From NCBI GenBank assembly GCA_020845755.1, contig JADLFE010000033.1:248001-312000 (forward strand): a stretch of DNA of 64,000 nucleotides. Reading direction: 5' to 3'. Shown here in pieces: positions 1 through 64,000 of the stretch. Within the stretch, counting starts at the first letter, position 1. Every line of letters starts with the position of its first letter. The notes beneath the pieces are model-generated. The model ran no database searches. It was not told the DNA's origin and was given only the letters and a program-made list of their open reading frames with translations. Source of the stretch: Phycisphaerales bacterium. GTDB taxonomy: Bacteria; Planctomycetota; Phycisphaerae; Phycisphaerales; UBA1924. Both the position numbers and the translations under genes were made by a program.

Positions 1-572
1 TCCTTGGCAAGCAGCGGCGTCACCTTCCCATCCGCCAGGTCATAGCGATAGACGTAAAAATCGCTCGGGCTCTTGTCGTTGCCCGTGAAGATAAACCCCG
101 AACTGTCGTCAAGCCACGCGTTTACAGCGTACTGCACCTTCGGGTTCTCAACCAGCGGCTTGAAGCCCCCTTCCGGCTTGAGCAGCGAGATCTGCGTGTT
201 CTCGTTGCCCCCCACCGCGTGGAACAACAGCACCGTCTTCCCGTCGGGCGACAGCGAATAGCCCGACAACCCGTCCTTGAAGTCCGTCAGTTTCTGCCCG
301 CCCGAGGACTTGCCAACCTGGTCTGCGGGCACGCGGTACAACTGCCACACGCCGTCCGGCCAGTCACGCACATACATCGAGCCGTCCGCCGCGATCGTCG
401 CCGACCCCGGCGTGCGGATCTTCAGGAACTGCTCGATGGTGGGGCCCGTCTTGTGCGCGGCCTTGCCCGCGACGCTCCCGACAACCTTGTTGTCCTGGGC
501 CGTGACCGGAGCGGCCACGCCCGCGAACACCACCAACGCCAGCACGCCCGACAGCATCCGACCAGTGCGCAT
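1..572 (-). CDS. S9-type prolyl oligopeptidase family peptidase, N-terminal part (runs off the window)
   Basis: This is the first ~190 codons of a secreted protein; the C-terminus lies beyond base 1. The ATG at 572 has a strong GGAGG ribosome site just upstream. Residues 1-25 form a typical signal peptide (basic start, hydrophobic core, cleavage after VTAQ). The remainder contains beta-propeller-like repeats such as 'SLSPDGKTVLLF' and 'SSGFIFTGND', as in the N-terminal propeller of dipeptidyl peptidase IV/prolyl oligopeptidase (S9) enzymes, which screens access to a C-terminal alpha/beta-hydrolase domain. That catalytic domain is not visible here, so a TolB-like propeller protein without peptidase activity remains possible. 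It would act outside the cytoplasmic membrane. Confidence 0.6.
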   Translation of the reverse strand, partial: MRTGRMLSGVLALVVFAGVAAPVTAQDNKVVGSVAGKAAHKTGPTIEQFLKIRTPGSATIAADGSMYVRDWPDGVWQLYRVPADQVGKSSGGQKLTDFKDGLSGYSLSPDGKTVLLFHAVGGNENTQISLLKPEGGFKPLVENPKVQYAVNAWLDDSSGFIFTGNDKSPSDFYVYRYDLADGKVTPLLAK

Positions 573-647
573 GGGATTCCTCCGTTTCAGGTGCGGAGAA
601 TCCTATGGGCCAGATACCCCCGGGTTGCGAATTCCAAAGCACATATG

Positions 648-674
648 AAAAACGCCCGGCGCGTGCCGGGCGTT
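648..674 (-). terminator. Intrinsic terminator of the chemoreceptor gene
   Basis: Perfect 10-bp inverted repeat (651-660 aacgcccggc; 665-674 gccgggcgtt) with a 4-nt loop. On the minus strand it is followed by a U run (652-648). It lies 27 bases after the chemoreceptor stop codon. Confidence 0.8.
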
Positions 675-700
675 CGTGGTTTCTTGGTAGTTCGTGCCGC

Positions 701-2308
701 CTACGCCTTCAGCGCCAACTGCGCCACCGCATCCGACAACGCCCGGCTCTGCGTGAAGAGTTGCTGCACGACCTGGCCCATGCCGTCCGTATCGTGGGTC
801 GTCTTCTCCGACAACGCGCTGATCTGTTCGAGGCTCTCGCTCACGTGGTCGCAGGCCTGCGACTGCTGCTCGGCCGCCGCCGCGATGTCGCGGATCGCCC
901 CGCTCACGCCCGTCGAGCCCTCGACGATCTCCATGAGCGACGCGCCCGCCGAGCGTGCGTGCGTCACGCCGCCCGTCACCTTCTCGCGCGTCGTCGACAT
1001 GCTCGTCACCGCGTTGCCGGTGCCGGCCTGGATATCCGAGATCGAACGCGAAACCTCTTCGGTCGCGCTCTGGGTCCGCTCGGCCAGTTTGCGCACCTCG
1101 TCCGCCACGACCGCGAAGCCGCGACCGTGCTCGCCCGCGCGGGCCGCCTCGATCGCCGCGTTGAGCGCCAGCAGGTTCGTCTGGTCCGCGATGTCGTTGA
1201 TCACCTTGATGATCTGTCCGATCTGCGCGCTCTTGGCCCCAAGGTCCGACACCGCCGCGGCACACCCCGATACCAACCGCGCGATCGACTCCATCTCCGA
1301 CACGGTTGACTCGACCACGCCGCGCCCCGCCTCGGCCTTGTTCTTGGCCGCTTCGGACATGTTCGCCAGTTCGGCGCATCGCTTCGCGACTTCCTGCGCC
1401 GAGGATGTCATCTCCGTGAACGCGCCGGACACCTTCGACACCTGTGCGCCCTGACCGCCCACATGCTCGACCACGCGGTCACTCCGCCCCGCCAGATCTT
1501 CCGCGGCGTGGCTGAGTTCTCCCGCCGCTCGCGATATCGATTGCGTCAGTTCTTCTCTCGCTCGGATCATGCTCCCGATCGCGACGGAAAGTGTCGCAAA
1601 CTCCTGCTCATTGCTCAGCGTCACCTCGCCGGGGTGGTGCCCCGCGGCCATCGCCGAGATCGCCCCCGTCGCACGCGACAACGAGCGCGCGATCGCACCG
1701 ACGAACAGCAAGGTCAGCCCGATCACCCCGGCACCGCCCACGCCAGCGCCGCCCAGAATCCACCATCGAGCGGCCGCCCCTGTCGCGTATGCCCCGTCGC
1801 GCGCCGCAACCGCGTTGGACTCGATCAGATCGCTCAATTTCTCCTGCTCGTCTTCGAGCGTGCGGAACGCGGCGTCGAACGAGCCAAACTGCCCACGCGC
1901 CGCCGATACATCCGTCGCCGCTAACGTCGTGATCGTCTCGGCCTGGGTGATGTACTCGGCCAGGGCCGGCTTGAGCGTCGCGAACTCCTTGAGAATCTCC
2001 GGATTCGTGATGATCTTCTCGTTCTCGCTGACGCATTCGCGGAATCGCTTGGCGTGATCCGACACGTCCACGCTCGCGGTCTTGCGTTCCTCGGGCGTCT
2101 GGGCCACGAAAGATCCGAGCACGTCGCCGCGCAACGCGTCGTGCATCATGTCGCCCTCGAGGTGGTTGCGCAGCGCACTGTTGGCCGCTACCACCTGCTC
2201 GAGCGCCGCCGTCGCGCGAGTCTGGGTCCACAGTCCCAAGGCCGCCATCGCGCCCGCAAGTCCGATCCCAAGGGCACATGTGACAAACATCTTGTGGGCG
2301 ATTCGCAT
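701..2308 (-). CDS. Methyl-accepting chemotaxis protein
   Basis: A 535-aa transmembrane chemoreceptor. TM1 is at about residues 8-28. A ~150-residue periplasmic helical sensor rich in Asp/Glu follows, then TM2 at about 181-207, a HAMP-like linker and the cytoplasmic coiled-coil signalling domain. The kinase-control hairpin tip is unmistakable at residues 361-411, including '[19 protein letters not shown]' and '[16 protein letters not shown]'. Known members bind CheW/CheA and modulate flagellar or twitching motility; no che gene is nearby, so this is an orphan receptor. I use the ATG at 2308, which has GGAGTG upstream; an in-frame codon at 2413 would add 35 residues of non-signal-like sequence. 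The ligand is unknown. Confidence 0.93.
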
Positions 2309-2556
2309 GGTCACTCCGTGATACAAAGCCCCGGGGGCATCTCCAAGATCAGATCGGGTGGGCCCGGCGGCCAATTGATGGCCCCACGGCAAAAGCACTA
2401 AAGCCGGTATCAATCCCGAGAGATTCCCTCAACTCTCCCGGTATTCACCTGGGGACCGCCTCGCGTTTCCGGACTCAGCCATCCCTGTCGCTTTTCCGCA
2501 CCTCTCACCGTCCCTTGCTCGAATAGACACCGGGAACCGCCGATAACTGCTCTGCC

Positions 2557-4092
<1,536 letters not shown>

Positions 4093-4114
4093 TCTGACAC
4101 GTCGGAGACGTGCC

Positions 4115-4660
4115 ATGAGTGATGTGACCACGCGCCCGGACAAGCCCGGCTTCCGCTTCAACCCGCGCGCCGCGGCCGGGCGATTCGGCGCGATCGCCCT
4201 GGCGGGCGTGGGTCTGTGGCGGCTCTTCCTGGTGCTCTCGTCGCTCGATAACTCGCCCGAGGAGTTTCAGCGCATCGGCACGCCGCTCTTCGCCGGCGCC
4301 GTCGCATGCTTCGTCGCGTGCGTCACCGCCGCGAAGCTCTCGCTCCCCGAGTCGAAAGCCACCCTTGTGTTCGCGGCCCTGGCCGTCGTCTGCTGGATCG
4401 CGCCCGTGCCATTCGGCATCACACGACTGCTCAGTTATGGGTGCATCGGCATGATCATCGCACGCCACATTGTGGGCGTGCTCGCGTCGTGCTTTCTCCC
4501 ACAAATCCCCGACAAGGCCGACGATCCGAAACTGATCCGTCTGCAGCGCGAAGGCCGGCGTAACGGCTGGATGTGCGCGCTCGGTGTTGTTTGTGGAGGC
4601 GTGTGTCTCTTGATGCTCATCAAGGCCGACGCGCTTGGTTGGGCCGCCGCGATTGATTAG
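4115..4660 (+). CDS. Hypothetical four-span membrane protein
   Basis: A 181-aa protein not recognised as a named family. A ~25-residue charged N-terminus precedes about four hydrophobic segments (roughly 27-45, 60-75, 85-108 and 155-175). The start at 4115 is supported by CGGAGACG 8 bases upstream. It begins 23 bases after the SpoVR stop on the same strand, so the two may be co-transcribed. Residues 130-150 form a short charged cytoplasmic loop. No catalytic motif is visible. Confidence 0.7.
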   Translation: MSDVTTRPDKPGFRFNPRAAAGRFGAIALAGVGLWRLFLVLSSLDNSPEEFQRIGTPLFAGAVACFVACVTAAKLSLPESKATLVFAALAVVCWIAPVPFGITRLLSYGCIGMIIARHIVGVLASCFLPQIPDKADDPKLIRLQREGRRNGWMCALGVVCGGVCLLMLIKADALGWAAAID

Positions 4661-4677
4661 GCGATCGATCCACTGTG

Positions 4678-4686
4678 TGGTAAACT
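4678..4686 (+). promoter_or_regulatory. Extended -10 element (TGG-TAAACT) for a leaderless transcript
   Basis: TGGTAAACT ends 7 bases before the ATG at 4694, which has no ribosome site. Transcription would begin at or within a base of the start codon. Confidence 0.45.
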
Positions 4687-4693
4687 GCGTCGC

Positions 4694-4945
4694 ATGGCAG
4701 GCAACACGCGGCGGCGTGGCACACATCCCCTCGACGACGGCCCATCCACCGACGACATCGAACGATTTTCGGGCGTGACCACCTCGTGCCCCTCCTGCGG
4801 CACGGAGATCCGCGACGACGTCGACCTCTGCTGGAAATGCGGGCACGCCATCGGCGATCCCGCCGACGAGCGGTCGCCCGTCTGGATCGTCGTCGCCATC
4901 GCGCTGGTGCTCGGCGCGATGCTCTTCTGGGTGACGAGGTTCTGA
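4694..4945 (+). CDS. Small zinc-ribbon protein with one C-terminal membrane span
   Basis: An 83-aa protein. Cysteines at 32, 35, 46 and 49 (CPSC...CWKC) form a four-Cys zinc ribbon, followed by a single hydrophobic helix at residues 62-80 ending in Arg-Phe. This architecture (cytoplasmic zinc ribbon plus tail anchor) recurs in planctomycete genomes; two other genes in this window carry a related ribbon. Function unknown. There is no Shine-Dalgarno sequence, but TGGTAAACT lies 7 bases upstream, so it may be translated from a leaderless message. Confidence 0.7.
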   Translation: MAGNTRRRGTHPLDDGPSTDDIERFSGVTTSCPSCGTEIRDDVDLCWKCGHAIGDPADERSPVWIVVAIALVLGAMLFWVTRF

Positions 4946-5143
4946 TCGGCGTGCGTTTGCCTTGGGTGGCGCGGCTGACCCACCGGCCGCGCGCATCTGT
5001 GCGGGCAGGCCTCAGGTACCCACGGCGCCTCCGTTTGCTTCCGTGGCAATCGCCCTTGCGGCCGCGCCCCTGGCCACGGACAATGAAATCGCGTCGGCGC
5101 GGTTCCCAAGGCTTTTCATGGGTCCTTACACGCGGGGTGTTGC

Positions 5144-6034
5144 ATGAAGCCGGAACGCACGTCCAAGGCCGCTCGTGGAATCACACTGTTTGCCGTTGTC
5201 GCCGCCGCCGCGATGGGCGTGGTGCCCGACGCGCTGGCCCAGAACTTGCCCGCTGAGCCCACCAAACAGCCCGAGAAGCAATCCGCCGCCAATCCGCTCG
5301 GCGGCCCGAAGATCGACGCGCCTCCCTCCGCCGCCTCCTCGCTGGTCTCCACCGACTTCAACGGCACGGTCCGCCGCCTCGAAACCACGCCCGAAGAGGC
5401 CGCCGTCGCCCTCCTCAACCTGACCGGCAGCGCCAAGGAGCGCGTCGACGCCCTCTTCGCCAAGCGCGGCAAGGCGATCGAGGAATTCGTCACCGGCAAC
5501 CTCGACCTGCTCACCAAGCTCGACACCGCCGGAAAGACCAACAACAAGCGCGACCAGCTCATGCTCGGGCTGGAGGCATTCCAGAAACTCAACGCCGTGT
5601 GGAAAGACGGCACGCTCTTCGACCAGGTGAAGGCCTCGCTCCCCGACGACAAGCGCGCCGAGTTCGAGCGCCTCGTCACGGGCTATTGGAACGCGCTGGT
5701 CGAGGAGGGCAAGAACATCCCCAACGAAGAGGGCAAGAAGCGCGGGCGCTTCGAGATCGTCGCGGGCGAGCGACTGCAGGCGTTCGTGGGCGAGATCGGG
5801 CGCGCGTTCGAGCGCGGCGTAAAATCAGGGCGCCTCATCGCCGAGTTCGTGCTCAAGGACCTCAACCTCACCGACGCGCAGAAAGCCCGTGTGCGCGAGA
5901 TCATCGATTCCGAGGCCGCCGAAGCGCCGCTCAAGGAAGACGACAAGCGCTACGAGGGCCTGTTTCTCAAGATCCTGGGCATCCTCGACGAGAAGCAGCG
6001 CACGGCCGTCCTCAAGCGATTCCGGGGTGAGTGA
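5144..6034 (+). CDS. Secreted helical protein, first of two tandem paralogs
   Basis: A 296-aa protein with a Sec signal peptide (residues 1-32, cleavage near DALAQN), a Pro/Ala-rich linker, then a largely helical, charged body. It is homologous to the next gene: both have 'GGPKI/AGPKI', a '[FM]xG[TN][VL]R..E.TPE.A' segment, and a C-terminal 'LxLxxxQ+.R+.EI' stretch followed by '+R.+xL.+LG.LDE.QR'. The 'LTDAQKARVREI' segment resembles the LTxxQ helix of Spy/CpxP-like periplasmic proteins, but that is only a resemblance. GGGGTG precedes the ATG. The stop overlaps the start of the next gene (TGATG), implying translational coupling. Function unknown. Confidence 0.7.
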   Translation: MKPERTSKAARGITLFAVVAAAAMGVVPDALAQNLPAEPTKQPEKQSAANPLGGPKIDAPPSAASSLVSTDFNGTVRRLETTPEEAAVALLNLTGSAKERVDALFAKRGKAIEEFVTGNLDLLTKLDTAGKTNNKRDQLMLGLEAFQKLNAVWKDGTLFDQVKASLPDDKRAEFERLVTGYWNALVEEGKNIPNEEGKKRGRFEIVAGERLQAFVGEIGRAFERGVKSGRLIAEFVLKDLNLTDAQKARVREIIDSEAAEAPLKEDDKRYEGLFLKILGILDEKQRTAVLKRFRGE

Positions 6035-6855
6035 TGAAGCGGGCACTTCTTCTCCGCTCGGCGTGTTCCCTCGCGTTGGTCGGCGCGGCGATCGCGACCG
6101 CCGCGATCGAGCCGCCCACCGAGGCAGAGCCGCCGCTCGCCGGCCCGAAGATCCGCGACGATCACCCGTCGATCGTCGAGCGCGACATGACGGGCAACCT
6201 GCGACCGATCGAATTCACGCCCGAGCGCGCCGCGGCCGCCAAGCTCTCGCTCGACGACGAAGCCCGGCGCAAGTTCGACCACATCATCATCGCGCACCGC
6301 GAGCGGCTGGATCGTCTTGTCGCCGACAACATCGACCTGGTCATCCGCGCGCGGACCGCCAGCGCGGGAACCCCCGCCCTGGGAAGGGCCGTGATCATCG
6401 CCGCGGCGTTGCAGGCCTTCCGCCCGGCGCTGGAGGGCCCGTCGCTGTGGGAGCAGATCTCGCCCGTGCTCCCCGTTGCGGCGCGCGAGAGGTTCGACGC
6501 GATGATGCTCGAGTACTGGGACGCGGTCTTCCGCCAGGCGACCGGCGGACGCGAGCCCACGACGCTCGAAAAGAGCGTGATCTGTGTGAGGCAACGCCTC
6601 GAAGTGCTCGGCGAGGAAATCCGCCTCGCGGTCGATGGCCTGGGTAACAGCGGGCCGCTCATCGTCCGCGCCATGACCAGCGGCCTGTCGCTGTCGCCCT
6701 CGCAGCGTGACCGCCTGAGCGAGATCGCGCGCGACTTCGACACCGCCACGCTGCATCAACCATCCGGCGATGACCACAAGCGATTGCTGCTGCAAGTGTG
6801 CGCCGCCCTGGATGAGGATCAACGCAAGGTCGTGCTCTCTCGTGTGCCGAGGTGA
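6034..6855 (+). CDS. Secreted helical protein, second tandem paralog
   Basis: A 273-aa exported protein whose A of ATG is the last base of the preceding stop codon. The GGGGTGA before the overlap probably serves as its ribosome site. Signal peptide at residues 1-24, then 'PPLAGPKIRDDHPS', matching the first paralog's 'GGPKIDAPPS'. The shared C-terminal half contains 'LSLSPSQRDRLSEIARDF' and 'ALDEDQRKVVLSR'. The two genes are a diverged tandem duplication, probably making partner proteins of the cell envelope. No enzyme motif is visible and the role is unknown. Confidence 0.68.
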   Translation: MKRALLLRSACSLALVGAAIATAAIEPPTEAEPPLAGPKIRDDHPSIVERDMTGNLRPIEFTPERAAAAKLSLDDEARRKFDHIIIAHRERLDRLVADNIDLVIRARTASAGTPALGRAVIIAAALQAFRPALEGPSLWEQISPVLPVAARERFDAMMLEYWDAVFRQATGGREPTTLEKSVICVRQRLEVLGEEIRLAVDGLGNSGPLIVRAMTSGLSLSPSQRDRLSEIARDFDTATLHQPSGDDHKRLLLQVCAALDEDQRKVVLSRVPR

Positions 6856-6941
6856 TCGAGTGGTGTGGGTTCCGCCCCCGCTCCCGATCCCCGCACGTCT
6901 GCTCACTCCATCTCTTCGTCTCTCTGTCTCTTCGTCACTTC

Positions 6942-7430
6942 CTATCGAACAAGCAGGAACAGCGGCGCCAGCACAAACAGCACGTCGACCGGTGCGAGGC
7001 TCCACGCCACGATCGCCAGCGCCAGCTTGCCGCCGCGCGAGCGCCGCTCGATCCACGACGTCCGCGTCAGGTACATCCACGCCAGAAGCGGATACGCGAT
7101 GACCAGTGGCCAGAGGGTGCACTCAAGCACGAGGCGGATCGGCGTTGCCAACCCCGACATCATCACGCGCACCAGCGTGCCCACCGCGCCCGCCGCGTAG
7201 CCGAGCCCCAAGAGCGAACCAACCAGCCCGGCCATGACCAGCCGGTCGCCCGGCATGCGCCGCTGGCGCCACGCCCGCGCCTCGACCACGCCGCGCACGC
7301 GCTCGACTTTGATGGGTCGCCCGCACTCCGGGCACTTGTCGCCCGTCTGCCCGCGCAGGTTGTAGCGGCAGGCGTCGCACGGAATGTCGTGCGCCGCGAG
7401 CAATTCGCGGAGTGTTGATTCATCGCTCAC
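6942..7430 (-). CDS. Zinc-ribbon membrane protein, translationally coupled to gatA
   Basis: A 162-aa protein. An N-terminal zinc ribbon (C18, C21, C33, C36 in 'CDACRYNLRG...CPECG') is followed by about four hydrophobic segments. It starts with GTG at 7430, overlapping the gatA stop by four bases (GTGA), which decides the start: upstream codons in this frame lie inside gatA. The 'C.xCxYxLxGxxxxxCPECG' ribbon is common in uncharacterised Phycisphaerae membrane proteins. Co-translation with gatC-gatA suggests a house-keeping expression pattern, not necessarily a role in tRNA amidation. Function unknown. Confidence 0.7.
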   Translation of the reverse strand: MSDESTLRELLAAHDIPCDACRYNLRGQTGDKCPECGRPIKVERVRGVVEARAWRQRRMPGDRLVMAGLVGSLLGLGYAAGAVGTLVRVMMSGLATPIRLVLECTLWPLVIAYPLLAWMYLTRTSWIERRSRGGKLALAIVAWSLAPVDVLFVLAPLFLLVR

Positions 7431-8878
7431 GCCATACCCGCCGACTGGCCCGCACGCTCCAGCATCCGCGCGATGCGCATCAGTTCGCCCTCCTCGAAGG
7501 GCTGACCAACGATCTGTACGCCGACCGGCAGCGTCGCGCCGCCCACGCTCGCGCTCCCCGCGGGGATCGAGAGGGCCGGGAGCCCGGCGAGGTTGATGCC
7601 AACGGTGTACACGTCCTCCATGTACATCGCCAGCGCGTCGCCGATCTTCTCGCCGATCGCGAACGCCGGCCCGGGCGTCGTGGGCATCAGCACCGCGTGG
7701 CACCCAGCGCGGAAGGCGGCGTCGAAATCGTCCTTCACGCGCCGGCGCACCTTGAGTGCCGTGGTGTAGTACGCGTCGTAATACCCGCTCGAGAGCACGT
7801 GCGTGCCGAGCATGATCCGCTTGCGCACCTCGGGCCCGAAGCCCTCGCGACGGCTCTTGCAGAGCATGTCGGTGAGGTCCTTGGCCCCCTCGGCACGCCG
7901 GCCGTAGCGCACGCCGTCGAAGCGCGCCAGGTTGCTCGATGCCTCTGCGGGCGCGACGATGTAGTACGCCGCCACCGCATAGTCCGAGAGCGGCAGGTCA
8001 ATATCGACAACCTTCGCGCCAAGTTGCTTATATGTGTCGATCGCGCTCTTGAGCGAGGCGGTGACGCCCGCGTGGTTCGCGGTGCTCCAGGCCTGCGTGG
8101 GCACGCCGAGAACCAGGTTGGACACCGGCTCATCGAGTGTGTTGTGCGATGCGGGCGTGGGCAGGTCGACGCTGGTGGCGTCGTGTTCGTCCTTGCCGCA
8201 GAGCACATCAAGCACCAGGGCTGCGTCGGCGCAGTCGCGCGCCAGTGGCCCAATCTGGTCGAGGCTGGAGGCGTAGGCGACGAGCCCGAAGCGCGACACG
8301 CGCCCGTAGGTTGGCTTCACGCCGACCAGGCCGCAGAACGCCGCGGGCTGGCGGATCGAGCCGCCGGTGTCACTGCCGATCGCGACCGGCACCATTCCCG
8401 CGGCGACGGCGGCGGCGGAACCGCCCGAGCTTCCGCCGGGCACGCGCGTGATGTCGCGCGGGTTCCTGGTCGGGCCGAAGATCGAGTTCTCCGTGCTCGA
8501 GCCCATCGCGTATTCGTCGAGGTTGGTCTTGCCGACGATGACGGCGCCAGCGCCCATCACCATTCGTGCCGCGGTCGCGTCGAACGGGCTGTGGTAGTTC
8601 TCGAGGAGGCGCGAGGCGCAGGTGGTCCTGCCGTGCGAGAGGCAGATGTTGTCCTTGAGCGCGACGGGCACGCCGGCGAGCGGGCCCGCGGGCTTGCCCG
8701 AGGCAAGGTCGGCGTCGACGCGTCGGGCCTGCGCCAGCGCGAAGTCATGGAAGACCTGCGTGAACGCGTTGACGCGCGGGTTCTCGCGGTCGATGACGGC
8801 GAGCGCCTCGCGCGTCACGCTCTCGGCCGAGAACTCTCGCGCGGCGACCCCGCGCGCGATATCGCGGGCCGACCTCAC
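7427..8878 (-). CDS. gatA: Asp-tRNA(Asn)/Glu-tRNA(Gln) amidotransferase subunit A
   Basis: A 483-aa amidase-signature enzyme. With GatB and GatC it converts Glu-tRNA(Gln) or Asp-tRNA(Asn) into the amidated tRNA, releasing ammonia from glutamine. The Ser-cisSer-Lys triad is visible: Lys in 'VALKDNICLSHG' (about residue 75), Ser in 'GGSSGGSAAAVAAG' (about 148-160) and the nucleophile in 'GSDTGGSIRQPAAFCG' (about 170-185). Length fits the family (480-490 aa). It starts with GTG, overlapping the gatC stop by four bases, and its own stop overlaps the next gene. gatB is not in the window, so the operon is split, as is common in planctomycetes. Confidence 0.96.
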   Translation of the reverse strand: MRSARDIARGVAAREFSAESVTREALAVIDRENPRVNAFTQVFHDFALAQARRVDADLASGKPAGPLAGVPVALKDNICLSHGRTTCASRLLENYHSPFDATAARMVMGAGAVIVGKTNLDEYAMGSSTENSIFGPTRNPRDITRVPGGSSGGSAAAVAAGMVPVAIGSDTGGSIRQPAAFCGLVGVKPTYGRVSRFGLVAYASSLDQIGPLARDCADAALVLDVLCGKDEHDATSVDLPTPASHNTLDEPVSNLVLGVPTQAWSTANHAGVTASLKSAIDTYKQLGAKVVDIDLPLSDYAVAAYYIVAPAEASSNLARFDGVRYGRRAEGAKDLTDMLCKSRREGFGPEVRKRIMLGTHVLSSGYYDAYYTTALKVRRRVKDDFDAAFRAGCHAVLMPTTPGPAFAIGEKIGDALAMYMEDVYTVGINLAGLPALSIPAGSASVGGATLPVGVQIVGQPFEEGELMRIARMLERAGQSAGMA

Positions 8879-9186
8879 GCGCCACCCCCGTCGCCCTGCA
8901 CCTTGGGGATCTTGACGAACTGCTCGAACGATTCGGGCGCCATGTCCAGGAGCGTGCGCGTGGGGAGCGTGGGCCCGGGCTCGTCGGCGCGGGTGCGGTC
9001 GCGCACGTCGCCAACATTGACGAGCGGCTCAACGCCCGAGAGGTCGAGCTGGCGCAGGCGGTCGATGTAGCCGAGCACCTTGGCCAGGTCGTGCTGATAG
9101 GTCGCGGCCTCGTCGTCGGTGATCGCCAGCCGCGAGAGAGCGGCGACCTTGCGGACATGCTCGATGGAGATGGGGTGCTCGTGCAT
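8875..9186 (-). CDS. gatC: Asp-tRNA(Asn)/Glu-tRNA(Gln) amidotransferase subunit C
   Basis: A 103-aa protein with the GatC pattern: 'IEHVRKVAALSRLAITDDEA' (residues 8-27), central 'LGYIDRLRQLDLSGVEP', and a C-terminal 'RTLLDMAPESFEQFVKIPKV'. GatC wraps around the GatA-GatB interface and stabilises the complex. The stop overlaps the gatA GTG start. The ATG at 9186 has no Shine-Dalgarno sequence but TACCAT ends 6 bases upstream, suggesting a leaderless operon message. Confidence 0.93.
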   Translation of the reverse strand: MHEHPISIEHVRKVAALSRLAITDDEAATYQHDLAKVLGYIDRLRQLDLSGVEPLVNVGDVRDRTRADEPGPTLPTRTLLDMAPESFEQFVKIPKVQGDGGGA

Positions 9187-9192
9187 CGGGGG

Positions 9193-9198
9193 ATGGTA
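9193..9198 (-). promoter_or_regulatory. -10 element (TACCAT) for leaderless gatC
   Basis: On the minus strand TACCAT is followed by six bases and the gatC ATG. It matches the TANNNT pattern seen before other Shine-Dalgarno-less genes here. Confidence 0.4.
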
Positions 9199-9267
9199 CG
9201 CGAGAAGGCGCGAAGCAGTGCCATGGCGTGGAGCGGATGCTGGTTGTGGTAGCATCAGACGATCGGC

Positions 9268-10062
9268 ATGAGCACGGGCGGGTCCAACTTCGTAGCGCGG
9301 TGGGTTGCGCGGCTGGCGTTGCGGATCGGGCGCGGGTTGCGGGCGGCGCGCAGGCCGTGGGTTGTGGTGGTGGGGTTGGTGTATTTCGCGGGGGATTTGG
9401 CGTGTATCGCGGGGAGGGAGGGATGGCGCTCGTCTGTGACGGGAAGCCTTGTTCACACCATGTTGTTCGGCCCGATAGCCCGCACAGTTCTGGTTCGCCA
9501 CGACCAGGCGTTTGTGATCTTGCCGATCACGCCCGACGAGGAACCCAGAGTTCTCGTTCCGAGTGAGCAAAGCTGGGACGAACTCTCAAGACTAGTTGAA
9601 CAGCCGGGCACCCGAGTGGCGAGCGTGTTTGCGGCCTACGCGTCGACATCCGACCACTTTCATGCCCGCGCCATCTCAACAAGCGATTGGCGAGTTTCTG
9701 TGAGGGATTTCGGCCGGAACGCCGAACTGTCACCTTTCGACACCAATCGCGCGCTTGAGTCAGTTCGCGAATGGAACATGACTTGTGAGGCGCGACTCGG
9801 GCTTCGTCCGATCGATGTTGACCCCAAGCGGGTCACGACAGTCCACCCCCTCGGCATCCTGCACAACGCGCTGTCGTTGGCGGTGTTGGTGCTGGTGGTG
9901 AATGCCGTGCCGTCGGTGACGATCGGCGCGTGGAGACGGCGGCGGGCGGCGCGGCGGATGGCTCGCGGCCAGTGCGCCGCCTGCGGCTACGAATTCGGCG
10001 CGGCGGCGATCGAGCGGTGCCCGGAGTGCGGGGCGGCGCGAGCGCGCGGAGAGGGCGAGTGA
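9268..10062 (+). CDS. Membrane protein with C-terminal zinc ribbon
   Basis: A 264-aa protein. One hydrophobic segment lies near residues 30-50 and a second near 195-215; between them is a ~140-residue non-cytoplasmic-looking domain. A C-terminal zinc ribbon follows ('CAACGYEF...RCPECGA', about residues 237-256). The ribbon resembles that of the protein encoded downstream of gatA on the opposite strand, though here it is C-terminal. TGGTAGCAT lies 12 bases before the ATG and no ribosome site is evident, so the leader is very short. Codon use over residues 90-180 is less GC-biased than its neighbours. Function unknown. Confidence 0.65.
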   Translation: MSTGGSNFVARWVARLALRIGRGLRAARRPWVVVVGLVYFAGDLACIAGREGWRSSVTGSLVHTMLFGPIARTVLVRHDQAFVILPITPDEEPRVLVPSEQSWDELSRLVEQPGTRVASVFAAYASTSDHFHARAISTSDWRVSVRDFGRNAELSPFDTNRALESVREWNMTCEARLGLRPIDVDPKRVTTVHPLGILHNALSLAVLVLVVNAVPSVTIGAWRRRRAARRMARGQCAACGYEFGAAAIERCPECGAARARGEGE

Positions 10063-10144
10063 GCAAGGAGCGCCGATGTCGAGAACGACAATGGTGGCAC
10101 GAAAGCAGCACCGGCCGCGGTTCGCTGCGGATGGCATGCGCAAT

Positions 10145-11860
10145 TCAGTTCTGCTTCGCGCCGCCGGCCGCCTTTTCAATATCGTCGAGTGACATGATCG
10201 GCTTCTTGGCCGCATCGGGCGCGGGGGTAATGTTGCACGAACTTCCGGGCTTTGCGTAGTAGAAGACCACGCTCGAGTATCCGAGGAAGTCTGTTGCCTT
10301 GCGCTGGTCGACGCCCGGCGAGGCTTCCATGTCGAAGACGAGGCGAGAGGTGAAGGGGACGGTGTCGAGGGCGCGGGTGCGCGAGCAGATGTTGAAGCCA
10401 CGGGTATCGCCCGTGCCGGCGAGGCGCATGCCGCGTGACCACGACCCAACGGCGACGTTGGCGAGGAACGGATGCGAGAAGACATCGTTGATATTCGGGT
10501 TCACGCCGCCGGCCCAGCCGTAGTAATCCTCGGTGCCGGTGCCGAAGTGGTCGGGGAATCCGCGGTCGTAGGCGGCGTCGACGTAGATCTTCTCGTCGCC
10601 CTCGCCCCACCAGCCGCGGGTGGGGTTGAGCACGCTCCACTGATCGCCGACGAGCACGCCCTGCCCCTTGATGTCGATGAAATTGATGTCGGTGAATTGA
10701 TCTCCGGGGTGCAACTCATCGGGGCGCCACGCGGCGTGGAAGTGCATCGAGCGCTCGTCCCATGTCCACCCGTCGACCATCGTCGTCACCTTCATGGGGA
10801 ACTCGCCGCGGCTCAGGCGCTCGACGGTGACGATCGCGCTCTGTTGGAACGGCATGGACCAGTTGCAGGTGAACACGCCGTCGGCGCTGGCGCGGTATCG
10901 GGTCGTGAAGTTGTTGATGGCGTTGGGTGAGCCGAAGAAATCGCCGAGCGGGCACCACGCCGTCTGCTCGCCATCGAAGTTCAATATCACCACCAGGTCG
11001 CGGAGCAGGTGCGGGAATTGACGGAGCACGCCGGGATCGATCTCGACACGGAAGCCGCGGAGCACCCCCGGGCCGCGGAGCACGCTGACGGCCGTCTGGC
11101 GGCGGCTGTCAGTGCGGGCGCGCTCGACGGCGCTGGGCGAGAGCGGGATCGGCGCGTCGATCGCCTTGGCGCACGCCGCGATCGCTTCGCGCTGTGTCTC
11201 GATCATCTCTCGCGTGAAGGTCTCGACGCGCGTGCCCTCGTCGTAGGCGCGCCAGTTGATGATGTTGTAGAACGGCGGCTTGTCGAACGTGACCTTGCAC
11301 GACTTGGCGAACGGGATGGGGAGGTAGACATCGCCAGCCCGCGCCGTGAAGCGTGCGAGCGGCGAGGGGATGCGCAACGTGTTCTTGCGCTGGGGCGGCT
11401 TGCCGTAGCTGTCGGGCCAGTCGTTGCTCGTGAGCAGTTCGATCCACGCGGCCTCGATGGCCGGAGTTTCCGAGCCGTCGAGATAGATGCGGACGGTGGG
11501 CCCGACTCGGTCGTTAAAGTCGTAGTAGAAGAACGGGGCCCAGAGGCGCGTGAGGCAGCCGGGGCCGCTGTGTTCCATGGCGACGAACTCGTGACGGCCG
11601 CCGATGGTCTCTTCGCGGATGAAGCCGGTGCCGTCGCTATCGGCGAACCAGCCGGGCCGGCCGCGAGCGGTTGATTCGCGGTTGTAGCTGCTGGCCTGCA
11701 TCTGCCTGAAGTCGGGGAAGCGAGCGAGCGCGTCGGGGTTGGACATCTCGGAGAGGAGCGAGGAGAAGGTGATGTCCTGGGCAGGGGCGGGGAGTGATAT
11801 CGCGGCCGCTGCTGTTGCAACAGCGACAAAGGATACACCCGGCCATGGGTTGGGCGCCAT
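10145..11860 (-). CDS. Secreted DUF2961 / glycoside hydrolase family 172 protein
   Basis: A 571-aa exported protein (signal peptide ending near 'LPAPAQD', residues 1-28). DUF2961 hallmarks are 'MEHSGPGCLTRLWAPFF' near the N-terminus, 'GQGVLVGDQWSV' and 'GTGTEDYYGWAGGV' in the C-terminal half. Characterised GH172 members are difructose-dianhydride synthases/hydrolases and exo-D-arabinofuranosidases; they assemble as trimers with Glu residues as catalysts. The Glu in the 'GTEDYYG' motif is present. Substrate cannot be read from sequence. No ribosome site precedes ATG 11860, but TGATACGCT ends 7 bases upstream. The MoxR gene lies 35 bases upstream on the same strand. Confidence 0.85.
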   Translation of the reverse strand: MAPNPWPGVSFVAVATAAAAISLPAPAQDITFSSLLSEMSNPDALARFPDFRQMQASSYNRESTARGRPGWFADSDGTGFIREETIGGRHEFVAMEHSGPGCLTRLWAPFFYYDFNDRVGPTVRIYLDGSETPAIEAAWIELLTSNDWPDSYGKPPQRKNTLRIPSPLARFTARAGDVYLPIPFAKSCKVTFDKPPFYNIINWRAYDEGTRVETFTREMIETQREAIAACAKAIDAPIPLSPSAVERARTDSRRQTAVSVLRGPGVLRGFRVEIDPGVLRQFPHLLRDLVVILNFDGEQTAWCPLGDFFGSPNAINNFTTRYRASADGVFTCNWSMPFQQSAIVTVERLSRGEFPMKVTTMVDGWTWDERSMHFHAAWRPDELHPGDQFTDINFIDIKGQGVLVGDQWSVLNPTRGWWGEGDEKIYVDAAYDRGFPDHFGTGTEDYYGWAGGVNPNINDVFSHPFLANVAVGSWSRGMRLAGTGDTRGFNICSRTRALDTVPFTSRLVFDMEASPGVDQRKATDFLGYSSVVFYYAKPGSSCNITPAPDAAKKPIMSLDDIEKAAGGAKQN

Positions 11861-11867
11861 GACCGCC

Positions 11868-11876
11868 AGCGTATCA
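11868..11876 (-). promoter_or_regulatory. Extended -10 element (TGA-TACGCT) for a leaderless transcript
   Basis: Minus-strand TGATACGCT ends 7 bases before the ATG of the DUF2961 gene, which lacks a ribosome site. Confidence 0.45.
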
Positions 11877-11895
11877 CGATTTCGGTCAATGCCGC

Positions 11896-12975
<1,080 letters not shown>

Positions 12976-13047
12976 CGCGAGCCTCCGTGCGGGGCGATGC
13001 GGGTTGCCCCACACGATGATACAGGGCAACGGTGGTTGTGGTGCTTC

Positions 13048-13083
13048 AAAAAGCGACAGGAGCCCCGGACCGTCCGGAGCCCC
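13048..13083 (-). terminator. Probable intrinsic terminator after the PDZ-protein gene
   Basis: Inverted arms 13059-13070 and 13072-13083 (two G-T or mismatched positions) are followed on the minus strand by U5 at 13052-13048. It lies ~65 bases after the PDZ gene stop and upstream of moxR. Confidence 0.5.
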
Positions 13084-13146
13084 CGTCAACGCACGCGGTC
13101 TGTGGCCGCCCGGAGTGAGGGCCGGGCGGGGTGATTCACTCTGAGA

Positions 13147-14343
13147 TCAGCGGCTCTTTTCCTTGAGCTGCTTTTCGAGCCTCTCGATGCGATCGGTCAG
13201 TTTGTCGATGGTGGAGTTGAGTTTGTCGATCTTCCGGGAGAGGTCGCTGCTCCCGGGCACCTCAAAGATCTGGTCCTGGTTGCGACCTATGACGATGGGC
13301 GCGTTGGGATCGAGCTGGAGGTTGCCGTTGCCGCGCGGCCCGATGCGCCAAGTGAACGCGTTGGAGTTTTCGAGACGCTTGATCGCGTCGTTCATCGCGT
13401 CGTGGAGTTGCTTGGTCTGCTCGGGGCTCATGCCCTTGATGCCCTCGAGCATCTTGAGCGATTCGCGGAGCTGATCGGCGGCGCCGTCGCCGCGGCCCTG
13501 CTGTCCCCACCACTGCTGGGCGTTGGCGTCACCCTGGTTCCAGACGTGCCCGAGTTTCTCGGCGTCATAGGCGTCGAGCTTGATCTTCACGTCCTGGGCC
13601 TTGCCCTTGCGGATGACCTTCAGCGAGATCTCATCGCCGGGCTTGGCCTCGCGCAGTTTGGCACGGATCGTCTCCTGCTCGATCGGCTTCTGCCCGTTGA
13701 ATTCGACGATGATGTCGCCGACCTCAACGCCGGCCTTGGCGGCGGGCAGGCCCTCGAGCACACGGTCGACCATCACGCCGCTCTCGTAGTTCAGGTGCTC
13801 GAGCACCGCCTCGTCGGCGTCGGACATGGTGACGCCGAGCATGACCGGCGGGGGGGTTTCGGGCTGGAATTGGCCGCGGAGTTGCGGCTGAATCTCGATG
13901 ATGCCGTTCTCTCGCATCTGTGGCGAGAGTTGCAGCCATGGCGCGTTGTCCAGTCGCAGAACACGTCCGCCGCGCACGGCTCGTCCCACGTCGAAACGCG
14001 TCGCTTCTTTGCCGTTTTCATCCTTGATGATGATGGCGTCGCGACGGCGTTCGATGCGATCCTCGGGCACGGGCTTGCCGTTAACCTCGGCGGAAACCTT
14101 GCCGTCCTTGATCGTGACGGTGTAGGTCTGACCGTCGTTGCTGCGGCTGATCGTCATGACCGACGATCCGGCCATCTGGTCTTCATCGCCGCCGAGCGGC
14201 TTGCCGAACTCACCACGGACCTTGGGCTCTTCGGCTTCCTTCTTTTCGCTCTGGGCGACGGCGGCCGAGGCAATCGACAATCCGACGATCGCGACGAGCA
14301 CGCCGGGGCGGATCTTGAGGTGGGTCGGGTCGGTGATCTTCAT
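13147..14343 (-). CDS. Secreted PDZ-domain protein with C-terminal coiled coil
   Basis: A 398-aa exported protein (signal peptide residues 1-31, cleavage near 'AAVAQSE'). The N-terminal half is acidic and lysine-rich. A PDZ domain at about residues 170-265 carries 'MLGVTMSDADEAVLEHL', 'GLPAAKAGVEVGDIIVEFNG' and 'KPGDEISLKVIRKGKAQDV'. The last 35 residues are a heptad coiled coil ('DKLNSTIDKLTDRIERLEKQ'). No protease domain is attached, so it is an adaptor or substrate sensor, not a DegP/DegS enzyme. GGGAGA precedes the ATG at 14343. It is the third gene after an ECF sigma factor and a membrane protein, an arrangement that suggests a role in envelope sensing. Confidence 0.82.
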   Translation of the reverse strand: MKITDPTHLKIRPGVLVAIVGLSIASAAVAQSEKKEAEEPKVRGEFGKPLGGDEDQMAGSSVMTISRSNDGQTYTVTIKDGKVSAEVNGKPVPEDRIERRRDAIIIKDENGKEATRFDVGRAVRGGRVLRLDNAPWLQLSPQMRENGIIEIQPQLRGQFQPETPPPVMLGVTMSDADEAVLEHLNYESGVMVDRVLEGLPAAKAGVEVGDIIVEFNGQKPIEQETIRAKLREAKPGDEISLKVIRKGKAQDVKIKLDAYDAEKLGHVWNQGDANAQQWWGQQGRGDGAADQLRESLKMLEGIKGMSPEQTKQLHDAMNDAIKRLENSNAFTWRIGPRGNGNLQLDPNAPIVIGRNQDQIFEVPGSSDLSRKIDKLNSTIDKLTDRIERLEKQLKEKSR

Positions 14344-14400
14344 GAACACATCTCCCAAAGGACAATCCAAATACGGGCACGGGCCCGCGCGTGCAGTCGA

Positions 14401-15066
14401 TTACATCGAGTCGGTCGAGGCGGGACGGATATCAACCTCCGCCGGACGCACGTTGCCGAATTCATCGGTCGAGAGCATGCGGAGGTCGGGGACCTCGACG
14501 CGCTCGACGATCTGACGGACGAAGTAGACCTCGTATCCCTTACCATTCGCGGCCGGGTTGGTGCGGAGCAGAAGCTTGGTCGGCATCTCGCCCAGGACAC
14601 GCTTTTCCTCGGCGCCCTTGTCGAAGTACGCGCTGAGCGCGTCGGCGGCGTTCTTCACCAGGCGCGAGCCCGCGTCCACCACGCCGGAGCCGACCCCGGC
14701 CTCGTTGGACTTGATGATCGGAGGCTGACTTGTGCCGAGGTGACCCGACGACACCCACGCCACGCCCAGCACCGCCGCCGCCACCCAGCCGGCCCAGCGG
14801 CCGATCCACCAGGTCTGCTGACGCGACGGAAAGTGCAGTGTGGGGGCTTCGTCGGGAAGTTCAACCTGTAAGGCGACCGCGATGGACTCGTCGACCGCAC
14901 GCATCAGGCACGCCTGGTGGCGCTGCGCCATGGCCAACTCGCGCCATACTCCCTGATCGCTCAACGCAAGAGCGTCGAGGGATGTCCAGTCGGCGTCGCG
15001 GGCCGTCCCGTCAACCACGCGGCTGATCAGCAGGTCGCGATCGGGTTGTTCCTGTGACGGTGCCAT
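14401..15066 (-). CDS. One-span membrane protein, putative anti-sigma factor
   Basis: A 221-aa protein. An N-terminal cytoplasmic region of ~85 residues begins 'PDRDLLISRVVDGTARDADW', resembling the short helical anti-sigma domains encoded after ECF sigma genes. One transmembrane helix lies at about residues 93-110 ('WWIGRWAGWVAAAVLGVAW'), and a ~110-residue outer domain follows. It lies between the sigma gene and the PDZ gene. No zinc-binding HxxxCxxC motif is visible, so it is not a classical ZAS anti-sigma. Its function is inferred from position and topology. GGAGCGAG precedes ATG 15066. Confidence 0.6.
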   Translation of the reverse strand: MAPSQEQPDRDLLISRVVDGTARDADWTSLDALALSDQGVWRELAMAQRHQACLMRAVDESIAVALQVELPDEAPTLHFPSRQQTWWIGRWAGWVAAAVLGVAWVSSGHLGTSQPPIIKSNEAGVGSGVVDAGSRLVKNAADALSAYFDKGAEEKRVLGEMPTKLLLRTNPAANGKGYEVYFVRQIVERVEVPDLRMLSTDEFGNVRPAEVDIRPASTDSM

Positions 15067-15180
15067 GAATCTCGCTCCAGCGGCCCCCACGCGGAGGCCT
15101 TCCAACACACCAGATGCGCCCCACGCCGCGATCCGTCGAAATCCATCAAATTCGGACGGGCCGGGGCGCGAAGGGCCTTC

Positions 15181-15873
15181 TTACAGGACACTCCCGATGA
15201 CCTTGCCGCGGACTGGTGATTCGACCTTTCGACCCGCCCCGCCGCTGGTCGCCATCTCGCGCAGCATTTTGCGGGCCCGGGCGATCCGTGTTTCCACCGT
15301 GGTTTCCGGCAACCCAACCAACTCGCCGATCTGTCGATACGACAAATCCCGGAGGGTCTTGAGGAGCAATGGCTCGCGATACCCCTCGGGCAATTCCATC
15401 GCCAATTCCAAGAGTCGGCGGCCTTCCTCGCGGTCTTCGTTGAGCGCAACGCTCGCGCCGCCGCCGAGAGCGACCGCTGCCAAGGGCTCGTCCCCCACAA
15501 GCGGCTTGGGCTCGGGCCGATACTTTCGGGCACGAGCCGCGAGGCGCGCGGAGTTGATCGCGACGGTGCGCAGCCACGAACGGAAGGAGGCGGGATCGCG
15601 GAGTTCGCCTGAGTGACGCACCACACTGACCGCGACTTCTTGGAGAAGGTCGTCAAGATCGGCCCAGACGGGCTTGTGGGCCAGCAGTATGGCCGCCACC
15701 CAGCGTCGGTTCTGCTCCCAGAGCACGCGGAGGGCGTCCCGGTCGCCAGCGAGAGCGGCGGCGGTCAGAATTTCTGGGTTTGTTTGGTGCTTGTGAGTTG
15801 GCGTGGTGTGATCGGGGTGCGTACCTGCGTTCGGGCGCTCCACGCCGTGGGTTTGCTCAGATTCACCTGACAC
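15181..15873 (-). CDS. ECF-type RNA polymerase sigma factor
   Basis: A 230-aa sigma-70 family protein. Region 2 includes 'ADLDDLLQEVAVSVVRHSGE' and 'FRSWLRTVAINSARLAARAR'. Region 4 includes 'ELPEGYREPLLLKTLRDLSY' followed by 'QIGELVGLPETTVETRIARA' (helix-turn-helix). A ~40-residue polar N-terminal extension and a basic tail are extra. The start is GTG at 15873 with GGAG eight bases upstream. The next two genes on this strand encode a one-span membrane protein and a PDZ protein, so release of the sigma factor is probably controlled at the membrane. The target regulon is unknown. Confidence 0.9.
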   Translation of the reverse strand: MSGESEQTHGVERPNAGTHPDHTTPTHKHQTNPEILTAAALAGDRDALRVLWEQNRRWVAAILLAHKPVWADLDDLLQEVAVSVVRHSGELRDPASFRSWLRTVAINSARLAARARKYRPEPKPLVGDEPLAAVALGGGASVALNEDREEGRRLLELAMELPEGYREPLLLKTLRDLSYRQIGELVGLPETTVETRIARARKMLREMATSGGAGRKVESPVRGKVIGSVL

Positions 15874-16044
15874 ATGGAACTCCGCGGGCGGGGTTGCCTG
15901 ACACGCTCCCCTTTACTGGGATGCGCGCCACGCCCCTTTCCGTCATCGACCGGCCCATCCGACCGCCGCGATACTTCCTCCCGCGTTATCCGCCCCTGAT
16001 CAGGGAGCCCGCAGTCTGCTTTGACGCGGCCGACACTTCCGTGT

Positions 16045-16053
16045 TGCTATCGT
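16045..16053 (+). promoter_or_regulatory. Extended -10 element (TGC-TATCGT) for leaderless tatC
   Basis: TGCTATCGT ends 8 bases before the tatC ATG at 16062. TTGACG at 16021-16026 is a possible -35 box. No ribosome site is present. Confidence 0.45.
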
Positions 16054-16061
16054 GACGCCCG

Positions 16062-17423
16062 ATGGAAGAGGCGCGTTCCGTGGTGCGGCGAATCGTCAGG
16101 CCGGGAGAGGACACTCCCGACGCCAAGACGATGTCGTTCCTGGATCACCTGGATGAATTGCGTTCGCGGCTCATGTGGGCGATGATCGGGCTACTCCCGA
16201 TCCTGATCGCGGCGTTGTACTTTGGGCCGCAGATGCTCGAACTGATCGTGCATCCCGTGCTGGTCAAACTCCGTGAAGCCGGGCAGCCGCCGGAGATGCA
16301 GTCGACCAGCCCGTTCGAAACGTTCTTCACCTATATCAAACTGTCGCTGATTGTAACGCTGATCGTTGGTGGGCCGTGGGTCTTGTGGAACTTGTGGAAG
16401 TTCGTGTCGCCGGGCTTGTACATCAACGAGCGGAAAATCGTGCGCCTGATGATTCCGCTCAGCGGCCTGCTGTCGGTGTTGGGCGTGGCGTTTCTCTGGG
16501 CCGTCGCGCTTCCGACGACGCTCTTCTTCATGATCAACTTCAGCACCGACATCGGGCGCGACTATGTCAAGCCATCGCCGATTCCTCCCGGGGTCGTCCT
16601 CGCGCAGATCCCGGTGCTGACCGCCGATCCGCCCGAACCCAAGATAGGCGAGGCGTGGATCAACTCCACGTTTAACGAGTATCGCGTGTGCCTGCGCGAG
16701 GCGGATCAGGGCGTGGCGCCGTTGCTGTGGTCGATCTCCGGCGCGACGGTCAAGCCCGGCGTGGGGAGCGCCACGCTCAAGCAGCAATACAAGGTCGACG
16801 ACTACACCGACACCTTCCTCTCATTGGCGCTGGGATTTGCGATCGCGTTTCAGACACCCGTGGTGGTGCTCATCCTCGGCTGGCTGGGAATCGTCGACCA
16901 GGCATTCCTGCGCAAGTATCGGCGTCACGCCATCATGGCCAGCGCCGTTGTGGGCGCGCTCGCCACGCCGGGCGATCCCAGCATGATGCTGCTGCTCGGC
17001 ATCCCGATGTGGCTGCTGTATGAGTTGGGCGTGCTGCTGCTCCGGCTGATACCGCCCAGGCGCGGAGAAGTTGAGGACGTTCCGATCGATCCCGACGAGG
17101 GTGAATCGTCGGGACCCGGTGCGTCGACGCCGAATCCACCCCCCCCATCTCCGCCGACAGACAACTCCTCCGACGAGCGATTCCAGAACGCGTCATGGCG
17201 GCCAAAGTCCTACTTCGACCCCACGGGCGAGAAATACTCGCCCGACGAAAAGCCCGGCGAGCCCGCGACGCAGAGCGAATCTCCTCCGGCAGACGGAGGC
17301 GCGAATTCAACCGACGCGCCCAGCGCTCCATCCGTCGAGCCGCCCGCGTCGGACACTCCGCCGGCGAAGATTGATCCATACAGCAATCCGCACGGCGGGG
17401 ACAACGCGGGGCGACCGACATGA
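16062..17423 (+). CDS. tatC: Sec-independent protein translocase TatC, with periplasmic insert and C-terminal extension
   Basis: A 453-aa protein, against ~250 aa for typical TatC. The core is clear: 'MSFLDHLDELRSRLM' (residues 24-38, signal-peptide-binding N-terminus), 'FETFFTYIKLSLIVTL' (TM2), 'GLYINERKIV', 'FLSLALGFAIAFQTPVVVL' (TM4) and 'LLLGIPMWLLYELGV' (TM6). About 75-80 extra residues sit between TM3 and TM4 (roughly 160-240), in the periplasmic loop. A ~115-residue Pro/acid-rich cytoplasmic tail follows residue 338. TatC forms the twin-arginine receptor with TatA/TatB, which are not in the window. The stop overlaps tadA by four bases. It is probably leaderless. Confidence 0.94.
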   Translation: MEEARSVVRRIVRPGEDTPDAKTMSFLDHLDELRSRLMWAMIGLLPILIAALYFGPQMLELIVHPVLVKLREAGQPPEMQSTSPFETFFTYIKLSLIVTLIVGGPWVLWNLWKFVSPGLYINERKIVRLMIPLSGLLSVLGVAFLWAVALPTTLFFMINFSTDIGRDYVKPSPIPPGVVLAQIPVLTADPPEPKIGEAWINSTFNEYRVCLREADQGVAPLLWSISGATVKPGVGSATLKQQYKVDDYTDTFLSLALGFAIAFQTPVVVLILGWLGIVDQAFLRKYRRHAIMASAVVGALATPGDPSMMLLLGIPMWLLYELGVLLLRLIPPRRGEVEDVPIDPDEGESSGPGASTPNPPPPSPPTDNSSDERFQNASWRPKSYFDPTGEKYSPDEKPGEPATQSESPPADGGANSTDAPSAPSVEPPASDTPPAKIDPYSNPHGGDNAGRPT

Positions 17424-17920
17424 ACTCCGCGGATCGTGAATCGCCGCGCGTGAGCACGCTCGACCTCTCAATGATGGAGCGTGCCCTGCAATTGGCCGAT
17501 CGGGCCGCGTCGCTGGGCGAGGTGCCCGTTGGCGCCGTGGTCTATCGCACGTCCGACGCGACGATCGTCGGCGAGGGCTTTAACCGGCGTGAGATCGACA
17601 AGGACCCCGCGGCCCACGCGGAGTTCGCGGCGATCATGGGCGCGTGCAGGACGCTCGGCGATTGGCGGCTCAACGACTGCTCGCTGGCGGTAACGCTCGA
17701 GCCGTGCCCGATGTGCGCGGGGCTCATCGTGAACGCGCGGGTGGGCCGGGTGCTTTACGGCGCCGATGACCCCAAGGCCGGGGCGTGCCGCTCGCTGTTT
17801 GCGATCACGACCGATGCACGACTGAATCATCGCACGGACTTGATCGCGGGTGTCATGTCGGAAGAGTCCGCGTCAAAACTCCGCGCGTTCTTTCGATCGC
17901 TGCGCGCACGGGGAGGATGA
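17420..17920 (+). CDS. tadA: tRNA-specific adenosine deaminase / nucleoside deaminase
   Basis: A 166-aa zinc-dependent deaminase. The catalytic 'HAEFAAI' (H66, E68) and 'LEPCPMCAGLIVNARV' (C96, C99) motifs match TadA, which converts A34 to inosine in tRNA-Arg(ACG); 'ARVGRVLYGADDPKAG' is also typical. A guanine or cytosine deaminase of the same fold cannot be fully excluded. The ATG overlaps the tatC stop (ATGA), and the stop in turn overlaps the acetyltransferase start, so three genes are translationally coupled. Confidence 0.88.
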   Translation: MNSADRESPRVSTLDLSMMERALQLADRAASLGEVPVGAVVYRTSDATIVGEGFNRREIDKDPAAHAEFAAIMGACRTLGDWRLNDCSLAVTLEPCPMCAGLIVNARVGRVLYGADDPKAGACRSLFAITTDARLNHRTDLIAGVMSEESASKLRAFFRSLRARGG

Positions 17921-18495
17921 ACATGGGACGGATCGTGCCGTGCGAGTTTCCGATGAAAGGCGGCGGGGTGTGCGTGGTGCGCTCGCCGGAGGAGCACGAG
18001 GCCGCGGCGGTGCTCGAGTGCGCCCGCGATGTCTTCTCAACGTCTCGGTTCACGCTCACCCAGGCGGATGAGTTCACCTACACCGTCGAGCAGGAGGCAG
18101 AACTGATCCACCAGCGGACACTCGACCCGCACGCGCTGTTCCTCGTCGCGTGCCAAGACGCCGCCGACGGCACGATGATCGGAATCTCCAATGTCTGGCC
18201 CGGGCCCAAGCGAAAGGTGCGCCACGTCGGCACGATCGGGATGAGCGTTCACTCCGCGTATCGCTTCCGCGGGATCGGCAAGGCGCTGATGCGGGCGATG
18301 ATCGATTGGGGTGAGAGCGTGCCCACGCTCCACATGCTCGACCTGGCGGTGTACGCGGCAAACACACCGGCGCGAAAACTCTATGAGTCGTTCGGCTTCG
18401 TGCAGCACGCCTATCTCCCCGACGGATGCCGGCACGACGACGGCACGCTGTGGGACCAGGTCTTCATGCACCGCAAACTGCACCAGAAACCGTGA
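17917..18495 (+). CDS. GNAT family N-acetyltransferase
   Basis: A 192-aa protein with the GNAT acetyl-CoA fold. The pyrophosphate-binding motif A is 'IGMSVHSAYRFRGIGKALM' (about residues 108-126), followed by motif B 'LDLAVYAANTPARKLYESFG'. Transfer of an acetyl group to an amine is implied; the acceptor is unknown. The ATG at 17917 overlaps the tadA stop (ATGA), with GGGGAGG just before it; a second ATG two codons later (17923) is also possible. Confidence 0.85.
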   Translation: MNMGRIVPCEFPMKGGGVCVVRSPEEHEAAAVLECARDVFSTSRFTLTQADEFTYTVEQEAELIHQRTLDPHALFLVACQDAADGTMIGISNVWPGPKRKVRHVGTIGMSVHSAYRFRGIGKALMRAMIDWGESVPTLHMLDLAVYAANTPARKLYESFGFVQHAYLPDGCRHDDGTLWDQVFMHRKLHQKP

Positions 18496-18651
18496 TCTCT
18501 CGGTGAAACACCGCGTTGCACAGAGGAGGAGGAGAGAACATGCTGAGTCAACCGTTCGCGGCGGTGGCGTTTCTCCTTGGTGCGAGCGCACCTGGTGCTC
18601 GTGCGCCGTGCCCTGTCCTGCTCCCCGATCCACGCGTTTGAACAGATCTCC

Positions 18652-19485
18652 ATGCCCGAACTTCCCGAGGTTGAGTCGACGCGACGCTCGCTCCTGCCCT
18701 TGCTTGGCGGGCGGGTGGTCTTTGTTGATCTGCGCCGGAGCGATATCGTCGAGGGGTCGCACACCCCGGCCGCATTGCTCTCGGGGTCGTCGATCCTCGC
18801 GCTGCACAGGCGCGGCAAGCAACTCGCGATCGAAGGAACCCGCGGCGTCGTGCTTGTTCACCTCGGAATGACCGGACAACTCGAGTACTCGGCTCCGGAC
18901 TCCCACGAGCAACAGACACACGATCGCCACACGCACGCGATCTGGTCGCTCAAACTTGCCAACCCGCCCGGATTGGACGGTGTTCTGTGGTTCCGCGATC
19001 CGCGGCGTTTCGGCGGCCTCTGGACGTTCGCATCGATGAATGAGGTTCATGAGCGATGGAGTGCTCTTGGCCCGGATGCGCTGACGATCTCTGGTAAAAA
19101 CCTCGCACGCGCGATCGCGGAGAACAGGCGCGCCATCAAGGCGGCGCTCCTCGATCAGGGTGTGCTCGCTGGCGTGGGAAACATCTACGCGGACGAGGCG
19201 CTTTTTCGCGCCGGAATCAGACCTGGAAAGATCGCTGCACGAATCTCACGCGTGCACTCCGAGCGACTGGCGAACGCAATCCGCGAAGTACTCGGTGAGT
19301 CGATTCAATCCGGGGGCTCAACACTCCGCGACTATCGGAACGCCGCGGGGCAGGCCGGAAGTTTTCAGTCACGCCACCGCGTCTATGGACGCGGCGGCGA
19401 GGCGTGCGTGGTGTGCGGTACACGCCTGACCCAGACCACAATCGCCCAACGCACCACCGTCTTCTGCCGGTGCTGCCAGCACTGA
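18652..19485 (+). CDS. mutM: Formamidopyrimidine-DNA glycosylase
   Basis: A 277-aa base-excision repair enzyme that removes 8-oxoguanine and formamidopyrimidines and cleaves the abasic site. Pro2-Glu3 of 'PELPEVEST' provide the catalytic N-terminus, which fixes the start at 18652. Other motifs are 'LVHLGMTGQL', 'RDPRRFGGLW', 'GVGNIYADEALFRAGI' and a C-terminal zinc finger ('CVVCG...FCRCCQ', residues 252-276). A helix-two-turn-helix is included. The second Cys pair reads CRCC, with Arg replacing the usual Pro. It is not coupled to neighbours; no ribosome site is evident. Confidence 0.93.
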   Translation: MPELPEVESTRRSLLPLLGGRVVFVDLRRSDIVEGSHTPAALLSGSSILALHRRGKQLAIEGTRGVVLVHLGMTGQLEYSAPDSHEQQTHDRHTHAIWSLKLANPPGLDGVLWFRDPRRFGGLWTFASMNEVHERWSALGPDALTISGKNLARAIAENRRAIKAALLDQGVLAGVGNIYADEALFRAGIRPGKIAARISRVHSERLANAIREVLGESIQSGGSTLRDYRNAAGQAGSFQSRHRVYGRGGEACVVCGTRLTQTTIAQRTTVFCRCCQH

Positions 19486-19888
19486 CCGCGACGTCTTGTG
19501 GAATTCCCCGACGTTTTGCACAATGCGCCGTGTGGGGTCGCGTGTTAGTTATCACAAAGACTCAAGGTCCGAGGAATTGGTCTCTTTCTGAGAGAGGAAA
19601 GAATCAATTTCAATCATCACCGTAGGAAGCCTTGTCGGGTGGTGGACAACATCGGGAATGTTCCGTAAGACCCGAATTTTCAAGCACTTATAAGCGAAGT
19701 CCGGGAGAAGAAACTGTCGCTAGTGTGGCGATGGCGCGCGGCCCTGCGTGGTGTCGAGACAAGCACCTGTGGCTGACCGGGTAAAGGACCCAGCGGCAGT
19801 GCTCGGCATGGCGCGCCCCGGCCAGGGTTTCCACATGCCTTGCACAGACGCTGCCGACAGGGAGCCAACCGGGATATCCCGGTGGGGA
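19486..19888. other. 403-base gene-free region between mutM and dnaA ends
   Basis: Convergent 3' ends meet here. The first ~200 bases are AT-richer than the window average and hold no credible reading frame. Bases ~19740-19860 can form nested pairings (ccctg...cagggag; ggcatg...catgcc; gggt-aaag-gaccc), so a structured RNA or long dnaA 3' region is possible. I found no match to DnaA boxes with fewer than two mismatches. Confidence 0.4.
19868..19883. repeat. Perfect 16-bp palindrome after dnaA
   Basis: accgggatatcccggt is its own reverse complement and starts five bases beyond the dnaA stop codon. It could form a 3' hairpin for the dnaA message (no U run follows) or be a protein-binding site. 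Confidence 0.5.
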
Positions 19889-21415
19889 TTACTCCGAGCC
19901 CGGTTTGAGGGAGTTCTCAAATGAGTGAAGCACACCGTTGAACTCGGCATCGGCGTCGCGGCGTGTCTCAATGATTTTGACGGCGTGCATGACGGTGGTG
20001 TGATCTCGGCCGCCGAAGTAGCCGCCGATTTCTTCGAGTGAGAGGCGGGTGAGGCGTCGGGCCAGGTACATACAGACCTGTCGGGGCTGGGCGACGGATC
20101 GCTGGCGGCGCTTGGACTGCAGGTCGGTGACCTTGACGTGGTAAAAGTCTGTAACTGCGTCGATGATGGTGTGAATCGACACGGCGGACTGGGGTGCGGG
20201 CGAGTTGTCTCCCATGGCAAACTTGGCCAGGGACAGATCGATGGGGCGTCCGTCGATCGAGGCGCGGATCTGGAGTGTGGTAATGGCGCCCTCAAGTTCA
20301 CGGATGTTGGCGTTGATGCGTTCGGCGATGTAGCAGGCGACGTCATCCGGAAGGTTCAGGCCGCGGAGACGCGCCTTGGACTTCAGGATCTCGACGCGGG
20401 TGTCGTAACACGGCGGCTCGACCTTGGCGACGAGACCCCACTTGAAGCGGCTGACGAGTCGTTGCTCGAGGTCGGGGATTTCTTCGGGCGGTGCATCCGA
20501 CGAAAGCACGATCTGCTTACTAGCCTGGTACAGCGTGTTGAAGGTGTGAAAGAACTCCTCCTGCGTGCGATCGCGCTTGGCCAGGAAGTGAATATCGTCG
20601 ACCACCAGGACATCGACGTCACGGAAGCAGTGGCGGAAATTGGTCATCTCGCCGCTCTGCACAGCCTCCATGAACTGGGTCATGAAGGACTCGCACGAGA
20701 TGTAGTAGAGCGAGGCGTTCGGGCGTGTCTCGAGGATGCGCAGGCACACGGCCTGGAGCAGGTGCGTCTTTCCCAGACCCACGCCGCCATGAATGAAGAG
20801 CGGGTTGTACGACCGCGCGGGGTTGTCGCCCACGGCGACGGCGGCGGCGTGGGCCAGGCGATTCTCCGGCCCGACCACGAAGTTTTCGAACGCGTAATCA
20901 GGGTTGATCACCAGAGCATCACGCCGGATCACGCTGGTCGATCGTTCGGCCGGCATGGAGTTCGACGGGGTGTGGTACGGCGTCTGGATTGTGTGGCGGT
21001 CCGGGGCGGACTTGTGATGCGGCCCAACACCATTGCTTGTCGGCGCGTCGGCCGGGGTCGCGGCAGGAGTCGGCAGGCCGATCTGTGGGGAGGACCCCGG
21101 TGTTTCAAACTTCGGATCCCTCGCGACCGGCTTGCGGGTGTCACGGGCGGGGAGTTCCGGCGCTTCGTCGCCGGGTCCGATGAAGCGAACAGTGAGCAGG
21201 CGTCCCGATGCGGTGCGGGCCGCGTCGTTGAAGGAATCGGCGCACTGGCGTTTCAGGTAGTCGCGATGAACGGGCGAGTGAACGCGGACCACCAAGACGC
21301 CCGATGCCACGCCCAATGGATCGAGGTCGCCAAACCACTGGCGGCACACGGAGGGATTGGTCGCGCGCAGGTGCGACAGCATCCCCTCCCATATCTTGCG
21401 ATCGGGGTCGGTCAT
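19889..21415 (-). CDS. dnaA: Chromosomal replication initiator protein DnaA
   Basis: A 508-aa initiator. Domain I (residues 1-80) binds DnaB; domain II is a long Pro/Thr-rich linker (~80-165). AAA+ domain III has Walker A 'GGVGLGKTH' (about 210-218) and Walker B 'VLVVDDIHFL' followed by 'TQEEFFHTFNTLYQ'. Domain IV carries the DnaA-box signature 'GGRDHTTVMHAVKIIE'. It binds and melts the origin in the ATP form. The common 'F(L)AGKE' after Walker B reads 'FLAKRD' here. The ATG at 21415 has GCGGAGCG upstream; a GTG two codons earlier is the alternative. dnaN and gyrB are not adjacent. Confidence 0.97.
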   Translation of the reverse strand: MTDPDRKIWEGMLSHLRATNPSVCRQWFGDLDPLGVASGVLVVRVHSPVHRDYLKRQCADSFNDAARTASGRLLTVRFIGPGDEAPELPARDTRKPVARDPKFETPGSSPQIGLPTPAATPADAPTSNGVGPHHKSAPDRHTIQTPYHTPSNSMPAERSTSVIRRDALVINPDYAFENFVVGPENRLAHAAAVAVGDNPARSYNPLFIHGGVGLGKTHLLQAVCLRILETRPNASLYYISCESFMTQFMEAVQSGEMTNFRHCFRDVDVLVVDDIHFLAKRDRTQEEFFHTFNTLYQASKQIVLSSDAPPEEIPDLEQRLVSRFKWGLVAKVEPPCYDTRVEILKSKARLRGLNLPDDVACYIAERINANIRELEGAITTLQIRASIDGRPIDLSLAKFAMGDNSPAPQSAVSIHTIIDAVTDFYHVKVTDLQSKRRQRSVAQPRQVCMYLARRLTRLSLEEIGGYFGGRDHTTVMHAVKIIETRRDADAEFNGVLHSFENSLKPGSE

Positions 21416-21666
21416 GAACACTCGCTCCGCGGATCAATTCCAACGGAAGAAAAGCACAGGGAACGCACCGAGCGGGCGGCGATGAATCGGAATTCGGCGC
21501 GCGGGACCGCGCCCACGAGATGTCATATTTCCGCGCATAGGGCCCACCCCTTGGCGAAGAGAAAGAACGAGCAGACTCCGGCCGGGAACGCCCACCGCCC
21601 CGTGCCGTCACAACCCAAACCGTCGGAAGGTACCCCACGGCGCGGATTCAGTCAACCGGCGAGCGA

Positions 21667-22647
21667 TCATTCCTCGGCGTCGTTTTCCTCGGAAGAATGA
21701 CTTGACGGCGGGGCGGGCGTGCGGGCCGCGAGTTTGGCTTCCATCGCCCGCGCCTCGGCCTCCTGCTGTTCGTAGCGCGTCCGCTGGGTGCGGAAATCCA
21801 TCATGAACAGCACCTTCTTTTCCAATTCCTCCCCCACCGCTTGCGCGAGGCGTTTGCGAGCGTAGCCCAGGTCGGTGCGGCGCGACACATGCACGATGAT
21901 GAGGTTCTGGCACTCAAGCACGCGGATCCACTCCGCGATGTCATCGACGTGCATGTGCATGCCGACCTTGGCCCGGTCCTTGTGGTCGGGCTCGAAGAAC
22001 GTGCACTCGCAGATCACGATCTGGGCCTTGCGGACGTCTTCCCGCACCAGGTGCGGCCCGGGCTGGGTGTCGCCCAGGTAGGCGATCAGGGGAATCTCCA
22101 GGGTTCGCGTGATCTCAACCCCACGCTCCTTCAGTTCGCGCAGTTTGTCCTGCGGATAGTCGGCGAATTCGGGCTTGAGTTTGCTGCGTTTTTCAACGAT
22201 CGAGTAGCCGAACGACGGTGCTGTGTGTTCGGTGGGGTAGCCGCGGAGGAAGATGTTGTTCTTGATCTCGATCATGCCCTCGGGCTCGAGCGGCAGAACT
22301 TCGTAGGGCGTCTTCTGCTGCTCAAGTTCGACAAAGCCGGTCATCATGCCGCGGATCGCCGGGGCGATGCGCGAGTCGCAGACGATCTTGGCGTTACCCA
22401 TGCCCTGGAAGCGTCGTTGGGAGCAGAAGTAGGCCAGGCCGCCGATGTGGTCCATGTGCCCGTGAGAGATGGCGACGTACTTGCTGGCGAGCATGGCGCG
22501 CGGACAGGCGCCCATGTCAAAGCAGACATCGAGTTCCGGAATCTGGATGGTGGTGACTTCACCGGCGATCGACGTGCCCTGCACGCGGTACGGCGGGATG
22601 TAAATAAAGCCCAGCGAGCCCTCGCGCGGAGGGGGTTTGGGGATCAT
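21667..22647 (-). CDS. Metallo-beta-lactamase-fold hydrolase (RNase Z-like)
   Basis: A 326-aa cytoplasmic protein. The metal-binding motif 'AISHGHMDHIGGLAYFC' has the HxHxDH signature; 'LIAYLGDTQPG' and 'VICECTFFEP' supply later ligands, and 'LIIVHVSRRTDLGYARKRL' the last His. This layout resembles ribonuclease Z and related phosphodiesterases, so tRNA 3' processing is possible but not proven. GGAGG precedes the ATG at 22647. The last 45 residues are Ala/Glu-rich and low complexity. It lies 250 bases upstream of dnaA on the same strand. Confidence 0.82.
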   Translation of the reverse strand: MIPKPPPREGSLGFIYIPPYRVQGTSIAGEVTTIQIPELDVCFDMGACPRAMLASKYVAISHGHMDHIGGLAYFCSQRRFQGMGNAKIVCDSRIAPAIRGMMTGFVELEQQKTPYEVLPLEPEGMIEIKNNIFLRGYPTEHTAPSFGYSIVEKRSKLKPEFADYPQDKLRELKERGVEITRTLEIPLIAYLGDTQPGPHLVREDVRKAQIVICECTFFEPDHKDRAKVGMHMHVDDIAEWIRVLECQNLIIVHVSRRTDLGYARKRLAQAVGEELEKKVLFMMDFRTQRTRYEQQEAEARAMEAKLAARTPAPPSSHSSEENDAEE

Positions 22648-22827
22648 CGCGAATCCTCCGAGGCCGGACCTTCGCCCGGCCGGATGTGAATTGACGCGAA
22701 TGGTAGGCACGTCGGGAGTTACCCGGGCGTGACAGCACGCGTGTCGGCGTGTTCGTATCACTTTCATGCCGCCCCACGCAGGGCGGCCCGTCCGTCGCAC
22801 GCGGTCGGCATCCGCAAGGAGCATTTC

Positions 22828-24567
22828 ATGTTTGTCTCGCACGTCGATCGCTATCTTTCTCCCGCGGCGGTTCTGGCGGCGGCGCTCCTGACCTCGGCGC
22901 TGCCCGCGTGGGCTGATTCGGCCCTGTCGCTCAAGATCGAGCGGGCCGTTGTGTTCAAAGACGGGCACGCGCTCCTGGTTAAGTCCGTCACGGGCAAACT
23001 CGACGGCTCCGGCACGGGGTTCATCGAGAACGTGCCGGATTCGGCGGTGCTCGGCACATTCTGGGCCCTAAGCGCCGACGGCAAGACGGTCGGCCTACGT
23101 GCCGAATATGCCGAGCGAGAGACCACGCTGGAACAGAAGACCACGTGCCTTTCGATGGCCGACCTGCTCCGCGCCAACAGCGGAAAACTACTGACGCTCA
23201 CGCTGACAAGTTCCGGGCGCGTCGACGCCAAAGTTGTTGAGGTGCTGGAGGGATCGCAGCCCGCGATCGACGCGGGAGACAATCTCCGCGGCGTGCTGTC
23301 GAGCGCGCTGGTGCCCCCGCCGCCGGGCGGGCAGTACGTCGTGCTGGAACTCGACGGCGTGCGTCGTGTGATTCCTGTCGGCGAGATTCAGCACATATCC
23401 GGCGCGTCGCTGGAAACCACGATCACGCGCAGCGCGAAGGTGAAATCGCGCGCCAAGCGGCTTGTCGTTGATCTCGGGCGCGACGCGGCCGAGAAGGACA
23501 TCTCCCTTCGGATGATGTACTTCTCGCCCGGGATGTCGTGGATTCCGACGTATCGCGTCGAGGGCGTCGACACGCCCGAAGCGACGCTGTGGCTGCAGGG
23601 CGAGGTCGTGAACGATCTCGAAGACCTGAGCGGCGTGAAACTCGATTTGGTCGCCGGCGTGCCGAATTTCAGGTTCGGCGATTCGGTCTCGCCGCTCTCT
23701 CTGGAATCCGCACTCCGGGAGACGATGGGGCGGCAGCAGATTTCGTTGGGGCAGAGCATCAGCAACGCGACGTTCCGCGATGCGCGCGGCGCGGTTCGAG
23801 AGCAGTCCAACGAACCCGGCGCGCCGCCGGTGCCCGGCGAGCTTGTCGCGGCGGGCGAGCAAGACCTGCACGTGTATTCACTGGGCGAGGTGACGCTCAA
23901 GAAGGGAGCCCGCGCGAGTGTGCCGGTGTGGAACTCCAAGTCCGCGGTCCGTCACGTGTACACGCTCGACCTGAAACTCGGCAAGATCGGTCGGGCCGAG
24001 CCGCAGTACAACAACCCCGCGGATCGTCCCGGCGGCCCGGCGGGCGATTCTCCGCTGGGATTGTTGAAGAATCGCGTGTGGCACCAGGTTGAGTTGACGA
24101 ACGCGAGCTCCTCGCCGTGGACCACCGGCCCGGCGCTGGTGATGAACGGCACGATGCCGATCAGCCAGGACCTGCTGACGTATACGAGCAAGAGCGCCAA
24201 GTGCCGCCTGCCGCTGACGGTGAGCGCCGACATCGCGGGCACCTACAAGGAAACCGAATTGGAACGCCAGCCCAACACGCTCAACTGGAACGGCTATCAG
24301 TTCGCCAAGGTGAGCAAGAAGGGAACGGTCACCCTCGTCAACCGGCGCAGCGAAGCGTCGCGTGTGTGCGTGAGCGTGTCGATGGGAGGGCGGGCCAAGT
24401 CAGCAGGCGCCGAGGGCGCGATCATCGTCGACGCGGGACGAGGCGAGGACTTTGAGGACTCGTACAACACCAACGTCAACAACCACAGCGACGTGCAGTG
24501 GGAACTTGAACTGAAGCCCGGCGAGACACGGATGCTGGATGTCGAGTATGACGTCTTCCTGCGGTGA
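22828..24567 (+). CDS. Secreted protein, DUF4139-like
   Basis: A 579-aa exported protein (signal peptide 1-29, cleavage near 'LPAWADS'). An N-terminal 'VVFKDGHALLVKSVTGKL' strand set is followed by a central segment 'MYFSPGMSWIPTYRVEG' and 'GEVVNDLEDLSGVKLDLVAG', which resembles the DUF4139 conjugate domain, where outer-surface proteins share 'W.P.Y...L......A.V.N.tgEDW..V.L.ls.G'. The C-terminus has another beta-rich domain ending 'LELKPGETRMLDVEYDVFL'. AAGGAGCATTTC precedes the ATG at 22828. Function unknown; the domain match is from recognition only. Confidence 0.55.
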   Translation: MFVSHVDRYLSPAAVLAAALLTSALPAWADSALSLKIERAVVFKDGHALLVKSVTGKLDGSGTGFIENVPDSAVLGTFWALSADGKTVGLRAEYAERETTLEQKTTCLSMADLLRANSGKLLTLTLTSSGRVDAKVVEVLEGSQPAIDAGDNLRGVLSSALVPPPPGGQYVVLELDGVRRVIPVGEIQHISGASLETTITRSAKVKSRAKRLVVDLGRDAAEKDISLRMMYFSPGMSWIPTYRVEGVDTPEATLWLQGEVVNDLEDLSGVKLDLVAGVPNFRFGDSVSPLSLESALRETMGRQQISLGQSISNATFRDARGAVREQSNEPGAPPVPGELVAAGEQDLHVYSLGEVTLKKGARASVPVWNSKSAVRHVYTLDLKLGKIGRAEPQYNNPADRPGGPAGDSPLGLLKNRVWHQVELTNASSSPWTTGPALVMNGTMPISQDLLTYTSKSAKCRLPLTVSADIAGTYKETELERQPNTLNWNGYQFAKVSKKGTVTLVNRRSEASRVCVSVSMGGRAKSAGAEGAIIVDAGRGEDFEDSYNTNVNNHSDVQWELELKPGETRMLDVEYDVFLR

Positions 24568-24603
24568 TGGTCCGCGGCGGAAACGTGCGGGGTCGATCGT
24601 GGG

Positions 24604-26475
24604 CTACCACTCCGACCCGCCGGAATACCGCGCGTACACGTCCGCCATCGCCTGCACCATCTCGCCCAGCGTGCAGTTGCATAGCGCGCCCTCGACCAGC
24701 GCCGGCATCACGTTCGTCGCGTGCAGCGACGGCCCTGGCCCCAGATTCAGCACGCCCAGCGCGTGGCGCGCCGGGCGTCCCTGCGAGACATCGCGGATGT
24801 TGTCGAGTGCTTTGGCAACCTGCGACGCGTCGCGCCGCTTCTTGAACGCCGCGAGGCGTTCGCACTGCTCGGTCTCGACCTGCTCGCCGATCTTGAGGAT
24901 ATCGATCGGGCGTTCCTCGTTGCCTTCCGCGTAGGCGTTGACGCCCACGATAATGCGGTCGCCCGCCTCGCACTCCTCGCTGAAGCGATAACTCGCCTCG
25001 GCGATCTTGCGCCGGAAATAGCCCTTGTTGATGCCGCTCACGACCGACTTGCCGAACGTGCGACGCGATTGATACGCGGGATGATTGGCGAGCGTGTCGC
25101 CCGCGCCGTCGCCCCTGGACCGCGTGGCGTTCCAGTCCGCGTACGTCCCCATCTGGTCGATCTCGTTGATGAAGTTGAGCGCCTCGCGCTCCATCGTGTC
25201 GGTCAGTTGCTCGATAAACCACGAGCCGCCGAGCGGGTCGACCACGCGGGTTACGCCCGTCTCGTGCGCCAGGATCTGCTGTGTGCGCAGCGCCACCGTC
25301 ACCGCCTGCTCCGTCGGCAGGCCCAGCGTCTCGTCCATCGAGTCGGTGTGCAGGCTCTGGCACCCGCCCAGCACCGCGGCCATCGCCTGGTACGCCACGC
25401 GCACGATGTTGTTCAGCGGCTGTTGCTCCGTCAGCGAGCACCCGGCCGTCTGCACGTGCGTCTTCATGAACCACGAGCGCTCGTTCTTGGCGCCGTAGCG
25501 ATCGCGCATCACGCGGGCCCAGATCCGCCTGGCAGCGCGGAGTTTGCACAACTCCTCGAAGAACTCGTTGTGGCTGTTGAAGAAGAACGAGAGGCGCGGG
25601 GCAAAGTCGTCGATCAGCAGTCCGCGCTCCATGCACGCCTCGACATACTCCATGCCGTCGCGCAGCGTGAAAGCCAGTTCCTGCGTCGCGGTGCTGCCGG
25701 CCTCGCGGATGTGATAGCCGGAGATCGACACGCTGTTCCACCTGGGCACGTGGCGCGACTGGAACTCGATGGTGTCGACGACAAGTTTCACCGACGCCTC
25801 GGGCGGGTAGATGAACTCGTTCTGCGAATGGAATTCCTTGAGGATGTCGTTCTGCAGCGTGCCGCCCAGCGTTGACCACGAGATGCCGCGCTGCATCGCG
25901 TGGGCGAGGTACATGGCCCAGATGACCGCGGCCGGGCCGTTGATCGTCTGCGACACCGTCACCTCGCCGACGGGGATGTCGGCGTAGAGGCGGTGCATGT
26001 CCTCGATGGTGTCGATCGCCACGCCGCACTTGCCGACCTCGCCGACGCAGAGCGGATCATCCGAATCGCGCCCCATGAGCGTGGGGAGGTCAAACGCGGT
26101 GGAGAGACCGGTGTTGGCGTTGGTGCCCTTGGCCTGCGAGAGGAGGTACTTGAAGCGCTTGTTGGTGTCGTCGGCGCTTCCGAATCCCGCGAATTGGCGC
26201 ATGGTCCACAGACGGGTGCGGTACCCCTGCGGGAACAGGCCGCGGGTGTAAGGGAACGTTCCCGGCTGGGAGTTGTTGCCCAGGTCGCGGTCGATGTGCT
26301 TGAGCGATTCGGGCGGGCCGCCCGCGATCGTGTTGGGTCCATAGGAAGGATCGAGCACAAGCCCCGAGATCGTGACGGCGTTTGGATCGACCCGCGCCGT
26401 GGCGGGCTTGCCTGCATCCGGGCCCGTGGCGGGAGTGGAGACGCCGGAAAGTCGATCGGGAGTCGAGGTGCTCAT
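24604..26475 (-). CDS. Adenosylcobalamin-dependent acyl-CoA mutase, large subunit (isobutyryl-CoA mutase-like)
   Basis: A 623-aa catalytic subunit without the B12-binding domain, so it needs a separate small subunit not seen here. The (beta/alpha)8 barrel matches methylmalonyl-CoA mutase: 'TRLWTMRQFAGFGSADDTN', 'GLSTAFDLPTLMGRDSDD', 'GTLQNDILKEF' and 'LGGCQSLHTDSMDETL'. Two residues that set substrate choice differ from methylmalonyl-CoA mutase: Phe95 replaces the Tyr of 'RQYAGF', and Gln218 replaces the Arg of 'VRNTYIF'. Phe/Gln is the isobutyryl-CoA mutase combination, implying n-butyryl/isobutyryl-CoA interconversion or a related acyl-CoA. No ribosome site; TAGAAT ends 7 bases before the ATG. 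Confidence 0.88.
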   Translation of the reverse strand: MSTSTPDRLSGVSTPATGPDAGKPATARVDPNAVTISGLVLDPSYGPNTIAGGPPESLKHIDRDLGNNSQPGTFPYTRGLFPQGYRTRLWTMRQFAGFGSADDTNKRFKYLLSQAKGTNANTGLSTAFDLPTLMGRDSDDPLCVGEVGKCGVAIDTIEDMHRLYADIPVGEVTVSQTINGPAAVIWAMYLAHAMQRGISWSTLGGTLQNDILKEFHSQNEFIYPPEASVKLVVDTIEFQSRHVPRWNSVSISGYHIREAGSTATQELAFTLRDGMEYVEACMERGLLIDDFAPRLSFFFNSHNEFFEELCKLRAARRIWARVMRDRYGAKNERSWFMKTHVQTAGCSLTEQQPLNNIVRVAYQAMAAVLGGCQSLHTDSMDETLGLPTEQAVTVALRTQQILAHETGVTRVVDPLGGSWFIEQLTDTMEREALNFINEIDQMGTYADWNATRSRGDGAGDTLANHPAYQSRRTFGKSVVSGINKGYFRRKIAEASYRFSEECEAGDRIIVGVNAYAEGNEERPIDILKIGEQVETEQCERLAAFKKRRDASQVAKALDNIRDVSQGRPARHALGVLNLGPGPSLHATNVMPALVEGALCNCTLGEMVQAMADVYARYSGGSEW

Positions 26476-26482
26476 AAGGACA

Positions 26483-26488
26483 ATTCTA
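26483..26488 (-). promoter_or_regulatory. -10 element (TAGAAT) for the leaderless mutase gene
   Basis: Minus-strand TAGAAT is followed by seven bases (TGTCCTT) and the ATG at 26475. It lies close to the TATAAT consensus at the spacing expected for a leaderless start. Confidence 0.5.
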
Positions 26489-26689
26489 TCTGAGTGGCGT
26501 TCGGGGCCCAAGCGCGGCGGGATCGAACGCGACAGAGTGTGGATTGAAAACAACCTTTACGTTTGCTTGTCCGAATAACTCACGGGTGGTGTAAAGCCGG
26601 GTGGAAACTTCACCGATCAGGCAGGGACGCAGGAGGGTCGGCCGCGGGGCAGACCTGGACATCATTGCAGATTGGGTAAGGAGCACTTC

Positions 26690-29600
26690 ATGTCGAGCCG
26701 CTCTCGTGGTTGCCGCCTCGCATTCGTTGCCGGGTCGAGCCGTTCCTTTGATCGCCTTGAACCTCGCCAGATGCTGAGCGGCGAGCACCTGCGATTCGAC
26801 CTTGCCGCCCAGGCCGGGACCAATGCCGTGGTGGCCGCGGACTTTGACCGCAACGGGATCATGGACCTCGCCGCCGCCAACGCCGACGGCGGGAGCATCT
26901 CCGTCATCCTCAGCAAGGAAGGCAAGTTTCAGAACACCGACAACTACCCTACGGGCGGCACGCCGTACGAGATTGGTCTCTTTGACTTTAATCGAGACAC
27001 ATTCCCCGACATCATCACGCTCGACCGCCAGAACGCCAAGATCATCACGCTCCAGAACGACGGCGACGGCACGTTCGGGAGCGGCCCGGAGATCCAACTT
27101 CCCGCCGGCGCCCACTCCGTCCGCGTCGGGGACTTCAACCACGACGAGAGCATGGACATCGCCGTTCTCATGCCCGACGAAAACGCCGTGCGGATCTACC
27201 TGATCGGCGAGGGCGACGAGAGCGGCCCGCCGGCGTTGGGCGAGTTCGCGTCATATGGCGTCGGAAACGGCGCGTCGTTCATCGAGATGGGCGACGTCAA
27301 TGCCGACGGCGTCCTCGACCTGGTGACCGCCAACACAAGCGACGACACGGTCACGGTGCTCACCGGCGTCGCGGGCACGCCAAGTGCAGCCGACTGGCTC
27401 CATGATGTCTTCGCTCGCCTCATCCACCGCGAGCCCAACAGCGGCGAACTCGATACCTGGCTCTCCGACCTCAACTCGGGCGCCAAGGAGCGCATCGACG
27501 TGGTCAGCGAGATCGTCGGGAGCGACGAGTTCCTGCGCATGGCGATGGACCGCGCCTATACGCGCCTGTTCGACCTCATGCCCGACCAGGCCGCCCGCGA
27601 CATGATGCAGGACACGTGGGGCATCACCGGCGAATGGAACGACTGGTTCGCCCACATGGCGACCAGCGACTGGTTCGTTGCGCAGAACGGTCACGGCAAC
27701 GAGAACTGGTTCAACGCGGCGTTCCCGCGTCTCGTTGGGCGTCAGCCCAGCGCGGCGGAGCGCGTTCAGTACATGTCGATGTTCGACGACCAGAGCACAC
27801 AGACCATCGACGTCTGCCGTGAGATCATGGGCTCGGAGGCGTACCTGAAATCGACCTTGTGGCGATTGTACTTCGAGACTCTGCAGCAGCAGCCCGACCA
27901 GGGCGCGTTCGATTCGCTGGAAGTCACTCTCGCGGAGCACGGAGAGTTCGGCGTGATCGCCGCGCTCCTTGGCTCCGACGACTTCTTCGGCAGGAGCGGG
28001 GCCAGCGACGGCGCGTTCGAGGAGTTGGGTGTCTTTGACACGGGCGATCAGCCCGGGTCGGTCCGCATCGACCGCGCCGGCGACGACCACATCATGGACC
28101 TGGTCGTCACCAACGCGGGGTCCGGCAATGTGACCATCCTCACCGGCAACGACGCCCACGATTCCTTCTCGCCCGCCTTCACCATCGACGTGGGCAACCA
28201 CCCCTCGTCCAGTTTCGGCTTCTTCGAGCCCGGCAATGGCTACATCCTCGCCGTCGCCAACCGCGGCGACGACACCGTCTCCGCCTTCAAGATCAAACTC
28301 GACGGCACCGTCGTCCTCTTCGATGTCGTCAAGGTCGGCGATCAGCCCGCCTGGGTCGTTCCCGGCTGGTTCGGCAAGGCCAACGGCATGGCGGTCGCCA
28401 ACCAGGGCGACGGCACCGTCACCGTCATCCTCTTCGGCGAGGGCGGCGATCAGAACAACGACGACGGAAACAACGACGACATCGCCGTCCCCGGCGCGCC
28501 CGACCTGGCCGACATCAGCGACACCGGCGACGACAACCAGGACAACATCACCCGAAACAACAACGCCGGACGCCCGCTCAAGTTCATCGTGTCGGATGTG
28601 CCACAGGGCGCGTTCGTCAACATCTTCGCCGACGGTATCTTCCTCGGCAACGGGCTCTCGCGCGACGACACCGGCATCGTCGAGGTCTGGACCGACGGCT
28701 TCACCGTCCTCCGCGACGGCGAGCACGAGATCCGCGCCTCGCTCACCGTCAACGGGCGCGAGGGCGACAAGGGCGAGGCCCTGGTCGTCACCGTCCGCAC
28801 GCCCAAGGTCGAGGCCGACCAATCCGGTTCCGGCAACGTCGTCACCCGCGGCGACGACGGTGCGCCCATCATCCGCCGCCGCCGCGAGGATGGGCAGTAC
28901 CAGGACTTCAACCTCCACGACCTGACCGGCGGCCCGGACATCACCGGCGACGTCGTCACCATGGACGAGCCCAAGAACGAGCAGTACTACGCCGCCGGAC
29001 AGTCCGACGACGGCGTCGTCCTCTACGTCGAGGACGGCGACGGCGGCTGGCGCAACCGCAATCTCACGCAGGACGTCCCAGGTGCCGAGCCCTTCGCCGG
29101 CGCCGACATGGATGTCTACACCACGCCGTGGGGCTACGTGAACATCGTCGGTGTCAATGCCAACGGCGAGCCCATCATCTACTGGCAGGACGGCGGCACC
29201 GACGACTCGGGCGACTTCCGCTGGAACTGCACCAACATCGGTCAGACCGAACTCGAAGCCAACAACCAGCCCATCCCAGACTGGACCAGCGACATCGAAA
29301 GTTACGTCACGCCGTGGGGCGGTCTGAACGTCGCCGGCATCGACAACAACGGGCACGTCTACGTCGTCTGGTGGTCGCCCGCCTCCAGCGGCTGGATCTC
29401 CAGCGACCTCACCAGCCTCACCGGCACCCTCGGCATGGTCGGCTCCCTCTCCACCTTCGTCACCGAGTGGGGCGGCATCACCATCACCGGCCTCGACGAG
29501 CAGGGGCACATGATCGCCCTCTGGTGGGCGCCCGGAACCGAGTGGCAATACACCGACATGACCACCTACCTCGGCGCCGCCGACTTTGAGCAGGGCTCCC

Positions 29601-29881
29601 AGTTCTCCTTCGTCACCGATGACAGCAAGCTCATCATCACCGGCCTGTCCAAGGAAGGCAGCGTGATGTTCTTCAAGTGGACCCTGCAGACCCAGACCTG
29701 GGAGTACACCAGCCTCGCACTCCCCGACACCGAAACCAGCCCCATCGTCGGCACCCTCTCGGGCTACGAAGGCGACGACGCCACGCTCCACGTCGTCGCA
29801 TCCAACCTCGACGGCCAGACCCTCGACTGGTCCAACAATCCGAGCGTTGACAACACATGGATCTTCAGCAATCTCGGATAA
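26690..29881 (+). CDS. Large secreted FG-GAP/VCBS repeat protein with DUF4214 and LEPRxxL motif
   Basis: A 1063-aa surface protein. The N-terminal 'FDRLEPRQMLSG' (residues 26-37) is the LEPRxLL-type motif found at the start of large planctomycete secreted proteins. FG-GAP/VCBS propeller units follow ('VVAADFDRNGIMDLAAANAD', 'DVNADGVLDLVTANTSD'). A DUF4214-like helical region with two or three 'WL.DvF.RL..R.P...EL..W' units spans about 235-450. Further 'DLVVTNAGSGNVTIL' propeller strands come next, and a C-terminal half has repeated '[DS].YVTPWGG[LV]N[VI][VA]GI' segments (about 800-1060). No dockerin or sorting tag ends it. AAGGAGCACTTC precedes ATG 26690. It is probably involved in adhesion or matrix binding. 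Confidence 0.8.
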   Translation: MSSRSRGCRLAFVAGSSRSFDRLEPRQMLSGEHLRFDLAAQAGTNAVVAADFDRNGIMDLAAANADGGSISVILSKEGKFQNTDNYPTGGTPYEIGLFDFNRDTFPDIITLDRQNAKIITLQNDGDGTFGSGPEIQLPAGAHSVRVGDFNHDESMDIAVLMPDENAVRIYLIGEGDESGPPALGEFASYGVGNGASFIEMGDVNADGVLDLVTANTSDDTVTVLTGVAGTPSAADWLHDVFARLIHREPNSGELDTWLSDLNSGAKERIDVVSEIVGSDEFLRMAMDRAYTRLFDLMPDQAARDMMQDTWGITGEWNDWFAHMATSDWFVAQNGHGNENWFNAAFPRLVGRQPSAAERVQYMSMFDDQSTQTIDVCREIMGSEAYLKSTLWRLYFETLQQQPDQGAFDSLEVTLAEHGEFGVIAALLGSDDFFGRSGASDGAFEELGVFDTGDQPGSVRIDRAGDDHIMDLVVTNAGSGNVTILTGNDAHDSFSPAFTIDVGNHPSSSFGFFEPGNGYILAVANRGDDTVSAFKIKLDGTVVLFDVVKVGDQPAWVVPGWFGKANGMAVANQGDGTVTVILFGEGGDQNNDDGNNDDIAVPGAPDLADISDTGDDNQDNITRNNNAGRPLKFIVSDVPQGAFVNIFADGIFLGNGLSRDDTGIVEVWTDGFTVLRDGEHEIRASLTVNGREGDKGEALVVTVRTPKVEADQSGSGNVVTRGDDGAPIIRRRREDGQYQDFNLHDLTGGPDITGDVVTMDEPKNEQYYAAGQSDDGVVLYVEDGDGGWRNRNLTQDVPGAEPFAGADMDVYTTPWGYVNIVGVNANGEPIIYWQDGGTDDSGDFRWNCTNIGQTELEANNQPIPDWTSDIESYVTPWGGLNVAGIDNNGHVYVVWWSPASSGWISSDLTSLTGTLGMVGSLSTFVTEWGGITITGLDEQGHMIALWWAPGTEWQYTDMTTYLGAADFEQGSQFSFVTDDSKLIITGLSKEGSVMFFKWTLQTQTWEYTSLALPDTETSPIVGTLSGYEGDDATLHVVASNLDGQTLDWSNNPSVDNTWIFSNLG

Positions 29882-29891
29882 GGAACAAAGC

Positions 29892-29920
29892 ACCCCCCCG
29901 GCTCGAAAGAACCGGGAGGG
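29892..29920 (+). terminator. Probable terminator hairpin
   Basis: cccccccggctc-gaaa-gaaccgggaggg can pair over ~12 bp with two G-U pairs and a GAAA loop, starting 11 bases after the stop at 29881. No U tract follows, so termination is likely but not certain. Confidence 0.45.
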
Positions 29921-30011
29921 CGATTGAGACCCGTGAGATCAGTGCAGCGCTGGTCTTCTATGAAAGCCCCCATCGCAGAACGCGATCACCCGCAATCGTT
30001 CCGACAATCGC

Positions 30012-31253
30012 TCAGTGCTGCGAATTGCAGCCGAGCACGGTGTTCATCGCGGCGATCTCTTCGTCCGCCCCGTCGGGGATTCCGCTTCCGTTTTCGTCGG
30101 CGCAGCGATCGCCGCCCGCGGGTTGAGCGCCGTGGATGTCGTCCACCGCGAGAACCTCGGGGAATGTCGGCGTGATCGTGTTGCCGGGCATCGTCGGATC
30201 GGCGTGAATTCGGATCGTGCTCCAGTCCGCCGCGACCGTGACCTGGAATGTGAAGTAGATGGTCGATCCGACTTGCACCAGCCCGCTCAGGTATAGGTTG
30301 GTACTCGTGAGATTGAGCGCCACGCCGAGCGTGCCGTTGCCGGCCGAGTCAACTTCGAGCTTGTTGTACGCGGAGGATTTGTCGAGATCGAGCGCCAGCG
30401 ACGCACCCCAGAGCGCCGAGACCTGGAAGTGCACGTTGGTCGGAGGCCCAACCTTGGCGACGCCGCTTTCGGGGAACGCCGTGGCGAGTTTCACGATCGA
30501 GATCGACCCGACCATTCCGAGATTGGGGAACTCCTCGCCGAAGCGAATCCCCATCGAGGTTCCGGCCGGAACCTGATACTCGCATGTCAGCATCGGCAGC
30601 GGCCCCGTGGAGGGAACCACGGTCGCGAGCCCGGCGCCGCTCGTGACCGCTTCGGGAGTTTCTTCCGTCGCGGCCCCCGTCGCTTCGGCGTTCACCACCT
30701 GCCCGTCCACGATCCCCACCGTGACCGGCTGGCACGGAGCAGGAGAGCGGGCCATGGCCATGTCGAGATTCACCCAATCGCGCTTCCCCAGTGCGATCAT
30801 CTCGTTCAGCACCGCGCCGCTCGCTGTGGCTTTGGGCTTGGGGAGCCAGAGGTCTTTGAGCTGCCGGATGATGTCGCGGGCAAGTTCATCGTCCCCGTTG
30901 TCGCACGCGATCTTGGCCGCAAGGATGAGTTGCTCGGTCTGCATGATCTTGTCATTTGTCGAGATGAGGCAGGTATCCTGCTGGTCGGCGGGAAGGTTGC
31001 AGCACCGTTGGTAACTCCGAGCGATCTGGGACTGCAGGAACCTCACGTTCGAGCACAAGTCCTTCTCGCAGCACGTCTCGGCGTGCAGCGTGAATCCCCC
31101 CAGCAGGGCGAGCACGCCGAGCGCGATCGAGGTCTTGCCTGCCTTACGGAGGATTGAGCCCCCTCGTACGGATTTGCGACGTACGCCCGCCCATCCCGAG
31201 GCGGACAGATCGACTGAATGCGTGCGTGCGGTCGAATCAACGCGGGCGTTCAT
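30012..31253 (-). CDS. Secreted hypothetical protein with Cys-rich N-terminal domain
   Basis: A 413-aa protein with a long basic leader and a hydrophobic export segment ('ALGVLALLGGFTLHAETCC', about residues 45-63). A Cys-rich helical domain follows ('CCEKDLCSNVRFLQSQIARS', 'CCNLPADQQDTCL'), then a beta-rich domain from ~170. The C-terminus holds a calcium-loop-like 'DENGSGIPDGADEEI', related in style to the DxNxNGxxD loops of planctomycete secreted proteins. The ATG at 31253 has GGGAGAATGCC upstream. No family recognised and no enzyme motif seen. Confidence 0.6.
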   Translation of the reverse strand: MNARVDSTARTHSVDLSASGWAGVRRKSVRGGSILRKAGKTSIALGVLALLGGFTLHAETCCEKDLCSNVRFLQSQIARSYQRCCNLPADQQDTCLISTNDKIMQTEQLILAAKIACDNGDDELARDIIRQLKDLWLPKPKATASGAVLNEMIALGKRDWVNLDMAMARSPAPCQPVTVGIVDGQVVNAEATGAATEETPEAVTSGAGLATVVPSTGPLPMLTCEYQVPAGTSMGIRFGEEFPNLGMVGSISIVKLATAFPESGVAKVGPPTNVHFQVSALWGASLALDLDKSSAYNKLEVDSAGNGTLGVALNLTSTNLYLSGLVQVGSTIYFTFQVTVAADWSTIRIHADPTMPGNTITPTFPEVLAVDDIHGAQPAGGDRCADENGSGIPDGADEEIAAMNTVLGCNSQH

Positions 31254-31295
31254 GGCATTCTCCCTGAAACCAAGTGTCCAGCGAGCGGCCATGAC

Positions 31296-31321
31296 GACGG
31301 GCCATGGCGACGGGCCATGGC
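31296..31321. repeat. Two tandem 13-bp repeats
   Basis: gacgggccatggc occurs twice head to tail in the leader region of the gene that starts at 31253. Confidence 0.6.
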
Positions 31322-31490
31322 GACTTCATCACATTACGACATATAACCCGCCTGTCCATTGAAAGTTGCCAAAATTAGGATCAAGAACTCCGAGTTTACC
31401 AAGCCGCGTGCAAAGACATCCCCCAACCGGGGTAGGCGCGACCGTTCTTGCGCACCTCGCGGGCCATCCCAGCCCAATACCCCGCCCTCC

Positions 31491-31496
31491 TACCCT
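31491..31496 (+). promoter_or_regulatory. -10 element (TACCCT) for a leaderless ThrE gene
   Basis: TACCCT is followed by eight pyrimidines and the ATG at 31505; there is no ribosome site. Confidence 0.35.
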
Positions 31497-31504
31497 CTCC
31501 CTCC

Positions 31505-32758
31505 ATGCCCGGCCCAGAACGTACCTCAAACTACGCCGATTCCTCACCTCCGCTCGACCCCGAGTCCGTCGGATTCGTCCTCGAACTCGGCCGCGCCCTT
31601 CACTCCTGCGGCACGCCCGCCCACCGCCTCGAAGAGGCCATGCTCCGCATCTCCGATCGCCTCAACCTCCCCAGCGGCCAGTTCTTCTCCACGCCCACCT
31701 CCATCACCGCCTCCTTCGGGCCCATCGGACACCAGCAGACCGGCCTCCTCCGCGTCGAGCCCGGCGAAACCAACCTCGACAAGCTCGTCCGCGTCGATCG
31801 CCTCGCCGACGACGTCGCCTCCGGCACCACCAATGCCAGTGACGGCCTCGCCCGCATCCGCGAAATCCTCGCGATCCCCGCGCGCTTCCCCTGGTGGGTC
31901 CGCGCCGGCTCCTTCGGCGTGTCGTCCAGCGTTGCGTGCCGCTTCTTCGGCGGCGGATGGCGCGAGATCGTCGTCGCCGGCATCGTTGGCCTCTCCGCCG
32001 GCGCGCTGGCCATCACCACCTCGCGCCTGCCCAGCATGGCCCGCCTCAGCGAGTTCTTCGCCGGGCTCGCCGGCGGTTTTCTCGCCGCCGCCCTCTCGCC
32101 CGCGATGCAGCCCTTCTCGCCCGTGCTCGCCACCCTGGCCGGCCTCATCGTCTTCATGCCCGGCCTCACCATCACGCTCGCGATGACCGAGCTCGCCACG
32201 CGCAACCTCGTCTCCGGCACGGCGCGTCTCATGGGCGCGCTCATGACCCTCGTCCTGGTGGGTATGGGCGTCGCCGTCGGGCGCGCCGTCGCCGAGCGCC
32301 TCGTAGGCCAACTGCACGACTCCGATCCTTCCGCGCTCCCCGACTGGACGCAGATCATCGCCTTGGGCGTCGCGCCCATCTCATACACCGTGCTCTTTAA
32401 CTCGCGCACCGCGCACTTCATCACCGCGCTCGTTGCCGTCTTCGTCGGTTTCTTTGGCGCTCGTGCGGGTGCGTACATCCTCGGGCCCGAACTGGGCGTC
32501 AGCGTCGGCGCGTTCCTTGTTGGTCTCACCGCCAACCTCTACGCGCGCTTCCGCTCGCGCCCCGCGGCCCTGGTCACCGTCCCCGGCATGATGGTCCTCG
32601 TCCCCGGCGGCCTGGGCTTCAAGAGCCTCGAGGCACTCCTCGGACGCGACGTCCTCTCCGGCGTCGAAATCGCCGTCAGCGTCGTCCTCATTGCCGCATC
32701 GCTCGTCGGTGGCCTGTTCCTCGCCAATGTAGCCGCCCCCACGAAACACTTTGTCTAG
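31505..32758 (+). CDS. ThrE-family threonine/serine exporter
   Basis: A 417-aa inner-membrane protein with both halves of the ThrE family in one chain. The N-terminal DUF1212-type cytoplasmic start 'LELGRALHSCGTPAHRLEEA' (residues ~24-43) is followed by about ten transmembrane helices, with 'FMPGLTITLAMTELATRNLV' and the C-terminal repeat 'TVPGMMVLVPGGLGFKSLEA'. Known members export threonine and serine by proton motive force. I choose ATG 31505 over an upstream TTG at 31448 because TACCCT lies eight bases before it, although no ribosome site is seen. Confidence 0.87.
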   Translation: MPGPERTSNYADSSPPLDPESVGFVLELGRALHSCGTPAHRLEEAMLRISDRLNLPSGQFFSTPTSITASFGPIGHQQTGLLRVEPGETNLDKLVRVDRLADDVASGTTNASDGLARIREILAIPARFPWWVRAGSFGVSSSVACRFFGGGWREIVVAGIVGLSAGALAITTSRLPSMARLSEFFAGLAGGFLAAALSPAMQPFSPVLATLAGLIVFMPGLTITLAMTELATRNLVSGTARLMGALMTLVLVGMGVAVGRAVAERLVGQLHDSDPSALPDWTQIIALGVAPISYTVLFNSRTAHFITALVAVFVGFFGARAGAYILGPELGVSVGAFLVGLTANLYARFRSRPAALVTVPGMMVLVPGGLGFKSLEALLGRDVLSGVEIAVSVVLIAASLVGGLFLANVAAPTKHFV

Positions 32759-32851
32759 GACAAACACACATCGGAACACGCACGGGCTGTTCCGCCCCGC
32801 GCTCTTACCCCCACCGTCACGCCGGGGAGGAATCGCATAGTGTCTTCCGTG

Positions 32852-34123
32852 TTATGAACCCGCTCGCGCCCGGCACAGGATCGGCGCATAGGTGAATGTG
32901 TAGAGAAGAAACGCGGCCGACCACGCCGTGCCCGCTCCGAGCATGCACGCGACGCTCACGCCGGGCGCGAGGGACGCAGTGACACGGAGCGCCGCCGCCA
33001 GCAGCACGAGCGAGTAGCAGATGATCTCCCATCGCCCCGCGCGAACGGGGCGGCCCGAGTGCCCCAGTGCCGTGCGCGTGATCATGCCGATGATGAGCCC
33101 TCCCATCGAGCCGACGGTGAGCGCGTGGATCGCGGCCGAGCGCGGGAACGTGCCCAGCGGGGTCTCGCCCAGCCATGAAACGCCGAGCAGAACGAGCCCG
33201 ATCGGGATGAACGCGTACCCCGCGTGGAGGATCCAGAGGATCGGGCGCGAGCGCGAGGCCAGCGGATTCCAGCCGATCGCCTGCAGCGCGGCGAGCGCGC
33301 CCGCGAAGAGTGCCAGACTCGCGATCACCCACGCCGGGGCGCGGAACGCGTCGGAGGCGAACGCGGCGGCGGCAAGGATGATGGCCATCCGATTGAGCCA
33401 CGCCGAGCGGCGCTGGCGCACTCCCGTGATCGCGCTTGCCGTGAACGCGGGAACGATGCGCCCGCCGACGATCATTTCGATGAGCACGACCATCATGAGG
33501 CCGAACTCGATAGCCGCCAGCGGCGCGATGTTGACCACCTGCAGAAGCCCCGCGTGGAACGCGATGTTCGCGATCGAGAGCGCGCTCAGCACGCCGACGA
33601 GCGGGATGCTCGCGTAACTCCGCGCGCGGATGAACTTGAAGGCCAGCACCCCCGCGACGATTGGAAGCAGGACCGAATCAACGATCGCGGCCGTCATGCC
33701 ATAGAAGAAGAACATCCCGACGCGCCCGGCGAGCCAGAGCGACACGAGTATCGCCAGCGGCACGCCGTCGGGGAGTGCCAGCCCGGTCCAATTGCGCGCG
33801 GCGGTGAAGAGAAAACCGATGATGATCGCGGCGGCAAAGCCGAAGACCATCTCGTGCGCGTGCCAGAAGAGCGGGGGAAGCGACGGCGTGAAGGACTGGT
33901 GATACCACATGCCCAGCCAGAGCGGGACGGACAGCGCCGCCAGAAGCGACCCGCCGAGATAGAAGGGGCGGAAGGCGTCGCGCAGAAACACCGATCGCCG
34001 TGCCCGCGGCGAGTCCGCGGAGACCGTCGGCGCACCGGCGAAGAAGGTTCCCGGGCGACCGGTTGGCGCCGAGACCTGCATCGCGATCGGCGTGGGAGGT
34101 TTGTTGGGCGGCGGGCTTTTCAC
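32852..34123 (-). CDS. NnrS family membrane protein
   Basis: A 423-aa protein with ~11-12 transmembrane helices. The family signatures are 'RDAFRPFYLGGSLLAALSVP', 'FWHAHEMVFGFAAAIIIGFL', 'TAARNWTG', 'GGRIVPAFT' and 'HALTVGSMGGLIIGMITRTA'. NnrS proteins bind haem and copper through conserved His residues and relieve nitrosative stress in denitrifiers. The start is uncertain: GTG at 34123 gives the full frame and ATG at 34081 removes 14 Pro-rich residues; neither has a good ribosome site. It is divergent from the Cys-rich gene at 34356, separated by a 232-base promoter region. Confidence 0.88.
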   Translation of the reverse strand: MKSPPPNKPPTPIAMQVSAPTGRPGTFFAGAPTVSADSPRARRSVFLRDAFRPFYLGGSLLAALSVPLWLGMWYHQSFTPSLPPLFWHAHEMVFGFAAAIIIGFLFTAARNWTGLALPDGVPLAILVSLWLAGRVGMFFFYGMTAAIVDSVLLPIVAGVLAFKFIRARSYASIPLVGVLSALSIANIAFHAGLLQVVNIAPLAAIEFGLMMVVLIEMIVGGRIVPAFTASAITGVRQRRSAWLNRMAIILAAAAFASDAFRAPAWVIASLALFAGALAALQAIGWNPLASRSRPILWILHAGYAFIPIGLVLLGVSWLGETPLGTFPRSAAIHALTVGSMGGLIIGMITRTALGHSGRPVRAGRWEIICYSLVLLAAALRVTASLAPGVSVACMLGAGTAWSAAFLLYTFTYAPILCRARAGS

Positions 34124-34182
34124 GGTTCATTTCCAGAAGTCATGGCCATCGGCCGCGACACCGTCAGACTGGTCGGAGAGGC

Positions 34183-34210
34183 TGGACAAGCACCAACTCA
34201 ATGGTATACT
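34183..34210 (+). promoter_or_regulatory. Sigma-70-like promoter (TGGACA-16-TATACT)
   Basis: -35 TGGACA at 34183-34188, 16-base spacer, -10 TATACT at 34205-34210 preceded by TG at 34202-34203 (extended -10). It lies in an AT-rich island and would give a ~140-nt leader for the Cys-rich gene at 34356. Confidence 0.5.
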
Positions 34211-34355
34211 AGATATAAAGAGTCGGCATTCTACAAATCGATTTTCAGGGCGTTTTGGGTCAAAAGGACCGGCTGACAGGGCCCGATCAAGTCCTCTCGC
34301 CTCGCCGCGGTGAAAGTGGAACCCACGGTCCAGTTCTATTAGGATCCGCCTCCCC

Positions 34356-35099
34356 ATGACGTTCCGCCCCGCTCAACGCCGCCATCTGGTCCCGATCCTC
34401 GGGCTGGTGACGCTGTTCGCATTCATGTCCGCATCGCTGGGCGTCGTGCCCTCGGCGTCGATGGTCGCGGGCTGGTTCGGCACGGTGTGGTCCACGCCGT
34501 ATCCGTGTCAGGACCACGCGTGCGGCTGCGCCTCGCCCCATGAATGCTGGACCGCGTGCTGCTGTCACAGTGAGCACGAGCGCCTGGTCTGGGCGATCGA
34601 GCACGGCGTGATGCCGCCAAAGGACGTGACGTTCACGGATGAACAGTGGATCGCGGCGGCCAACGCCGTTCGCCCCGGGAGCGCGCACTGCTCCCTCTGC
34701 GTCGAGACGCTGAAGGCCTCGCTGGCGAGCGGCGTGGCGACGAACCGCGCGCCGGGGAGCAACGGGCCGCGCATCGCATCGTCGTGCTGCGACGAGTCGG
34801 CGGCGGGCGCGAAGCCTCACGCTACCGCCCCGTCAGCGACTGGTGCCGCGCCGTGCTGCGGAACCTCATCAGGGACCTGCGCGAGCAAGCCCAAGAACGC
34901 TCCGGCTCGGTGGGGCATGTCGGCGCTGACCTGCAAGGGAAAGAATCTGCTGCTGGCGATCGGCTTCCCGCCCGTGCCGCGGTCTGCGGCGATGGGCGAG
35001 CTGCTTCCCGCGCCGGTGTTCGCGGAGCGCGTCGCGACCGGCGACGAGCACGTGATCTCCAGGCCGCTTGACCCGAGCGTGCCACCACCGCGAGCCTGA
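34356..35099 (+). CDS. Cys-rich exported protein, possible metal-binding
   Basis: A 247-aa protein with an N-terminal hydrophobic segment (residues 12-35) followed by two Cys-rich stretches. The first is 'CQDHACGC...ECWTACCCHS' at about residues 51-72, with a following 'AIEHGVMPP'. The second comprises 'CSLC' (~112) and 'SCCDE' (~144), 'PCCG' (~167) and 'TCAS'. At least 14 cysteines and several His suggest metal or thiol chemistry at the cell surface. No named family recognised. A sigma-70-like promoter lies 145 bases upstream; an alternative TAGGAT sits 10 bases before the ATG. It heads a four-gene co-directional run with a prepilin and two Met-rich proteins. Confidence 0.65.
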   Translation: MTFRPAQRRHLVPILGLVTLFAFMSASLGVVPSASMVAGWFGTVWSTPYPCQDHACGCASPHECWTACCCHSEHERLVWAIEHGVMPPKDVTFTDEQWIAAANAVRPGSAHCSLCVETLKASLASGVATNRAPGSNGPRIASSCCDESAAGAKPHATAPSATGAAPCCGTSSGTCASKPKNAPARWGMSALTCKGKNLLLAIGFPPVPRSAAMGELLPAPVFAERVATGDEHVISRPLDPSVPPPRA

Positions 35100-35228
35100 A
35101 CCGCGATCTCCGGCGAGTTCTTGCGCGCGTGATTCGCACGCGCCACGATGCCTCGTCCATTCACACCGTGAATCCCGACTCATCGGCCTCGAGTTTCGGC
35201 GCACCCTCGCGCCGGAAGGGAGCCGCCC

Positions 35229-35909
35229 ATGGTTTGGCGTCGCGCCAAGGGCGCGATCGGCTTTACGCTGATCGAACTCTTGGTGGTCATCGCGATCATC
35301 GCGCTGTTGATCGGCCTCTTGCTCCCGTCCCTTGGGAGCGCGCGGGAAGCATCCCGTGCGGCCAAGTGCCTGTCCCAGCTTCGAACGCTGGGCCAGTTTA
35401 CCCACGCCTATGCCGACGCCAGCCGCGACCAGATGGTCCACAGCGAACACTCCGCCAGCGCCACGCGCACCATGCCCTGGGGCTACGCGTTCTTTGAGTA
35501 CGTGAGCGGCTCACGCTACACGACCAAGGACGCCGCGTGGGACGCGGTGTTCAACGGCGTGTATCGCTGCCCGTCGGACCGGCGTCGCGAGCGCTGGAGC
35601 TACGGCTACAACGTCTACTACGAGCTCGAGGCGTTCGAGACCAAGGGGCGCGCGTGGCACAAACTGAGCCAGCCGCCGCGCCCCTGTGCGACGGTGGTAT
35701 TCGGCGAGTTGCTGAACACCACCAGCGCTGACCACGCGATGGCGCACTACTGGACGCAGCAGGATTCACCGCCGGAGATCGATCCCTTCCGTCACAAGAG
35801 CGTCACGGGCGTGCTGTTTCTTGACGGGCACGCCGCGGACGTGAAGTTCGAGCGAGTGTTTGATCGCTCACAGAGTGTTGACTGTTTCAATCCCGAGACG
35901 GCCCGCTAG
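35229..35909 (+). CDS. Prepilin-type protein with H-X9-DG motif
   Basis: A 226-aa type II/IV pseudopilin. The prepilin cleavage site and helix read '[20 protein letters not shown]' (from about residue 11), with Glu at position 5 of the mature chain. The C-terminal '[14 protein letters not shown]' gives the H-X9-DG pattern of the large planctomycete/Lentisphaerae prepilin family. It would be processed by PilD and assembled or inserted in the membrane. GGAAGGGAG precedes the ATG. The gene is 27 bases upstream of the Met-rich secreted protein, so they probably share a transcript. Confidence 0.88.
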
Positions 35910-35935
35910 CCGCCTCATTCAAAGAGAGACATGAC

Positions 35936-36565
35936 ATGAAGATTTCGATGGTTGTCGTTCCCGTTCTGCTCGCCTCCGCCGGGGTCGCCTCGGCCCAGAT
36001 GCCGCACATGGGCGGCGACATGAAGCACGTGATGGTCCATCGCATGATGGACGACGTGATGGTGATGGTGGACGCGATGGTGCCCACGCCCGAGTTGCAG
36101 AACTACGGCGAGATGTACATGGGCAACGCGTCGGTGCTCAACGACACCTGGTACAACGCGCAGTACGGCTGGGTGAAGGAAGGAACCTGGACGCCGCCCA
36201 CCGGCGCCTTCGTCTGGATCGAGCAGATTTCCGCCACGCCAGGGCTCATGGCTTTCAAGGGTGGGCGCATGAACAACATGGGCTCGCACACCTTCGAGCC
36301 CATCTTCGGCACCGACGGCTCATCGCCCCGCATCAAGTGGGACGGCATGATGCTGCACAACTGGTACGCCGTGTCCGCGCCAGGCGGGACCTATGAAGCG
36401 ACGTACAAGGTGTATTTCGGCGACGCGAGCGGCGTGGCGCTCGACGGCTACGGCGCGGGTGAGGCGACGCTGACGTGGAACGCGGTGCCCACGCCCGGCG
36501 CGGCGTTGACGCTGGCGCTGGGCGGGCTGTGCGCCTTCCACCGCCGCCGTTCTTGCGTGTCGTGA
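35936..36565 (+). CDS. Secreted Met/His-rich protein with VPxPG C-terminal sorting tag
   Basis: A 209-aa exported protein. The signal peptide (1-20) is followed at once by 'QMPHMGGDMKHVMVHRMM', dense in Met and His. The body ('LNDTWYNAQYGWVKEG', 'VWIEQISATPGLMAFKGG', 'IFGTDGSS', 'WDGMMLHNWYAV') is shared with the next gene. The C-terminus has 'VPTPGAALTLALGGL' and a short basic end 'HRRR', the planctomycete form of the PEP-CTERM sorting signal processed by an exosortase. The N-terminal Met/His cluster suggests copper binding, which is inference. AAGAGAGACATGAC lies just before ATG 35936. Confidence 0.78.
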   Translation: MKISMVVVPVLLASAGVASAQMPHMGGDMKHVMVHRMMDDVMVMVDAMVPTPELQNYGEMYMGNASVLNDTWYNAQYGWVKEGTWTPPTGAFVWIEQISATPGLMAFKGGRMNNMGSHTFEPIFGTDGSSPRIKWDGMMLHNWYAVSAPGGTYEATYKVYFGDASGVALDGYGAGEATLTWNAVPTPGAALTLALGGLCAFHRRRSCVS

Positions 36566-36611
36566 TGTCCGGAACTGTCCGGCGTTTCTTCCGCGCCGGT
36601 CGGTGAGATCC

Positions 36612-36641
36612 GGCGTCCCCGCGGTTGCGCGTGGGGACGCC
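36612..36641. repeat. Intergenic hairpin between the Met-rich paralogs
   Basis: Perfect 9-bp arms ggcgtcccc (36612-36620) and ggggacgcc (36633-36641) with a 12-nt GC-rich loop. There is no U run, so it may set relative expression of the two genes or stabilise an end, not terminate strongly. Confidence 0.45.
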
Positions 36642-36681
36642 CATCCCGCCGACGGGCACGACTCATCGAAAGGAATGACTC

Positions 36682-37398
36682 ATGGCCCTCGTGTTGAATA
36701 CGCGCCTCGTCCTTGCCGCACTGATGGCCGCGATCTCACCCGCCGCGCTGGGCGTCGACCCGCACATGGGCGGCGAGATGAAGCACGTCATGGTCTGGCG
36801 CGACGCCTCGTCGCTCGAAACCATGATCGACGACACCATCCCGCTCCCCATCCTCACCGACTACGACGAGACATACACCGGCGCCGCGTCGGTGCTGAAC
36901 GGCACGTGGTACAACTCGCAGTACGGCTGGGTGGTCGAGGGCTTCTGGGAAGTCCCGCCCGGCGCTTCGATCTGGATCGAGCGCCTCTCGGGCACGCCCG
37001 GGCTAGCGAGCTACTCGGGCGGCACGATGACGACCCCCGCGTTCACGCCGATCTTCGGCACGGCCGGGTCCTCGGCGCGGATCATGTGGGACGGACGCAT
37101 GCTGCACAACTGGTACGCCGCCGTCGAGCCCGGAGCGTACGAGGCGACGTACACGGTCTACTTCGGCGACTCGCAGGGCACGCCGCTCAACGGGTACGCG
37201 CCCGCGATCGTTACGCTCGATTGGTACCTGTACTGCCCCGCCGACGCCAATCTCGACGGGTTCGTGAATGCGCTGGACTATGACCTCTTCGCGTCAGCGT
37301 TCGAGATCGCGGACCTGGCCGCGGACTTCAACGGAGACGGCTTCGTCAACGCGATCGACTACGACGCGTTTGCCGAGCACTTTGAGGCGGGGTGCTGA
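36682..37398 (+). CDS. Secreted paralog of the Met/His-rich protein, ending in a GC-type dockerin module
   Basis: A 238-aa exported protein. After its signal peptide it repeats the paralog's pattern: 'DPHMGGEMKHVMVWR', 'LNGTWYNSQYGWVVEG', 'IWIERLSGTPGLASYSGG', 'FGTAGSSARIMWDGRMLHNW'. Instead of the VPxPG tag it ends in two EF-hand-like repeats ('DANLDGFVNALDYDLFASAF' and 'DFNGDGFVNAIDYDAFAEHF') and a terminal Gly-Cys. So one extracellular domain is offered with two different anchors. A ribosome site GAAAGGAATGACTC precedes ATG 36682. Confidence 0.8.
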   Translation: MALVLNTRLVLAALMAAISPAALGVDPHMGGEMKHVMVWRDASSLETMIDDTIPLPILTDYDETYTGAASVLNGTWYNSQYGWVVEGFWEVPPGASIWIERLSGTPGLASYSGGTMTTPAFTPIFGTAGSSARIMWDGRMLHNWYAAVEPGAYEATYTVYFGDSQGTPLNGYAPAIVTLDWYLYCPADANLDGFVNALDYDLFASAFEIADLAADFNGDGFVNAIDYDAFAEHFEAGC

Positions 37399-37499
37399 GC
37401 GGGACGCCGGGCGTGAATGATCCGCCAGGGGCTTTGCGGCAGAACGATCGAACGGGCGGCCATGTATACCGGTGTGGACCGTGGCCGCGTCGGGATTGA

Positions 37500-38609
37500 T
37501 CACCGGCCCTCGCCGTCGCACTCCGCGCCGGCGTGAATCGCGGCAAGCGCCTGCTCGCGCTCGGGGATGCCGGCGTGATCGATCGCCTTGGAGAGCGCGT
37601 CCAGCGCGGCCGAGAGTTCGGGGGTGTTCCCCAGCCGCGTCGCCGCGTCGGCCATCGCGCGTACATGCCCGAGAGGATCGGGATTCCGGTCATCCCTCGG
37701 CGTAAACCACGCGTGATTCTTCTCGATCTCGCCCGCCGAGATCGTGATCGCGCGAGCGAGCGGATTTGCCCACGCGGGCTTGATCGCTTCGCCCGGAGCC
37801 AGCCGGATCAGATCGACGCACGCGTGCCGGTAGCGCGCCCAGTCGGCGCTTATTGTTTTCTCCAACTCAGAGTCGAAGTTCGGCACGCTCAGGGCCCGCT
37901 GAACAACAAGTGTTCGCGCCTCGGCGTCTTGGACGTCGGGGAGGCCGGCGACGACGACCCACAAGGGAGTCTCCGGGCCCATCCGTGCAAAGTCCTCGCG
38001 AAGCATCTCCGCGGGCGACAAGGCCGCCCGGCGCGCAATGTCCGCCTCCTCCGCGTTCGCTTCTGCAATCAATCGCCGGGTGTTCTCGCTCGAGAGTTTC
38101 ATCCACGCCGTGAGCGCGTACAACCCGGCGCCGAATCCCGCGAATGCAACGAGCGCGAGCGGCATACCCGCGACGATCGGCAGGGCCGATTCCCTGATCT
38201 TGCCCGCATCGAGCCAGACACTCCCCAGCAACGTCGCGCCCAGGCAGATCGGCCCCAGCGCCCCACAGATCAGCCCCGCCGACGGCACCCACGCGCCCAT
38301 CTTCTCCATCCACGCAACGAGAACGCCGACAGACGCCAGCCCAACACCCAGCGAGCCCAGTGTCGCGGCCGTGAAGGGAATCATGGGGCGGGGGCTGATC
38401 CAGTCGAGCCTGCCCGAGCCGACACACACCCACGACGCAACGATCATCACCAGCCCGGCGCCCGCTGTTGTGAAGAACGGGAGCGCCAAGCCCATGGCGT
38501 CGGTTCCGCCAGGCACACGCGCCGTATAGCCCGCCGTCGCGAGCACCGTGAGGAGCGAGAGGAGCACGGCCGGAATGACGAGCAGTGTCACGATGATCGA
38601 CGTCAGCAT
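37500..38609 (-). CDS. Hypothetical multi-span membrane protein
   Basis: A 369-aa protein with about five hydrophobic helices in the first 190 residues and a soluble helical C-terminal domain (~195-369) that has a PilZ-free, enzyme-free composition. No family recognised. AAGGAGGCACGG precedes the ATG at 38609, which sets the start. The gene 75 bases upstream on the same strand is also uncharacterised and both may form an operon. Confidence 0.65.
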   Translation of the reverse strand: MLTSIIVTLLVIPAVLLSLLTVLATAGYTARVPGGTDAMGLALPFFTTAGAGLVMIVASWVCVGSGRLDWISPRPMIPFTAATLGSLGVGLASVGVLVAWMEKMGAWVPSAGLICGALGPICLGATLLGSVWLDAGKIRESALPIVAGMPLALVAFAGFGAGLYALTAWMKLSSENTRRLIAEANAEEADIARRAALSPAEMLREDFARMGPETPLWVVVAGLPDVQDAEARTLVVQRALSVPNFDSELEKTISADWARYRHACVDLIRLAPGEAIKPAWANPLARAITISAGEIEKNHAWFTPRDDRNPDPLGHVRAMADAATRLGNTPELSAALDALSKAIDHAGIPEREQALAAIHAGAECDGEGR

Positions 38610-38684
38610 CCGTGCCTCCTTGCGTCGTCGAACACGGAATCGGCGTCGCGTAGTATCAACATGACAGAGCGATGTCGCCACCAA

Positions 38685-39266
38685 TCACCGAGCTTCCCGC
38701 TCGGCGTGACGCATGCCGTGCATCGGCGTCTCCACCAGCGTGAGCGGATGTACCGGCGCAAGGCGCGAGAGCACATGAGACGTCAGCGCGTCGTAGCGGC
38801 CGATTGTCACTTCCGAACACGCGAAGCGGATCAGGTCGAAATCGGCCGCGACAAGCACGGTGAGTTGCAGGCGAGACACCCGCGGGTCCTCGCCCAGTTC
38901 TCCGATGGCGCGCAGAGCGGAATTTGTCACCGTTGCGTCGACGGGGAAGTCTTGAGCGCCCTGTGCCGCCCGGCAGGAGTCGATCGCCCACCACAACGCC
39001 TGTGCGACCGCCGCGACCCGGGCCTCCGCCTGTGCGCGGAGATTCATCGCACCAATCAGCATCTGCTCATCATCGCGCTGGAGCGATCCCCCGACAGCGC
39101 ACCGTTCGATCGTCGCGCACGCCTCAAGGGCGCGATCGCGGAAGTTGGGCGGTGCGTCCGGCAGCACCGCGAGCACCCCACGACGCACCATCCGGGCTGC
39201 GACCAGGGCCTGCCCCCACAGGGGCAGTGTTCCGAATTCGTTGAGTTCGAAGATGGCGGGCATCAT
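38685..39266 (-). CDS. Hypothetical soluble protein
   Basis: A 193-aa, mostly helical protein rich in Ala and Arg, with 'NEFGTLPLWGQALVAARMVR' at the N-terminus and 'RAIGELGEDPRVSRLQLTVL' later. No signal peptide or membrane helix. GGGGCGGAGAC precedes tandem ATGs at 39266 and 39263. Not recognised; it neighbours the membrane protein downstream. Confidence 0.6.
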   Translation of the reverse strand: MMPAIFELNEFGTLPLWGQALVAARMVRRGVLAVLPDAPPNFRDRALEACATIERCAVGGSLQRDDEQMLIGAMNLRAQAEARVAAVAQALWWAIDSCRAAQGAQDFPVDATVTNSALRAIGELGEDPRVSRLQLTVLVAADFDLIRFACSEVTIGRYDALTSHVLSRLAPVHPLTLVETPMHGMRHAEREAR

Positions 39267-39808
39267 GTCTCCGCCCCCCAGTGCGATGTGGCATGTCAAG
39301 ATGGCTAGAAACCAGCACAGACAACCAGACATTTGGGCAGAAGACAGGAGTGATGGTGCGGCTTATGCCACAGAGACCGCGCATATTCGCGAGGTGTCCC
39401 GCCGGTTACCCCAGGCCAGATATAGGTTTCGAGCAAGAAACCGATCGAAAACAGGACTTTCACGTCTTCAAATTTATTTCGTGCGGGCAGGTAATTGGCG
39501 CTTTGAGCCAGGGGCTTTCACCGTGATCCGTCTTCTCGCCGGAGCGACATGCGCGTCACCGGAGCCTCAAACCCTCTTCTGTGCGAAGGTTGTGTCAGAA
39601 ATACGAGAACCACCGAAAGACCCCCTTGCGGCGGCAACCGCCCTCGGGTAATCTTGGGGTGTCGCGGTTCTCTTCTCCTGTGGTGTAGACCGCGACGAAG
39701 GGGAGAGTCCTTCACATCCCGGCGGCGATAGGACGCGCCATCCACGATCTCGTGGCGTGGTGGCGGTGTCTGAACTCGTCCAGGGCTTGAAGACCACAGG
39801 AGGGGGAA
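39267..39808. other. 542-base gene-free region upstream of a dockerin protein
   Basis: Divergent intergenic region. The left half (39300-39520) is unusually AT-rich for this genome and probably holds promoters for both sides. The right half contains a perfect 8-bp inverted repeat, gtcgcggt (39661-39668) and accgcgac (39689-39696), within the likely leader of the gene at 39809. No reading frame looks coding. Confidence 0.45.
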
Positions 39809-40702
39809 ATGTCAATTCGTCGTTTGGTCGCGCTCGCTTCGGCATGCGCCTGCGGATTGGTCGTCGCCGGCGTGCCGCCCACCATCGGCGGCTTCAACAC
39901 CACCCGCGGCGGAGCGATGAGCCTCGCGGGCGGCTCGGACGTGATGCTCCTTTCGTCGAGCATCCAGATCGCGTTTCCGTCCTGCACCGTCACCGGGACT
40001 TCGACGCTGACCGATTCGTATCTCGCGGGTGTCGACGTCCTGTTCCTCGCGTCTGGCAAGAAGCACGCGGGCGCCAGCAACATGATCACGGCGCTTTCCG
40101 CGGCGGAACGCGGTGCGCTGCTCAACTACGTCGCGAGCGGCAAGGGTGTGATCGTCGCGATAGACAACTCCGATTTCCAGGCCGCCAACCAGAGCATCCT
40201 GAGCGCGTTCGCGCTGACCTCTTCGGGCAAACTCGGGGCGTCGGAGCCGATGTCGATGGGCGATACCGCCGAGTCGGCGATCACCAACGGTCGTTTCGGC
40301 ACGGTCACCAGTGTTCCCACCTATTGGCCGGGGGTGATCGACAACGCGTCGAGCGATCGCGTGGTCGGGCGTTTCAACAGCGGCGCGACGGGTCTGGCTG
40401 TCATCCCGCGCGGCGCGATCAGCGCCGGGAGCGGGCCGGTCGTGATCGTCACCGACATGTCCATGCTGACCAACACATACCTCGCCAACAACGCGATGAC
40501 CCTGATGCTCAACACGATCGTCGACATGGCCGGGTACTGCACGTCGGACTTCGATCTCGACGGATTTGTCAACGCTCTGGACTACGACGCCTTCGCCTCC
40601 GCCTTTGAGAACGGGGACTTTGAGGCGGATGTCAACCTGGACGGCTTCGTCAACGGGTTGGATTACGACACCTTCGCTTCCGCTTTCGAGGTCGGGTGCT
40701 GA
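39809..40702 (+). CDS. Secreted protein with GC-type dockerin module
   Basis: A 297-aa exported protein (signal peptide 1-20, 'SIRRLVALASACACGLVVAG'). The body has a Rossmann/glutaminase-like pattern: 'YLAGVDVLFLASGKKHAGA', 'AAERGALLNYVASGKGVIVA', 'ERGALL...GKG', 'GPVVIVTDMSMLTN', as in ThuA-like or class I amidotransferase-fold proteins; this is a fold-level guess. Two EF-hand-like repeats ('DFDLDGFVNALDYDAFASAF', 'DVNLDGFVNGLDYDTFASAF') and terminal Gly-Cys end it. GGAGGGGGAA precedes the ATG. Confidence 0.75.
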   Translation: MSIRRLVALASACACGLVVAGVPPTIGGFNTTRGGAMSLAGGSDVMLLSSSIQIAFPSCTVTGTSTLTDSYLAGVDVLFLASGKKHAGASNMITALSAAERGALLNYVASGKGVIVAIDNSDFQAANQSILSAFALTSSGKLGASEPMSMGDTAESAITNGRFGTVTSVPTYWPGVIDNASSDRVVGRFNSGATGLAVIPRGAISAGSGPVVIVTDMSMLTNTYLANNAMTLMLNTIVDMAGYCTSDFDLDGFVNALDYDAFASAFENGDFEADVNLDGFVNGLDYDTFASAFEVGC

Positions 40703-40708
40703 GAAACA

Positions 40709-40728
40709 CGTGCCGGGCACCTGGCACG
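40709..40728 (+). repeat. Short hairpin after the dockerin gene
   Basis: cgtgcc (40709-40714) pairs with ggcacg (40723-40728), six bases after the stop. No U run follows, so read-through into the structured region downstream is likely. Confidence 0.35.
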
Positions 40729-40799
40729 AGGATTGATCAGGTTTGGAGCAGACGGAGTTTGAAAGGAGTTGGAACGATCAGGAGTGAATGAGCAAGGAA

Positions 40800-41058
40800 A
40801 GAGGGGGGACGATCGGACGACTTTCGGTCTTCGTTCTCCCGAAGTCTCGCGGGCTCGTTGATTTCTGATCCTTGAGTTTGGGGTTGTGCGGGGCCCTGGG
40901 GAGGGTCGACCCCGCTGGAGTGTCCGGTCGCACGCACGAATTCTCGCCGGGCGTGCGGCAGGGCCAGCATGAAAGCTCGGCCGACCGGACGAGCGTTGGG
41001 AGAGAGATCCCGGTCTTCCGGAACCCTCGGGCTCACCCCCGGGGGTTCCGTTTTTTTT
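40800..41058 (+). ncRNA. Candidate structured non-coding RNA with intrinsic terminator
   Basis: Gene-free stretch with dense self-complementarity. Hairpin 1: 40819-40827 with 40839-40846 (one bulge). Hairpin 2: gcgggg 40888-40893 with ccccgc 40910-40915. Three-way junction: stem gtccggtcg 40922-40930 with cgaccggac 40982-40990; inner stems cacgc 40931-40935 with gcgtg 40951-40955, and ggccagc 40962-40968 with gctcggcc 40975-40982. A terminator ends it. It could be an independent small RNA or a structured 3' region of the dockerin gene. It does not match RNase P, tmRNA, SRP or 6S patterns that I can recall. No clear promoter was found. Confidence 0.45.
41020..41058 (+). terminator. Strong intrinsic terminator
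   Basis: ggaaccctcggg (41020-41031) pairs with cccgggggttcc (41038-41049) over 12 bp with one G-U pair, then one G and T8 at 41051-41058. This is the strongest plus-strand terminator in the window, and it ends transcription that began in or before the structured region. Confidence 0.85.
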
Positions 41059-41105
41059 GGAGGGAGAGTTCTCCCTTACGCCGGATCGTGCGACATCCGC
41101 GGCTT

Positions 41106-41687
41106 CTACTTCGGCTCGTCCGGCACGCCCGAAAGACCCATCGCGCGGGCCGTAGCACGCAAGCGAGCGGCCATGACCAGCAGCGACGACGGGATGACGC
41201 GCACATCGCCCACGACGCTGATGAAGTTGACGTCGCCGCCCCAGCGAGGCACGAGGTGGACATGCAGGTGCTGCGGCACGCCCGCGCCGGCGGCCCTTCC
41301 CTGATTGAGCCCGACATTCACGCCTTGTGGATTCAGCGTGCGCTCGAGGATGTCCATCGCGATATCCACGAGCGTCCAGAGGGTGGCGCGCTGCGCGGGC
41401 GCGTAGTCGAGGAGGCGGCCGCGCGGGTCGCCGAGCGCGACGAGCAGGTGCCCGTTGGCGTAGGGGAAGCCGTTGAGGACGATCAGACCGCTTTCGTCGC
41501 GGACGATGACGTGGTTTGGTCCGTCCTGCGCGGGCGAGTTCCAGTAATCGAGGAGGAACGAGCCGCTGGAGGCGGTGGGCGGGCCGGCGGATTGTTCGCG
41601 AGCGTCGAGTGCTTCCAGGTATTCGAGCCGCCAGGGGGCGTGGAGCGCGGGCCGGCCTTCGCCGCGGGGTGGGTTGGTGTGGGCCAT
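41106..41687 (-). CDS. HIT family nucleotide hydrolase/transferase
   Basis: A 193-aa histidine-triad protein. The signature 'HLHVHLVPRW' (His140, His142, His144) is preceded by 'GVNVGLNQGRAAGAGVP'; the N-terminal 'NHVIVRDESGLIVLNGFPYA' resembles bacterial Ap4A phosphorylase-like/HIT proteins longer than the typical 110-aa HINT. The middle His carries the nucleotidyl intermediate. The substrate is a nucleoside phosphate conjugate, not specified by sequence. No ribosome site; TACCCT ends eight bases before the ATG at 41687. Confidence 0.9.
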   Translation of the reverse strand: MAHTNPPRGEGRPALHAPWRLEYLEALDAREQSAGPPTASSGSFLLDYWNSPAQDGPNHVIVRDESGLIVLNGFPYANGHLLVALGDPRGRLLDYAPAQRATLWTLVDIAMDILERTLNPQGVNVGLNQGRAAGAGVPQHLHVHLVPRWGGDVNFISVVGDVRVIPSSLLVMAARLRATARAMGLSGVPDEPK

Positions 41688-41695
41688 TGGAGGGA

Positions 41696-41701
41696 AGGGT
41701 A
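41696..41701 (-). promoter_or_regulatory. -10 element (TACCCT) for the leaderless HIT gene
   Basis: Minus-strand TACCCT is followed by TCCCTCCA and the ATG at 41687. Confidence 0.35.
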
Positions 41702-41741
41702 TCGCGCGGGGGAAGGGGCGCGGATCGATGGCGGCGACGAA

Positions 41742-43217
41742 CTACTCGATTCTCAGCGTCGGATCACCGAACACCATGAACTTCATGCCCTGAAAAAAGA
41801 TGCTGGGCGGGTACCACCCGTCGTCGGGCCTGATAGTCGCCAGCCCCTCGGCGTCGTAGTACTCGCGGATCGCGTCGCTCCAGCAATCCCCCAGCCGCGC
41901 CGGCTCGTGTTTCTGGGTGCGCGTAGCGATCGCGCGTACGAAGCCGCGGGCCAGCGACATCCCCGCGGGCTGGCTCCCGGTGTTGCATCCGATGTAGGCG
42001 ACCGCGCCGTCCGGGCCGCGACGGAGCAGTTGCTCGCCCAGGCCTGTCGGGTTGTATCGCCCGCGCTGGTAGCACGCCGGGGCGGGCGGCGGGATCGTGA
42101 AGATCTGGCCCGCGTTGGTGCCCGCGTGCTCGTAGCCCTGCCAGTCGGTGTAGGGCTCATAGGGCGGGAGCGTCGCGAATCTCGCAGTTGAACACCCCGC
42201 CGACATCATCACCGCCGTCGCGCCCGCGTTGTGAACCTTGCCGAGGCTCCATGTTCCGATGCACTGGTCCCAGCAGTCGTCGTTGCCGTGCCCGCTGTGG
42301 ACGATGAGGCGCGTCCCCTTGTTGAGCAGTTCCACGATCGACGCCTCGGTCGGCAGCGTCGAGGCTTCGCCGCCCCAGTATCGCTTGTCGACCGACCACG
42401 GGGCCGTCAGCATCGAGGCCCACTCGTCCATTGATGGGCGATTCTCGATCCAGCCGCCCACGGCGATGAACGCGGCGTTGGGCGGCGTGCGCTTCGTGAG
42501 GCTCTCTTCATACGCGATCGTCTTGGACGCCACGATCTGAACCTCCTCGGGCGTCGACACGGGCCAGCGCGCGAGCGAGACCTCCTGGCGATAGTCGACG
42601 CTGTCGAAGTTGATCGGGTCGGCCTTGTTCTTTTCGCCGCGCACTTCGCCGAAGTAGCGTGCGTGGAAACTCGTCCCTCCAGGCGTGAAGGCGATCGCCT
42701 TGTCGGCGGGCACATCGCCCTTCTGGGCGTTCCAGTCGTCGAAGGCGCCGTCGGGCTTGGCGAGATCGGCGTAGTAGAGGTCGCACGGATAGAACGAGTA
42801 GTCAAAGGCCTCGGGCGTGACGCGATCGAGGCACATGTATCGAACAGGCAGGATGTCGGCGTCGCCGACCAAGAGCACGTAGCGTGCGTGTCCGCTCTTC
42901 CATGCCTCGAAGAGGTGGTGCTTGAGGCGCTCCGCGTCGTCGATGCCAGGCTCGCCCTTGATCGCCTCGTCGAGGGTCTCGACTCGCGTCTCAAACTCCC
43001 GCGTGCGGAACGTCACAAAGGCATCGAGCGAGGGGGCGAGGTTCCGCGGCGCGATGATGAGGAACGGGGGCTTTTCGCTCTGGGCGGCGGATGTGTTTGC
43101 ATCGTCGCGTCTGGCGTTCTCGGCCGCGGCCCCGAGTGATATGGACACGAACGCGGCCATAGTGCCCACGACGTAGATTGGTGTGCGACGTCGGAACGAA
43201 CGGACACTCGAGCCCAT
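41742..43217 (-). CDS. Secreted gingipain-like (C25 family) cysteine peptidase
   Basis: A 491-aa exported protein. The signal segment is at about residues 12-32. The caspase-like fold is shown by 'RYVLLVGDADILPVRY' (~112-127), 'SLARWPVSTPEEVQIVASKT' and the catalytic pair His310 in 'LIVHSGHGND' and Cys342 in 'MMSAGCSTARF', followed by 'AVAYIGCNTG' and the family-typical end 'FGDPTLRI'. C25 peptidases cleave after Arg or Lys and, in Bacteroidetes, are secreted by type IX; here no C-terminal secretion domain follows, so the enzyme ends with its catalytic core. GGAGGGGGTC precedes ATG 43217. Confidence 0.82.
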   Translation of the reverse strand: MGSSVRSFRRRTPIYVVGTMAAFVSISLGAAAENARRDDANTSAAQSEKPPFLIIAPRNLAPSLDAFVTFRTREFETRVETLDEAIKGEPGIDDAERLKHHLFEAWKSGHARYVLLVGDADILPVRYMCLDRVTPEAFDYSFYPCDLYYADLAKPDGAFDDWNAQKGDVPADKAIAFTPGGTSFHARYFGEVRGEKNKADPINFDSVDYRQEVSLARWPVSTPEEVQIVASKTIAYEESLTKRTPPNAAFIAVGGWIENRPSMDEWASMLTAPWSVDKRYWGGEASTLPTEASIVELLNKGTRLIVHSGHGNDDCWDQCIGTWSLGKVHNAGATAVMMSAGCSTARFATLPPYEPYTDWQGYEHAGTNAGQIFTIPPPAPACYQRGRYNPTGLGEQLLRRGPDGAVAYIGCNTGSQPAGMSLARGFVRAIATRTQKHEPARLGDCWSDAIREYYDAEGLATIRPDDGWYPPSIFFQGMKFMVFGDPTLRIE

Positions 43218-43307
43218 GACCCCCTCCAAAGGAGGCGGCGCACCGATGCGGCACGCCACCCTTTGCATTCTCGGTTCACGAATCACCGGGCGCCACTCAC
43301 GGCCTGC

Positions 43308-44069
43308 TCACAGTTTCCGCACCCAGACGTTGCGATACTGCACGAAGTTGCCGTGGTCCTGCAACATCAGGCCGCCGGGCTTGGTCTCGTCCTCGTTCAT
43401 CGCCCCGCCGGTCGGTCCGGTGATCTCGACGTTGTTCTGGATCAGCACGCCGTTATGGAGCACGGTGACGCGCGGGCTCGCGGTCTTCTTGCCCGCGGCG
43501 TCGAACTTGGCGGCGGTGAAGACGATGTCGTAGGTCTGCCACTCGCCCGGAGCGCGGCAGACATTCACGAGCGGCGCGTGCTGCTTGTAGACCGCGCCGC
43601 ACTGGCCGTCGGGATACGTCTCGTTCTGACACGAATCGAGCACCTGGACCTCGTAGCGTCCCTGGATGTACACACCGCTGTTGCCGCGGGCCTGGCTCTT
43701 GAGCCCCGCGTCGGCGTCGGCCTTGGGCGTGGCGAACTCGATGTGGATCTGCATATCGCCGAAGGTCTGCTTGGTCATGATGCTGCCCGAGCCGGGCTTG
43801 CAGGTCATCGCCGAGCCTTTGGCCTTGGCGTTGTCGAGCGTCCACTCAACGGGCTTGCCGTCGGTCTTGGTCCACGCGTCGAACGACGTGCCGTCGAAGA
43901 GGACGACGGCGTCGGAGGGCGCGAGTTCGGGATGATTCGGCGAGCCGGGCGTGACAATCTTCGGCTGGGGGGGCTCCTTGGCGGGCTGTGCCTGCTGGGC
44001 GAGCGCGACGGCGCCGGCGGCAAGCGCGAGGGCGAGGGAAACGGGCGCAACAACACGAGTGATCGACAT
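43308..44069 (-). CDS. Secreted DUF1080 (3-keto-disaccharide hydrolase-like) protein
   Basis: A 253-aa exported protein (signal peptide 1-24). The jelly-roll DUF1080 domain is shown by 'AVVLFDGTSFDAWTKTDGKP', 'KQTFGDMQIHIEFATP', 'GNSGVYIQGRYEVQVLDS' and the C-terminal 'GGLMLQDHGNFVQYRNVWVR'. Family members hydrolyse 3-keto-glycosides after oxidation by GFO/IDH dehydrogenases, and are greatly expanded in planctomycetes. GAGGAG precedes ATG 44069. It lies ~90 bases upstream of the C25 peptidase gene on the same strand. Confidence 0.9.
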   Translation of the reverse strand: MSITRVVAPVSLALALAAGAVALAQQAQPAKEPPQPKIVTPGSPNHPELAPSDAVVLFDGTSFDAWTKTDGKPVEWTLDNAKAKGSAMTCKPGSGSIMTKQTFGDMQIHIEFATPKADADAGLKSQARGNSGVYIQGRYEVQVLDSCQNETYPDGQCGAVYKQHAPLVNVCRAPGEWQTYDIVFTAAKFDAAGKKTASPRVTVLHNGVLIQNNVEITGPTGGAMNEDETKPGGLMLQDHGNFVQYRNVWVRKL

Positions 44070-44300
44070 GGGTCCACTCCTCAAAGAGATGACCCATCTT
44101 TATACCGCGCCGCGGAGCGATCGACCAACCGCCCCAATCGATTGGCAATCGAAGTGTTTCACAAAGGCGGCGACCTCCGCCCGCAACCCTCGCGCCCAAA
44201 CGCATCGCCCGCCGGCCCCCAAGGAAGAGGCCGACGGGCGCGAGTTGCGTTTGGAGTGTCCTTGAAGGGAGTGTCGAGCGTGAACCCGTCAAGTGAAGCG

Positions 44301-44320
44301 GCGCCGGCATTCTCCGGCGC
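44301..44320 (-). terminator. Probable hairpin terminator
   Basis: Perfect 7-bp arms gcgccgg and ccggcgc with a six-base loop, 18 bases past the stop of the small gene at 44339. The U tract is weak. Confidence 0.35.
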
Positions 44321-44338
44321 GCATCCGACGCGCGCACG

Positions 44339-44671
44339 CTACGCGGCACGCTTCTCGATGTATCCGAGACGAACCAGGAATTCGCACGCCTGATCAATCT
44401 CCCACTTCGTGTACGGCGACAGGCAGTCGGGCTGATCAGGCGTCCCCATGAGCGCCGCGGGATACACCCACGCACCCTTGTTGTGGTCGGCGAACTCGAC
44501 CGCGGCCTGGAGCGCCGCTTCCGCGGCATCCGCGAGGCGATCGGGCGGGAGAACGTCACGAGGACCGGACATGGCTGACTCCTTCTTCTTCCTCCGCACG
44601 CGACGCGCGCCGGAGTCGTCACAGTCAACATTGTTTTCGGAGAACGAGATGTCACGGTTGCGTTCAGACAT
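44339..44671 (-). CDS. Small hypothetical protein
   Basis: A 110-aa soluble protein. The N-terminal third is polar and basic ('RRVRRKKKES'); the remainder is helical with 'LADAAEAALQAAVEFADHN' and 'TKWEIDQACEFLVRLGYIEK', the latter resembling a short helix-turn-helix end. GAGGAATTCGTG precedes ATG 44671; an internal ATG 33 codons in is possible. No family recognised. Confidence 0.55.
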   Translation of the reverse strand: MSERNRDISFSENNVDCDDSGARRVRRKKKESAMSGPRDVLPPDRLADAAEAALQAAVEFADHNKGAWVYPAALMGTPDQPDCLSPYTKWEIDQACEFLVRLGYIEKRAA

Positions 44672-45042
44672 CACGAATTCCTCGGGGGCTTTTCCTCTGC
44701 ACGCCGTCACGCCGAAATGGCAGGCACACCCCTGTCTGGTAATTGTGGGAACCACAGGAAACCCACGTCACATCTCGCGGCCGCCGCACCGGTTCCCTAC
44801 GCCCCAGAACCCGGCATGGAGCCAGAAATCATATTGACGAGCGTCGATGCGTGGCGCACGTTGTGCGCCGCGGCGGCGGCGACTCGGGTTGCTCGACATT
44901 CTGCCGGCAGAAAACCAGCCAGCGCTCGCGCATCGCCCGTCGACTCAATGCCTACGACGCGGCGCTTCCTTTCCGTACGCCGCGTTCACACCCGCGACGT
45001 GCCCCGCATGCGCCGTGTATGCTGCGCCCGGTTCTGTGGAGC
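44672..45042. other. 371-base divergent intergenic region
   Basis: Separates the small gene (minus) from the DUF4838 gene (plus). It contains the 9-base sequence gtgtatgct at 45015-45023, identical to one arm of the inverted repeat before the fucosidase/permease pair. No convincing promoter boxes and no extra gene. Confidence 0.4.
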
Positions 45043-46800
45043 ATGACCATGAAGTCCCCGCTCTCGTTCCTCGCCGCTTCTGCGCTCCTCGCCGCCTGCT
45101 TCCACTTCGCCGACTCGGCATGTGCCGCCGACAACCCGGTGCTCACACGCGACGGCAAGTCCGACTATGTGATCGTCGTGCCGCGGGGCGCGCCCCCCGC
45201 GACAATGCGTGGCGCGCAGGAAATCGTTCGGCACATCAAACTCATGAGCGGCGCGGAACTGAAGATCGTGGACGACACCACGCAGACGCCCGCCCGCGCG
45301 ATCGTTCTCGGCGTCGAGCCGCCGAGCGACACGCACGAGGCCTCCCCGCAATCGCCTTTGGGTGCCGACGGCTTTGTCATCCGCGGCGTGGGCGAGCGCG
45401 TGTACATCGCCGGGCCCGGACCACGCGGCACGATGTATGGCTGCTCGGCGTTTCTCGAATCGCTCGGCGTGCGATGGTTCACGCCGACGGTTACAAGCGC
45501 GCCAGCCAAGCCCACGATCACGCTCGCCCCGATCGATGTGCGAGAGGTCCCCGCGTTCGAGTACCGCGAGCCGTTCTTCGCCGAAGCGTTCGAAAATGAC
45601 TGGGCAGCCCGCCTCCGCCTCAACGGCAACACGCCCCCGCTCGACGAATCAACCGGCGGCAAGGTCGCCTACGCGGAATTCGTCCACACCTTCGACTCCC
45701 TCATCCCTCAGAATCTGTTCGACACGCACCCGGAGTACTTTCCGCAGATCGACGGCAGGCGCACCGGCGGCTATGTCCAGCGCTGCCTCTCCAACCCCGA
45801 CGTCCTGACGCTGGCGACCGCGGGCGTGAAGCGGGCCTTTGCCGCTCGCCCCGACGCGGTCATCATGTCGGTGTCTCAGAACGATTGCGGCTCGTGGTGC
45901 CAGTGTGATCAGTGCAAGGCGATCACAGAAAAGTACGGCGCACACTCCGGGCTCTATTTGTGGTTTGTCAACCAGGTCGCCGAGGCAGTCGAGAAGGACC
46001 ACCCAGGCAAACTGATCGATACGCTGGCGTATCAGTTTACCGAGGCGCCGCCCAGCGGGATCGTGCCGCGTCACAACGTCCGCGTGCGCCTGTGCCCTAT
46101 CGCGGTGTGCGAGGCACATCCCTACGAATCTTGCGACTTCCCCGCGACGCGCGAGTATGTCGCCAACCTCGCCGCGTGGAGCGCGATCACCAGCACGCTC
46201 TACATCTGGCATTACAACACCGACTTCGCCAACTACCTCATGCCCTTCCCCGACTTTGACGAGTTCCCGGCCGACCTGCGCCTGTACCGGCGCAGCGGCG
46301 TGAAGGGCGTCTTCTTCCAGGGCGCGTACGCGCCGGGCGGCGGCGGCTCTGACGCCGAACTGCGCTCCTACGTCATGGCCAAGATCCTCTGGAACCCCGC
46401 GCTCGACGCCGACGCGCTCGTCACCGAGTGGATGCAGGGTGTATACGGCCCTGCGTGGAAGCCGATGCGTGAATGGTTCGACCTTCTGCACCAGCGGGCC
46501 CGCGTGCCGCAGAATCACCTGCGGATCTACGACCCGCCGAGCGACGCCTTCTTCCCGCCCGAGGTTCGTGCGACAGGCGACAGGCTCTTCGACCAGGCGG
46601 CGGCGCTGGCGGCCAGCGACCAGCAGCGCCGCGACGTCGCCAAGGCACGGATGTGGCTCCGCTATGTCAAACTCGTGATGGAGCCGCGCGACGATACGGT
46701 GCTCGACGCGTTCCTGATCGACGCCCGCTCGTTCGGCATCACGAGCCTGAACGAGGGGGGCACGCTCGAATCCTGGGCCGGGTGGTACCGCTCGCGATAG
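45043..46800 (+). CDS. Secreted DUF4838 protein with GH20-like N-terminal domain
   Basis: A 585-aa exported protein (signal peptide 1-29). An N-terminal hexosaminidase-associated alpha/beta domain ('GAQEIVRHIKLMSGAELKIV', residues ~50-69; 'GPRGTMYGCSAFLESLGVRW') precedes the DUF4838 barrel with 'MSVSQNDCGSWCQCDQCKAI' (about 285-304) and 'LIDTLAYQFTEAPPSGIVPR'. DUF4838 proteins are widespread in polysaccharide-degrading Bacteroidetes and planctomycetes; enzymatic activity is not established. GTGGAG precedes the ATG pair 45043/45049. It is convergent with the MBL-like gene. Confidence 0.8.
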   Translation: MTMKSPLSFLAASALLAACFHFADSACAADNPVLTRDGKSDYVIVVPRGAPPATMRGAQEIVRHIKLMSGAELKIVDDTTQTPARAIVLGVEPPSDTHEASPQSPLGADGFVIRGVGERVYIAGPGPRGTMYGCSAFLESLGVRWFTPTVTSAPAKPTITLAPIDVREVPAFEYREPFFAEAFENDWAARLRLNGNTPPLDESTGGKVAYAEFVHTFDSLIPQNLFDTHPEYFPQIDGRRTGGYVQRCLSNPDVLTLATAGVKRAFAARPDAVIMSVSQNDCGSWCQCDQCKAITEKYGAHSGLYLWFVNQVAEAVEKDHPGKLIDTLAYQFTEAPPSGIVPRHNVRVRLCPIAVCEAHPYESCDFPATREYVANLAAWSAITSTLYIWHYNTDFANYLMPFPDFDEFPADLRLYRRSGVKGVFFQGAYAPGGGGSDAELRSYVMAKILWNPALDADALVTEWMQGVYGPAWKPMREWFDLLHQRARVPQNHLRIYDPPSDAFFPPEVRATGDRLFDQAAALAASDQQRRDVAKARMWLRYVKLVMEPRDDTVLDAFLIDARSFGITSLNEGGTLESWAGWYRSR

Positions 46801-46839
46801 TCCGATTGCGACAACCCGCGCTTATTCTCCATCGGTCGG

Positions 46840-48222
46840 TCATTTCGGATTCGCCGCCGCTCGCAGTTCATCGCCCGACACCTCGCTCTTCACGCCCGGC
46901 CATTCCAGCGGCCAGGTCGTGACGCACCGATCGACCTCCAGGCCCTGCTTCTCAATGAACTTCGCAAGCGCGAGGGATCGACCCGTCAGAGGCTTGCCGG
47001 GGCGGTAGAAAAGGAGATCGCCCGTCAGCAGCGTCTTGGTCCTCGGCAGGTACAGGATGAAGTACTCATTGGTGTGATCCGACTCCTTGTCGTTGATGAT
47101 GACAACCGAGGCACGCTCGTCTTCGCACGTCCAGCGTTCGGCGACCGCTTCGATCCCGGATTCCCGCGGGCCGCGCGACCACGAGTCCTCTCGCAGGTGG
47201 AACGGGGCTCCCAGCACGTCCTTGATCAGTGGGGCCGACGTCGGCGGAATGAGAATCACCGCGCCCTCGTGGGACCACGCCCGCGAACCGCCAACGTATT
47301 GACCGTGGATGTGGCTGAACGCGAAGTACTTCACGGGCTTCTTGAAGCGATCGCGAACCGCGGCCGCGAGCGTCTCGGCGTTGCGCGTGGTGTACACGCC
47401 CTCAAAGACCAGCAGGTGATCCTCAAACTCGACGACGAACACACGCGCGTTGGCGCGTGCCATCTCGCATGCGAACAGGCCGCCGCCCAGGTCACGGAAG
47501 ACAAACTCCTCGGGCGGAATCACCATCGCGGCGTCACGTGTGGGATCGCCCTTGGGCGTACGGACTTTCTCGATCGGTCTGGGGTCTGCGAACTCGAGCC
47601 TGGCGACGATGTCGCCGCCCCGCCTGACCAGCACGGTGTTTCCGTCATAGTCGACGTTTTCATAGATCGATCCGAGCACGTCGTGATGAAAACGCCGCCA
47701 GAGATACGCTATCTCGTGCGGGCCTTGCATGAAGTTCTGGCCGGACCAGCCCTTCCAAAGAACGTCGTTGCTCGCGATCAGGAAGTGCGTGGTCTTGATA
47801 TCGTTCCGCGGCCCAACGACTTCAGCGTGGAAGTTCTCCGGTCGTTCGCGCCAGTACGCCGCCAACAGCCCGCGATGGATCATCGCCAGCGTAGACGGCG
47901 ACAGGTCCGCCTCGTTGGCCGGCGGTAGGTCGTCGCCCGCGTCGTTGGACTGGAAGAGACGCCCCCGACGCCAGAAATATCGATCGGGCGGGGTGTCCGG
48001 GTGGTCCTTGTTACTGATCGTGATCTCTCCCTCGCCCGTTTGCTCATCGAGCGCCACACGAACCCGAACGTTGTACGTTCTGAAATCACCCGGGCGAACC
48101 GGGTGTGTTGAGTCCGTAATGGTGCCCTCTGCGAGTGCCTCCCACGCCTGTGCGGCGGGGGATTGTGCCATCGCGCCCGTGACGAGTGCACAAACGAAAC
48201 ACGCCGCCAATGTTCGCCACAT
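46840..48222 (-). CDS. Exported metallo-beta-lactamase-fold protein with degenerate metal site
   Basis: A 460-aa exported protein (signal peptide 1-18). Residues ~230-400 show an MBL-like layout: 'NARVFVVEFEDHLLVFEGVY', then 'KYFAFSHIHGQYVGGSRAWS', and 'LLTGDLLF' as the later Asp-bearing strand. The usual HxHxDH motif reads HIHGQY, lacking the third ligand Asp and the following His. So it is either a relaxed-site hydrolase or a non-catalytic relative. AAGGGACGATC precedes ATG 48222. Divergent from the large repeat protein at 48436. Confidence 0.7.
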   Translation of the reverse strand: MWRTLAACFVCALVTGAMAQSPAAQAWEALAEGTITDSTHPVRPGDFRTYNVRVRVALDEQTGEGEITISNKDHPDTPPDRYFWRRGRLFQSNDAGDDLPPANEADLSPSTLAMIHRGLLAAYWRERPENFHAEVVGPRNDIKTTHFLIASNDVLWKGWSGQNFMQGPHEIAYLWRRFHHDVLGSIYENVDYDGNTVLVRRGGDIVARLEFADPRPIEKVRTPKGDPTRDAAMVIPPEEFVFRDLGGGLFACEMARANARVFVVEFEDHLLVFEGVYTTRNAETLAAAVRDRFKKPVKYFAFSHIHGQYVGGSRAWSHEGAVILIPPTSAPLIKDVLGAPFHLREDSWSRGPRESGIEAVAERWTCEDERASVVIINDKESDHTNEYFILYLPRTKTLLTGDLLFYRPGKPLTGRSLALAKFIEKQGLEVDRCVTTWPLEWPGVKSEVSGDELRAAANPK

Positions 48223-48323
48223 GATCGTCCCTTTTCCGCGCCACTCGCCACTTGGAATCGATTTCGATTCCGGATCGCAGCGCCAAAGCGCCCACACAAT
48301 CTCGGCCGATTTCCACTTCTTTG

Positions 48324-48352
48324 TTGTGCCGATCGTTCACCCCAATCATAAT
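48324..48352 (+). promoter_or_regulatory. Sigma-70-like promoter (TTGTGC-17-CATAAT)
   Basis: -35 TTGTGC at 48324-48329, 17-base spacer, -10 CATAAT at 48347-48352, 84 bases before the start of the repeat protein at 48436. Confidence 0.35.
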
Positions 48353-48435
48353 TCACAAATGGCTCGCGATGCGTGGGCAATGCGCGCGAATCTGTCGCGC
48401 GGCGGCGCCATCAAGACATTCAAGAGAGGTGTGAG

Positions 48436-51400
48436 ATGAAAAACACGAGCAAACTCATGGCGGCGGCTGGTCTGGCAGTTTCTCTGTCGAGCGCCGCGGC
48501 TCAGGACACGTACTGGATCGCAGGCAGCGGTAACTGGAACAACGCCGCCAAGTGGACCACGGGCGTCCCAAACTCCCCCACCGCCAACGCCATCATCGCC
48601 GATCCGGGCGGGTACATCATCACGCTCAATCTGAGCGTCTCGCTGGGCAACCTGCAGAAGGTCATCCCCGGACCGCAACTCAACATGCTCCCCGGCACGT
48701 TCATCGATCTCTACGGCGGGGTCTTCTCCAATGACGGCGCGACCGTTGTCAACACCTCCGCCTCCAATACCAACACCGCGATCCGCTTCCACTCCGTCAA
48801 TCACATCATCGCCGCCGACCCCGGTGAGGCCGGCGAACTCACGCTCAACGCTTATGGACCCAATCTCGACACGGCCTACCTCCAGACATACGACGGCATC
48901 ACCGTCACCAACGACGAAGACCACACCATCAACGGTTCGGGCAACATCTACGCCCGCATGAACAACCTCGGCCTCATCGACGCCGACATGTCATCGCGCA
49001 CGCTCCAACTCCTCGGCGACCCAAAAACCAACGGCGGCCTGATCGCCGCCCGCACCGGCGCGACTCTGAGCCTGAGCGGCTTCTCGCTCACGCAAGGTCC
49101 GCCCTTCGGCGTGCTCGTGGCCGACGACGGAACGATCAACATCTCGGGCTGCAACATCACCGGAGGCGACCTGAACAGCGCCGGCGCCGGCGTCGTTCGC
49201 TTCACCGGAAGCTCCACCATCACCAACCTGTCCGGCAGCGCCTCGCCCATCATCAATCCCGGCGTGACCCTGTCGACCAACGGCACGATCGCGCTCACCG
49301 GCACCACCACCGTCAACTCTTCCGCTTCGAACAACAACACCTACATCAACGCCGCCACCAATACATCGTGGGACGACGGCGTGATCCTGCTCAACTCCTA
49401 CGCCCCCAACCTCGATACCGCGTACATCCAGACCTCCGGCGGTGCAACTTTCACCAACAACACCACCATCAGCGGGCGCGGGCGAATCCACGGCGTTTTC
49501 CGCAACAACGGACTGGTCGAGAGCGGCGCGGGCTCGGTCCTCGAACTGCTCTCCACCGCCAAGATCAACCGCGGGCTCATCCAAGCCATTGCTGGCGGCA
49601 GCATCTATGTCACCTCCATCACGCTCACCAACAACGCCGACGCTATCGACGGCGAGCTCCGCGCCGACGGCGGCAACGTCTATCTGAACTCATGCGCGAT
49701 CTCCGATGGCGTGATGAACGCCGTCAACGCCGGGCGATTCATCGTCTCCGCCTCTTCCACGCTCGCCGGCGGTATCTCGGGCTCGGGGCCCATCGACGTG
49801 AACGCGGGGCAAATCTTGATCTTGAATCAACCCGCCTGGAGCCACGCCGGCGTGGCGCTGGTCAATGCGATCGCCAACAACAACGGCACCCACCTCCGCT
49901 TCGATCAGAACTGCAGCGTCTCAAACCTGATCGTCAACCTCAACTCGTACGCGCCCAACCCCGACACGGCCTATATCCAGACCTTCGGCGCTGCCGTCGC
50001 AACCTTTGAGCCCTCCACCCTCATCACCGGGCGCGGACGCATCCACGGAGCCACCGTCCACAACGGACCAATCACCGCCACGGGCTCGAGTAACACCATC
50101 GAGCTTCTCAGCGCCCCAAAGACCAACAACTCCACGGCCAAGGCCTTGAACAGTGGATCGCTCGCCGTCTCGAGCATCCTCCTGTCACAGGGCGCGTCGG
50201 GCCAACTGCTCGCCGATAACGCCAGCGTGTACCTCTCTGGAGCCACGATCAACGGCGGACAGGTCAACGCGGCCAACGGCGGCCGCACGACGATCACGAG
50301 CTCCTCGACCTTCAAGGGCGGCGTGGCGGGCTCCGGGCCTCTCGATGTGAACACGGGCCAGACGTTCGTCGTGAATCAACCCGCCTGGAACCACGCGGGC
50401 GAGGTGCTCGTGAACACCGCCGCGAACAACGCCGGCACCCTGATCCGCTTCGATCAGAACTGCACCGTCTCCAACGCGACCCTGCGCCTTAATTCCTACA
50501 CGCCCAACCCCGACACCGCGTACATCAGCACCAGCGGGCCCGCGGTGTTCACCCTCGACACGAACTCCCTCATCACGGGGCGCGGCCGAATCTACGGCGC
50601 CATGACCAACAACGGCACGATCCGCCCCGAAGCCACCAGAACCATCGAGTTTCTCAGCTTGCCCAAATCCAACAACGCCCTCGTCGAGGCGAGCAACACG
50701 GGCACGATCAACATCTCCGGCATCGCGCTCACGCAGTCGCCGACCGGCACGCTCCGCGCCGACAACGGCACCGTAAACCTCATCTCATCCACCGTGAGCG
50801 GCGGGCAACTCGTCGCCACCAACGCCGGCGCCGTCAACGTCTACACCAGCACGCTCGTCGGCGGCGTGTCGGGCTCCGGGCCACTCAACGTCGTCCAAGG
50901 CCAGATCATCGTCATCAACCAGCCCTCGTGGAGCCACGCCGGCGTCGTCACCATCAACCCCGGATCGGCCAACGCCGGTACATACCTCCGCCTCGACCAG
51001 GCCTGCACCCTCAACGATGTCACCATCCAACTCAACCGCTACGCGCCCAACTCCGACACCGCGTACATCAACACCAACGGTGCGTTCGCCGGAACCTTCG
51101 GGCCCACCGCCACCCTGGCCGGCGCCGGACGTGTCTTTGGCGCATGGAACATGGGAGGCACGATGGCGCCTGGCCGGGACGCGGGCTCACGTCACAACAT
51201 CGACCCATCCGGAACCATCAACTTCCAGCAAACGGGTGTCCTGAGCACCGAAATCGGGAGCGGCTCAGGCTTCGGTTACATCGGCGGGAGCGGAACAGGC
51301 GTCGTTGATGTGAACGGCACCATCCGCGCCCGACTCGTCAACGGATTCAATCCGTCCCCGGGCCAGACCTTCGACATTGTCAGCGTGGCCACCCGCACGG

Positions 51401-51663
51401 GCGCCTTCGCTCATACCGACTTCGACCGCTTCGACGAAGGGCCCGAGCGCCTTGTCGTTACCTACCCCGCCGGCAAGGTCCGACTGCATGCACGCAAGTG
51501 TGCCGCCGACTGGAACGCCGACGGGTTCGTCAATGGCCTGGATTACGACGCCTACGCCGAACTCTTCGAGGCCGGCGACCCCGAGGGCGACTTTAACAAC
51601 GACGGGTTCGTCAACGGCCTGGACTATGACGCCTTCGCAAGCCTCTTCGAGAGTGGCTGCTGA
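48436..51663 (+). CDS. Large secreted beta-helix-like repeat protein with GC-type dockerin module
   Basis: A 1075-aa exported protein (signal peptide 1-21). Five copies of a ~182-residue unit follow, marked by 'LN[AS]Y[GAT]PN.DTAY[LI]' at nucleotides 48844, 49390, 49939, 50488 and 51031. Each copy also has 'TGRGRIHG', 'LLS.PK.N' and 'GG.VNA.N.G' segments, in a Thr/Ser/Asn-rich beta-solenoid composition typical of adhesins. The end carries 'DWNADGFVNGLDYDAYAELF' and 'DFNNDGFVNGLDYDAFASLF' plus terminal Gly-Cys. No enzyme motif. AGAGGTGTGAG precedes the ATG. A strong terminator follows the stop. Confidence 0.82.
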   Translation: MKNTSKLMAAAGLAVSLSSAAAQDTYWIAGSGNWNNAAKWTTGVPNSPTANAIIADPGGYIITLNLSVSLGNLQKVIPGPQLNMLPGTFIDLYGGVFSNDGATVVNTSASNTNTAIRFHSVNHIIAADPGEAGELTLNAYGPNLDTAYLQTYDGITVTNDEDHTINGSGNIYARMNNLGLIDADMSSRTLQLLGDPKTNGGLIAARTGATLSLSGFSLTQGPPFGVLVADDGTINISGCNITGGDLNSAGAGVVRFTGSSTITNLSGSASPIINPGVTLSTNGTIALTGTTTVNSSASNNNTYINAATNTSWDDGVILLNSYAPNLDTAYIQTSGGATFTNNTTISGRGRIHGVFRNNGLVESGAGSVLELLSTAKINRGLIQAIAGGSIYVTSITLTNNADAIDGELRADGGNVYLNSCAISDGVMNAVNAGRFIVSASSTLAGGISGSGPIDVNAGQILILNQPAWSHAGVALVNAIANNNGTHLRFDQNCSVSNLIVNLNSYAPNPDTAYIQTFGAAVATFEPSTLITGRGRIHGATVHNGPITATGSSNTIELLSAPKTNNSTAKALNSGSLAVSSILLSQGASGQLLADNASVYLSGATINGGQVNAANGGRTTITSSSTFKGGVAGSGPLDVNTGQTFVVNQPAWNHAGEVLVNTAANNAGTLIRFDQNCTVSNATLRLNSYTPNPDTAYISTSGPAVFTLDTNSLITGRGRIYGAMTNNGTIRPEATRTIEFLSLPKSNNALVEASNTGTINISGIALTQSPTGTLRADNGTVNLISSTVSGGQLVATNAGAVNVYTSTLVGGVSGSGPLNVVQGQIIVINQPSWSHAGVVTINPGSANAGTYLRLDQACTLNDVTIQLNRYAPNSDTAYINTNGAFAGTFGPTATLAGAGRVFGAWNMGGTMAPGRDAGSRHNIDPSGTINFQQTGVLSTEIGSGSGFGYIGGSGTGVVDVNGTIRARLVNGFNPSPGQTFDIVSVATRTGAFAHTDFDRFDEGPERLVVTYPAGKVRLHARKCAADWNADGFVNGLDYDAYAELFEAGDPEGDFNNDGFVNGLDYDAFASLFESGC

Positions 51664-51697
51664 TCCCGTCACGCCTGCCGACACAGATGTGCTACAG

Positions 51698-51729
51698 CAC
51701 GGACCCGCCTCCGGGTCCGTGTTTGTATT
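51698..51729 (+). terminator. Intrinsic terminator after the repeat protein
   Basis: Perfect 10-bp arms cacggacccg (51698-51707) and cgggtccgtg (51712-51721), loop of four, then TTTGTATT. Confidence 0.85.
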
Positions 51730-52018
51730 CCGGAGCGATCGATCCCGCTCGCGTGGGCGAATTCGGTGCTCCGCCCCGGCGAAGCACGCCGCACACCACA
51801 TCACAAATAAAGACGCACATTGTCATGAGTGTGTCTGTTCTCACACGGCGCTGCGTTCGGCGGCCGCGAGAGACAACGGACGCGTTGGTGTGATGATGTC
51901 TGTTGCGGAGAAGCGGGACGCGACGTAATCTGTGCAGATTGATCGGCGTTGTTCGCGACATCCGCACGCTCCATGCGGCGCCGAGTTGCATCCGCTTCGA
52001 TTGATCAAGGAGAGCGTT

Positions 52019-52849
52019 ATGGTGGCCAAGACCGCGTTTCGCGTCGTTGTTCGCGCGCTGGTGTTCATGCCGGCATTGGTTGTCTCACACACCTTTGCCC
52101 AAGGGGTGCTGACGGCGTCCGACCAGATCGCCCAGGCCGACGCGCTCTATACGAGCGGGGCCTCCACGTTCGGCAATTCCGGGCTCACGCGCGATCAGGC
52201 CGGCGTTGATTTCCACGCCACTCAGGATCGACGACATGTCGCCGCGTCCTTCGACGGCCGGGGCTTCGCCGAGCACGGCGCCACCTTCTTACCATCCAAC
52301 CCGGGCATCAACGGCCCATTCCTGGGCGCAATCCTTGATGCGTGTACGTCCGCCGAGATCACCCGCTCGGCCATCGGGCCGCATTCGTACGAAGAGGCCT
52401 ACGGCCTGGCCTCGGGCCTCATCGAGTTCACCATCGACACGCCACACAACTGGTCCTGGGTCGGCGGCTGGCAGGGCGCCTCGTTCAGCACCGGCGCGTA
52501 CAACCTCGTCGACGCCGAACTATCGTTCTCAGACATCAACACCGGAACCCCGTACGTCTATGACTATCGCGCCTCGCTCAACGGCGTGGGCGACTGGGTT
52601 CAGAACTTCGCGTACGGGGGCGTCATCGGGCCCGGGAACTACCGCATCACCTGGTGGCACGAGTCGTATTGCGCCGGCGGCAACACCCCCTTCGGGTTCT
52701 TTGCGAGCGGTGCGGGCGGCGCACCCCTCATTTCCTGCATCAACAGCACGTTCCAGATCTGGCCGGTCCCCGCGCCGGGAACGGCCGCGCTGCTGGCGAC
52801 CGCCGCGCTCGCGCTGTGCCGCCGTCGAAACTCAGCACTCCCCGCGTGA
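52019..52849 (+). CDS. Secreted protein with VPxPG C-terminal sorting tag
   Basis: A 276-aa exported protein (signal peptide ~1-29, cleavage near 'SHTFAQG'). The body is beta-rich with 'NWSWVGGWQGASFSTGAYN' and 'GNYRITWWHESYCAGG'. It ends 'VPAPGTAALLATAALALC' with a basic tail 'RRRNSALPA', the PEP-CTERM-type signal. AAGGAGAGCGTT precedes ATG 52019. It is followed 70 bases later by a dockerin-type protein with its own ribosome site. The body belongs to no family I recognise. Confidence 0.72.
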   Translation: MVAKTAFRVVVRALVFMPALVVSHTFAQGVLTASDQIAQADALYTSGASTFGNSGLTRDQAGVDFHATQDRRHVAASFDGRGFAEHGATFLPSNPGINGPFLGAILDACTSAEITRSAIGPHSYEEAYGLASGLIEFTIDTPHNWSWVGGWQGASFSTGAYNLVDAELSFSDINTGTPYVYDYRASLNGVGDWVQNFAYGGVIGPGNYRITWWHESYCAGGNTPFGFFASGAGGAPLISCINSTFQIWPVPAPGTAALLATAALALCRRRNSALPA

Positions 52850-52919
52850 GTCGGGAGTACGTCCGCCGCTTTCATTGACGGCGCCGCCGAGGCGACTCCG
52901 CACCACAGAAGGAGATTCC

Positions 52920-54500
52920 ATGAATACGCGAGTGATGGTTGCTATCGCCCTGCTATACAGCGCGGACACGGCGCCGGCCGCCGTCAAGCCGCCGCTGCAG
53001 GTGATTGACGCCGCCGCCGCGACCCAGGTCGCGCCCCTCCGCGTTGCGGCGATTTCCGTCGTCGACGGCACAATCGTTGCGGGCGACTGGTGGGACTTCG
53101 CGGGCAATACCCATCGCGCGCCGGTATGGTGCGGGTGGGACGCCTACGGCCGCGACTGGGGCGTCGGCGCGACCGCCAACGCCATCTACGGCAACTACTG
53201 CAGCATGGGCTCGCCCGGCGACCGGCACTTCTATGGCTGGGGATATAACTGCCCCCTCTTCGTCGACGACATGGTCAACGTCGCCCAACCCGGCGCCCTG
53301 ATTGATGAAATCAACTTCTCGTGGACCTGGGAGGGCACTGGAAACTGCGACATTCTCGTCATGCTCTCCGACGTCCCGAACGTCTGTGTTAACGGAGATC
53401 CCCTGCTCTTTCCTTATTACGCCGGCCTGATCTTCTCTTTCGGCCCGCTTCCGGGCGCCCCGGGCACCCTCTACACCTCGAACTTCACCGGGCTCGTCGC
53501 CGCCGGCTTCGCGCCGCCGCTTCAATCAAGCGGCTCCGGCTCCTATCTCGTCGGTATCGGCGAATTCAACCCCGTCACGGGTTCCTTGCAGATGCAGCCC
53601 TGGCCAACCCAGTCCCTCCTCTGGGGCTCCAAGAGCATGATGACCCCGCCCTTCAATGCCGCGCCCTACATCGAAGGTGTCGGCACCCATGACCACCAAA
53701 CATGGGACGACGACAACCCCGCCGACCTCCATTTCAACAGCGGCGAGTGCTACCAGGCCAACTTCGGAGTGTGCCCCGACCCGCTCAACCACATGATCGC
53801 CTTCGGTGTCGCACTGCCCCCCACTCCGCCCTGCCCGCTCGTGACGGTGACGAAGAATTTCCTTATCACCGGGCCGGCCAACGGAACGCCCTGGACATGG
53901 GGCATCGCCGAGTCGCCGTTCGGCGGTCCGCTCAGCGCCCACGGGTCCAACCCTGGCGTGACCGGAACGGTGTGCACGCTGGCGACAGCGCTGGTCAACG
54001 ACATCAACGCCTACGCCGCCCAGGACTTGTTCTCGCCCACCGCCCTTCTGGCGTCCATGGTGTCGTGCACCCCATCGAGCAACACCGCGGTGGTCCAGAT
54101 CATCGCCAGCGTCTGCGCCGGCTCGTCCTTTGATCTCTACACGGGCAACGGAAACGTCGATCCCACATGCCTCGTCCCGGCCTGGCCCACGCCGGGCTGT
54201 ATCTTCAACCCCGAGATCGTCGAGATCGTTCCCGGTGGCCAGGACTGCAACGAGAATGGCGAGGACGACGTGTTCGATATCGCTACCGGCGCCAGCGCCG
54301 ATGTGAACCAGGACGGAGTTCCCGACGAGTGCCAGTGTCCCGCCGACTGGAACGGCGACGGCTTCGTCAACGGGCTCGATTACAACATCTACGCCGAACT
54401 CTTCGAGGTCGGTGACGCGGCCGCCGACGCCAACGCCGACGGGTTCGTCAACGCCCTGGACTACGACTACTTCGCCGAACATTTCGAGTCCGGGTGCTGA
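52920..54500 (+). CDS. Secreted protein with DxNxNG loops and GC-type dockerin module
   Basis: A 526-aa exported protein (short signal peptide 1-20). A beta-sandwich-like body with many Trp and Cys ('WDAYGRDWGVGATANAIYGN', 'VPNVCVNGDPLLF') is followed by an EF-hand-like segment 'DCNENGEDDVFDIATGAS' and 'DVNQDGVPDEC', then the dockerin pair 'DWNGDGFVNGLDYNIYAELF' and 'DANADGFVNALDYDYFAEHF', ending in Gly-Cys. AGAAGGAGATTCC is one of the best ribosome sites in the window and fixes the start; a longer in-frame extension to 52206 is out-of-frame antisense-like sequence inside the preceding gene. Confidence 0.78.
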   Translation: MNTRVMVAIALLYSADTAPAAVKPPLQVIDAAAATQVAPLRVAAISVVDGTIVAGDWWDFAGNTHRAPVWCGWDAYGRDWGVGATANAIYGNYCSMGSPGDRHFYGWGYNCPLFVDDMVNVAQPGALIDEINFSWTWEGTGNCDILVMLSDVPNVCVNGDPLLFPYYAGLIFSFGPLPGAPGTLYTSNFTGLVAAGFAPPLQSSGSGSYLVGIGEFNPVTGSLQMQPWPTQSLLWGSKSMMTPPFNAAPYIEGVGTHDHQTWDDDNPADLHFNSGECYQANFGVCPDPLNHMIAFGVALPPTPPCPLVTVTKNFLITGPANGTPWTWGIAESPFGGPLSAHGSNPGVTGTVCTLATALVNDINAYAAQDLFSPTALLASMVSCTPSSNTAVVQIIASVCAGSSFDLYTGNGNVDPTCLVPAWPTPGCIFNPEIVEIVPGGQDCNENGEDDVFDIATGASADVNQDGVPDECQCPADWNGDGFVNGLDYNIYAELFEVGDAAADANADGFVNALDYDYFAEHFESGC

Positions 54501-54576
54501 GCCGCCTGTGGCGCACACCCCGCCACCTCACCGAGCGGCCGCACGACGGGCCGTTCGTTTCCTTGCGAGGACCGAC

Positions 54577-55635
54577 CTAGCGCGATCGAGCGCTGTTGCC
54601 CGAGAAATCCCAGCCCAAGAGAGCGTTCCGCGTCCAACGCAACCGCCCGTAGACGGCGTCCCCACTCTGCCCGCTGAGCGTCGGGGGCTCGTAATACATC
54701 GGTTGGTACAAATATGTCATCGCGAGGCTGTTGTTTGGCTGGTTGGGGTTCCAGCCCGGATTACTGGTCGCCATGTCGCGCCGGGCGACCGCCCCGTCCG
54801 CCGTCAGCACCACGATCTTCGCCTGGGCGTAGGCGAAGTACGGCTGCTTGCCCGTTGCGTGCCGCTCGTAGCGATCCCAGCGCAGCGCCTTTCGGCTCGG
54901 AAACACCACCGAACTGAGTTGATTCCCGCCGAACTTGCAGTTGCTGGGAACCAGGTAGATGTTGTGCGACTGGGCCTGGCTCATCGCATCACTCCCGCGA
55001 TCGGGCGATGAGTAAAACGCCGGCCCGCTCTCGTACGAACTCCAGAACGGCGCCCGCGCGTGCGGCGCGTTGTTCTGCTCCCATTTGCCCGGGTCCCGGG
55101 CCCACTTCATCTGGAATGCGTCCAGTTTCGACACGAACCGCAGATTCGGGAGCGACTGGTCGAGGTAGTCCGCGAACACAAGGTGCCCCGTCAGCACGTG
55201 CGGGACCCAGTTGAGCACCTTCTGAAATGTCGGCATGTTGGCACGACGCCGAATGATGTCCACCGCCTGATTTGCCGCCGCTTCAAGGTCGGTCGCCGCA
55301 AAGCGAAGGTCGGCGTACTGGCTCTGGTTCTGCCCCGCCTTCCATGAAAAGGTCGCAAACTTGTCCTGGTTGTCCGCCGCATACCAACCCTGCACCCGCG
55401 CGAACCACTCGAGTTGGTCCGTCTCGCTCTGGTCGGCGGCCGATCGGCGGCCTTCGCGCTCCATCGGGATCAGGACCGCCGCCGCCAGCGCGATCAACAC
55501 CAACAGCATGGCGAGGTCCGCGATCGCAAAGCCACGACGCAACCCAGAGCGGAACATCGTGGAGCGATCGCGGATGACGTGTTCATCCGACGTGCCGACG
55601 GAACAGCCCCGCCCGTACGAATTCCGCGTGCCCAT
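54577..55635 (-). CDS. Prepilin-like protein with Asp in place of Glu5
   Basis: A 352-aa protein with a prepilin-style segment 'RRGFAIADLAMLLVLIALAA' near residues 33-52, then a globular domain with 'DFSGNSARSR' at its end. At position 5 after the Gly-Phe site, Asp takes the place of the usual Glu. The start is open: ATG 55635 has GGGAGCAGGCAC upstream; ATG 55557 gives the short leader expected of prepilins but has no ribosome site. 'DGAVARRD' near the C-terminus is unlike H-X9-DG. Whether it is processed by PilD is uncertain. Confidence 0.6.
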   Translation of the reverse strand: MGTRNSYGRGCSVGTSDEHVIRDRSTMFRSGLRRGFAIADLAMLLVLIALAAAVLIPMEREGRRSAADQSETDQLEWFARVQGWYAADNQDKFATFSWKAGQNQSQYADLRFAATDLEAAANQAVDIIRRRANMPTFQKVLNWVPHVLTGHLVFADYLDQSLPNLRFVSKLDAFQMKWARDPGKWEQNNAPHARAPFWSSYESGPAFYSSPDRGSDAMSQAQSHNIYLVPSNCKFGGNQLSSVVFPSRKALRWDRYERHATGKQPYFAYAQAKIVVLTADGAVARRDMATSNPGWNPNQPNNSLAMTYLYQPMYYEPPTLSGQSGDAVYGRLRWTRNALLGWDFSGNSARSR

Positions 55636-55804
55636 GTGCCTGCTCCCATGAAGCCCCACCGGCGAACGCCGGGGGCGTAATAGTGATACCCCGACTTCTC
55701 GATCGGGTTCCCAAGTGTCGCAATCTTGTCCGCGAAACACAAGCAAATCGGGGCGAGAATCATCCGTGCCGATTGGGACAGGTGCGTGTGAAATGTCCTG
55801 CGCC

Positions 55805-56806
55805 CTACCGCCCCCCCCACTCGCGCAGCCACATACGCCTGATCTGCCCCGTCACCCCGCCCACCTCGCCGCTCCCGATCGCCTGGCTCTCCACCCGCGT
55901 CACCGGCAAAACGCCCCAACTCGAATTGGTGAGGAACACCTCGTCGGCGCTGAGAATCTCATGGATCGTGATCATGCGCCGGCGCACCTCAAGACCGACC
56001 TCGCCCGCCAAGCGCGTCACAACCTTTCGCGTCACGCCGGGGAGCACGGGGCTCGGGATCGGCACGCCGTTGCCGCCCGTGCGCGTCGCCTCCTGCTCTT
56101 CCTCGCCGCGAGCGATCGGCGTGTGGATCACGCCGTCCTTCACGATCATCGCGTTGCTCACACACCCGCCCGCCAGATGATTGGTGATCGTGAACACCAA
56201 CGCCTCGCCCGCGCGCTTCGCGGCCGCCGCCTGCAACTCGCGCAAACGCGCCCAGTACGACAGCGTCTTGTGCCCCTCCAGCGGGTTGAACGGGTTGACC
56301 CGCATCTCCGCCAGCGTCACAAGCACGCCGCGCTCGAACATCGCCTCGGGATACTCCGTCGCGCGTTGGGCGTGGATCAGCAGCGTCGGGTTGTGCGCGC
56401 CCCCCCCGCCGCTCTCGCCGCCGTCGCCCGTGCTCCGCGCCCGCCCAAGCATGTTGAGATCGCCGCCCGTGATCGTCAGCCGCACTCGCAGGCGCGTCTC
56501 GCCCCCGCCTCCACCACCGCCGTTCCCGTTGCCCGCGTTCATCTCGCGTGCGGCCCGCTCGGCGGTCTCCACCACGGCATCGCCCAGTGGATCGCGACGC
56601 AGCGTCTCCGACAACCCAAGCGCCCGCGCCGATTCGACCAGGCGATCGAGGTGATCGCCCAGGAACGGCACACGCGCCTCCCCGCCGCTCACGCTCGCCA
56701 GTATCGTCTCGAACAGCCCGACACCGTGCTGAAACCCGGCGTCAAACGCCGACACCATCGCGCCGTCCGCGGCACAGAACCGACCATTCAAGAACACCGT
56801 GGGCAT
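55805..56806 (-). CDS. Class IV aminotransferase (branched-chain/4-amino-4-deoxychorismate lyase-like)
   Basis: A 333-aa PLP enzyme. 'MPTVFLNGRFCAADGAMVSA' and 'FDAGFQHGVGLFET' form the N-terminal domain; Lys180 in 'NPLEGHKTLSYWARLRE' is the Schiff-base lysine; 'ADEVFLTNSSWGVLPVTRVE' is the C-terminal substrate loop. Members transaminate branched-chain or D-amino acids, or cleave aminodeoxychorismate; the substrate is unclear. Two poly-Gly insertions (about residues 92-102 and 128-137) are unusual. No ribosome site; TATTCT ends six bases before ATG 56806. Its first 42 codons are duplicated at 60331-60456. Confidence 0.88.
   Translation of the reverse strand: MPTVFLNGRFCAADGAMVSAFDAGFQHGVGLFETILASVSGGEARVPFLGDHLDRLVESARALGLSETLRRDPLGDAVVETAERAAREMNAGNGNGGGGGGGETRLRVRLTITGGDLNMLGRARSTGDGGESGGGGAHNPTLLIHAQRATEYPEAMFERGVLVTLAEMRVNPFNPLEGHKTLSYWARLRELQAAAAKRAGEALVFTITNHLAGGCVSNAMIVKDGVIHTPIARGEEEQEATRTGGNGVPIPSPVLPGVTRKVVTRLAGEVGLEVRRRMITIHEILSADEVFLTNSSWGVLPVTRVESQAIGSGEVGGVTGQIRRMWLREWGGR
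56681..56806 (-). repeat. 126-bp direct repeat, intact copy (5' end of the aminotransferase gene)
   Basis: Codons 1-42 of the aminotransferase. The same sequence recurs at 60331-60456 in the same orientation with 118 of 126 bases identical. Between the two copies lie the fucosidase and permease genes. Confidence 0.9.
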
Positions 56807-56812
56807 GACCAA

Positions 56813-56818
56813 AGAATA
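56813..56818 (-). promoter_or_regulatory. -10 element (TATTCT) for the leaderless aminotransferase gene
   Basis: Minus-strand TATTCT is followed by TTGGTC and the ATG at 56806. Confidence 0.45.
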
Positions 56819-56877
56819 GGAGAAGTCGAGAAGCGTCGGATTGTCAGCGCGACGGATGTCCGTCGCCCAGCACCCGC

Positions 56878-58746
56878 TCACGGATTCGGGCGGACCGTCA
56901 CACGCCGCAGGTTCATCAGCGCGTTCTCCATCTTCAGCGCCTTGACGTGCATCTCATACTTGCCGGCCTTCAGGCCCACGCTCCCGGCGATCTGCCGTGC
57001 AAAGTCGTTCCAACCCTGCGTCTGCTTCACGCTCGACTCGGTCGCGGCCTCGACCTTGCCGGCGCGGACGAACTCGATGCGATACACCCCGCCGTTGCCC
57101 GGCGCGCACGCGCTCTCAACCTCGATCGCGTATGTCCCGTCCTTGGTAACGTCGATGTTCCACTTCACCGAGTCCTTCGCGTCCATCCACCAGCCGATGG
57201 CGTTCTTGGGCTCGCCCTCGAAGCGGGCCGTCTTGCCGACGACTTCCGCATCGACCGCCATCGCCGAGAGCACGCCGTCGCCGCCCATCTTTACCGGCTT
57301 CTCAAAGACCTGCGGCTCGCCCTCGATCACCAGCCTCACCACCGTTGCGTGCGGGTTGCGCGGCGAGTTGCCGACCTTGATCGCGATGTCGTCGCCGTCG
57401 CGGCGAGCCATCGTATCTCCGCCGCCGAGGATCGTGGCCGACAGCGCCTTGTTCGTCAGGCCCGGCACACGGAGCACGCCGTCGCCGGGCCAGTCAAACA
57501 CGCACAGATACAGCGTCGTGTTCTTGCCGTCGCCCTTGGCCGTCGCGCGACCCCACGGGAGTTTCTTGAACGGCCCGGCGTGCGTGCCATAGATCGCCTC
57601 GGCGTTCACGTCGATCCACTTGCCGACTTCCGCCAAACGCTCGACCGACTCCGGTGGGATCAGGCCCTCGCTGGTCGGCCCGACATTGAGCAGGAAGTTC
57701 CCGCCCTTGCTCGAGGTCTCGATGAGCATGCGCACGAGCGTCGTGGCTGACTTCCAGTTGTGGTCGCTCTTCTTGAAGCCCCACGTGTCGTTCATCGTCA
57801 TGCAGGATTCCCAGTCTACGCCGGGCATGCCCGTCGCCGGAATCTCCTGCTCGGGCGTGCCGTAGTCGCCGGCGAAGCCCGCGTCGCTCATCCCCGCCAT
57901 CCCGCCGCGCCCCTTGTCCACGCGGTTGTTCACGATCACGCTCGGCGCGAGTTTCCGGCACAGGTCATACAGCGGCCCGCCCTGCTCGTGGGTCCAGGTG
58001 TTCTCCCACTCGCCGTCGAACCACAGGATCCCCGTCTTGGGGAAGTTCGTCAGCAGCTCCGCCACCTGCCCACGCAGATGCTCCACATACTTCGGGAAAT
58101 CCGCCTTCACATCCGGGCGCGGGTCCCACGCGCGACGCGGCAGATAGTCCGGGTGGTGCCAGTCCATGATCGAGTGATAGAAGCACATCGTGAGCCCCTG
58201 CTTCTGGCACTCGTCGTACAACTCGCGAAGGATGTCACGCTTGAACGGCGTGGCATCCATCACGTCATAGTCGGTGAGCTTGGAATCCCACAGGCAGAAG
58301 CCGTCGTGGTGCTTGCTCGTGATGACGATGTACTTCATCCCCGCGCGCTTGGCGGTCGACACCCACTCCGTGGCGTTGAACTTCACGGGGTTGAACTGCT
58401 TGGCGAGCGGCTCGTAGTCCGCGACCGGGATCTGCGCCGAGTTCATGATCCACTCGCCGATGCCGCCGACCTCTTTCCCCTTCCACTCGCCCGCGGGCAT
58501 CGCGTAGAGCCCCCAGTGGATGAACATGCCGAATCGTGCCTCGCGGAACCACTTCATGCGCGCATCGCGCTGGGCGGGAGTCTCGGAGGAGGTCGCGTGG
58601 GCACCGGGCTGGGGTGCGGCTTGTGCGGTCTGGAGTTGGAACTCACGCGCCGCCGCGAGCGTCCCCCACGACATCAGCCCCGCCGCGCACACCAGCCCCG
58701 CCGCCACCCGCACCGACCGACCCCGCATCGCACCCAGCATGTTCAT
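56878..58746 (-). CDS. Secreted alpha-L-fucosidase (GH29)
   Basis: A 622-aa exported enzyme (signal peptide 1-33). GH29 barrel motifs: 'WFREARFGMFIHWGLYAMPA' (66-85), 'GMKYIVITSKHHDGFCLWDS' and the nucleophile Asp244 in 'GILWFDGEWEN'. A ~200-residue C-terminal beta domain ('GWWMDAKDSVKWNIDVTKDG') resembles carbohydrate-binding modules. It releases fucose from sulfated or host-type glycans by retaining hydrolysis. GGGAGTCGAATC precedes ATG 58746. It is divergent from the MFS permease across a 180-base region with a 9-bp inverted repeat, suggesting shared control. Confidence 0.93.
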   Translation of the reverse strand: MNMLGAMRGRSVRVAAGLVCAAGLMSWGTLAAAREFQLQTAQAAPQPGAHATSSETPAQRDARMKWFREARFGMFIHWGLYAMPAGEWKGKEVGGIGEWIMNSAQIPVADYEPLAKQFNPVKFNATEWVSTAKRAGMKYIVITSKHHDGFCLWDSKLTDYDVMDATPFKRDILRELYDECQKQGLTMCFYHSIMDWHHPDYLPRRAWDPRPDVKADFPKYVEHLRGQVAELLTNFPKTGILWFDGEWENTWTHEQGGPLYDLCRKLAPSVIVNNRVDKGRGGMAGMSDAGFAGDYGTPEQEIPATGMPGVDWESCMTMNDTWGFKKSDHNWKSATTLVRMLIETSSKGGNFLLNVGPTSEGLIPPESVERLAEVGKWIDVNAEAIYGTHAGPFKKLPWGRATAKGDGKNTTLYLCVFDWPGDGVLRVPGLTNKALSATILGGGDTMARRDGDDIAIKVGNSPRNPHATVVRLVIEGEPQVFEKPVKMGGDGVLSAMAVDAEVVGKTARFEGEPKNAIGWWMDAKDSVKWNIDVTKDGTYAIEVESACAPGNGGVYRIEFVRAGKVEAATESSVKQTQGWNDFARQIAGSVGLKAGKYEMHVKALKMENALMNLRRVTVRPNP

Positions 58747-58781
58747 GATTCGACTCCCAGCGCCGGAATCCCGGCGGCGCG

Positions 58782-58814
58782 AGCATACACGAGCGCTCGC
58801 GGGACGTGTATGCT
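58782..58814. promoter_or_regulatory. Inverted repeat between divergent fucosidase and permease genes, candidate operator
   Basis: Perfect 9-bp arms agcatacac (58782-58790) and gtgtatgct (58806-58814), 15-base spacer containing gagcgctc. TATGCT occurs on both strands and could also be paired -10 boxes. An identical half-site lies before the DUF4838 gene at 45015-45023. Confidence 0.45.
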
Positions 58815-58927
58815 GGTGCGACGGTTTCCATCTGTGCGCCGCGGCACGATCCCACCGCCGCCCGCACGCCCCTTCACGCGCCGCCGCGCCCTTTGCCGCT
58901 CGGCCCATCGCGCACGCGAGAAAAACC

Positions 58928-60301
58928 ATGACGACCTCCGACATGACCGAAGCCAAGTCTCCCTTCCTTCGCCTGGCCACGATGATGTTCCTGCAGTTCT
59001 TTGTGTGGGGCGCCTGGTATGTCACGATGGGCCCCTACATGGGCGCGGTCGGGCTCGGCGATTCGATCGGACACGCCTACACCGTCGGCCCGATCGCCGC
59101 CATCCTCTCCTCGCTCTTCCTGGGCATGATCGCCGACCGCTTCTTTGCGTCGCAGAAGGTGCTCGGTCTGCTCCACATCCTGGGCGGCCTGGCGCTCGCC
59201 GCCGCCCCGGCGCTGGCGAAGATGTCGGTCGACGCCGCCGCGGCCAACCCGCTGGCCGAGGGCGCGGAGAAGCCCTTCCTCAACATGCACCACCTGCCCT
59301 ACCTGGCGGCGTTGCTGGTTCACATGCTGTGCTACATGCCCACGCTGGGCCTGACCAACTCGATCGCCTTCGCGCACATCAAGCACCCCGAGAAGGAATT
59401 CCCCGTCATCCGCGTGCTGGGCACGATCGGCTGGATCGTCGCCGGTTTCGCCGTGGGCTACGCCGTGCAGTATCTGGTTCCCGCGACCGTCGCGGCGGAT
59501 CAGTCCGAGGGCGCGATCGCGGCCGCCACCAAGGCCACCGAGACCGCGCGTGCTTCCTCGCCGCTCTTCTTCTACATCGCGGGCGGGTCGGCCGTCCTGC
59601 TCGGTATTTTCTCGTTCGCGCTCCCGCACACGCCGCCGCCCGCCGCGGGCAAGGCCGTGCGAATCTCTGAGTTGCTCGGCGCCGACGCGCTCTCGCTGCT
59701 CAAGAGCCCGAGCTTCGCGGTGTTCGCGTTGTGCTCGCTCCTCATCTGCGCCCCGCTGGCCGGGTACTACAGCTTCGCCGCCACCTTCGCCGGCGCCTCG
59801 GGCATCAAGAACGTCCCCGTCACGATGACGTTCGGCCAGATGTCCGAGATCGTCTTCATGCTCCTCATGCCCGCCTTCTTCGCACGCCTGGGTGTCAAGT
59901 GGATGCTGCTGGTTGGCATGTTCGCCTGGACGCTCCGCTACGGCCTGTTCGCCGCCGCCGCCCCCACGAGCACCCAGTGGATGATCCTCGCCGGCATCAT
60001 CCTGCACGGCATCTGCTACGACTTCTTCTTCGTCACCGGCTTCATCTACGTCGACAAGAAGGCGCCCAAGGAAATCCGTGCCCAGGCCCAGACCTTCCTC
60101 GTTCTTATTACCCAGGGTCTGGGCCTCGGCCTAGGCGCGCAGGCCTTCGGACGCCTCGTCGGAGGCTTCACCGACAAAGCCTCCGGGGCCGTCGATTGGA
60201 AGATGGTCTGGACCTATCCCGCGATCGCCGCCGCGGCCATCATGGTCATCTTCTTCCTGGGCTTCTGGGAGAAGACCAACAAGGACTCGGCGAAGGCGTA
60301 A
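58928..60301 (+). CDS. MFS transporter, nucleoside:H+ symporter-like (NupG family)
   Basis: A 457-aa permease with about 12 transmembrane helices. The N-terminus 'MMFLQFFVWGAWYVTMGPYM' and the '.GMIADRFFASQKVLG' segment after TM2 place it in the NupG/Nuc_H_symport family; 'HGICYDFFFVTGFIYVDKKA' and 'EIRAQAQTFLVLITQGLGLG' are further hallmarks. Nucleoside uptake is known for E. coli members, but many planctomycete relatives lie beside glycosidase genes, and here it is divergent from a fucosidase, so a monosaccharide substrate is equally likely. No strong ribosome site (GAGAAAAACC before ATG 58928). Its last bases abut a gene fragment. Confidence 0.85.
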   Translation: MTTSDMTEAKSPFLRLATMMFLQFFVWGAWYVTMGPYMGAVGLGDSIGHAYTVGPIAAILSSLFLGMIADRFFASQKVLGLLHILGGLALAAAPALAKMSVDAAAANPLAEGAEKPFLNMHHLPYLAALLVHMLCYMPTLGLTNSIAFAHIKHPEKEFPVIRVLGTIGWIVAGFAVGYAVQYLVPATVAADQSEGAIAAATKATETARASSPLFFYIAGGSAVLLGIFSFALPHTPPPAAGKAVRISELLGADALSLLKSPSFAVFALCSLLICAPLAGYYSFAATFAGASGIKNVPVTMTFGQMSEIVFMLLMPAFFARLGVKWMLLVGMFAWTLRYGLFAAAAPTSTQWMILAGIILHGICYDFFFVTGFIYVDKKAPKEIRAQAQTFLVLITQGLGLGLGAQAFGRLVGGFTDKASGAVDWKMVWTYPAIAAAAIMVIFFLGFWEKTNKDSAKA

Positions 60302-60330
60302 TCGACCGGCGAATCCGCACCCGCGCGCCA

Positions 60331-60456
60331 CCCGCCGCTCACATTCGCCAGCATCGTCTCGAACAACCCCACGCCGTGCTGAAACCCGGCGTCAAACGCC
60401 GACACCATCGCGCCGTCCGCGGCACAAAACCGACCATTCAAGAAGACCGTGGGCAT
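60331..60456 (-). pseudogene. Truncated duplicate of the class IV aminotransferase 5' end
   Basis: Direct repeat of 56681-56806 with 8 mismatches in 126 bases; it encodes 'MPTVFLNGRFCAADGAMVSA' through 'VSGG' (42 codons, changing only I35 to M and S38 to N) and then departs. The frame continues open into the antisense of the permease 3' end, giving an 80-codon chimera without catalytic Lys. TACCCT lies five bases before its ATG, so it may still be transcribed. Confidence 0.88.
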
Positions 60457-60604
60457 GGGGAAGGGTAGGTGCCAAACAGCCACGCCCGCACGGACCCCGC
60501 ACTCCGAACATCACAAGTCCTCACGCTGACGATGAGCGTGCCTGACGCGAATCGTCGCGCTGAATCACGCTTCGCGCACATCGCGCACACCGCACGCGCC
60601 CTGC

Positions 60605-63600
60605 TCACTCATCCTGGCTCTTCCCGTCCTCGTTCTTCACGATCCCCGACAACCCCACGACAAACAGCGTGCTCAGTAACCACCCGGCCGCGATGTGGAA
60701 CCAGAGGTAGTAACGCAGCGCCCTCCCCGCGTACGGATTGTCAACGCCCAGCACAGAGCACTCGCGCCCCCACGCCGGCAGCCAGAACCGTTCTTGGTGA
60801 AAATCGATGATCGGCAGCATTGTGTCGGCCGAATACAACCACGCATTTAGAGGCTGATAGTCCGGCGGGAGTGTCCGCGATTCCACATAAGGCCCGCTGG
60901 TCAGCACCTGATCGCTCGCCGGCGCAAACAGCTTGGCCTTGTTCGCCTCATTGAACACCACGCAGCCAAGCACCCACAGCCCGAACATGAACCACATCGG
61001 ACGCAGCGGCGCGTAGCCGCACCCGATCGCCTTGTCGATCACGACGCGCCAGAACCAGCGCAGCCATCCCTGCAGCTTGGTCGGCGGCCAAACCCCGGTC
61101 GGCCGCTCGTGCTCCCGGAGCTCTCGATACTGCTCCTGTCGCACAATGACGCAGTTCTCCGCCTGTCCCATCGCGGCGTACACGCCCGCCAGTTGCCGGT
61201 ACGGCAACGGCGAATAGACGTACGTGCCGCTCGCGTCCTTCATGCCGCGCTCGATCCACGCGATCCGGTCCTGCACGCTCATCGTGCATTCATCCGTGAA
61301 CGAGCCGTACCGGAAGCCGTTGAGGTTGAGGCGGGCGCATTCCGCCCACGCACCCTTGGCGTCATGGATGCGCGCCACGCGCGCGTCGCTGAGATCGAAA
61401 GCACCCTTGACGCGAGTGTTGCCGTTCAGGTGGAGTGTCTGCCCGACCGTTGTGCGGTCGAGATTGATATCTCCGTTGCAGTCGAGGCCTATCAACTGAA
61501 GATCGCCGCCGATCTTCCCGCCGACTATCAACAACGTGCCATGCACGCGGGCGCGTTGCCCTTGCTCGCCGTGGCGCAGGAATACATTGCCCGCGACGTC
61601 CATCCCGTAGGCGGCCAGCGCAATCCCGCCGCCCCCGCCAACCCTCGGTGGGTTCTCAAAGGTGGCCCCTTCGCATTCAAGATTGCGGCCGATCTTCGCG
61701 CTAGGTAGCCGTACCTCGCCCTTGGCCGTCATTCCCCCGCTCAGGAACACACCACCCGACACGTCGATTCCGTCTGCGCTCAGCGCTCTTCCGCTGCTTC
61801 CCTCAACCCCCGGCGGGTTCCAGAATGTGCTCCTGTTACACTCGAGATTGCCGCCGATCTTTGCGCCTACCAGCCGGACCTCGCCATTGGCCGTCATGCC
61901 CTCGCGCAGAACCACTCCGCCGACCACGTCGATTCCGTCTGCGATCAGGGCGTCTCCGCTGCTTCCCTCAACTCCCGGCGGGTTCTCGAATGTGCTTCCC
62001 GCGCAATCGAGACTGCCGCTGATCTTCGCGCCGAGCAACCGGACTTCACCCCTGGCCGCCATGCCCGCGCACAGGAAAACGCTACCCGCCACGTCGATCC
62101 TGTCCGCGCTCAGTGCCTTCCCGGTGCTTTTCTTGGGACCCGGCGGGTTCTCGAACGTACTCCCGCCACAATCGAGATCGCCGCCGATCTTCGCACCGAG
62201 CAATCGAACTTCGCCCTTGGTCGTCAGACCTTCACACAAGCATACATTGCCCGCCACATCCATCCCGAAAGCGTTCAGCGCGATCCCGCTGCTTCCCTCA
62301 ACTCCCGGCGGGTTCTCAATCGTGCTTCCGCTACAACTAAGATCGCCGCCGATCTTCGCGCCGGGCAGGCGCACCTCACCTTTGGTCGTCATACCCTCGC
62401 GCAGCAACACACTGCCCGTCACATTCATCCAGTAGGCGGCCAGCGCGATCCCGCTGCTACCCTCAACTCCCGGAGGATTCTCGAACGTGCTGCCGGTGCA
62501 ACTCAGATCGCCGCCGATCTTCGCGCCGGGCAGGCGCACCCCGCCCTTGGCCGTCATACCGTTGTGCAGGAGCACACCGCCCGCTACGTCGATTCCGTCT
62601 GCGACCAGGGCGTCTCCGCTGCTTTCCTCAACTCCCGGCCGGTTCTCGAATGTGCTTCCCGAACAATCGAGGCTGCCGCCGATCTTCGCGCCCGGCAGTC
62701 GAACCTCGCCCCTGGCCGTCATGCCCTCGCGTAGGAGCACACCGCCCGCCACATCCATCCCGTCCGCGTTCAGCGCCTTTCCGCTGCTTCCCTCAACCCC
62801 CGGCGGGTTCTCGAATGTGCTTCCCGAGCAATCGAGGCTGCCGCCGATCATCGCGCCCGGCAGTCGAACCTCGCCCCTGGCTGTCATACGGTCGCTAAGG
62901 AACACTTCACCCTTCACCTCGATCCTGTCCGCGCTCAGCGCCTTCCCGTTGCTTTCCTTGAATCCCGGCGGGTTCTCGAACGTGCTCCCGACACAGTCGA
63001 GATCGCCGCCGATCTTCGCACCGAGCAAACGAACTTCGCCTTTGTTCGTACTCTCGCGCACGAATACATTGCCCGTCACATCCATCCCGTCCGCGTGCAG
63101 CGCCCTGCCGCTGCTTCCCTCAACCCCCGGCGGATTCTCGAAGGTGCTGCCGATACAGGCGAGATGGCCACCGATCTTCGCGCCAAACAGTCGAACCTCG
63201 CCGCGGACAACCATGCCGGCGTCGAGGTGAATGCTGCCGTCCGTGCGAAGCTGTTGCCCAAAGAACGCCCCAGTGTGGGAGCCCGTGAGACAAAGGCCGG
63301 GCAACCACGCGTGCGCTAGCGCCAATCCATCTTCGATCGCGCACTGCTTCCAGCCAATCCGGCGGTGCAATCGCGCGCCGAATAGATCGACTGCGCCGTC
63401 AATGCGAGCATTCTCAAATATGACCCCATGCTCATGCACCAGCCCCGCCGCCTCTTCATCCACCAGCAACCACCGCAGCACCTCGGCCCTGATCTTCCGA
63501 TGCTCGCCCCACTTCTCCCAGCAGCCCCACGCCGACTCGCGCGTCAGCTTCTCGTCCCCCTCCTGATCCGCCACATCCGCGACGGCTCCCTCCGCCGCGG

Positions 63601-63685
63601 CACGCAGCATCTTCGCCTCGCCCGGCAAGAGATTGCCGAACTTCTCCATCGCCAGCTGGATCAGTTCCTTAGCAGGGTCCGCCAT
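60605..63685 (-). CDS. Large membrane-anchored protein with ten 55-residue tandem repeats
   Basis: A 1026-aa protein. The N-terminal ~155 residues are soluble; residues ~158-707 are ten consecutive 55-aa repeats of the form 'GEVRL.GAKIGG.L.C.GSTFENPPG' then 'GSSG.AL.ADGMDVAGGV', a parallel beta-solenoid like pentapeptide or bactofilin-type repeats. Residues ~710-860 continue the solenoid in shorter units, followed by 'YSPLPYRQLAGVYAAMGQAE'. Two or three membrane helices follow near the C-terminus ('PMWFMFGLWVLGCVVFNE', 'FHIAAGWLLSTLFVVGLSGI'). Similar proteins in actinobacteria have been labelled membrane-associated oxidoreductase, without proof. TGTTACACT ends six bases before ATG 63685. Confidence 0.78.
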   Translation of the reverse strand: MADPAKELIQLAMEKFGNLLPGEAKMLRAAAEGAVADVADQEGDEKLTRESAWGCWEKWGEHRKIRAEVLRWLLVDEEAAGLVHEHGVIFENARIDGAVDLFGARLHRRIGWKQCAIEDGLALAHAWLPGLCLTGSHTGAFFGQQLRTDGSIHLDAGMVVRGEVRLFGAKIGGHLACIGSTFENPPGVEGSSGRALHADGMDVTGNVFVRESTNKGEVRLLGAKIGGDLDCVGSTFENPPGFKESNGKALSADRIEVKGEVFLSDRMTARGEVRLPGAMIGGSLDCSGSTFENPPGVEGSSGKALNADGMDVAGGVLLREGMTARGEVRLPGAKIGGSLDCSGSTFENRPGVEESSGDALVADGIDVAGGVLLHNGMTAKGGVRLPGAKIGGDLSCTGSTFENPPGVEGSSGIALAAYWMNVTGSVLLREGMTTKGEVRLPGAKIGGDLSCSGSTIENPPGVEGSSGIALNAFGMDVAGNVCLCEGLTTKGEVRLLGAKIGGDLDCGGSTFENPPGPKKSTGKALSADRIDVAGSVFLCAGMAARGEVRLLGAKISGSLDCAGSTFENPPGVEGSSGDALIADGIDVVGGVVLREGMTANGEVRLVGAKIGGNLECNRSTFWNPPGVEGSSGRALSADGIDVSGGVFLSGGMTAKGEVRLPSAKIGRNLECEGATFENPPRVGGGGGIALAAYGMDVAGNVFLRHGEQGQRARVHGTLLIVGGKIGGDLQLIGLDCNGDINLDRTTVGQTLHLNGNTRVKGAFDLSDARVARIHDAKGAWAECARLNLNGFRYGSFTDECTMSVQDRIAWIERGMKDASGTYVYSPLPYRQLAGVYAAMGQAENCVIVRQEQYRELREHERPTGVWPPTKLQGWLRWFWRVVIDKAIGCGYAPLRPMWFMFGLWVLGCVVFNEANKAKLFAPASDQVLTSGPYVESRTLPPDYQPLNAWLYSADTMLPIIDFHQERFWLPAWGRECSVLGVDNPYAGRALRYYLWFHIAAGWLLSTLFVVGLSGIVKNEDGKSQDE
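61564..63214 (-). repeat. Ten tandem 165-bp coding repeats
   Basis: DNA-level counterpart of the 55-aa repeats. Adjacent units are highly alike (for example the third and fourth differ at few positions), pointing to recent expansion by unequal exchange. Confidence 0.85.
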
Positions 63686-63691
63686 GAGCGC

Positions 63692-63700
63692 AGTGTAACA
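63692..63700 (-). promoter_or_regulatory. Extended -10 element (TGT-TACACT) for the leaderless repeat-protein gene
   Basis: Minus-strand TGTTACACT is followed by six bases (GCGCTC) and the ATG at 63685; no ribosome site is present. Confidence 0.45.
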
Positions 63701-63763
63701 CGCACCCCGGATATCACACCACGGGTCGCCGTCCGCCCGACTTCGCTTCCCGATACCCGACGC

Positions 63764-64000
63764 CTACTTCCTGAACGTAAACGCCCCGCCGTCGTACTCC
63801 ACCCGGATCGCATCGCCCGGGCCGAATTCGCCCGCCAGGATGCGCGACGCCAGTGCGTTCTCGATGCGCTGCTGGATCGTCCGCTTCAGCGGGCGCGCGC
63901 CGAACTGCGGATCCCAACCCTCGATCGCCAGTTCGCCCTTGGCCTTGTCGGAGAGATCGATGGTCATCTCGCGATCCGCGAGCCGCTTGCGCAGGCGCGA
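63764..64000 (-). CDS. clpB: ATP-dependent chaperone ClpB, C-terminal end (runs off the window)
   Basis: The last 78 codons of a Hsp100 AAA+ disaggregase; the rest lies beyond base 64000. 'GWDPQFGARPLKRTIQQRIE' is the sensor-2 motif (GAR) of the second AAA+ domain, followed by 'NALASRILAGEFGPGDAIRV' and a short end 'GGAFTFRK'. ClpB works with DnaK to rescue aggregated proteins. Assignment to ClpB over ClpC/ClpA rests on this C-terminal pattern and length. The gene ends 79 bases upstream of the repeat-protein start on the same strand. Confidence 0.85.
   Translation of the reverse strand, partial: SRLRKRLADREMTIDLSDKAKGELAIEGWDPQFGARPLKRTIQQRIENALASRILAGEFGPGDAIRVEYDGGAFTFRK

Follow-up and report, generated by a model that had tools for sequence, protein, structure and literature searches.

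A conserved non-coding block behind a dockerin-bearing gene in one Phycisphaerales genus, likely a 3' UTR and predicted to give rise to a processed small RNA

The window, by which we mean the whole 64,000-nucleotide stretch analysed here, comes from contig C33 of a Phycisphaerales assembly of 4.2 Mb that is 94.35% complete. Between a dockerin-bearing gene on the plus strand (39809-40702) and a convergent HIT-domain gene on the minus strand (41106-41687) lies a non-coding stretch (40703-41105), within which an alignment of four genomes delimits a conserved non-coding block on the plus strand (40866-41058), likely a 3' UTR together with a predicted processed small RNA. The sequence conservation of this block is far beyond chance. 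Judging from sequence, we propose with a probability of about 0.4 that it is the 3' end of the dockerin mRNA and that it may be cut free as a small RNA of ~185 nt that pairs with other mRNAs. The initial annotation had offered two options, a free unclassified ncRNA or a 3' regulatory tail of the dockerin gene, and the tail fits better, since the same gene lies upstream in 4/4 genomes while the next gene differs. Its view of a non-coding, unclassified RNA element is supported by strong conservation in the genus, by the lack of any Rfam family at gathering score and by the lack of a coding pattern.

The genus set comprised four genomes, namely the window's own (G000), G001, G002 and G003. Across their alignment the block has a mean column identity of 94%. 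Within the 184-nt core used for identity counts (40872-41055), 176/184 positions (0.957) match the window in G002 and again in G003, and 156/183 (0.852) in G001. The corresponding values for four-fold sites of the dockerin gene are 74/133 (0.556), 70/132 (0.530) and 52/106 (0.491) for G002, G003 and G001, respectively, and in each of the three relatives the block is more alike than its gene. The probability of so few core differences, with sites taken as independent, is below 1e-23 per pair at the four-fold rate, and 1e-11, 3e-11 and 4e-4 (G002, G003 and G001) at the gene's overall rate; these figures serve as a guide only, because neither sites nor genomes are independent. Both block and gene rank the genomes in the same way, with G002 and G003 as the closest pair and G001 farthest from the window.

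The conservation has sharp edges, starting at about 40866 and stopping at the terminator. In steps of 20 nt, identity is 0.25-0.65 in the spacer (40780-40859), 0.75-1.00 over 40880-40959, 0.60-1.00 over 40960-41059 and 0.15-0.60 beyond the block (41060-41179). Presumed intergenic controls on the same contigs gave 0.17-0.47, with one value of 0.73 from a control that sits between genes themselves 91-92% identical; rates vary along the genome. Judged by this edge, resolved in 20-nt steps, the start originally placed at 40800 should shift to about 40866-40872. Conservation in relatives, the absence of which had been named beforehand as a ground for refutation, is present in all four genus genomes.

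The block ends in a predicted intrinsic terminator (41019-41058), recognised from sequence and folding energy and consisting of a 13-pair stem with one U.G and a 6-base loop (41019-41050), followed by T8 (41051-41058). A strong stem followed by T8 had been described before, albeit with 12 pairs rather than 13. The terminator folds well beyond expectation (z -3.5; 0/200 shuffles as good), and a terminator-like hairpin is found in 4/4 genomes, the T run being shorter or interrupted in the relatives. By folding energy, this element alone clearly exceeds chance. The whole of 40800-41058 has a z of -1.9 in one calculation and -2.2 in another; with the terminator removed (40800-41016) the value is -0.45 and 54/200 shuffles fold as well. 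The region of the first hairpin (40809-40850) gives z +0.8, and the body of the block in the window (40872-41018) gives -0.64, with 53/200 shuffles as good and 42/300 in a second run. Had folding energy been the sole evidence, the finding would not have been warranted.

The RNAalifold consensus of the four sequences, all elements of which lie on the plus strand, is made up of arm I, arm II, a closing helix, a 3' hairpin and the terminator; of its 240 cells, 97.5% can pair. Arm I (40880-40913) is a hairpin of 12 pairs with 1/48 cells unpaired, and the mean pair probabilities of its two parts are 0.78/0.83 in the window, 0.97/0.91 in G002, 0.96/0.90 in G003 and 0.19/0.39 in G001. The possible closing helix (40871-40879 with 40973-40981; 91.7% of cells paired) reaches 0.00, 0.98, 0.63 and 0.30 in the same order of genomes. 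The 3' hairpin (40983-41015), in which GACCGG and CCGGUC would enclose the purine-rich loop GUUGGGAGAGAG (40995-41006), reaches 0.00, 1.00, 0.79 and 0.33, with 6/6 pairs possible in the four orthologues.

Arm II (40914-40968), a long hairpin with 2/76 cells unpaired, is the best-supported part of this predicted fold. Taken alone, it is more stable than its shuffles in all four genomes (z -2.0, -3.0, -2.8 and -3.6), and it contains one compensatory pair (C-G to U-A) and three pairs in which a one-sided change keeps the pairing. In the full-length ensemble its top part has a probability of 0.88-1.00 in G001-G003, as against 0.04-0.33 for its parts in the window, where the base and middle of arm II, the closing helix and the 3' hairpin come to 0.00-0.05. 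No single predicted optimum is common to the four sequences, and arm I is poorly formed in G001. Covariation over the consensus fold of these four sequences is weak, amounting to one compensatory pair, a count reached in 117/500 shuffles, and 18/200 column shuffles attain the body's RNAalifold energy. Given this evidence for and against arm II, our claim is therefore one of conserved sequence with a predicted common fold that is likely but unproven.

Arm II competes with the closing stem of a three-way junction put forward in the initial annotation. Complementary arms are present at all the places that it named, and the 9-bp pairing 40922-40930/40982-40990 is perfect in the window. As a conserved structure, the junction is contradicted by G001-G003. 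It is the window's optimum by 1.4 kcal/mol, with a pair probability of 0.82, but the closing and third stems have a probability of 0.00 in the three relatives, and forcing four of the nine closing pairs costs 9.7 (G002), 5.1 (G003) and 10.7 (G001) kcal/mol. The closing stem could form 9/9 pairs in G002 and G003 and 7/9 in G001; for the third stem the counts are 6/7, 6/7 and 4/7. The isolated junction (40918-40995) has a z of -2.3, and its reverse complement one of -3.1. When the window was given the relatives' base at 40963 the preference for the junction was lost, whereas G002 given the window's base at that position did not switch to the junction. That base is therefore necessary in the window, but not sufficient. 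The hairpin proposed at 40819-40846 likewise has complementary arms but lacks conservation, with an identity of 0.35-0.65 in those steps.

Searches against known families gave no assignment. Rfam returned no match at gathering score in the whole window; with E up to 10, ten matches were listed, all far below gathering score (best 24.2 versus 45 bits), and 5/10 lie on the other strand. The best of these sub-threshold families, dauA, RAGATH-5 and rnk_pseudo, resemble the block only in having GC-rich hairpins. A tRNA/tmRNA search found none in the window. A coding reading was rejected, as in G001 each of the six frames over alignment columns 1-131 contains 2-4 synonymous against 10-11 non-synonymous changed codons. 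G002 and G003 have 2-5 changed codons, too few to judge coding, and three reverse-strand frames are open there; single-base indels come after these columns.

In a DNA search of 61 genomes, strong matches occurred solely in the four genus genomes, and those elsewhere were weak (E 0.001-0.1) and spanned at most about 36 bases. A covariance model (R1) built from the four sequences was run on 163 family genomes and on a draw of 400 genomes from the order, with strict filters and at most the best 6-16 candidates per genome scored. Among the matches listed, strong ones are confined to the four genus genomes, a fragment in G003 included, and no convincing homologue appears in the 159 other family genomes or the 400 order genomes. 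The depth of the family is therefore one genus and four sequences. Counting the genus four in each case, matches at E<=1 occur in at least 33/150 family genomes, at E<=1e-4 in at least 7/163 family genomes and at E<=1e-5 in at least 5/400 order genomes. Three other family genomes (G015, G174 and G180) pass 1e-4, but what their alignments have in common with the block is the terminator and hardly anything more. Of the weak matches, ten loci (L043-L048, L126 and L127, together with a single locus in each of G000 and G001) were inspected and rejected, having little in common beyond the terminator hairpin and a T-rich tail; these ten are explained by the style of the terminator (CTCGGG...CCCCGGGGG, tail TGTG-TTTTTGG), which other genera of the family also use and which reappears elsewhere in the genus genomes. 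An exact-motif scan of the GTDB collection, in which the window's genome may not have been included, found three stretches in two genus genomes (Phycisphaerales MAGs JABWBC01 and JADYYE01), and viral contigs contained no exact match to the motif.

The data suggest a model in which the block would be transcribed along with the dockerin gene as the 3' end of its mRNA, with the terminator as the predicted end of transcription. A cut near 40870, for which an RNase E/G homologue encoded in the genome is a possible enzyme, would release an RNA of ~185 nt, which the hairpins and terminator would protect. Targets might be bound through GUGCGG (40886-40891), GGGG (40898-40901) or AGUG (40919-40922), all of which are invariant and predicted to be mostly unpaired, or alternatively through the purine-rich loop at 40995-41006. 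Hfq (PF17209) gave 0 matches in the 94.35% complete assembly, in a search with control matches in 5/14 genomes, and pairing would therefore proceed without Hfq or with another chaperone. Two properties of 3'-UTR small RNAs are present: in 4/4 genomes the block stands downstream of a coding gene, shares its strand and has a terminator at its end, and the conserved sequence takes in more than the terminator. A bolder version, to which we give about one chance in four, is that this is a genus-specific, Hfq-free regulatory RNA of Phycisphaerales, cut from the 3' end of the dockerin mRNA, and that its sequence is under tighter constraint than the accompanying protein gene, so that the RNA may outweigh the protein as the product of the gene.

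An alternative is that the block never leaves the dockerin mRNA and acts purely in cis, as a 3' UTR that sets stability and termination and yields no free small RNA. We consider this somewhat unlikely, though it ranks not far behind a released small RNA. In its favour, 4/4 genomes have the block behind the gene with a terminator-like hairpin at its end, the stable arm II hairpin stands ahead of the terminator, and the 5' region of the gene is also conserved in the three genomes compared. However, a stability hairpin alone would not require 96% identity that includes unpaired bases. The invariant, mostly unpaired GUGCGG, GGGG and AGUG suggest sequence-specific contacts, although a protein binding to the mRNA would be another possible explanation.

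The sharp 5' edge of conservation at about 40866 and the presence of a terminator are likewise consistent with a separate small RNA gene that would be driven by its own promoter immediately before 40866 and would stand behind the dockerin gene through history alone. In addition, the decamer GAAAGGAGTT (40761-40770, plus strand), which is invariant in the four genomes within an otherwise diverged spacer, could belong to a distant promoter. Yet 40780-40859 carries no conserved footprint (identity 0.25-0.65), and a scan of 39300-41300 with a sigma-70-like consensus found no promoter before the block. It found none anywhere else in that interval either, the region before the dockerin gene included, so the scan does not show that the block lacks a promoter. 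The dockerin gene also stays alongside in 4/4 genomes although the other flank has been rearranged, and we regard an independent gene as improbable.

This rearrangement is evident from the neighbouring genes. The dockerin-bearing gene precedes the block in 4/4 genomes, its start being cut by the contig end in G001, and the gene that follows differs in all four: a HIT gene in the window, a cyclophilin gene in G002, a gene of the carboxymuconolactone decarboxylase family in G003 and, in G001, a short ORF with no Pfam match and, by eye, a dockerin-like end, then a relative of a gene for a 361-aa protein. Collinearity of the window with the three relatives ends at 41061-41062, directly after the terminator. 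A partial copy is present at another junction in G003 (L035:1501-1602), where 102 bases corresponding to the right half of the block only, 82% identical to the window, directly follow a small zinc-ribbon gene (FmdB-like by eye) and precede the gene for the 361-aa protein (no Pfam match). Its terminator stem is degraded, and by hand count the fragment agrees with the window at 30/32 bases of the part running from GCTCGGCC to the purine-rich stretch. The G001 gene behind the full copy is 73% identical to the 361-aa protein and another G001 gene 75%; behind the zinc-ribbon gene in G000, G001 and G002 no such sequence was found. The simplest reading of the G003 fragment is a relic of rearrangement.

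The common breakpoint, together with a partial copy and a full copy (G001) that are followed by related genes, might point to an element acting as DNA, such as a protein-binding or recombination site, rather than as RNA. We judge this very unlikely. Despite its changes, arm II retains 74/76 pair cells, the terminator points the same way as the gene, and breakpoints that fall after the terminator disrupt nothing and require no special site. Moreover, beyond the copies described, DNA searches of the four genomes turned up only matches of up to 37 bases, and the terminator is all that is shared by the two weak model matches found in G000 and G001. Least probable of all is that transfer or gene conversion homogenised the block, making its likeness no sign of selection: the block is indeed much more alike than the adjoining sequence, but the same 190 bases would have to be replaced with the same edges and in the same place between lineages whose dockerin gene is 75-78% identical to that of the window, and block and gene put the genomes in the same order.

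A small RNA released from the dockerin mRNA, the reading that we favour, has its closest parallel in CpxQ, and also in SdhX, OppZ and s-SodF, which like the block are non-coding and run from a stop codon to an intrinsic terminator. CpxQ is described as more conserved than its parent gene, and s-SodF is tabulated in the same source as made by neither RNase E nor RNase III (PMC9438474). CpxQ needs Hfq, in contrast to the situation in the window's genome, which has no Hfq match, and unlike RNAs of this type the block is known here from the sequence of four genomes alone. Conserved intergenic small RNAs with their own promoter are similar to the block in size range and terminator, but the block shows no visible promoter footprint and is tied to one upstream gene. 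One review reports that, in the bacteria examined, the 3' UTRs of orthologous genes mostly lack conservation from one related species to another (PMC7821165); a 3' UTR that has changed less than the synonymous sites of its gene is therefore a good place to search for a functional RNA. Small RNAs have hardly been described in Planctomycetes, and the lineage of the block is one with no detected Hfq. In a survey based on Rfam, Proteobacteria have 345 distinct small RNAs and the entire PVC group 8 (PMC9029176). Among the matches listed, literature searches on Phycisphaerales small or noncoding RNA gave no title on small RNAs of this group, and searches of the planctomycete literature (dockerin, Hfq, small RNA, 3' UTR, transcriptome) gave none describing the block.

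The upstream gene would encode a product with a DUF4350-like region and a dockerin at its C-terminus, each recognised by a Pfam match below the curated cut-off, and its orthologue in G002 is 76% identical. A distant homologue in G078 (39% identity) lacks a comparable block over the 291 bases read around and behind its end. Within G000, the best 29 of 118 candidate matches to the dockerin protein are spread over many contigs, and among those listed every one other than the gene itself starts to align at residue 150 or later, within the C-terminal dockerin part. The leader of the gene (39643-39808, plus strand), compared in the window, G002 and G003 (the G001 contig ends inside the gene), is conserved to about the same degree as the 3' block, with an identity of 0.85-1.00 over 39643-39700 in 20-nt steps and complete identity of the three genomes over 39680-39739. 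This suggests, without proof, that the dockerin gene may be controlled at both ends. Pairing between leader and 3' block was no better than in shuffles in 3/3 genomes (reached by 119, 248 and 163 of 300). By eye, the leader contains GTCGCGGT/ACCGCGAC arms and CU-rich and GA-rich stretches that might form a pseudoknot, which the MFE structure does not show. In the spacer, the invariant decamer is Shine-Dalgarno-like, with no obvious conserved start codon behind it. Finally, short degenerate repeats stand directly before the block in G001 and G002 (loci L009 and L011), for example CTGTTTCGCTGTTTCGCTGATTCCCTGAT in G002.
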